Source: a candidate division SR1 bacterium | GTDB taxonomy: Bacteria > Patescibacteriota > Gracilibacteria > Absconditabacterales > Absconditicoccaceae | NCBI GenBank assembly: GCA_007115995.1 | Contig: SKJI01000001.1 | Span: 1-39,523, forward strand | Length of the DNA: 39,523 nt | Direction: 5' to 3' | Part shown: piece after piece, positions 1 through 39,523 of the stretch | Layout: every line of letters starts with the position of its first letter | Numbering within the stretch: position 1 is the first letter of the stretch | Translations under genes and position numbers: made by a program | The notes under the pieces: generated by a model | Databases searched by the model: none | What the model was told of the DNA's origin: nothing | The model's input: only the letters and a program-made list of their open reading frames with translations

Positions 1-120
1 ACATTTAAAAGAATGTGAATATAGATTTAACTGTAGATTATGATCAAAAAATATGTATAATGAATTATTGAAATTGCTTAGAAATTTTATTTTAGAGTAG
101 CTTTGCTAGTCTAGACCCTA
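1..120. repeat. Left copy of a 120-bp perfect terminal inverted repeat
   Basis: Bases 1-120 are the exact reverse complement of 39403-39522; the match stops at 121 (G against T). Inside, near 93-113, there is a short hairpin with arms TAGAGTAGC and GCTAGTCTA around a TTT loop, with one mismatch. No gene lies in it. It may be a true inverted repeat flanking this segment, or a shared k-mer at which assembly stopped, since the length is a round number and both window ends are involved. Confidence 0.97.
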
Positions 121-121
121 G

Positions 122-151
122 TTTTTCTCTCCCTTTTTCAGACTTTCCTTA
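122..151 (-). mobile_element. Truncated end of a MITE-like palindromic repeat
   Basis: Read on the minus strand from 151 this is TAAGGAAAGTCTGAAAAAGG and onward, nearly identical to the start of the repeat at 22900. After about 29 bases the similarity stops at the edge of the terminal inverted repeat. It is therefore a partial copy broken at the junction with the inverted repeat. Confidence 0.6.
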
Positions 152-169
152 ACACTCCTTACCACACTC

Positions 170-1888
170 TTACATAAACTCTTCAATGACTTCCTTGATA
201 GCATCAAGGATCACTTTTGTTGATCAGGTTGGTCATGCTCAAAGTGCAGTATTGACTCTTTGGTATGCTCTTTGCATGGTTTGATCGAATGCATCGATGT
301 TGTTATTTTGCAAATGATCTCTATAGACCTGTTGTATAAAACCTCTAATTGTACCTTTCCATCTAATTTTTTCGGGTGTCATACCAATTGGCAACCAGTT
401 AACTCACTCAGATGCAGCTCTTCTTTCAATTCTTGCTTTTTCAATTGCTATCAATGCTTCTAGTTCATCTAATGCTCAAGCTTGTAGTCATGCATTCAAT
501 AATGCTTCTAGATCTCTAGCCGATGAAGGAATGACGACACCTTCTGCTTGTAGCTTGAGAAGATTATCTTGTACTTTTTGTGACAAGTTATTGATATCAG
601 TAACCAAACGAGGTCATAGTCAGTCAATTGTTCAATTTTCAATCAATGCTCTACAATCAAAAGTTCAATTTGGCTGTTTGTACAAACCACGTAATGAGAC
701 TACTCTTGTATGCACTGCTTGCATTCTTTCCAATGGATATAATCATCACAAGATAGTATCAGTTTGAGCTGCAAAGTATGCTGCAAATGCAGATCTTGCT
801 TGATTACGCACAAACTCACCAAATGATAACGCATTTAATGGAATATGGATGAGAATTTCACGTTCCCACCTATCCATAAATTCTGCTCTGTAATAAAATT
901 CCAATGAACGCATCAATGAAAGCAATGATTGTAAGTCTGGTCAACTGCCATCATTACTCAATGATGATTGCAACAGAAAATCTTGATATGCTTTTTCTAC
1001 CTGATTATAAAGCGTTACTCTTTTATCATGCATCTCTAAAAGCATCAAGTACTCTTCTGATTCTTCTCTAATCAACGCATCTGCATCGTTTAACTCCTCA
1101 AGTGAAAGCTCGTAGTACATGTCAAGCATATTGAGAAATTCTGCGTGGTAAGCATCAATCTTATTTTGTAAACTTCAAATTTGTAAGTTTCTATCTAATT
1201 GAGTCAATAAGTTAGCTTCAATTTTATTTTCCAGAGCAGATATTGAACTATGAAGATCTGTTGTAATGATTGCAATATTTCTGGCCAGATCGGTACGAGT
1301 TGTATTAATATTTTGCAAATAATCAAATCTACTATCTACAATTCATAAACATTGTAATGTTTGTAAACGACTATGGACAGACTCATCCAATAAATCATTT
1401 GCTTGCTCTTGTAGAGATTGATAGTTTTTCAGTAACAATTCAGTAAGCTCAATAGCATTATCTACCACTTGCATATGCATATACTGCAATAGTCAATCTC
1501 GACTTTGTCAAGAAATTGCTCACATCACTTCTTCAAGCGTCTGTTCTGGAGCAGATTGATTATCTTGGTCTTCACGTAAAGAGTCAGTATTTTCTTGCTC
1601 TTCTTCAGTCATGAGATCGTTCTCTTCGTGAAGCGATTGTTGTGGCTGCATTGAAACAGGAATTGAAGAAATCTCGGTAGGATCATACTCATCTATACTA
1701 TTCTGACTTGAAGACGTATTGGTTTGACTGACCTGGTTACTTGTCAAAGTATTTTGACTAATAAAAGAATTGGTAACAGGATCATATACCAAAGTAGCAT
1801 GCGCATCGTATCATAAACTCACCACAAACACTGTCAGTAAAAACACAACTGTAACAGTGGAGAAAGAGCGTTGTCAAAAAATCCTCAT
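170..1888 (-). CDS. Secreted protein of unknown function, helical, 572 aa
   Basis: One uninterrupted frame from ATG at 1888 to TAA at 170-172 if TGA is read as Gly; under the standard code it falls into short pieces. Residues 1-31 form a signal peptide (basic start, hydrophobic stretch V-V-F-L-L-T-V-F-V-V, then A-H-A). Next comes a Ser/Thr/Gln/Glu-rich linker of about 70 residues, then a long region rich in Leu, Gln, Glu and Asn that looks helical, possibly coiled coil. No catalytic motif was recognised. It is transcribed away from clpP and is probably extracellular or cell-surface. Its family is unknown to me; only the reading frame and the export signal are firm. Confidence 0.75.
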
Positions 1889-1922
1889 AAGAATACGATA
1901 AAGGGAATAAAGAAACAAGAGT

Positions 1923-1950
1923 ATTGTATGAGTCTTTTCAATGATTTCAA
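1923..1950 (-). promoter_or_regulatory. Putative promoter of the secreted 572-aa gene
   Basis: On the minus strand TTGAAA (1945-1950) is followed after 16 bases by TACAAT (1923-1928), 35 bases before the ATG at 1888. Confidence 0.4.
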
Positions 1951-2094
1951 GAAAATAGATAAAGATACTCTATAACATACTATATCATATTCGATAATTT
2001 TTCAATACTCATTCTCTCTTATATCACAATCAAAATTGCATTCTATATAAAAAAAACTATGCTTACAGTATATTTATTCTGTTATTATAAAAAT

Positions 2095-2676
2095 ATGGTT
2101 TTCGTCCCTACAGTTATAGAAAAAGTTAAATGATGAGAAAGAGCGTATGATATTTACTCAAGACTCTTGGAAGATAGAATTATATTCGTCAATTGACCAG
2201 TTGAATGAACAATGGTTAGTTCAATAGTTGCACAAATGTTATTTTTGGAAAAACAAGACCCTGAGAAGGATATAACTATGTATATCAACTCACCTGGATG
2301 AGAAGTATATAGTGGTATGGCAATTTACGATACGATGCAACTCATCAAATGCGATGTACGCACAATTTGTGTATGACTTGCAGCATCAATGTGATCAATA
2401 TTTTTGATATGATGAAAAAAATGAAAAAGATTTTCACTTCCTCATAGTCGTGTAATGATTCATCAACCAAGTCATGGCACTCAATGAACTGTCTCTGATA
2501 CTGAAATCGCAGTAATAGAATGAAAAAGAATTAAAGAAATGACTACTCGTATTATTGCTGAACGCTCATGAAAAACCTATAAAAGAGCACTACAAGATAT
2601 GGAAAGAGATAAGTGGCTTTCGCCAGAAGAAGCTTTGGAGTATGGAATTATTGATAAAATTTTAACTAATAAATAA
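2095..2676 (+). CDS. clpP: ATP-dependent Clp protease proteolytic subunit
   Basis: A 193-residue ClpP, the serine peptidase that forms the double-ring chamber fed by ClpX or ClpC unfoldases in the cytoplasm. The start V-P-T-V-I-E-K and the block [12 protein letters not shown] are typical. The strand N-S-P-G-G-E, the nucleophile region G-L-A-A-S-M-G-S and the histidine motif M-I-H-Q-P are all present, and the length is normal. Several of the glycines (for example the second G in N-S-P-G-G-E) are TGA codons, which supports code 25. No Shine-Dalgarno sequence precedes the ATG. TTACAG and TATAAA 17 bases apart lie immediately upstream (2063-2091). lemA follows after 4 bases, so the two are probably one transcript. 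Confidence 0.97.
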
Positions 2677-2680
2677 GTAC

Positions 2681-3199
2681 ATGATTTGATTGATGCTCTT
2701 GTTGTTTCTATGAATCATCATATGCCTGACAGCAATGTATTTTTATAATAGATTAGTCAGTTATGAATATAGCATTAACCAATGAATCAAACATCTTAAA
2801 GAGTACTTTCAAACTAGAAAAAATTACAGTAAAACATTGACGAGTATGGTTAATGAAAAACAGTCTAAAACGCTCAAAAAAATAACCAAACAGTATGAAA
2901 TAGCTGACAAAAACGACTCACTGATTGAAAATGATAATATGCTCACACAATTTATAGCATCCATAGTAGAGAAAAAACTCTCAAAAGATAGCACACAACT
3001 ACTCAATAAAATTGCTCTTACAGAAAAAGACTATGCATCTGCAAAAAGATTTGTTAACAGTAAAACAATAGCATATAATAAGCTCATGGAGACATTCCCA
3101 AGTAGCGCTCTCTGAGCTATCTTGCACAAATCACCACACATGCTTTTTGATCTTCCAGATTCTGAAAAAGAATGAATAGATCCAGATTACAAAGCATAA
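2681..3199 (+). CDS. lemA: LemA family membrane protein
   Basis: A 172-residue protein with the LemA plan. An N-terminal membrane helix (about residues 3-20, L-M-L-L-L-F-L-G-I-I-I-C-L) runs straight into Y-N-R-L-V, the usual LemA sequence after the helix. A helical domain follows, ending with Y-A-S-A-K-R-F-V and Y-N-K-L-M-E-T-F-P, which matches the conserved A-R-x-x-Y-N and Y-N-x-x-x-x-x-F-P region. I chose the ATG at 2681 because it keeps the whole helix; ATG 2693 and ATG 2735 are later options. It starts 4 bases after the clpP stop. The function of the family is not well defined. Part of the helix depends on reading TGA as Gly. Confidence 0.8.
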
Positions 3200-3227
3200 A
3201 AATCAATCAACACTTGCAAGTTCAAGT

Positions 3228-3260
3228 AAAAACACTATCAAAAAGGTAGTGTTTTTATTT
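3228..3260 (+). terminator. Rho-independent terminator after clpP-lemA
   Basis: Arms AAAAACACTA (3228-3237) and TAGTGTTTTT (3247-3256) with a 9-base loop, followed by more A/T, 29 bases after the lemA stop. Confidence 0.75.
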
Positions 3261-3274
3261 TATAGCAAAAACTG

Positions 3275-4591
3275 ATGAGAACGTTTCTAATTATACTTTT
3301 GACTGCTCTTCTTACACTCATTGCTGCGTGAGTAGCTGTGCAAGAGTGACTTATACCATGATTTGGTCCTGGTCCAACAACTACTCAAGTCATCAAAACA
3401 TATGAAGATGGTACTTGTGAAATACCAGAGACATGAAATGAATGTGAAACACCTCGATGAGAACGTGTAGCTCATGGTGCAGTAATTTTATCATTTGCAC
3501 AAGAAAGCTGAACCGTTTCTGAATGATGTGAAGCAAAAAGTTCTATTTGTAATAACTGAAACTTTCAAGATTGAGAAGACCCATTACCATTTGCAACTTG
3601 TATATTAGAAACACCATGACACTGTACAGTCAATGGATTTATCTTTGCTCACGATACTACTCAAACATTTTACAATGAATGATCTCTTGTTGAGTGAGAA
3701 GTTGTTTGTCAGTCTCAAGACAGAACCTGTTCAGATTGAGTGGTAAGCTGAGATGATGAGTATATGTATATGTGATGTCATAATTTCGATCAATGAGTCT
3801 GTGAACCTACAGATATTCCTGAAGAAATCATTGAAGAAGCACCTGAACACATTGAAGAAGAAGCACCTGAAGATATACAAGAAGAAACAACACCAACGGT
3901 TACAACAACACCAAGGCCTGCAACAGTACAAACTACTCCAAGGGAACCAAACTGTCCTAGTCCACGATGAGGAAATCGTTGGGAGCCTTGACAGACAGGA
4001 ACAGCATATCTTTCAAGTAGTGTATGATTTGGAGAAACATGTGAATCAGTTTCGATAATTTGTGCTTTTGGTTCTATTAGAATTTGAACAGCTTGAAATC
4101 CATGAGAAATTGCCCCTGAAAGTATAGCTCAATCTTGTTCTGTACTACCACCAGCATGATGTGATTCAGCTTGTGGAAGTATAGCACACTGAGAAAATGT
4201 TACAACATTCCAGCGTGCGTTTATTCCATTTGGTAGCTGAAGAACTTGTGAGCAAGAGACAATTGTCTCACAATGTATGAATTGAAATCTACTACCAGAA
4301 TGATGAGCTTCTTGTAGTTGTCAAATAGCACCACCAGTATGATGTATTGCTCCAAATGGACAAGAAATTCCACACGAATGATCATTAACGTTATATGAGT
4401 TTCCAAGAGTACAAGCAGTACCTTGAGACTGAGCAGACACTTGTGTCCGTCAACGAAGACAGTGTATTAATGGGACATTCTATGACTGGAATGGAACTAT
4501 ATCTCCATTTACGTTTACACATACGCAATGTGAAGTTATCCCTCCTGCTGCATGATGATGACCATGAGGCGCTTGAATTCCTACAGATTAA
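3275..4591 (+). CDS. Secreted Cys-rich surface protein, 438 aa
   Basis: ATG 3275 to TAA 4589. Residues 1-19 are a signal peptide. The body consists of repeated Cys-containing modules of the form C-x-N-G-x-F or C-M-N-G-N-L with nearby Gly and Ser, for example around residues 85-100, 310-345 and 390-400. They are split by an acidic then Thr/Pro-rich linker (about residues 180-225, E-E-A-P-E repeats then T-T-T-P). The many cysteines suggest a disulfide-stabilised extracellular protein. A large share of its glycines are TGA codons, so it is invisible under the standard code. It sits between lemA and queA but its function is unrelated to them. The family was not recognised. Confidence 0.7.
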
Positions 4592-4594
4592 GCT

Positions 4595-5740
4595 ATGAAT
4601 AAATACAATCTTGAAGCATATAATTTTACCTTACCTGAAGAACTGATAGGACAAGATTTAGCATCACCTCCAGATAGTTGCAGACTTTTGGTGTATAAAA
4701 AAACTACGCAAACACTTACTGACTGAGTTTTTACCGATCTCCCATGATTACTACCAAAACACTCATCTCTATTTTTTAATAATAGCAAAGTACTCAAAGC
4801 AAGAATTCTCCTTAACCATATCCCTGGAAGAGAACAACAAGAGATATTTTTTCTTCATGTTCTTGATACATATAGATTTGAAGCACTTGTTTGGCCATGA
4901 AAAAAATTTAAACCTTGAACAGTTATACAATACAATGATACAATACAATTTACCATAGAGTCAGTAAGTATAGACTGAAGGATTATCAGATGCAATCAAC
5001 CAATTCTTGAAACACTTGATCGCATTGGTCAAATGGCAATTCCTGCGTATATAGACTATAAAAAAGAAAAAGAACTAGCATATCAACCATTATTTGCGCA
5101 ACACCCATGATCAGTGGCAGCACCTACTGCTTCATTGCATTTTACACCACGTATTCTTAAACAACTTGAACAAAACAATATAAACAAACATACTATCACG
5201 CTACATATTTGACTATGAACATTTAAACCAGTAGATAACGAATATATTCTAGACCATAAAATCCATACTGAAAAAATCCTAATCAAAAGTAATATTTTTG
5301 AAATAATTGCCCAACACAAAAGCAATAAACAACCAATCATTGCTGTATGAACAACTGTCACAAGAACACTAGAAACTCTACCATATTTTTGGTTATTGCT
5401 CTCAGACACAGAAAAAAAACAATGTTCAGCAGAAACGCTTAATCGACGAAATAATCTCACAGACTCACTCGCTCAAAGGCAAGCACACAATGTGGTACAA
5501 GAATATCACATGCTTGATCAATCAACACGATTAGTAGAAACAAAACTCTTTCTACATCCTTGAGAATCCTTTCATATCATCGATTGACTACTCACAAATT
5601 TTCATACACCCAAAAGTACCCTACTTATGCTCGTTGCATGATTTATCTGACTTAAAAACATGCAAGATATCTATCAGCATGCAATCACGACATGATACAA
5701 ATTTTATAGCTTTGGTGACGCACAACTGTTGCTTCCCTAA
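4595..5740 (+). CDS. queA: tRNA preQ1(34) S-adenosylmethionine ribosyltransferase-isomerase
   Basis: A 381-residue QueA, which transfers and isomerises the ribose of SAM onto preQ1 in the tRNA wobble position to give epoxyqueuosine. Recognisable blocks are F-F-N-N-S-K-V-L-K-A-R, P-G-S-V-A-A-P-T-A-S-L-H-F-T, H-I-G-L-G-T-F-K-P-V, V-G-T-T-V-T-R-T-L-E, T-N-F-H-T-P-K-S-T-L-L-M-L-V and the end Y-K-F-Y-S-F-G-D-A. An insertion of about 40 residues follows T-R-T-L-E compared with the usual 340-350 aa enzyme. The substrate motif P-G-S-V uses TGA for Gly. It starts 3 bases after the previous stop and has no visible Shine-Dalgarno sequence. Confidence 0.96.
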
Positions 5741-5817
5741 CAAACTGTTACAGCAAAAATAGATAAAAAATACGATAGACGTATACATACAACAATCGAT
5801 ATTATACTAAAAATCGC

Positions 5818-5845
5818 TTGAGAAATATCTTATCGTTCGTATAGT
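5818..5845 (+). promoter_or_regulatory. Putative promoter of folA-thyA
   Basis: TTGAGA (5818-5823), 16-base spacer, TATAGT (5840-5845), 31 bases before the folA ATG. The short palindrome AAAGTAAA/TTTACTTT at 5846-5862 follows directly and would lie at the start of the mRNA. Confidence 0.4.
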
Positions 5846-5876
5846 AAAGTAAAATTTACTTTTTCACTCTACTTAC

Positions 5877-6353
5877 ATGATACTTTCAATGATTGCTGGT
5901 ATGTCTGAAAACCGTGTTATTTGAAAAGATAACGCACTCCCTCGATACTATCCTGAAGATCTCAAAAAATTTAGAGCAATTACCTATTGAAACTGTGTAA
6001 TTATGTGAAGAAACACATACGAATCAATTTGAAAACCACTACCATGAAGAAGAAATATTGTTATTTCCAAAAGTACAGAATTTAGTGAAATCGAATGCTA
6101 TGAGTCACCTGATGAAGCAATTGAACGTTTGGAATTTGAGCTATGAGATGAAGATCAAGTATTTATAATTTGATGAGCAACACTCTATAGTTACTTTCTC
6201 CCTCAGGCAGAATATATCTATCTCACAAAAATACACAAAGTCATTGAAGGTGATACATATTTCCCGCCCTTTGAGGAACATTTTGAGTTAATAGAATCAA
6301 ATACAGAGAAAGATTTGACATTTATGGTATATAGAAAAAAACGAGCAGAATAA
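5877..6353 (+). CDS. folA: Dihydrofolate reductase
   Basis: A 158-residue DHFR, which reduces dihydrofolate with NADPH to regenerate the cofactor used by ThyA next door. Motifs are R-V-I-G-K-D-N-A-L-P at the N terminus, P-E-D-L with the catalytic acid, G-R-N-T-Y-E-S-I-G-K-P-L-P-G-R-R-N for the cofactor site, and F-I-I-G-G-A-T-L-Y. Codon 23 (5943-5945) is CGA, at the position of the near-invariant Trp after L-P (Trp22 in E. coli); read as Trp it gives L-P-W-Y-Y-P-E-D-L. The glycines of I-G-K, G-R-N and G-G-A are TGA. thyA follows 31 bases later, an operon as in many bacteria. Confidence 0.96.
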
Positions 6354-6384
6354 ATCTACTTTTATTTTTTGATATACAACTATT

Positions 6385-7310
<926 letters not shown>

Positions 7311-7314
<4 letters not shown>

Positions 7315-8360
7315 TCTTCAGACGGTTCAACGCTATCAGTAGCATCATCTTCTACTGATGGTATGAGAATTTTTCACATTCTCATTGATTTAATATGTGA
7401 CTCAACAGCATCCTTTAAGGATGTAAGTGATTTTGGATTTTCTAGTAATCGTGTAATAAGAGCATCTTTTCATTGGACCTTTTTTTCTCAATACGTATAA
7501 AATGCTCACGCTCTAGTAATTAATGAAAACTGTAATGCAGTTTCTATAAGGTCAGCTGTCTCGTCAAATCATTCTCCAAATAATACCGGAATAAGGACAG
7601 ATTTAAACGGAGGCGCAACTTTATTTTTCACAATTTTCACTTTTGCAACATATCAATAATCTTCCTTATTCTTTGTGAGCTTTTCTCATCTTCTAATTTC
7701 TAACCTTTGAGAAGCATAAAATTTAAGAGCATTTCATCATGTAGTTGTTTCAGGATTTCAAAACATTACACCAATTTTCATACGGATTTGATTGATAAAA
7801 ATACAAATAGTACCGGTTTTTGCCAATATTGATGTAAGCTTCCTTAATCATTGAGACATCATACGCGCTTGGAGTCACATGTGACTATCACCCATATCTC
7901 ATTCTACTTCAGCTCTAGGTACCATAGCAGCAACAGAATCAATTACTATAAGCTTTACTGCTCAAGTTCTTGCAAGCTCTTGTGCTATCTGTAAAGCTTG
8001 CTCTCAATAATCAGGTTGTGACAGTAATAATGTATCAGTATCTACTCACAATGCCGCAGCATATGTTGGATCTAAAGCATGCTCTGCATCAATAAATGCA
8101 GCAGTGTGTCATGCCTTTTGAATTTCTGCAATGGCATGCAGTGCTAATGTCGTTTTTCCAGATCATTCTGGTCAATACATCTCGACAACTCTTCCTTCTG
8201 GATATCATCATCATAACACACTATCAAGCATATAAGAACCACTGTGATATGTATTGATAGCACCTAAATTTTTATTTTCACCCATACGCATAATAGCTCA
8301 TTTTCAAAACTGCTTTTCAATTCATTTAAGAGCATCATCTAAGACCTTTTTCTGTGACAT
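7311..8360 (-). CDS. recA: Recombinase RecA
   Basis: A 349-residue RecA that forms the ATP-dependent filament for homologous pairing and would trigger the SOS response if LexA exists. Visible are the P-loop G-P-E-G-S-G-K-T (residues 63-70, two of its Gly as TGA), [36 protein letters not shown] and T-T-G-G-N-A-L-K-F-Y-A. The acidic tail [13 protein letters not shown] is usual. Its TAA (7311-7313) overlaps the thyA stop; the genes are convergent with no room for a terminator between them. TTGTCT and TATATT at 8393-8421 are a probable promoter with a leader of about 25 bases. Confidence 0.98.
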
Positions 8361-8392
8361 AAGTATATATATAAGAAATATAAAACAACATA

Positions 8393-8421
8393 AATATACA
8401 AAGAATAAGAAGAGAAGACAA
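8393..8421 (-). promoter_or_regulatory. Putative recA promoter
   Basis: On the minus strand TTGTCT (8416-8421), 17-base spacer, TATATT (8393-8398), 33 bases upstream of the recA ATG. Confidence 0.5.
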
Positions 8422-8627
8422 GAGAGAAAACACAATAAATTTCTCTAGCAAGTCAACCATTTCTTGAATAAAAACACAGCATAATTTACTAGAGTAATAG
8501 TTTTATAAACTCAAGTACATAAGAGCATACTAGGCTTTTTTATAGCCCTATTGAACGAAGTAATTATAATAACTCTTATTCAGTACAACAGTATATACCA
8601 AAAAAAAAATAAAAATCAAGAGAAAAA

Positions 8628-8639
8628 GAACGATTGTTC
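8628..8639. promoter_or_regulatory. LexA (SOS) box-like palindrome
   Basis: GAACGATTGTTC fits GAAC-N4-GTTC, the core of the Gram-positive LexA/DinR operator. It lies 268 bases upstream of recA and about 100 bases before the other promoter, further than usual, so it may be chance. Confidence 0.3.
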
Positions 8640-8736
8640 TTTATAAAACAATTATAGTAATCAAAATTAGCAAAAAATCTCATTATAAATAACTCTATAC
8701 AGATGTATAGCAAGCTAACTCTCAAAGAATAAAAAT

Positions 8737-8765
8737 TTGACAAAACCGATGGGATTAAGTATAAT
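8737..8765 (+). promoter_or_regulatory. Strong promoter upstream of the acidic membrane protein
   Basis: TTGACA (8737-8742), 17-base spacer, TATAAT (8760-8765): exact consensus. Transcription should start near 8772, giving a leader of about 110 bases. Confidence 0.8.
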
Positions 8766-8771
8766 CAAGTA

Positions 8772-8881
8772 AATTCATCATGAATTTGCACTACTATCAC
8801 TTGAGACCAATCCTACATCGATATGCGACATCGGATTAAATCTCAATGACAGATAGATTCATTTTGTTTCTTACCAAAAAA
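8772..8881 (+). promoter_or_regulatory. Structured 5' leader of the acidic membrane protein gene
   Basis: After a short palindrome ATTCAT-C-ATGAAT near 8773-8785 there is a nested stem. CTATC (8794-8798) pairs with GATAG (8852-8856), TTGAGA (8801-8806) with TCTCAA (8841-8846), and AATCC (8809-8813) with GGATT (8833-8837). The order of arms is fully nested, so one long interrupted hairpin can form about 25 bases before the ATG. I recognise no known riboswitch; it could be a cis-regulatory or mRNA-stabilising element. Confidence 0.5.
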
Positions 8882-11299
8882 ATGGCAGACAACAAAACTC
8901 ATCCTCTTGAAGAAGAGAAAAAAGATGAATGAACACAAGATGCAGCACTTGATTCAATAAATATAGATAGTGGTGTGCTTGAAAACATCAATAAAACAAT
9001 CGATATTGAAGAGAGTAATAATCAAAATAATACAAAAAATCACCTATGAATAGATGATATTTCTTCGTATATTCAAGAAAAAAAAGCAAAAGAATGAACA
9101 ATAAATAAACAAACAAAACTGGTATATTCTCTAGATTGAACTGACCTCAAAAAAATAAACAATATTTATGCAGTTGTACCTAATAAAAAATGAGAACATA
9201 AGCTTGTTTTCTTACGTAATCAGGCACCATGATGACTTATTCCAGATGAAAAATGAAGAGAAAAATGAACAGTCTATGAAAAAAGATGACGTAAAGTATA
9301 TGATGTACATGCTGACTTTATGACACATCCCACATTAAGATGAAAAAATTGAGAATTTCTAGGTGTGTGGATTATAGATAATCCAGAAGAACTAGACTTG
9401 CAAATGAATGCGATCAAGGAATGAGTCTGAAAATGAACCAATTTTTTAGATCCTCTAGTTGTTAATACAACAAATGAAACTGAAAATACTGATAAAAAAA
9501 TTGACAATGAAGAGAAAGAAACTGTACCAGAGCAAAACACTTCTAAGAACGAAACCAGTAAAGAATGAAAGCTACAATGAAAAGAAAACGAACATGATGA
9601 TACATGAAAAAAAACTACTGATAAAAAAACTAACACAAGGAAGAACAATCAAAATAAGAAAATAGTTACGAAAACTGAAGATAATAACAGTGAGACAGAA
9701 GAAAATATTACAAGCCCAACCGAGAGTGGAGAAAGCTCTATCGATGATCAGAAACAATTAGACAAAGAAAAAATTAAAACAAAAAGTAAAGACAAGACTA
9801 CTGAGAGCAGTGAAAATAAAAGCGATATACTAAAAATTGCTCATGAAAATGAAATGCAGGAAGATGAAAAAAATGAACTACAAAACGAAGATTGAGAAGA
9901 TACAAATACTAAGCAACAAAATGAAGCAAGTAGTGATAAAAACGAGAATACTCACGAACTACAAGATGACAGCAAGCAAGACAAGCAAACTAAAAACGAA
10001 ACCACTGACGATGAAAACGAAACCAGTGACAATGAAAACGAAACCAGTGACAATGAAAACGAAACCAGTGACAATGATAGCAAAAATATTGATGAAAGTA
10101 CTGATGCTCAAAACAATGTTGATACACAAAGTATTTTAGACAGTAATGAAAAAGAAAAAAAATCTCATAATCAAGATGAGATAGGAAATCTAAAGCTCGA
10201 TGAACTTATTATTGAACAACCTCAAATTAATGATTTAAATGAGAACAATACACCAGAAAGTGATTGAGATAATGAAACGCAGAAAGAAGAAAAAACAAAT
10301 ACGACTGAGTATGATAATACCAATGACCAAAGAACAGATGTAGACAAAGGTCTATGAGAAAAGAATGAACAAAACGACAAAGATACAAATGAAATAGGGC
10401 ATAATGAAGAAAATTTAGAGCTTGATCAACTTATTGTTGAACAACCTCAGATAGATGATATGGTACCAAAAACGTCTCTTGAAACCAATAAAAATAATAA
10501 CCCTGAAATACAAGAAACAGCGCATCAAACAGAAGAAGATAATCAGCTGCAATCTACACTTGATTTAGATGAAGTAATTGTTGAACAACCTTCTACAGAT
10601 TGATGAGAGAATAATGAGAGAGGTACTGAAAACAGTCTTGATTTGGATAGTATATCTTGATTTCAAGAAGACCAAAAACAAATGGAAAGAATACAGGAAT
10701 CATTAAAAAACAATGATGATAGTAATGCTTATATGAACCACACTGATATTACACATACTCCTCTCGAGGACGCAAAAGATATACTAGAAAAAAATACCAA
10801 AAAAATAATAAAACTTTCAAAGTGAATCCCTCTTGGATTAATTATTCGCATATTTTGAGCAACATGACTTATTTTAATTTTAATTATAATTTTAAGACTA
10901 GCATTTGCATGAGGATGAAATAATAATACAGCACTTGTACCAAGTGAAGAAAACTGAATAATGGAAGAAATTCTTGATGATGAAAGCTGAATGAGCGATG
11001 AGTGAGATCAACCAACTCCATGAATACCATGACAAGAAGAAAATACATGACCAGTACTCACTTTAAGAGAACTTGAAGCAAAACTAAAAGCTCAACAACT
11101 AGAAGCTCAAAGACTCCTCAATCAAGCACAACTTCTTGTCAACAATGAATGAATAAAGTTTTCTAAAGCTGCGATGCTCAAGGCAGTACATACATTAAAT
11201 AAGATAAATACAAATCCAAATATTACAGCGTGAGAAATACAAAGAGATGCTGAAAGAATTGATCTCTATATTAGACAAGCAGATAGCATTCTAAGGTAA
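8882..11299 (+). CDS. Large acidic repeat protein with one C-terminal membrane helix, 805 aa
   Basis: ATG 8882 to TAA 11297, open only with TGA as Gly. Residues 80-205 look like a folded domain (Y-A-V-V-P-N-K-K-G-E-H-K-L-V-F-L, then G-V-W-I-I-D-N-P-E-E-L-D-L). Residues 205-640 are a low-complexity Glu/Asn/Asp/Lys region. It contains a DNA-level tandem repeat of a 7-codon unit (E-N-E-T-S-D-N, about 10014-10077) and three copies of a motif L-x-L-D-E-L-I-I-E-Q-P at residues 437, 512 and 560. A hydrophobic helix spans 650-678; after it come a Gly/acidic linker and a helical tail rich in Ala, Gln and Leu. There is no signal peptide, so the long acidic part is probably cytoplasmic if the tail is outside. 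Family not recognised. Confidence 0.75.
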
Positions 11300-11333
11300 T
11301 AGCAAAAAAGATTTGACTAACAAATGATTTTTT

Positions 11334-11400
11334 TCATAAGGAAATAATGAAAAATATATGAATATTATGATTTTAGGGACCTCTGAACAATACATTCTAA
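11334..11400. mobile_element. Possible decayed remnant of the MITE-like repeat
   Basis: AGGGACCTCTGAACAATAC at 11375-11393 resembles the outer end of the copy at 33734 (GGAACCTCTGAAAAATTAC). TAAGGAAATAATGAAAAAT at 11337 resembles the other end. No internal part is left. This is in the 125-base gap after the acidic protein gene, in which no terminator is obvious. Confidence 0.3.
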
Positions 11401-11424
11401 CGAGATTTTTATCGAAGAAGCAAC

Positions 11425-11871
11425 CTATTCAAAATCTCTTTTCACCTCCTTAATCAAACCATATTCGTATCATTTTCTAAGAAGTTTTTCTGTTAGTTTT
11501 TGTTCTGTTACTCATTGCTGCAATCATATTGTATAGAACCTATAAATTGCTTGTTTCATTCATGCACAACACTCATCAGCGATCTGATCATATTGATCTT
11601 GAATAATTGATCTGTCTATTCATTTTGCGATAAGTTTTGCTTGAATGAGTCTATATGGCTTTCATTTTTTGGTAACTTCAGACTGGAGATAGAGTGTAGC
11701 ATACGTAGCATCATCAAGATATCAACTAGATTGAAGCTTTTGTATTGTGGCATCTATCTCATCAAGTGTAAACTGTCTTTTTTCTAGATGCTGACGAAGC
11801 ATAGCCGTTGTTTTGGGAAAGCGAGTAAGGTGTTTCAAGGCATACTGATAACAATCACTCATTTTTTGCAT
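11425..11871 (-). CDS. recX: RecX-family regulatory protein
   Basis: A 148-residue protein with the RecX three-helix repeat look. It begins Y-Q-Y-A-L-K-H-L-T-R-F-P-K-T-T-A-M-L, matching the typical A-L-x-x-L-x-x-R-x-x-S-x-x-E-L start. Then come L-D-D-A-T-Y-A-T-L-Y, P-Y-R-L-I-Q-A-K-L-I-A-K-G-I (RecX has R-I-x-x-x-L-x-x-K-G-I) and K-L-L-R-K-G-Y-E-Y near the end. RecX binds RecA filaments and limits their extension. It ends with TAG. It is not next to recA, but only one gene separates them. Start ATG 11871 was chosen; ATG 11862 is an alternative. Confidence 0.75.
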
Positions 11872-11929
11872 TTTTTAAATAAATTACGTATACTTAAGTA
11901 CAATATGTTTTATCTTATACACTAATAGT

Positions 11930-12400
11930 ATGTGAGTTTTGAAAACTATCAAGTCAATTTTTCACCCAGATGAGATTATTACGGGGTTTGTTTTAGAAAA
12001 TAAATACCCTAAAACTACAAAAAAAATTGATTGAATACTCAAAATGCTTGCGAAAAAAGAAATAACAATAACTAAAATTAGCTATACAATACAAGAAACC
12101 ATCAAACTACCAAAAGAAGAAAAAAAAGAAGATATCGTAACAACTATTTGAACAAAAGCTATTGCCTGACCTATTTATTTAGAACCCTTCAAAGAGTTTC
12201 ATGCAGAATTTTCAGTCCCCATTAACATCTCCAAAAAAAAACAAACAGAAAAAAAGGTCTATAAGTGAGACTATGCTCTTATGAACAGAGCTCATGACCA
12301 ATCAAAACAAACAATTTTTCTCTATAAAATAATTGCAAAAATTAAACGTAAATGAGAAAGAAAAACTCTAGACATTTCAAATGATATACTTATAGACTAA
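11930..12400 (+). CDS. Hypothetical protein, 156 aa
   Basis: ATG 11930 to TAA 12398, with five TGA codons read as Gly. It has no signal peptide or membrane helix. The sequence is beta-rich and Lys-rich. The layout (an I-I-T-G-F-V-L-E block, a central K-I-S-Y-T-I-Q-E, then P-F-K-E-F-H-A-E-F-S-V-P-I) is faintly like the arrestin-like Spo0M family, but I cannot claim it. Divergent from recX, with 58 bases between the starts. TTAAGT and TATACA upstream (16 apart) leave almost no leader. Confidence 0.6.
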
Positions 12401-12473
12401 AAAAAATACGATTTCATTGCATTTATCAGTAAAAATACTATTTTTGAATTGTTTTATAATTTTTTGTTATTAG

Positions 12474-12773
12474 ATGAATAATGAAACAATTGAAACAAAC
12501 AAATTGTTTGTTGGTAATCTTCATTGGAATGTAAGACGACAAGAGCTTAAAGAGTTCTTTTGACAACGATGAGAAGTGGCATATGCAAGTGTATCACTTG
12601 ATAGAGAATCAAGAAGAAGCAGATGATTTTGATTTGTCACATTCATCAATGGTGAAGATGCAATCAAAGCAAAAGAAGAATGTGTATGAAAAACACTTCA
12701 TGATAGAGAGCTGTTTGTTGATTTTGCACGCGCAAGAGAAGACAATGAAAATAATGAAATAACAGAAGAATAA
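12474..12773 (+). CDS. RNA-binding protein with one RRM domain
   Basis: A 99-residue protein made of a single RNA recognition motif and a short acidic tail. RNP2 is L-F-V-G-N-L at residues 11-16 and RNP1 is R-G-F-G-F-V-T-F near residues 47-54, with the aromatic residues that stack on RNA in place. The R-G-F-G-F glycines are TGA codons. Codon 32 (12567-12569) is CGA, at the aromatic position before G-E-V in F-x-Q-x-G-E-V, which fits Trp. Small cyanobacterial-type RRM proteins like this are thought to act as RNA chaperones or in cold response; the role here is inferred only from the domain. Confidence 0.93.
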
Positions 12774-12853
12774 TCTCATTATTGATAAGCAAAAGGAGTC
12801 TATCCGATTTTTTTTGCGTACTTTCAAAAAACACTAAAAATTAAACGAAACAA

Positions 12854-12886
12854 AAAAAATATTTACCGCTTATGCAATATTTTTTT
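12854..12886. terminator. Bidirectional terminator between convergent genes
   Basis: AAAAAATATT (12854-12863), 12-base loop, AATATTTTTT (12876-12885). A/T runs on both sides suit both the RRM gene and the FecR-like gene. Confidence 0.5.
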
Positions 12887-12892
12887 CTATAG

Positions 12893-14182
12893 CTATTGAG
12901 TGTTTTTTATAAGTTGCGTATAGAGGGTATCGATTGATGATAACAGTGATGGTGTCACAAAGTACTTATCAAATAGGTATGTTTTAAACCATGCAATATC
13001 GTCTGCTAGTGTTACAGGATCTCATGCAAGACTCTCTAATCACAAAAGATTACGAGCATTATTAAGAATAATGGTGATTGCTCATACATTCTCTTCTTGG
13101 ATATAAGAAGGGATTTTTGGGTCAGTAAAATATGCTAAGAGTAACTCACTTGTAGCAGGATCTAATACACGCTTATCATCTTGCTGATTAGCAGTAAGTA
13201 ATTCTTCTTGTTTATCTATTGCCTGATCATCTATTTGTGATTTCTTATTGTTTACAGCAATCTCAGCATCTGGATTTTGAGAAACTGATCAAGAAGGAGT
13301 GAAAACAGTAGAAATTTTATCATCAATCGTATAACTAATAGTAAGTTGATTGTGCGCAATATCATCAAATAACTCAACAGCTTCTTGTGCAGTCAAGTTA
13401 TCAAACGAAAGTTGATTGTTATGATGCAGAGTGATCTCATTCTCAGAATTTATATGCTTAACCAATAAATCAGCACCTTGATTTATCAATGTTGCAGCTC
13501 ATCAATCATCTTGTGTTATAGTAAGATGAAAATCATCGTTAAGAGTATTTTTTGTAATTTCAAACTCTTGAGTTTTTACTAATATAACTTCATCGTGATA
13601 TCACACTCACTCATCAAAATCATACATTGCCTGTTCCTGTGCCAAAACAGGTAAGAGCTCAAAGTATGATCAACGTATTAAATTTATCAAAAGAGTGCTT
13701 TTTCATTCTGTATCAATAAGACGCTCTATTGAGAACTGAGCAGGTCAAGTAATGATTGCCTTCGTACCATGACGAACAAGTAACTCCAGGCGTGCATTTT
13801 CTTGAAGATGCACTACTCATCAACTGACAATATCTAGGGTTTCAATTAATTGATTATCGACAAATACTCACATTTCTCACTCAACAAAAATTACTTTTCA
13901 TACAGTATCAGCTTGCACTCATCAGAATGGTGATACAGTAGTCACCTGAATTGGTTCTTGCTGCTGAACAGTATTGTTTGAAAGAGCATGCCATTGATAA
14001 TATGCTCCCACTGCAACAATAAGTATTGATAATGCAAAAACATTGCGATAATAAGCAAACCTTCCCATAATTGAAACAGACTGTGCATGTATTTTATCCT
14101 GTATAGTAGAGAACAAGAGGGTTTTTTCTTTTTCTGACAAAGATTGACCACGAACTTGTTCAAACCATGATTTTATATTCAT
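12893..14182 (-). CDS. FecR-domain membrane protein, 429 aa
   Basis: ATG 14182 to TAG 12893-12895. The cytosolic N terminus (1-45, S-W-F-E-Q-V-R-G-Q-S-L-S-E-K-E-K) is followed by a membrane helix at about 47-63. Next is an outside domain with the FecR signature (G-K-V-I-F-V-E-G-E, L-x-x-V-x-G-G-V-V-H-L-Q-E-N-A-R-L-E-L-L and G-S-Y-F-E-L-L). The C-terminal half has no known domain. FecR-like proteins are anti-sigma or signal-relay proteins in other bacteria, but no ECF sigma factor is adjacent here, so the role stays open. I chose ATG 14182 rather than an in-frame start at 14284 because the latter lies inside the repeat element at 14234. Confidence 0.7.
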
Positions 14183-14591
14183 TGATACAAAGGCACTATC
14201 ATAAGAAATAAAATGTATATATATTGTAAGCATTAAGGAAGGTCTGAAAAGGGATAAAATTTTATGAAATGAAATTTTTTCCACATGAGAACCTTCCTCA
14301 AGGAACCCCTATTTTACATATAATCAAGTAAATGCGGTAATTCATAATTATGAAACAAACATCGTGTATAATGAATTTCTCAGAGATTCCTTAATTGTTC
14401 TACTAAGGTATACGAAAAAGATTGTTTTTTGTGACAAAAAAAATACAGTAGCTAAGTAGCTAGTAATAAAGTAATAAAAAATTAAAAAGCATTTATGTCT
14501 CAATGAGACCTTCATTTGAACACATAGTCCACTAATACAGTATATTCAAGAACAGAGCATAATCACACATTTATTACAATCTTTCTATACT
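14183..14591. other. Intergenic region with a MITE-like repeat
   Basis: 409 bases with no credible gene. It holds the repeat copy 14234-14393, then A/T-rich sequence with a small GTCTC/GAGAC hairpin at 14497-14509. TATACT abuts the next ATG, but no convincing -35 box was found. Confidence 0.6.
14234..14393 (+). mobile_element. MITE-like palindromic repeat, full copy
   Basis: 160 bp with inverted ends TAAGGAAGGTCTGAAAA and (minus strand from the right) TAAGGAATCTCTGAGAAA. Inside are the inner inverted arms GAGAACCTTCCTCA and AGGAACCCCT, so it can fold as two back-to-back hairpins. It also contains ATATAATCAAGTAAAT, shared with the copy at 24718. No coding capacity. Confidence 0.8.
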
Positions 14592-15329
14592 ATGAAAAAA
14601 TTTCACAGAACAGTAGGCATATCAACACTATGCCTTATAGCAATGATTATAGCAAACTATACACTATGAATGGCAATTACCGACCTTTCTACAGTATTTA
14701 GATTAGATATTTTACCACCATGATTTGTGTTTGGTATTGCACGATGAACAATCTATATTTGAGTCACAATAGCAATTTTGACACAATGGTCTAGACGTGT
14801 CGATCGGAATAAAAGTCGAATAAAATTTTCACAATTATTTTGGTTAAGCTGTCTACTCAACATAGCTCGACTTTGGACGACATATATAGAAGCATATGTT
14901 CTGTCTATAGCCATACTATGATTTTTATTTTTTTGTATATTCTTGCTAGTAAAAAGGCTCTTACAAAAAAAAGAGAAATTGCACTTAGATTATATAACAC
15001 TAGTTCCTTTTTCGTTATATTTATGACGATTAACTCTTGCATTTTTTGTTCTTTGAATTGGACAGTTTCTTGCTCTTTGATGGTCAACTAGTTTTGTAAA
15101 CACACTTCCTATCTCTAGTCTCCTTTTACTGTTCTGAATAATCGCAACACTATTGACCATAAAAAAAACAACTCCATGGACGTGACTATTACCAATATTT
15201 GCGTTAAGCACACTTATGATACAACTCATGAGCTCTTGAAAAATCATACTTGGCAGCATTACTACTCTTTGAATCATTATTATACTTGGATATATTGTTA
15301 AACATTATGTTGACTTTTTACTTAAATAA
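14592..15329 (+). CDS. TspO/MBR-like tryptophan-rich membrane protein
   Basis: A 245-residue polytopic protein with about seven hydrophobic segments. With CGA read as Trp it shows the TspO-type pattern: P-P-G-F-V-F-G-I-A-W-G-T-I-Y (Trp 51), L-N-I-A-W-L-W-T (Trp 93) and P-F-S-L-Y-L-G-W-L-T-L-A (Trp 146). The last resembles the S-x-Y-L-G-W of larger TspO relatives. Read as Arg, these positions would put charges inside helices. Such proteins bind porphyrins or act as stress-related sensors; substrate and role here are unknown. It lies 39 bases before the transglutaminase-like gene and may share its mRNA. Confidence 0.65.
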
Positions 15330-15368
15330 ATTATTGTAAGAATAATATTTATTCTTTCACTCTATTTT

Positions 15369-16133
15369 ATGTTTATGCGTAATCGATCAAAACATCAAGA
15401 ATGAGTATGACCATGAGAAAATAAAGAAATAATTACTCAATCACAGCGCCATGCAGACGCAGTAAGTGATCTCATGAATACACCGCAAAATATTTGATTA
15501 CAAAAAAAACTAGAAACATGAAAAATCAACTATGAACTCACTTGAGATTATTGTGTATTTCAGCTCAACAACAATACAAATTCCACATATATTCCTGTTG
15601 CATTTTCTGATGGTAAGAACACAAATGAGTATATCGCAGCGATCCAAGAGTTTGATCCACGTGCACCAAACAACTCAAAAGTTATAAACAATACCCGTAA
15701 AATTATCAATCAAGCAATTGAAGAGAAAATAATACAGCATGATCCTCAAGATGAAAATTATGTAGCACTCTGTTTATTTATTGTAAATGAACTTTTATTG
15801 GAACAATTTCCCCCACAAAATAATGCTGCAAATGAAGAGGTGGTAAACGATGCAATCCAAAATAATGAGTGAATTGTTACTCAACAGACCGTAGATACAA
15901 AAAAAGCTCATGTATGTAAAGACTTTGCAGTATTATTAAGTTATGTCATGTGAGATTTAGGTATCAGATCATATTGTGCTGGTTCAAAAAATGAAGAGCA
16001 TATGTACTGTCTCATTGACACACCAAATGAGTGAGTAATAAGAGTTGATGCAAAAAAGCATCCAGAATATGTGGTCGATAATACATTTTTAGATACGTAC
16101 TATGAATACAACACTCAAAGTTATACTCTATAA
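15369..16133 (+). CDS. Transglutaminase-like (papain-fold) protein, 254 aa
   Basis: ATG 15369 to TAA 16131; the ATG at 15375 is equally possible. The C-terminal part has the transglutaminase-like order of catalytic residues: Cys 183 in H-V-C-K-D-F-A-V-L-L-S-Y, His 211 in E-E-H-M-Y-C-L-I, and Asp 227 in I-R-V-D-A-K. Such domains hydrolyse or transfer amide bonds. The N-terminal half (D-Y-C-V-F-Q-L-N and V-A-F-S-D-G-K-N) has no known domain. No signal peptide was seen, so it may be cytoplasmic. Its target is unknown. The residue spacing and the helix after Cys are good; the overall family assignment is inference. Confidence 0.6.
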
Positions 16134-16201
16134 ACAGTAACCTATAAGTTCTCATACTCTATGATTGAAAATGAGAAAAATATTGCTACTATGTTTTTAT
16201 G

Positions 16202-17617
16202 ATGAATAAAAAACATGCATATGGTATATTTATTTTCCGTCAAGATCTAAGAATTACTGATAATCATTGATTTTTTGAAGCTTGTAAACAGTGTGAAAAA
16301 ATCATACCATTATTTATTCTTGATACAACCATACTAGAGAAATTTCCAAAAAACGATAAAAGACTTCATTTCCAATATAATGCACTCTATGCTCTTCATA
16401 CTGAACTTAAACGTTTTGGTAGCTCACTGTATGTGATAGCATGAAAAAGTATAACAATAATAAAAAAACTTATAGAGCAAGAATCATTCACATATCTTTG
16501 ACGAAATAGATCATACTGAAATAATGCTCAAACAAGGGATAGAAGTATAAAAAAACTACTCAAAAAATACACTACCATAACACTCAATGAAACAACAGAT
16601 TATCTTCTGGTAGAACCTGAAAAAATTCCTCCAATGAAAGTATTTACTCCATATTATAATCGTTGGCTTGCTGAACCTAAACATATTGGTATGTACACTC
16701 CAAAATCTATACCCAAAACTCGATCAACACTCAAATGAAAAAACTATGACCTCATTGATCCAAATACATTTAAGACATACTCTCATCCATACTGGCCAGT
16801 TCATACAAGTAGTTATTTTCAAAATATCTTACCAATTGCTGAATATGATGCATCAAGAAATTTTCCTGCAAAAAAATGATGAACAGCTAGACTATCACCA
16901 TATTTGGCATTTTGAATCGTCTCAGTTAGACAGATATTATGACTCCTTATTAACTCTTCAACTCCATGAGTAAAACTCGATAACAAATGGGTAAGTATGG
17001 ATAAAAAAACGTTCAACAATTCCTTTGTGTCTGAACTTGCTTGGCGTGAGTTTTGGCAACAAATTGCATATCATTTCCCTGAAAGCATAATACACGCATT
17101 TCTTCCAAAATATAGACATATAGAGCGAACAAATAACAAAGAACACTTCGAAGCACGAAAGCAAGGAAATACATGATATCCGATTGTTGATGCAGCTATG
17201 AAACAATTACTGACAGAGAATTGGATGCATGGTCGCTGTAGAATGATTGTTGCATCATTCTTGACTAAAGATCTACAAATTGACTGGAAACGATGAGAAG
17301 AACACTTCAAGAACTACTTACTAGATTATGATCGCAATATAAATATAGGTAATCGACAACGATCAGCAAGTGTGTGAGCTGATCCAAAACCACTTCGTAT
17401 TTTTAATCCAATTCTTCAATCTAAAAAATTTGATCCTCAATGAGAATATATTATCCATTGGATACATGAACTAGCCTGACAACCTATTCCTGGAATACAT
17501 GATCCACTAACATACAAACTTAATTATACGCAACCTATAATCAATCATTATGAAGAAACAAAAATTACAAGAGAACTCTACAAAAACTCGTATGAAAAAT
17601 ATCACCAACAAAAATAA
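16202..17617 (+). CDS. phrB: Deoxyribodipyrimidine photolyase (class I)
   Basis: A 471-residue photolyase, which uses FAD and light to split cyclobutane pyrimidine dimers. Domains: N-terminal antenna Rossmann fold (1-130, [10 protein letters not shown] near the start), then the FAD domain with [28 protein letters not shown] and [13 protein letters not shown] codons at residues 101, 309, 319, 385 and 387 match Trp of the family (W-N-R-x-Y, I-E-W, E-A-W-K-x-G and N-W-Q-W). With Arg the electron-transfer Trp would be missing; with Trp the site is normal. W-M-H-G-R has Gly (GGT) where photolyases usually have Asn. Confidence 0.95.
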
Positions 17618-17733
17618 GCTATAAGTGATACATAGAATTTTTATCTGGGTTATGCATACAGTTGAGTGTCTCAATCTTTTACCGTATTCTTACAATAAAA
17701 TATTGATCTTTTTGTAGATTTCATAAGCTCTCA

Positions 17734-18360
17734 TTACTTATGTCAATCTCATAGTAACTGATGGAGTGTTTTTTCTCACTGCTGAATATCTTCTAAGAGT
17801 GATTGTGGATACGATGCTTTGTTTTCATAATAGAGTTCCTTTGCTTGCGTAATATGTTCTGCTGCAAGTTTATATGATCACATTATTATATGCTGATATG
17901 CTAGAGCGATATATACTTGCACCTTCTTTTTTCCTTGCTTCAATGCTTTTTGATAATATCTTAATGCTATTATCTGTAAATTGAGCTTTTGATACACATC
18001 ACCAAGTGCTAACAAATACTCAATGCTCTTAAAAGAATGCTCATATAAAGTCAAATAATCATCAAGTGCATCTTCAAATCTGTATAAATTATAAGACGAC
18101 TTTGCTCTTCATAAACGAGCTTCTTTTGAAGCAGGATAAAAATGTAACGCTTTATTATAATACTCCCGTGATTTTTGATAATGATCTTGATCCCAAGCAA
18201 TTTGAGCTAATAATAATATAGATGGAAGATGCTGTGGATAATAATCAAGAATTTTTTGCAACGCAATTTCTGACTCCTTAAAGTCATTATGCAAAAAAAG
18301 CATATGAGCCTGCTCATATTTTTTGTCAGCTTTGAGAGATTTGAATATTTTTATTTCCAT
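17734..18360 (-). CDS. TPR-repeat protein, 208 aa
   Basis: ATG 18360 to TAA 17734-17736. Tandem 34-residue helical repeats are visible (F-K-E-S-E-I-A-L-Q-K-I-L-D-Y-Y-P; Y-Q-K-S-R-E-Y-Y-N-K-A-L-H-F-Y-P; Q-I-I-A-L-R-Y-Y-Q-K-A-L-K), so it is a TPR scaffold for protein contacts. No signal or membrane helix. A perfect promoter ends 6 bases before the ATG, so the mRNA should be leaderless; this is why I prefer ATG 18360 to an upstream TTG. The promoter's -35 box is inside the end of the GyrI-like gene. Partner unknown. Confidence 0.85.
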
Positions 18361-18366
18361 AATGTT

Positions 18367-18395
18367 ATTATACGTAAACAATTATTCTTTGTCAA
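18367..18395 (-). promoter_or_regulatory. Consensus promoter giving a leaderless TPR mRNA
   Basis: On the minus strand TTGACA (18390-18395), 17-base spacer, TATAAT (18367-18372), then 6 bases to the ATG at 18360. The expected start point coincides with the start codon. Confidence 0.8.
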
Positions 18396-19008
18396 TTTTA
18401 TAACGTACAATTGTTTGTAAGTTTTTTTTTGCTGTTCTTCTTAAATCATTGAGATAGATATCTAAACGGTTTCAAGAAAGTATACATCATTGTTTTTCTG
18501 CTTCCTGACCAAGAAAATCGATTGTATCCGCGATAGTATCATACGATCCTGTATGGAGAGTCTGTAAGCATGTTCATCGTTTTTTGGTGCAATATTCAAT
18601 TTTAGGTAACATTGTATCTTGTTGCTTCATTTTTGCTACTTCCAATGATTTGAGAACAATATTTTCTGTAATAGTCGGAGGCTGCATTAAATACATCTCC
18701 CATTTTCGCTCTGTTGCATCTCATATGAGATCTACCCATTCTACTTGAATTGGTGGCATAACATAATCTTGGAACTGTTGATTTCAAAGACGCTTAAGAC
18801 GAAATTTTATAGTAAATGCAAGTCACGATAAAAATCTTTTGACTCAGACAAATCAAGAATCCTGCTTTGTTGAAAATCCCTGTCATGATGCTTTAATAAA
18901 ATGAAATTTAGGTACAGATACAACTTCAGCTACTCAATGCTGAGCAGTAAATAAATCAGGAAACTTATGAGTAAAATCTATTTTTGACACAGTTTGATGT
19001 TTTTTCAT
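18382..19008 (-). CDS. GyrI-like small-molecule-binding domain protein
   Basis: A 208-residue cytoplasmic protein. It has the GyrI-like (SOUL/GyrI superfamily) features W-x-W-E-M-Y-L-M-Q-P-P-T-I-T in the middle (residues 101-103 with CGA 101 as Trp), L-Q-T-L-H-T-G-S-Y-D-T-I, G-N-R-L-D-I-Y-L-N-D-L-R-R and the closing L-Q-T-I-V-R-Y-K-I. Family members bind small molecules and often form the sensor part of regulators; this one has no DNA-binding domain. The TPR gene begins 21 bases after its stop on the same strand. Confidence 0.85.
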
Positions 19009-19088
19009 TATGCCATTATTTATAAACGCTTTTATTATAACGATCTTAATCATTTCAGCAAGTGAATTTTACTCTATAAAAATTTGAC

Positions 19089-19117
19089 AAAATTATATTG
19101 ACACAGTATACTTTAAA
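19089..19117 (+). promoter_or_regulatory. Putative promoter of the subtilase gene
   Basis: TTGACA near 19084-19089, 17-base spacer, TATACT near 19107-19112, about 30 bases before the ATG at 19143. A second TTGACA overlaps the spacer. Confidence 0.6.
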
Positions 19118-19142
19118 AGTTTAAGATAGAATTCACGATAGT

Positions 19143-22007
19143 ATGCAAAAATTTAACACGCATGTATTCCTTCTAACAGCTCTTTCATTCTGAACAGTAC
19201 TTCTAGCATTCAATCCTACTGTACTCTTCTCTTCAGAACAATTTTTTACATACTCATTTACTACACTTACACAAGATGATGATAGATGAGATGCTTGATA
19301 TGACTGAGATCGACAAAAAGAAGATGAAGATGATTGAACAAACAAAACAGAACCAACCAGCACAGCTACTAATAATATCAATGAGAATACAACTCCACCA
19401 GAGAATGATCGAGAAGAAAAACAACAAGAAGAAATCTTCAAAAGATTGCAAGAAGAGCTAGCAAAACAAGAAAAAAACGATGTACTAAACGAACAAAACA
19501 ACGATAAAAAAGATCCAGACAATACAGCTACAGAAAAAGATAAGGTAGAAAATGATAATACGCAATCAGAAAATGAATCAGAAAATGATAATGATAAAAA
19601 AAATGAAGACAATATAGACACAAGCTGAGCATATCAAGAAGATAAAAAAGAAGATATATTTGATGAAAATACATATAGTGAAGAACTCCGTAAAAATGAA
19701 CAAGAGCAAAAAGAAGAAGAAGAATGACGAATATGAACTATACGAGAACCTACAGAAAAACAAATGGAACAGATCAAAAAGCAGCAACAAAAAGAAGAAG
19801 AGAGAAAAAAAATGGAACTTCTTACATATGAGTATTTACAAACACTTGATCAAGAACAATACAAATCTACGGAACAAATACGTGATCCGTGAAAAAGAGA
19901 TGAACCAGTTATATATGGATGCATGAATCCTGATGCATGTAACTACTCTCCACGAGCAAATAAGTCTGATATGAGTTGCATCTATTGTGGACCACAACAA
20001 ATATGTACACAGCAACAAACATGTTGTGATGATCCTGATTGAAATGGTATATGTTGAGATCAACGCATACATTGATGTACAAACAGGAGAGCATGTAACT
20101 ATAACATATATGCCCAAGTGGATGATTGAACCTGTATTGCACCATTATGATGTGATCAAGCTTGGTGCCCATGAGATGATTGAGAACCTCAAAACTTTGA
20201 TGCATGTTGAGTCTGTGGATGAGATGCCCAATCATGTTTGGAAGATAATAATTGAAGCGATGAGCAGCAAAGAGTCATTACAGAAAAAGAAACTACTGAT
20301 AATCAATGACCGATAACTAATGATGAAGATCTACAACAATCAAAGACACTATGATTACCTTTTTCACTACAGCTTAATTCTGAACAACTTGTAACATTTC
20401 GTCGTTGCCTCAATAGAGAAGAAAACCAGAGTATCTGCCTGCAAGAGATACCCAATCTCTCATGAACTTGTCAACATACGGTTAGCTGAATTAGAACTTG
20501 AACAAACATAACATTACAAGCAATTGTTGATCATCCTTGTATTGAGGAGCAGATAAGTCAACCTACACAAGCAACTAAAGCTATTGCAGTTGAAGAATTT
20601 ACCTTATCAACTGATAACAGATCTCCAAATATATATGTGCCGACTGATCCTCCTCGTGAAGCAACCTTTAAACATGATGAATTATATATTTCAGCGTACA
20701 ATACAGTTGATTTAAGAGCTATTCTCAGAGTAATTATTGATGCATGAGTACATATACGTACACTACAACAGCCATTCTTTGAAGTATGAATTGAACATAT
20801 CTATAAACTGAATATTGAAATTGATAACACTCTCAGTATTTACGAGATTCTTCAACTTATTGAAGAGCATAAAGAAAAAACAGATGCAGAAACAGGTGTA
20901 TACTCTGCACCAATTTTTCAAATTACGCAACATGCTGACTCACATAGCCTAGAAGTACCATATTATTTTGATTCGTTATGACGACATGATTTTATACAAA
21001 CATGTGCACCTATGCTTCATCAAGAAAGAACCATTAAGGTTGCAATTATTGATAATGCGTTTTATCAAGCCCATGAAGATTTACAAAAAAATGTTGTCTA
21101 TAGTTTTGATGTAGCAGATAATAATACTAATACTGAACCACCACAATCACGCAATAGATCATGGAATCATGGCACTATTGCTGCATGAATTATCTGATGA
21201 ACTGCCGATAATGATATATGAATAATTGGTGCTAGTAATGATCTTGTAGAGCTATACTTGCTCAAAGCGACATCAGATCAAGCAAATGCAGAAGATATAA
21301 CTGCTTGAATTGAAGCTATTTGAAAAGCAATTTCATTATGAGTAGATATTATCAATATATCACGATGAGCATATATTGATCATCCTATAGTAAGAAGTGT
21401 GATCCAAAAAGCAGAAGATGCTTGAATTATTATCATTGCTGCAGCAGGTAATTACAATAGTAGTAAGCCTTTCTTCCCAGCAGCATACAGTAGTGTTATT
21501 GCAGTATGAGCAATAGATAAAGAACTGCAAAAAGCACCATTCTCTAACTACTGAGATCGAGTCAATACATATATGTACTGAGAAAGTATTGCATCAACTG
21601 ATCTCAACAACGAGTACTGATTTTTTGACTGAACTTCACAAGCTAGTCCATTATTTGCATGAATATTGTGATTAACAATGACATATGGTATACCATTTAG
21701 TGATCTTTTTGTTACGCAGACACAAGAAAGGCCGTTTTTAAGTCTCAATCATTTATGCGATATCCTTAATAAATCAGATAAACATGAAACAATAGAGACC
21801 AATGAGCAATGATATGAAGAACATTGAAGTGGGTCGATAGAAGAGAATCCTTTGGATATACTGCAAAGAAATGATGATGAAAAAAAGCAAGAAAGAGATG
21901 AGAGTATTCCAGAAAGTTATGAGTGACGTATTCAACAACTCTCAAATAAGGCAGTAAGTATTCTCACAACTATTCTTGAATATCTAAAAAATCTTTTCAA
22001 AATGTAA
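19143..22007 (+). CDS. Secreted subtilisin-like serine protease with Cys-rich modules, 954 aa
   Basis: Order: signal peptide (1-24); acidic, Gln/Glu/Lys-rich low-complexity stretch (about 45-250); Cys-rich part (260-367) built from C-x-N-P-D-A-C-N-Y and D-D-G-T-C units and closing with D-A-C-G-V-C-G-G-D; a beta-rich part; and the peptidase S8 domain. The catalytic set is Asp 637 (V-A-I-I-D-N-A-F), His 676 (N-H-G-T-I-A-A-G), Asn 770 (A-A-A-G-N) and Ser 832 (G-T-S-Q-A-S-P). CGA at residue 741 gives I-N-I-S-W-G, the usual subtilase sequence. The C-terminal 100 residues are acidic, without an obvious anchor. It probably acts outside the cell. A Gly in G-T-S is TGA, so annotation under code 11 would miss the active site. 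Confidence 0.92.
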
Positions 22008-22149
22008 CATCTAGAAGGTATAAACACATCTGTGTACTGCACAGTAATCATATTCCCAATAAAAGCTCGAACAATACACTCCTTTTTGATTGACATTTCA
22101 TAGATATTTCAATATAATAACTTTATATATAATGTAACCACACTCGTTC

Positions 22150-22902
22150 ATGAAAAAAATTACACAATCTCATATTCGATCTCTTCTTGTTACCTGCACT
22201 ATGCTCGCATGAATTTTATTCATATGACAGGCATATAAAGCAGCCGATACTGTTGAGAATGGTGACACTTACAATAATGGACAGATTTCTTTTACAATCC
22301 AACAAGCACAATGAATATGTGATAATGTAAATGAAATTCCAGTCAGCGAGTGTCAAGCTTTGATTGAACTCTATCAAGCTACTCTATGAGAAGAACGAAC
22401 CAATAATCATAGACGATTATCAAATAATTTACCATGTAGCCGAAGATGAATAAGTTGCACAGATAACCATGTCGTAGCAGTTAGTCTTTCCAATAACAAT
22501 CTTCAAGGCATACTTCCTAATGACCTATGAGCACTTACGCACCTCAGAGCATTATATCTTTCAAAAAATAATCTGAGCTGATCAATTCCAGTGTCACTAT
22601 TAGAACTTGCTCATATACAACATCTAGAACTCTCAAAAAACAATCTTACTGGACCAATTCCTGCAAGCATCTGATCTCTTTGAGCAGCAATGGATTCAGT
22701 AGCAGTTTTTCTAGATGATAACCTGTTCTGTGACAAACTACCAAGCGCCATCGCTACAAATAATAACCTCACCCACCTAGTAGTAGCATACAATAATCTT
22801 ATGCTCAATGAAGAAAACTATACACAGCAAGAACGAGATTATATTACTATGTTACTTAATCAGCAACAAATCACTACACAAAATCCACAATCTTGTAGTT
22901 AA
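22150..22902 (+). CDS. Secreted plant-type leucine-rich repeat protein, 250 aa
   Basis: Signal peptide (about 1-32), then an LRR N-terminal cap. With CGA as Trp at residues 83, 89 and 98 the cap reads E-E-W-T-N-N-H-R-W-L-S and P-C-S-W-R-G-I-S-C, the classic W-x-x-x-x-x-W and C-x-W-x-G-V-x-C pattern of LRR receptor-type proteins. Repeats follow with L-S-x-N-N-L-x-G-x-I-P spacing (about 108-200), then a C-terminal cap. It probably binds proteins outside the cell. The gene's TAA (22900-22902) is the first part of a MITE-like repeat, so its end may have been set by that insertion. Its neighbour is the subtilase, also secreted. Confidence 0.9.
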
Positions 22903-22968
22903 GGAAGATCTGAAAAAGGGAGAAAATTTTATGAAATGAAATTTCCTCCGCATGAAGAGCTTCCTTAA
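22900..22968 (+). mobile_element. Short MITE-like palindromic repeat
   Basis: 69 bp beginning TAAGGAAGATCTGAAAAAGG and ending AGAGCTTCCTTA. It matches only the first hairpin module of the longer copies, so it is an internally shortened member. Its first three bases form the stop codon of the LRR gene. Confidence 0.75.
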
Positions 22969-23001
22969 AAAATAGCGATTATGGTACAAATATATTTTTA
23001 C

Positions 23002-24090
23002 TTACCATTGATATTCAGGTTTTTCTTTCTGTGACTTTTTATTATTGAACGTAATGTGTAGAAGTTTTTTTTGGATATATTGTCAAATTTTATGGATAAT
23101 TGCTTGCTTTTGTGTAGGATCCTGTTTTATAAGACCACGCAAAGACTTATAATCAACTGGATCTCGATCTATATTTTTTATAAGAAGATCATTTTGAGCC
23201 TTTTTCGAACATTCCTCACTACAAAATCCTAAATGCTTACGATATGCATTTTGATCAGCTATAATTCTAGCATTACACGGACTATAACGACAATTTTCAC
23301 AATTATTAGTTGTTTCACCAGTAAAAATACAAGTACCAATTGGCTTATTAGTATGCTCATCACCGATATCACAACTTACTCTTCAATCAAAGGTATATAA
23401 ATTTCATAACCGGTTTCCATCGTTATACGTGTTAGTATATTTAACTACTCATCAATCTAAACCATAAAAATTATCAACTCACTGTTCATGGAGCAATGCA
23501 GAGAGTTTTTCACACCTAATTCATCATGTACAGTACATCAACACGTTTTTTCATGAGAGTTTTTCTTTATATGCATCAAGAAGATCTTGCACCTCTCTAA
23601 AATTAACTGTTCATGCTGGAATAGCTCATTTAAAATGTCATAACTTCCACTCGTAATCATTACGCATATCTAAAATTTCTCGATTGTCGTCTCAAGAATC
23701 AAGAATTTCTTTGAACGCATCGACAGATAAAATCTTATTTGCTTGAAGAATTTTTTCTTGGGAAACTTGCACTCATAATGCTACAATTTCTGAACGATAT
23801 TTTACTATCATCTTTTCAAATTGATGCTCTGTGACAGTTGTTATTTTTTCTTGAATTTGCTCGTCTAGATCATCAAAGTATGGATTATTCTTGAGAAAAA
23901 GCATATACGCATCAAACTGTCATTTATTGCAGCTCATAGTTGCACTAATTCCTTCTTCACCAATATAAATACGTCATTTCATCCCAATATCAGAACAAAA
24001 AATTTTATGATCAGCAACTTGCTGTTTGGGATCCTTTATTGAAACAAATTTATAGAATGTTAATAAATAATATGTTGGGGTATGTCTCAT
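23002..24090 (-). CDS. trhO: tRNA uridine(34) hydroxylase, rhodanese-type
   Basis: A 362-residue TrhO (YceA) that makes 5-hydroxyuridine at the tRNA wobble position. The N-terminal part has G-R-I-Y-I-G-E-E-G-I-S-A-T. The rhodanese domain has I-L-D-M-R-N-D-Y-E-W-K-L-G-H-F-K-G-A-I-P and the active loop M-Y-C-T-G-G-I-R-C-E-K with its Cys. The C-terminal Cys-rich part (C-E-N-C-R-Y-S-P-C-N and F-C-S-E-E-C) may bind a metal. G-G in the active loop is TGA-TGA. It starts 28 bases after frr on the same strand, so the two probably share a transcript. Confidence 0.93.
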
Positions 24091-24118
24091 AGAGTATATT
24101 TTACAAAGGATAAACTTA

Positions 24119-24676
24119 TTATACTTTCATAACTTCAGCAGACTTCTGTTTTACTAAATCATCTATAATATCGTTATATTTTTTTACTATATCATCAATT
24201 TCTTGTTCATCTGCTTTTTTTTGGTCTTCTGATATTTCTTCATTTTTATACAAAGTTTCAATATGTTTACGTGCATCATGCCTTTTATTTCTCAATGCAA
24301 TTTTTGCATCTTCACCATCACTAGAAACTACTTTTGTAAGTTCCTTTCTTCTTTCTTGAGTCAATGGTGGTATTTTTATCATGAGATAGTCTCATTGGTT
24401 TTGAGGTGTCAATCATAATTGAGCATCATAAATTGCCTTTTCAATATCTGCAAGTGTTGATTTATCTCGTGGCTCGATTTTTAACGTTTGCGCATCCATA
24501 GTTGATATATTTGCAACCTGATTTAATTTTTGATCCATTCATCGTGATTTTACAAAAACATGTACTTCTTCTACCAGTCATGTTGATGCTCTTCAGAGCT
24601 GCAAACGCAGAAATGATTGTTGTAAATGATCAAGAATTTTTTTACACTCATGATTGAGATCAGCAATTTGTAGCAT
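24119..24676 (-). CDS. frr: Ribosome recycling factor
   Basis: A 185-residue RRF, the usual length, which with EF-G splits the ribosome after termination. Recognisable are I-P-P-L-T-Q-E-R-R-K-E-L, A-K-I-A-L-R-N-K-R-H-D-A and the long helical hairpin ending L-V-K-Q-K-S-A-E-V-M. The N-terminal helix M-L-Q-I-A-D-L-N-H-E-C-K-K-I-L fixes the start at 24676. trhO follows, so translation and tRNA modification are coupled here by position. Confidence 0.95.
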
Positions 24677-24717
24677 AATAAATTTTTAAGAATAAAAATT
24701 ACTCTCTAATTATTTCA

Positions 24718-24873
24718 TAAGGAAAGACTGAAAAAGCGATAAAATTTGATGGAATTACACTTTCCCGGATGAAGACCTTCCTCAAGAAACCTCTTTTTAG
24801 ATATAATCGAGTAAATACAGTAATAGATTATTATTGCATACAATCGTTTAAACATAATTTTTCAGAGGTCCTC
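24718..24873 (+). mobile_element. MITE-like palindromic repeat, full copy
   Basis: About 156 bp. The left end TAAGGAAAGACTGAAAAA matches the other copies; the inner arms GAAGACCTTCCTCA and AGAAACCTCT are kept; the right end reads TTTTTCAGAGGTCC. It shares ATATAATCGAGTAAATACAGTAAT with the copy at 14234. Confidence 0.8.
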
Positions 24874-24950
24874 AAAACTATACGAATGTTTATTAAAACT
24901 TCCAGCTTATTCGTATAATTTCTTAAATCCACTTAATAATTACATTTCAG

Positions 24951-25015
24951 GAAAGTCTAAAAAAAGAAAAAAATCTCTTAAGACTATATTTTCTTTTTTT
25001 CAGTCCTTTCTTTTA
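24951..25015. repeat. A/T-rich inverted repeat
   Basis: Left arm AGGAAAGTCTAAAAAAAG and right arm TTTTTTTCAGTCCTTTCT are imperfect inverted copies and resemble the ends of the MITE-like family. It could also act as a terminator or be a decayed copy. Confidence 0.5.
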
Positions 25016-25221
25016 AGAAGTAAATCACATATTTTTTATAATTTGTAAAGTACAATATTATACGTAATTTTAGTACAAAACACGCTCATACCTTTATTTA
25101 TAAAGAGTTTGACAATTATTTATTGTGATATATAGAGGTTATCACGTTATTGCAAAATATTATTTTTTCTATACTATTTTAATCAACAAGTTCTTTTTAC
25201 AATTATTTACTTAGTACAATC

Positions 25222-26265
25222 ATGAAAAAAACATTAGGATTGATTCTTATCGTAGCAGTTTTATTTATTATGGTCCCATGATCATTTGCTCAGTCTGATA
25301 GTGATAGACAATTAGCTGAACTCCTCGCTGAAATGCAATGAACAGCGTGAGAAAATAATGAAGAAGAAGAAACACTTGAAGATATGTTCGAAGATTTAGA
25401 TAATTTTGATGATTTCAATTTAGAAGAATGAGAAGATCTCTCAGAAAATCAAGATGAGGAACATCTTGCTGCTGAAGCCATTCTTGATATGATTGAATGA
25501 AATAATTGGTCATTCGCTTGAACTCAAAGAACTGAAATTATAGATATAACTCCAACATCTATTACTATTGAAACTACTTCTGTACTCTTTGATGGAACAC
25601 CAGTTGATACATACCTCATTTCCTACTCAAACACAACTATTGCAGACCTATCAAATTTCCAAGATATCATGCTCAAAGAAGTTGAAGTTGAAGAGAGAAA
25701 TGGCGATATGGTCACAGTAATTCTTGATGATCTTGAACCAGAAACGCCATATTACTTTATAGTTTCTCCAGTTCATCCTACCGACCCTACTGCTGATGGA
25801 TTTAGTATGTGATCACAAGAAATAAATGTAACAACAGCAGCTATTGCACCAGAAATAACAAGTAATACTATCTTATTTCAAAACATATCACATACACAAG
25901 AAAGTAATCTTATTACTGTAACATGGACTCCAACTGATCTAGTAGAAAATTGACTTCTTGAAATTAGACATTCAGATGAAACAACGTTCACAAGAGTTGG
26001 TACAGTTTCAATGATTTCATGATCATACCCTATTAATGTTAGTCAGCCATGAAATTATTTCATAAAACTCCAATGAGTAGCAGATGATGGATCAGCGCTA
26101 TGAGCAGAACAAATTCATAATATCAAAGTAGAAGAATTTGAACAACCAGAAAATCCAGTACAAACTGCACCGCAAGTTTGACCTACAACAGATTTAATTA
26201 TGATGCTCTTTATTCTTGCATTTATAGTATATTTTGTCTACAGATTTAGAAAAGCTGAAAGATAA
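25222..26265 (+). CDS. Membrane-anchored surface protein with fibronectin type III-like domains, 347 aa
   Basis: Signal peptide (1-25, ending S-F-A-Q), an acidic Glu/Asp-rich stretch (30-95), and two beta-sandwich domains of FnIII type. The first (about 105-200) has I-T-P-T-S-I-T-I-E-T and L-E-P-E-T-P-Y-Y-F-I-V; the second (about 213-300) has L-I-T-V-T-W-T-P. A Pro/Gln linker then leads to a C-terminal membrane helix (L-I-M-M-L-F-I-L-A-F-I-V-Y-F-V) with a basic end. It is probably displayed on the cell surface. A terminator follows at once, so it is likely transcribed alone. Confidence 0.8.
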
Positions 26266-26285
26266 AAAATATCTATACTTTCTAC

Positions 26286-26319
26286 AAACATCATGCCTTC
26301 ATTGGTATGATGTTTTTTT
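26286..26319 (+). terminator. Rho-independent terminator of the FnIII gene
   Basis: AAACATCATGCC, short loop, GGTATGATGTTT and a run of seven T, starting 21 bases after the stop codon. Confidence 0.85.
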
Positions 26320-26381
26320 ATCGTGTCAAAAAAATCATTACAATATGATCAAAGTCCACTAAGTAACTAGTATTGATTATG

Positions 26382-27398
26382 TTAGCTATGCAAGGTAATA
26401 TTATTTGTTTTAAGCTCAATTGACTCTGGTTTGCTTTTCTCTGACCTAAATAATTCTGTAGCAAAGATTGCAATTTCAGAGTGCAATGGTTTTTCTTTGT
26501 ATTTATCTGTATGAAATAATGTTCAAAGTGGTACTATAAATCAATTTATGACCTTATTATATTGCTGTGTCAATACATCTAAGAAATATGGATTATCTAT
26601 AAGATTAGTTACTAAAAAAAGATCTGATCATTGCGATAAATACTGCTTCATCCAAGAGCTAATTTGATATGTATAAAACTCAAGTGATTCCATAATAAGC
26701 TTTTTGAGAATATGATTTTTTTCTACTGTTTCATATCATTCATACAAATACTGATCTATATTATTATCTTTGTAACAAGCACGCAGCAAACTTTCTCACA
26801 TGTTCACAGATTCAATACGAGAATAAAATCATTGATGCACAATATGCAAATCTACAGAGTTTTCATCAATAGTAATTATTGCTGCATCTTTCTTTTGTAA
26901 AACGGTATCAATATATTTTATAATATAATACGAAAGTGGGAGTAGTGTGAGCATATCACTCATCAAAAATTTACTTCCACAGACTTTTTTGATTGTGGTA
27001 ATAATATCATTTTTTGGTATAACAAACGAAAGATCAAAGCATAATGTTCATTGCTTACCTATTATTTGTTCTGTTTTTTGGTTATTTACCGTACAATTAT
27101 AACACTCATAATTACAATATGTTGTCTCAATTCCATCTTTCCTCGAAATATATGACAACTTTTCCTGCACGATCGCTTTATAATCGTTTATAGTAAACTT
27201 CTCACGACTTGTGAGTGTAATTGTAAAAGTATAATAAAAAAAATTTTTTTCTTTCAACAAAAAACATGCACGAGACTGTAGCTTTTTTGAGGCAATCAAC
27301 GCAGTATCTATCCCATTAAAAAAACGATGCTTAGTAAGTGATGTAGTACTAAATTGATAATACTCAACAGTTGTATCTTTTTGGGCAAAAATTATCAT
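26382..27398 (-). CDS. Putative actin-like ATPase (FtsA/PilM type), 338 aa
   Basis: ATG 27398 to TAA 26382-26384. The frame is clear but similarity is low. The layout resembles FtsA/PilM: an early domain with D-Y-K-A-I-V-Q-E-K, a middle I-P-K-N-D-I-I-T-T-I-K-K-V, then L-L-P-L-S-Y-Y-I-I and the phosphate-loop-like I-I-T-I-D-E-N-S-V-D-L-H-I-V. The glycines of the standard phosphate loop are missing, so ATP binding is doubtful. Its first bases overlap the uvrB stop by 7 (ATGATAA), so the two are translationally coupled. Alternatives are an unknown protein that works with the truncated UvrB, or a diverged cell-division factor. Confidence 0.4.
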
Positions 27399-28855
27399 TT
27401 TTCATTAAATCAGTGAGACAAAACTTTCTCATATGGTCACACATATTCTTGTAAGTGTGGAGCGTGTTCTAACAGACGTTCCAGTGATGTTTCCAATGAC
27501 TCATATGACCCAGATTTTGGATAGACATAGGTCAATGGATCAAGTAATCATGTTGGTCTTATTACTTGTTGAACAATCTTTTGTGCATGATCTATCTCAT
27601 ACTGTGCAGGCGTTGCAGACACAAATAAGGTTTTTACATTTGATTTTATATGTTCATTGACTGCAGTATGTACTTGATTCTGCTCTGGAGTCTTCCATCA
27701 TAGAATGACTTCTAATTCTTCAAAATTCATTGGTCTGTGATGCAAAGCAGAAGGTAATCTAAATCCATGATCTACTAACACATTTTTTCTTGATAGATCA
27801 CCTCTTGGCATTGCTCTCAATTGCGGAATTGTCATATGTGACTCATCAACAATAACCAAACAATCATCAGGAAAATAATCAAATAATGTATTTGGTGTTG
27901 CTCAATCAAGTCTTCACTCAAAATAAGGTGAATAATTTTCTATTCAATTAACAAATCAGGTTTCTTTAATCATTTTCATATCATATGTAACTCTTTTTTT
28001 GAGCCTTTGCGCTTCTACAAGAAAGTTATGCTTTTCAAACCATGCCACTTTTTCCTCCATCTCTGCATAAATAGCTTGAATTATTTCACTTACATCATCC
28101 ATATTTTGTAAAAATTGACTCGCAGGTCGAATCACAATATGTTCACGATCTGATAATGTCTGATACGTAAGCGCATCTTTTACTTGAATAAGTTCAAGTG
28201 TTGTATCATTAAAAATCAATCTAAATAATACCTTTTCGGTACTAGAATAAATATCAACAGTTTCTCACTGAATATCAAACATTCATTGTTCTACACTTGT
28301 ATGTACTGGCTTGTATTGCATTATAATCAATTGCTTTTTGAGCTCTTCAAAATCATAATCTTTTCATACTGATAAGCTTACATTATTCTTATCAAAATAC
28401 TCTTTGGATCATAATCAATAGAGAGAAGAAACAGATGATACAACAATTGAGTCAGGTCTTGTAAGTAAAGACGCCATCGTGGAAAGTCTATACATTTCTA
28501 TCTCTTTATTGATGGTTGCTTCTTTTTCTATATAGGTTCATTTTTCTGGTAAGTAACTCTCTGGCTGATAATAATCAAAATATGAAACAAAATAATGCAC
28601 TGCGTTATTTGGGAAAAAATGCTTAAATTCAGTCGCCAATTGTGCAGCAAGCGTTTTATTATGTGAAAGGATCAACGTTGGCTTTTGTAGTTGTTGTATA
28701 ACGTTGGCCATTGTAAATGTTTTTCATGTTCAAGTCGCTCAAAGCAATGTTACCTGATCACTTTTTGCTGATCATCAAAACTGCTCAACAATACTCGAAA
28801 TTGCAGCTGGCTGATCTCATGCAGGTGAAAAGTTACTTTGGATAGCAAATTTCAT
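27392..28855 (-). CDS. uvrB: UvrB-like excision repair protein lacking the C-terminal helicase half
   Basis: 487 residues against about 660 in normal UvrB. Kept: N-F-S-P-A-G-D-Q-P-A-A-I, motif I G-A-T-G-T-G-K-T (39-46), [10 protein letters not shown], the beta-hairpin [12 protein letters not shown], motif II D-E-S-H (337-340), S-A-T-P near 411-416 and R-P-T-G-L-L-D-P. Missing: helicase motifs IV to VI, including the usual L-L-R-E-G-L-D-I-P, and the UVR tail that binds UvrC. After L-L-D-P the last 50 residues resemble nothing known. No second fragment follows, because the next gene overlaps the stop. CGA codes an aromatic position in V-I-x-P-A-S. It may be a decayed gene or a specialised form. 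Confidence 0.85.
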
Positions 28856-28912
28856 ACCTAGAAGTATACAAATTCTTTATGCTAATAAAAGTACAAAAAT
28901 CTGAGATAAATT

Positions 28913-28941
28913 TTGCATTTTTTCTTGTTTACCCATATAAT
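28913..28941 (+). promoter_or_regulatory. Promoter of the PKD surface protein gene
   Basis: TTGCAT (28913-28918), 17-base spacer, TATAAT (28936-28941). It lies downstream of an in-frame ATG at 28879 and so argues against that start. Confidence 0.55.
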
Positions 28942-28977
28942 TATGTCGTAAAGTCTTTATTTTTTGCTCAAAAAATA

Positions 28978-31900
28978 GTGCACGTACTTCAACGATCTGC
29001 AGTCAAACAGCTTATTATACTCTGATGCATACTCCTTGGGTCATTTTTAGCACTGCTATTACCTTCACAGGCATATGCTCAATCATCTCTTCCTGATGAA
29101 TTTTTTCCAAATTATCAAATTGCAGATGAGTATGAAAGATTACTTGATTATTTTATTGATATTGAAGCAGCAGCAAGAGTATGAACTGAACTTGAGGCAA
29201 GCATGTTTAGAGATATAAATAATATTTTTCGTCAAGTTTTTACATATTTTCCTAGATCCAGCAGTAATGAAATAGTATATCGTCAATGTATTTTGATTAG
29301 TGATGACCTTGCAAACTGATTTACAAGAGCAAAATATAATACCTTTAGAAATAGATGTTTTGAGTCACTAGGAACAATTATTAGAGATATAAATACACGT
29401 TATACTGTTAATGCAAAAATTACTGCTAATCCCAGAAGATGATCATCTCCGCTCAATGTGACATTTGATGCTAGAGACTCATTAGATCCTTCAAATGACA
29501 CAATCCCTTCATCAAATTTTTATTGGTGGTATAGAGATGTTTTTGGGGTTAATCAACCAATTTGAAGATGACCAGTTGTTAATTATACATTTACAGAGCC
29601 TGGAAATCATATCGTACATCTGACGGTGAGAAGTTCAAATAATTTCTCAGAATGAATTTTTGACTGACAAGATTCAATACAAATTAATGTGGCACCCAAA
29701 GCTGCGAATATGGTAGTATTCATAAATTGACAACGTGCAGAAACCACAAGAATGCTAAAAATTTGAAGTCAAGATGCTAATAATGGTATTTTAATAGATT
29801 GAACTGCTACAGTCCCACTATGAGCAAGAACTATTGTCAATCATAAACGAACAATTAGATGATTATGAGAATTTAGATTTGAAGATATTACTACATGAGA
29901 ATGAGCACCAAGACAGTTTTTATTTAATTTTCCACGTAATTGACTCTATACTGTAGAGCTTGAAGTAATCGATAATGAATGAAATAGAATCACTGAAAGA
30001 TACAACATTTCAGTGTCAGATCCTGTTGCAAACATTAGACAAAAACCAGAAAGATGAACAACATGAACAGAATTTACATTTGACTGATCATCATCATATT
30101 CAATAACATCTAGAATAAGAACATATCAACGAACTATTATTGATCCAAATTGAAGACAAATTGAGTCAATAAATGCTAGAGAAATCAGAAGAAGATTTGC
30201 TATTCCTTGAACATATACGATCAATCTCACAACAACTGACGAACAAGGTAATAGTAGTATTGATACTAAGCAAATAGATGTATGATCATCACCGCCTATT
30301 CCAGCACTAGTGATTAGTCCACAATCAGAACGAAAGCATCCATCACAATTTATACTAGATGCAACATGAACCTTTGATGAAGATGTTAGAGCATGACACG
30401 ATTCACTGACTTATTCATGGTCATTTTCCAACAATAACAATGTCAATATTGATGAGATACTAGAAAATGATGAAAGTAAAATCACCGTCAGTATGGAAGA
30501 ACCTGGTAGCTACAGAGTTAAACTCCTTGTAGAAGATAGATATTGAGAAAGAGCTGAAATAGAAAGGGAGATCACAGTAGTGTCTACGCTTAGACCAAAT
30601 ATTGCAATCAATCCTTGAGTATGAGTTCGATGAGAAGAAATAGAGTTTTTGGCACAAGTAAATAAAACTATAGCTTTTTATCAGCGAGATTTTGGAGATT
30701 GAAAAACACAACAAACGAGAGAGCCAAGAGTAACACACACATATGAAAAATCATGAAGATATATGGTAACATTAGAAGTTATTACACAAGATTGAGAAGA
30801 AAATGAAATTAAGAGATCAGTATTTATGTGACAAAAAGACTTCCCAGTGCCAGCATATTCAGTAAGAGCATCATGAAATACAGAATTAAGACCAGAAACT
30901 ACCTGTACAGATAGCGACTGAGAAGTACATCAAGCATATCAAACTGAAAGATATCAAAATATAACACTTGATGCAACAAGATCAACAAATGCACAATGAA
31001 ACAATAATAATTTACGTATTTCATTTCATCCAAGAAACGATCAAGTATATAATACCTCAGTACTCAGTTACTCATTTCCAGAACTCTGATGTACGAGTAT
31101 TGATTTGTTTGTAGAAGATAGAGGTATTGGAAAAACAGAACAACAAACTATTCGATTTGAAGTGACTAATGCTCTTCCTACACTGCAAAATCTTACACTC
31201 ACATTTCCACAGTCAACATGAACCAATCCTGTATGAATCTGATCAAATCCTGTATGATTTGAAGAAGCACAAGATGTTTTTGCAAACGCCTCGATCATAG
31301 TAAGACTACAAGCAAGATGAGCACGTGATCCTGATGGATTTATTTCTCATTTTAGATGGTATTATTATCCAAGTCATGATCCGATGAGAAGAAAATGATT
31401 TAGAATAACGCCAGGTGATGTACCATTTACTACATTTGTTATACCAAAACCAATGCATGCAACGGAGTATGCATTTGCAGTAGAAATGATAGATAATGAC
31501 AACGGAAGAGTATCAAGTGAAGAAATAGTATGAAAATGACCTATTGTATTCTTCCCACCTGAAGAAGATAGTCTCGATATTCCTATTGTAACATTGACAG
31601 CAAATAGACTTACTGCAAGAGTTTGAGAAGAAATAACCTTTTCTACAAACTCATATGTTCTCTCTGACAATCCAGATTTTGAAGCGACAAGATATTTTAA
31701 GTATGATTTCAATGGAGATGGTATATATGAGATACCTTCAACAAGACAAGATTCAGTAACATATGCATTTACTCAACCTTGAACATATAGAGCAAGAGCA
31801 AGTGTATTTTTTAGATGACGCGCATGAGTCGGTACTACAGACACAATCACTATTCTCAGATGATTAAGACCACATTATGAAGTAGCAACATTTGGAACAA

Positions 31901-33192
31901 CAGCATTGGTAAGAGATTTTAGTGATTGAGATATTATTGCATCAAGATTTTGTATGGATATCAATGCTTGCGATCTTCAGTCATGATCATGAACTGTTCA
32001 AAACAAGGAAGTATTTATCTATGAATATCCTGGACCATGAAGATTTCTTTCAAGAATTGATCTTGTTGATCAATATGCCAATGAACAACGCTGACAAAGA
32101 TTTGTTGATATAGAAACAACAGATGAAGAGTTTGGTATTCTTTCGATACCAGAAGCAAAACCTAATCCAGAATGATGATTTACTATATCTGTATCACAAG
32201 CAATGCGTGATATTAGCATCTATCCAGTTTGGAAATGATCAGGCAACTGTTTTATAGACCTTGATATAACTCGTGACTCAAACTGAGACTGAGATCCCCT
32301 ACGAGATCAAGATATCTTATGTAATGAGTTATCAACAGTACAATTATTCCCAAATGATACGCAACAAATTTGAAGAATCTACTATGTTGCATGATGATCT
32401 ATTCAAGAAGTTCCTCTTATTTTTGATTTTTTTGATTTTGAACCCGATATTAATCCAGAACGAGATCGAGCAAGAGAAAAAATCGAGGCATTACTTGATG
32501 ATATTGCTCGTATCAGCCCAGCACCACAATGAATGAGGTACTATCAAGACCTCCTCATCAATTTAAGGGCATCATTGTGAGAAACATTTGAAATGAACTC
32601 AATAATTGCACAGCTACTAGATTATATCAATCAAAATAGAACATTACTCCCCACATCACATGAAGATGATTTAAGAGTGTTTCTTGCGTCACTTGCAAGC
32701 AATGAAGTAAGAGCTGTTTTTGGTGCAACTCCTTATGAGCTTGCAAAAGGTGAAGTACTAGCATGGTTTTGAGAGTGAGATCAAAGAACACTCATGTGAT
32801 ATTTTAATGATTTTGAGTCTGCATGATGAAATAGAGATGCCATGAAAAACGCTATCGATAAAATATATACCTATGCTGCTGAAAGTGCTCAACAATGAGT
32901 TATAGATATGGTAGATTTTAATTATATCACTGTACAGCTCTGCGATATTGTGAGAGAGTTTGAGCTACCATCACAAAGTTGTGGAACTCTAGTTGAAATA
33001 CCAGAAGAACTAACTGCAGAAAGAGAATCAAGAGAAAGAAGTGGAATAATGAGAGTCATTCTAAGAATTTTATTACGAGTGATAATTCTCTGAGTGTTAA
33101 TTTTTTGAGCTATTGTTGTTATTTTTGCAATCAAAGCTAAAAAGCAAAATGCTGCAAATAATGAACAAGAAGCTAATGAAAAGAATACATAA
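28978..33192 (+). CDS. Giant membrane-anchored PKD-domain surface protein, 1404 aa
   Basis: GTG 28978 chosen: it follows the promoter and begins directly with a signal peptide (about 1-34, ending P-S-Q-A-Y-A-Q-S). At least five PKD-like domains are visible, near residues 146-235, 352-427, 443-535, 539-615 and 871-958. Typical pieces are F-T-E-P-G-N-H-I-V-H-L, F-G-D-G-K-T-Q (the G in D-G is TGA) and F-T-Q-P-G-T-Y-R. CGA before T-I-I-D-P gives Y-Q-W, the usual PKD Trp. A helical region follows, and a membrane helix at about 1355-1391 with a basic tail; a CGA there fits Trp better than Arg. It probably mediates adhesion on the outside. Divergent from uvrB. Confidence 0.88.
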
Positions 33193-33208
33193 TAAAGTCT
33201 ACAAAAAT

Positions 33209-33236
33209 TTGACAAAAACAAATATTGCAATATAAT
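33209..33236 (+). promoter_or_regulatory. Promoter of the putative non-coding RNA
   Basis: TTGACA (33209-33214), 16-base spacer, TATAAT (33231-33236). The next stop-free frame of useful length is 700 bases away, so it most likely drives an RNA. Confidence 0.7.
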
Positions 33237-33242
33237 AATATT

Positions 33243-33600
33243 GTTCAAGAAGATCATTACAACATATACATGGGTTACTTTTCTGGGAAACCTTCCATCC
33301 CCTCCAAACCGAGAAGGTAGTTGTCTATACTTATCACAAACACTAAACAAAAACAAAAATAGTCGAAAAAAACGACTTAATAAACAAATACAATCCGTAT
33401 TTAATTAGATAAAGATAAGAATAGAAATTACATAAAAAAAGGTAGCCCATAATTGTGGGTAGACTTATGCAAAGGATTGTTATCCAGCATACACACCCGC
33501 AATCATACCTACACGGAAGGGATTATACAATCTAGGTATTTAGAATGATGAAAGCATCATTCAAAAGACATACTGGTCTATTCAGTATGTCTTTTTTTTT
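33243..33600 (+). ncRNA. Putative structured non-coding RNA, about 350 nt
   Basis: It has its own promoter and terminator and no ORF longer than 17 codons. Helices: 33271-33320, TACTTTTC against GAGAAGGTA; AGTCG/CGACT (33361-33377); CCCA/TGGG (33446-33459); GAATGATG/CATCATTC (33543-33562). GATTGT (33475-33480) pairs with ACAATC (33527-33532), while ATACCTA (33505-33511) in its loop pairs with TAGGTAT (33533-33539), which is an H-type pseudoknot. There is no T-arm or encoded CCA as in tmRNA, no GGAAAGTCC core of RNase P and no SRP GGAA/GNAR loop that I can place. The class is unknown. Confidence 0.6.
33565..33600 (+). terminator. Rho-independent terminator of the putative RNA
   Basis: AAGACATACTG (33565-33575), 7-base loop, CAGTATGTCTT (33583-33593), T-run to 33600. 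An 11-bp perfect stem. Confidence 0.92.
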
Positions 33601-33733
33601 GAAAAAATATTATCTCTTGAGTAAAACATGCTTATTTCGTTCAAGAAGCACCATAATAAGCTATATTATTCAATTGACTACGGTAAATATTCAGGCTTTT
33701 TACTTGATTATATAATATATTTGATTGAAGATT

Positions 33734-33891
33734 TATGGAACCTCTGAAAAATTACTTTTTAAACGATTATATACAACAATTATATATCGTTCTCTTTATA
33801 GGTTTATATAACATAGAGGTTCCTTGAGGAAGGTCTTCATGCGGGAAATATTTTGTTTTATCAATTTTTAACTTTATTTAGCCCTTCCTTA
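33734..33891 (-). mobile_element. MITE-like palindromic repeat, full copy
   Basis: About 158 bp in the opposite orientation to the other full copies. On the minus strand it starts TAAGGAAGGGCTAAATAAAG, contains GAAGACCTTCCTCA and AGGAACCTCT, and ends CAGAGGTTCC. The outer bases are TA on both sides, suggesting a TA target. Confidence 0.8.
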
Positions 33892-33935
33892 TAATTATTC
33901 AATAATATGATTGACTTTTTATTTATAAATTATCA

Positions 33936-35075
33936 ATGGAACATCAAATAATTTCTACAGGCCAATATATGGCATGTCAGACAGCTGAAACTATGAAAAA
34001 GTTTCTTGACAACCCTGAAAATAAGGATAAAATTTTTTCTATCGTTGAAAAAATGATCACAACCTACAACAGCCCAATCTATCCTAGACGTACCAACCGA
34101 ACAGACTGGAAAGAAAATCCAGAGTTTTCATATTATATCCCAAAGCAAAAAAATAATATCAATAAAAACGATATACTTAATAAGGCATTAAAGCTTGATA
34201 AAATTCAGCTGCAAAATATATTTGGACAAACAACCGAGGATAGTTTAGATAATACTAAAAAAATTATCCTAGAGTCAAATAGCTGAAAAATTATAAACGC
34301 AGAGAAACTCATAGAAGTATTGGACAGTACTAATAGTACTAATATAAAGGAATCTTACTCACTTAACGACTTATACGATGAGTTCTTTATAAATAATACG
34401 ACGAGCTTACGTGATTTCTATCCAAACCGATATCGCGATAATACAGCTATAGAAGAACAAACTGACCGAAAATTATCAGATGACAAAAAAGAGAAATTAC
34501 AACATTATAATATAGTTGAAGAAATCTATGAAGAATTTAATCAAGATAACGATCAAATTTTGAAACGATTATCAACTATAGAACTTAAAGATCAAAAAGA
34601 TATTTCAAATATTCCAGCAAATAAAGAACAGATAGATGAGATCTTAGTAGAAATAAAAAATAATTATCCTAATCTTCTTATCAAATATGCACCATATATA
34701 AGAAAAAATTGGGAAAACATAAATACAGAACTCAGTGACAGAATATTATACCATACATATTCAGTATTATTTAGTACTGCATACCAAAAAATAGGAACAT
34801 TACTCGGCGATTCTAAGCATATAGAACTCATAGACAGAGTATTTGGCAAAAATTCAGTAGATAATTTTATAATCCTAGCACGTACTCCATGACAATATGC
34901 ATGACTATCTCTTCAAACTGTTGAACAGATGAAAAAAATGAAAGAACTCCTTGGCGATCAATTTAATAATTACTGTATGGCACTAGCACATACACCATGA
35001 CAATATGCATGACTATCTCTTCAAACTATTGAACAGATGAAAAAAATGAAAGAACTCTTCGGAAATCAATATTAG
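33936..35075 (+). CDS. Hypothetical protein with a C-terminal tandem duplication, 379 aa
   Basis: ATG 33936 to TAG 35073. Charged and helical, no signal peptide or membrane helix. The last part is a duplication with a 108-base period: 34874-34949 and 34982-35057 are almost identical and code P-G-Q-Y-A-G-L-S-L-Q-T-V-E-Q-M-K-K-M-K-E-L and its twin. Elsewhere it uses GGA/GGC for Gly more than its neighbours; four of its five TGA codons are in the duplicated units. That difference, and the flanking repeat, hint at separate origin of parts of the gene. Family not recognised. Confidence 0.65.
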
Positions 35076-35237
35076 AAATTCAAAGATATAATAAGAAATT
35101 CTCAACATTAAATCCAAAACATAAGAAAGTTACACGATTACATATATAAAATCAATATATTTAATTGAGTATTTACCTATCAGAGTTATTGTAATTTTTT
35201 GCTTTTTTGTGTAGTTGTCAGTATACTTATATAAAGT

Positions 35238-35249
35238 GTGAAGTTTCAC
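35238..35249. promoter_or_regulatory. Perfect palindrome upstream of the VirB4-like gene
   Basis: GTGAAGTTTCAC, within the 197-base gap 24 bases before the ATG at 35273, just after TTGTGT and TATAAA (17 apart, about 35212-35235). It could be an operator or a small hairpin in the leader. Confidence 0.35.
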
Positions 35250-35272
35250 TTTGTTTATTGTTGTATACTCAC

Positions 35273-37291
35273 ATGACCAAAAAAGTTATCAATCAAGTTT
35301 ATGACACAAACTATACAAGCAACATTGCTCAGTGAGGTTTTCCTATTGTTGATCGATCATGAGTTGAGCAACCAGATAATAGATCATGGATTGATAGATT
35401 TATAGATTTTTTTGTCAAAGTAAAAACAACAGACTGAGTGACAAAACAAAAAAGTAACAAAACACTCAATGAAAATCTTACCCTTGATGAACAACTTAAA
35501 ATTATTCTTGAAACACCAGATAATGATTATTCAGATGAAATGCTGACTCCAAAACTCAGAAAACATATTATGGATCTAGAACAAGATTATGTCGCAACAC
35601 TCAAAGAGTATAAAATGCATATTGCTCCACCATATTGGGCAGTCAATACATGAACATTTCAAATAAGTAATATGTTTGGGAAAACATACTATGCAACAAG
35701 CTATCCATCATATATTGATTTTTTGTGGACAAGAGATCTCTTCGGTTTTTTTGCGAAGCGAGATATGAGCTGGTTTATCTTTCCTGCAGATGATTCTCAT
35801 ATGCAATCCGTTCTCAAAAGAAGATCAACACAACTCAAAGCTGAAATATCAACTGCATCACAAAAAGGTATCACATATGATTCAGATATTGATATAGAAT
35901 TTAGAGATGTTGAACAAATTAGACAAAAATTAGCAACACGTGAAGAAAGATATTATGAGACATCGTTTTATACAACACTTTATGAGCATGATGAAGAAAA
36001 GCTGCGTGAAATTAGCAAAAAATTTGAACAAAAAATATGATGATATGGTATTCGTGCCAAGCAGGCAAGCCAAAGAATGGATGAAGGAAATATTTCTACG
36101 CTTCCATTATGTTTGGATCAACTATGAATTTCAAGAAGTATGATTTCTACATCACTAGCTTGAAGTTTTCCTTTTATTTCAAACGATCTTATCGAAAATA
36201 CATGAATCTTATACTGACTCAATCTTCATTCTTGATCATTAGTAATTTTTGATAGATTTTCTCGTAAACTCCCTAATGCAAATAGTATTATTCTTGCTAC
36301 ATCGTGAGCATGAAAATCTTTTGCAGTCAAACTAGAAATTTTGAGATATCTCCTCCTTGGTATTGAAGTGATTGTTATCGATCCAGAAAATGAATATAAA
36401 GCACTTGCCAAGAATGTATGATGAAGTTATATAAATATCTCAGTAAACTCAGAACAACATATCAATCCCTTTGACCTACCACCCAAAATTGAAGATATCG
36501 ATTATAGTGCTTGAGATCTACTCAGAACACAAATACTTAATCTTATTAGCTTAATCAGTGTTTTGGTATGATGACTTACTGCACAAGAAGAAGCGCTATT
36601 GGACACAGCATTGCAAAACACCTATGCACTCAAAGAAATAACCTTTGAAGATGATTCAATTGAGTGAAAAGAAGTACCAATGATGCAAGATCTCCTTCAT
36701 GTACTTGAATGAATGGAATGATGAGATAATCTTGCTATAACTTTATCAAAATATGTAACTGGTACCTTTTCTCAACTCTTTAACAATACCACTAATGTGA
36801 ATCTTCACAATAAACTTACTGTATTTAGTATAAGAGATATAGAAGATGCGCTCAAAACACCTGCAATGTTTAATGTGCTCAACTATATCTGGACTACTAT
36901 TAGATCAGAAAAAAAGAAAAGACTACTTGTAATAGATGAAGCATGGATTATGATGCAAGAAAAAATTGCAGCACAATTTCTCTACCAACTCACAAAAAGA
37001 GCAAGAAAGTACTGATTATGAATTACTACAATTACACAAGATGTAGAAGATTTTCTCAAAAGTGACTATGGAAAGCCAATAGTCTCAAATGCATCTCTCC
37101 AGCTCCTTCTTAAACAGTCTACAGCATCGATTAAATCAATGGAAAAAGCCTTTGGTCTTTCTGAAGCTGAAAAACAACATCTTGTAGCTGCCTCGATATG
37201 AGAATGATTACTTTTTGCTTGAAGCCAACACGTTGCAGTCAAAATTCTTGGTTCACCACAAGAAACTACTTTTATTACTACAGATATATAG
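35273..37291 (+). CDS. VirB4/TraC-family type IV secretion ATPase
   Basis: 672 residues, a normal CPR VirB4 length. The N-terminal part has D-M-S-W-F-I-F-P-A-D-D-S, the middle helical region S-Q-K-G-I-T-Y-D-S-D-I-D-I-E, and then F-P-F-I-S-N-D-L and L-V-I-F-D-R-F. Walker A is A-T-S-G-A-G-K-S (342-349, both Gly TGA), followed by V-I-V-I-D-P-E-N-E-Y-K and N-P-F-D-L-P. Walker B is L-L-V-I-D-E-A-W (Asp 555, Glu 556), followed by T-K-R-A-R-K-Y-G. These ATPases energise DNA or protein transfer and pilus assembly in the inner membrane. Two membrane proteins follow, fitting a small secretion module. It ends with TAG, 4 bases before the next ATG. Confidence 0.92.
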
Positions 37292-37295
37292 AACC

Positions 37296-38282
37296 ATGAG
37301 AAAACTGATGAGTATACTCATACTCCTTCTACTGTTTAGTATGCCATTGAATAGTGTGTTTGCACAGGATCCTAATTTTGCAACAGCATTAGATATTACA
37401 ACTAATACCATTGGACTCACAGCTTCATGATGAGAAATAGACGTATGATGACAACTTGAGAGTAGATTTACATGACAATGAGTATGATGAGCAGAGTGAG
37501 TAAGAGATTTTATAGCACGGCTCTGACTAGAAGTCCTTCTTCCTATTTTTGTCTTTGTGTGAGTAATCCTTGCTATCATTTGATTTTACAAACTCATGAT
37601 TGCGACTACAAATGAAGAGACAGAAAAAGCTAGTCAATTTATTTTACGGTGAATTCTATGAATTATGATTATGCTCTCTGCATGATATCTTGTAGATCAA
37701 CTTGTTTGAGTTGAACAATCCTGACAAGGATGAGTAGTATGAATGATTACATGATGAGAATGATGATGAGCAATAGCAGGATATATCTATGATAATCTTT
37801 TCTTCCCATTCCTCCGTATATTTATTTATTTGGTCTTATGAATCTTATTCATCTTTGCACTGATCAACGCACTAAAATATATTTTTAATGATGATGAATC
37901 TACAAGATCAAAATGAATTCAATCATTGATTTTTGCAACACTTTGAATTGTCATTATTATTCTTGCAAGATCAGTAGTAGAAATGATTTATGGCTCGTAT
38001 GAGTCTGTCACAGATTGAGAAAGTAACCTAGGAGAAATATGAGAATGATTCTTCAATAATCCAGACTATACTGTCATACAAAATGTGATTAACCGATTCC
38101 TTGGTCTTGCAACTTTTATCATGGTTATCATGATTATCTATCAATGATATATGTTATTAATCAATCAAACCGATGAAAATGGAACTGAAAAACTCAGAAA
38201 AACATTGCTCTATATGTTTGTATGAATAGTGATTATTTGATTGTCTTATCTCATAGTAAATATGTTTGTCATTCAAGCATAA
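37296..38282 (+). CDS. Polytopic membrane protein next to virB4, possible channel or pilin subunit
   Basis: 328 residues: signal peptide (1-24, ending S-V-F-A-Q), a short Gly-rich outside stretch, then several membrane helices (V-L-L-P-I-F-V-F-V-G-V-I-L-A-I-I-G and similar), with acidic and Gly-rich loops such as G-G-E-G-G-G-A. Most glycines are TGA. It starts 4 bases after virB4, so the genes are co-transcribed. Position and topology suggest a VirB2/VirB6/TrbL-like part of the transfer channel, as seen beside VirB4 in many CPR genomes; no motif proves it. Confidence 0.6.
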
Positions 38283-38485
38283 TAAAGCCATACAAATGAC
38301 TACATATCAAAGATGTGTCTTATCTCACTAGCTGATAAACAAGAAATACATAACAATTATTCACATATTCCTTCAAAACAACTTAAACAAAGAAATTTTT
38401 TCTATAATGCTTTAGTAATAAAACCTTGCAAATATATTGATAAATCTCTATACTACTGACATATTTATTAGTTTCATAAAAACTA
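38283..38485. other. Gap between the two membrane protein genes
   Basis: 203 bases. A 52-codon ORF (38313-38471, with TGA and no recognisable motif) fills most of it, but its composition is not clearly coding. No strong terminator or promoter is visible. Confidence 0.3.
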
Positions 38486-38929
38486 ATGCCAGAGAGTTTA
38501 GATACACTGCTTTTAACGGTTATTTCGTTACTTATTATAATCATTTTTGGATGATCAATTTATGCATTCTTTCATGCAATTTTTCTTTTTATTTTTTCTG
38601 CATGAGACAACGAAAAAATCAAAAAAGCATGGAATAGTATTAGATTTATGATTTTATGAATTCTCTTGACGTTATTTTTTCTTTTTATATTCCCATTACT
38701 CTTTAAGAGACTCAATCTCACAAATTACGATAGCTTTAGTGCAAACAATATCTTTAGGTTTACTTGAACATTGCTTGGTGGACTCTTTAATTTTTGAAAA
38801 GAAGCGGCACAAGAGTTTAACCAATGATGAGGACAAATCTTCCCATGACCTATCCATCAACCTACACAACCAAGTACCCAACCTTCCGCACCTCAACCAG
38901 ATATGTCTTGATGAATTTTAGAATTATAA
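38486..38929 (+). CDS. Small membrane protein, 147 aa
   Basis: ATG 38486 to TAA 38927. Two hydrophobic helices (about 8-36, L-L-T-V-I-S-L-L-I-I-I-I-F-G, and 55-75, I-L-G-I-L-L-T-L-F-F-L-F-I-F) with a short charged loop, then a soluble tail rich in Gly, Gln and Pro ending S-G-G-I-L-E-L. The two-helix pattern recalls VirB2/VirB3-like subunits, and the gene lies just after the VirB4 module, but the family is not certain. Confidence 0.65.
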
Positions 38930-38938
38930 TTGATAACA

Positions 38939-39388
38939 ATGGTCTTTCAATGCGTACAATGAACAAATACATTCTCAACTAATCGAGATCAGTTTCTCAA
39001 ACATTCGCCATACTCACTTGTTTATTTCTATCCCAAAAACGATACTCCTTGATGCACGAAAGAAGCACAGGATTTTACCCACCTCTTAGAGAACTTTCAA
39101 ACAAAAAACATACAAATTATTGGTATCAGTAAAGACTCATTAGACAAACACTGTAGCTTTATTGAAAAATATGCACTTACTCCAATCTATCTATCTGATC
39201 CTGATCTTGTGTTACACAAACAATTTGGTGCATACTGAGAAAAAAAATCATATTGAAGAATAATACAGTGAGTTATTAGATCAACGTTTTTACTCAATCA
39301 GAGTGGGAACATACTCAAAGAACGAAAAAATGTCAAAGCAACATGACATGCTGCAAGGGTCTGGGAGTATGTAGAAAACACATTATAA
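38939..39388 (+). CDS. bcp: Peroxiredoxin, Bcp/PrxQ type
   Basis: A 149-residue thiol peroxidase that removes hydroperoxides. The peroxidatic site is F-Y-P-K-N-D-T-P-G-C-T-K-E-A-Q-D-F (Gly as TGA). Then come I-I-G-I-S-K-D-S and the strand L-N-Q-S-G-N-I-L-K-E. CGA at residue 129 precedes K-N-V-K-A-T-G-H-A; Trp there agrees with the W-x-x-V-x-x-x-G-H-A of Bcp. The resolving Cys of typical Bcp (five residues on, C-T-x-E-A-x-x-F) is replaced, so it is probably a 1-Cys form. It starts 9 bases after the preceding stop, ahead of the right terminal repeat. Confidence 0.93.
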
Positions 39389-39402
39389 AAACCATTATTC
39401 TA

Positions 39403-39522
39403 TAGGGTCTAGACTAGCAAAGCTACTCTAAAATAAAATTTCTAAGCAATTTCAATAATTCATTATACATATTTTTTGATCATAATCTACAGTTAAATCT
39501 ATATTCACATTCTTTTAAATGT
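39403..39522. repeat. Right copy of the 120-bp perfect terminal inverted repeat
   Basis: Reverse complement of bases 1-120, without mismatch, ending one base before the window end. It begins 15 bases after the bcp stop. The hairpin TAGACTAGC-AAA-GCTACTCTA at 39410-39430 could end bcp transcription, though no T-run follows. Confidence 0.97.
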
Positions 39523-39523
39523 A

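Follow-up and report, generated by a model that had tools for sequence, protein, structure and literature searches.

The locus and its predicted transcript

In the window, i.e. the whole stretch of 39,523 nucleotides analysed here, a gap lies between the gene of a PKD protein (28879-33192) and ORF379 (33936-35075). All features of this gap described below are on the plus strand. The sequence TTGACA-N16-TATAAT at 33209-33236 agrees with the sigma-70 consensus in all 12 positions, in line with the consensus promoter of an earlier note on this DNA, and only three exact consensus sites are found elsewhere in the 39.5-kb window. Transcription would start near 33243. At the other end lies an intrinsic terminator (33563-33603), the stem of which (33563-33595), given previously as 11 bp, comprises 14 pairs and is followed by a T-run; three terminator-like sites were found, against 0.3 expected. 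The resultant transcript (33243-33603) would be about 350 nt long.

The minimum free energy of 33242-33605 is -98.9 kcal/mol, corresponding to a z-score of -9.7 against dinucleotide shuffles, and the z-score of the inferred transcript (33243-33598) is -7.0. Across the approximately 350 nt there is no convincing open reading frame, in agreement with the earlier note. A 16-codon frame from the ATG at 33269 is not conserved among the homologs described below, one of which (G005) has TAG at this position and another (G015) a stop after four codons. The small open reading frames within the RNA are not conserved and were rejected. The promoter, the strong terminator, a fold far below that of shuffled sequences and homologs with the same fold bear out the proposal of a free-standing structured RNA; as far as sequence can tell, the gene for a folded non-coding RNA in 33209-33600 is real.

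ORF379 encodes a 379-residue orphan protein with only five TGA codons and a C-terminal tandem repeat (TPGQYAGLSLQT.EQMKKMKEL). It has no match in the 48 other genomes of the host family and none in Pfam over the cut-off. Since it is an orphan present in no other family genome, ORF379 was rejected as a partner of the RNA.

Relatives and common fold of the RNA

A DNA BLAST search of 59 relatives with the RNA returned no homolog, but only A-rich chance matches. The PKD-protein gene, on the other hand, has orthologs in 48 of the 49 family genomes, and the gaps downstream of 30 of these orthologs were read for an RNA. In G005 a homolog was found by this synteny, downstream of the PKD-domain gene as in the window. 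It has the same type of promoter, the strands GGGTTACTT and AGGTAACCC, an A-rich arm, hairpins of the P3 and P4 types and a terminator. Synteny beside a poorly conserved gene can thus reveal RNA homologs that are missed completely by BLAST. Another synteny route, by way of VirB4, was abandoned; the upstream gene order is not conserved and a search there revealed no RNA.

A trimmed covariance model built from the window copy and G005 only (R1) found a further copy in G015 independently, with an E-value of 0.0046 genome-wide and of 2.6e-4 in another run. The match of R1 to a copy in G065 was weak (E 1.25). The exact two-strand pattern of helix P1, however, was matched only seven times across 84,980 genomes, and within the family by G065 alone (JAHDCT010000050.1); the homology of G065 is further supported because so rare a pattern matches this family member. 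The other six matches of this 84,980-species scan are scattered and have chance-level scores. The G015 and G065 copies lie elsewhere in their genomes, both with a TTGACA promoter and a T-run terminator, and a near-consensus TTGACA promoter stands upstream of all three homologs. Diverged relatives in no fewer than three further genera of the family, represented by G005, G015 and G065, are therefore well supported on sequence and predicted fold.

Two further models, R2 and R3, were run over 353 genomes of the class, and only the same four copies appeared real. R2 was swamped by A-rich sequence, and its other top hits were rejected on inspection by eye; the other hits of R3 were low-scoring and not individually read. 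Viral contigs gave no match, and among plasmids and phages there was a single match, of 31 nt and at chance level. Since the first step of the class-wide search fragments long RNAs, and the window copy itself drops half its score in it, the absence of copies elsewhere should be taken as provisional. As far as seen, the RNA family would be restricted to one bacterial family in which TGA is read as glycine (code 25). In the tree of the PKD protein the four copies fall in separate lineages, formed by G005, by the window genome, by G065 inside the group of its genus, and by G015, whose sister is G004. Such a distribution would fit a single ancestral gene beside the PKD gene, followed by moves and losses.

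Independent minimum-free-energy folds of all four copies share one topology, a four-way junction that contains Pa, Pb and P2 and is closed by P1. On the 3' side of this core, P3 follows in all four copies, P4 in three of them, and then the terminator. The well-supported helices of the window RNA are P1 to P5 and the terminator. P1, which together with the junction forms the main structure and had been missed in the earlier note, pairs AUGGGUUACUUUU (33270-33282), the best conserved sequence of the RNA (pairing probability 0.75-1.0), with AAAGGUAGCCCAU (33438-33450). It is 12-13 bp long and conserved in all four copies, with compensatory changes and one invariant U-G wobble. Its sequence GGGUURCUUYU is nearly fixed, an exception to the free covariation of the core; the near-fixed sequence and the invariant wobble suggest that P1 may be recognised.

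Within the junction, the Pa hairpin GGGA[AACCUUCCA]UCCC (33285-33301) is found in the folds of the four copies and in the alignment. The Pb hairpin CUC[CAAACC]GAG (33302-33313) is weak in the window copy and strong in G005 and G015. The P2 arm (33317-33431) pairs 33317-33335 with 33414-33431 (pairing probability 0.91-1.0), and its A/C-rich loop (33335-33413; 58% A) contains two CAAAAA motifs; of 78-nt stretches drawn at random from the window, only 1.1% have two or more. The P3 hairpin AUUGUGGGU../..ACCCGCAAU (33452-33503) is present in all four copies with different sequences. P4, AUACCUA/UAGGUAU (33505-33539), occurs also in G005 and G065 and is absent from G015. P5, GAAUGAUG/CAUCAUUC (33543-33562; pairing probability 0.99-1.0), occurs also in G065 and is absent from G005 and G015.

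Covariation, which had been proposed as a check on the RNA, was counted in a gapless core alignment of the four sequences, trimmed by hand and fitted by eye to this structure. The core helices covary: both partners differ in 15 of 26 pairs, all seven counted pairs of P2 covary, and 99% of the cells are paired. None of 500 shuffles reached these values, and slid structures paired 45-58%. In addition, RNAalifold applied to an untrimmed MAFFT alignment recovered P1 and hairpins at the positions of Pa and Pb unprompted. Although strong, the covariation is not conclusive, because the alignment was fitted by eye and holds only four sequences.

An H-type pseudoknot at the 3' side had also been proposed, and it stands only in part. 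Both strand pairs exist as written, namely GATTGT (33475-33480) with ACAATC (33527-33532) and ATACCTA (33505-33511) with TAGGTAT (33533-33539), and the second stem is the conserved P4. The arrangement as a whole, however, was looked for and not found in G005, G015 and G065, and a comparable one arises by chance in 8 of 300 shuffles and 12 of 216 window tiles. The first helix competes with part of P3: the local hairpin GGAU/AUCC, predicted at a pairing probability of 0.93-1.0, would have to open for it to form. A better candidate for a tertiary pairing, itself unproven, is a kissing contact between the Pa loop CCUUCC (33291-33296) and the P4 loop GGAAGG (33515-33520). This contact has 6 perfect base pairs in the window and 5 in G065, is weak in G005, and is not significant by shuffling.

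It could be argued that the whole is a functionless chance structure in an intergenic gap, since promoter-like sites are common in AT-rich gaps. The z-scores of the four independent copies (-7.0, -11.7, -14.0 and -6.3) are all below -6, and the covariation and the synteny in two genera speak against chance as well. This explanation is thus extremely improbable, and we regard the reality of the RNA family as nearly certain.

Comparison with known RNA families

The Rfam search suggested previously (Rfam 15, 4227 models) left the RNA without a match to any known class. There was no match in the whole window at gathering cut-offs, and the matches at E<=10 in the 33209-33600 region and at E<=1 in the homologous loci were all at chance level. 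SRP families are among neither set. RNase P RNA (RF00010), as a rule encoded once in a genome, was located at contig C11 of the host genome (G000:C11; a 367-position match, E 9.8e-29), with no match in the window, and tmRNA (RF00023) over the cut-off at G000:C29; ARAGORN found no gene in the window. The statement that the RNA is neither tmRNA nor RNase P RNA is borne out by these results; as for SRP RNA, which was not located in the genome, no SRP model matches here.

A known housekeeping RNA of these three kinds, diverged beyond recognition, is nevertheless conceivable. The size and the promoter are housekeeping-like, and the G065 copy lies about 150 nt upstream of dnaX, a position taken by SRP RNA in Bacillus. 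Such divergence is very unlikely, given the separate RNase P RNA and tmRNA genes, the failure of every Rfam family to fit, and an SRP apical-loop signature that was not seen.

The comparison with 6S RNA (RF00013) is of another kind. The RNA is in a similar size class and has a promoter of similar strength, and the near-consensus promoters suggest strong constitutive expression. 6S RNA was found neither in the window nor elsewhere in the genome, so that the RNA might be its functional counterpart, or some other regulator that acts globally on RNA polymerase or ribosomes. This absence is weak evidence, since the Rfam 6S model also fails in several control genomes, and 6S RNA is a rod with a central bubble whereas the core here is a branched junction. 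We consider such a counterpart unlikely.

CrcZ (RF01675) resembles the RNA in being a free-standing transcript of about 300-400 nt with single-stranded A-rich, ARN-like repeats; it differs in that the four-way-junction core is no part of CrcZ. In Pseudomonas, Hfq is titrated by CrcZ (PMC4063720). The exposed A-rich repeats of an Hfq-titrating sRNA are present here, but the CrcZ model gave only a chance-level score, in the A-rich loop of the G015 copy alone (18.7 bits against a cut-off of 95, E 0.16), and Hfq (PF17209) was over the cut-off in none of the 49 family genomes. As far as this profile can see, an Hfq sponge was therefore rejected.

With OLE, ROOL and GOLLD, the large non-coding RNAs of Rfam, the RNA shares an elaborate conserved fold, its own transcript and a role that is not established; it is shorter, differs in architecture and matches none of their models. 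We conclude that this is a real family of free-standing structured bacterial RNAs, previously uncatalogued and outside all Rfam classes. Homologs are known from three further genera of a single family, and none was recognised in the rest of the class or, beyond the family, in the pattern scan of 84,980 species; the suggestion of a lineage-specific RNA is thus supported. Literature searches turned up nothing published on the non-coding RNAs of these lineages.

Possible function and neighbouring features

The genes downstream of the RNA are unrelated: ORF379 in the window, the gene of an RRM protein in G005 and dnaX in G065. The copy in G015 is preceded by a pair of genes, dnaN and a pilin-like one. 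The differing downstream genes argue for action in trans. A cis-regulatory leader, that is, a riboswitch or attenuator whose terminator controls the next gene, would account for the terminator at the end and for the same-strand genes downstream in the window, G005 and G065. The unrelated nature of these genes is difficult to reconcile with it; moreover, the downstream gene in the window starts 340 nt past the terminator, behind another repeat, and there is no conserved alternative to the terminator stem. A leader is for these reasons quite improbable.

A reduced form of the RNA may exist in G004. There, directly downstream of the PKD gene and with a TTGACA promoter upstream, a 113-nt RNA (L102 3081-3193; fold z-score -7.7) consists only of a P2-like 12-bp stem, an A-rich CAAAAAC loop and a GC-rich terminator. 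It could be a relative that has been worn down, or else a separate RNA built to a like design. The sole feature common to all five loci is the stem with an A/C-rich loop, which contains 2-5 CAAAAA motifs in 51-79 nt and is 67-95% unpaired.

The explanation that we prefer, though with somewhat less than even confidence, is that of a trans-acting structured RNA presenting its A-rich loop to an RNA-binding protein other than Hfq. The RNA would be independently transcribed and ancestral to, or widespread in, one family with TGA as glycine. Its rigid four-way-junction core would expose the single-stranded, A/C-rich P2 loop of 50-80 nt for binding by such a protein, e.g. of the RRM or cold-shock type, and P1 might serve as a second recognition site. 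The RNA would then be either the scaffold of a small RNP or a decoy titrating the bound protein. In G005 the gene of a small RRM-domain protein (L161 4455-4778, minus strand; PF00076, E 1.4e-23) lies directly 3' of the RNA on the same strand. This protein is a candidate partner, only as a hint, since it is a neighbour in G005 only. The protein-binding mechanism itself we hold tentatively, at a little under an even chance: the A-rich loop may be an unstructured spacer in AT-rich genomes, which is a point against it. The small set of four copies, the E-value of just 1.25 for G065 with R1 and the lack of P4 in G015 also count against the explanation.

It is also possible, at a lower but appreciable probability, that the RNA is a trans-acting sRNA that base-pairs with mRNAs through its loops (CCUUCC of Pa, GGAAGGGAUUAUAC of P4) or through an opened P1 strand, the A-rich loop being a spacer. 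The small size of the RNA and its separate promoter and terminator fit this description, as do a P1 sequence conserved beyond the needs of pairing and a purine-rich P4 loop kept in the window copy, G005 and G065. Against it, Hfq was recognised in none of the 49 family genomes, G015 is without P4, and the conserved sequence is mostly within helices.

The presentation of the loop to a protein could be taken further. The RNA might be a housekeeping RNP component peculiar to this TGA-recoded, small-genome family, a junction scaffold with a (CAAAAA)n loop that replaces 6S RNA or an Hfq-dependent sRNA network and is reduced in G004 to the loop-bearing stem; this is speculative and rather unlikely. 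Mimicry of a general mRNA leader by the A-rich loop was rejected, since CAAAAAC lies within 20 nt of just 5 of 186 starts. A conserved RNA outside Rfam with a strong promoter offers a handle on RNA-based regulation in small genomes without a recognised Hfq, the common chaperone of sRNAs, and it is directly testable by means of the covariance model, the five loci and the parts named here.

Apart from the RNA, the window contains a dispersed structured intergenic repeat, the copies of which are 70-76% identical (33728-33935 on the plus strand; 24882-24717, 14413-14206 and, partial, 22968-22900 on the minus strand). It was not seen in the fetched relatives and corresponds to no Rfam family at gathering cut-offs. 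A TTGA links its stems, GGAACCTCT/AGAGGTTCC and GAGGAAGG/CCTTCCT. Three copies are closely followed by a gene in the same orientation, in one case a ribosome-recycling-factor-like gene (24119-24676), and the gene starts beside the copies may need revision. GGAGG does not occur in the last 30 nt before any of 186 start codons of the window and the relatives. The starts are preceded by no Shine-Dalgarno motif and have TATAAT-like boxes close upstream, a pattern that suggests initiation independent of Shine-Dalgarno pairing and short leaders.
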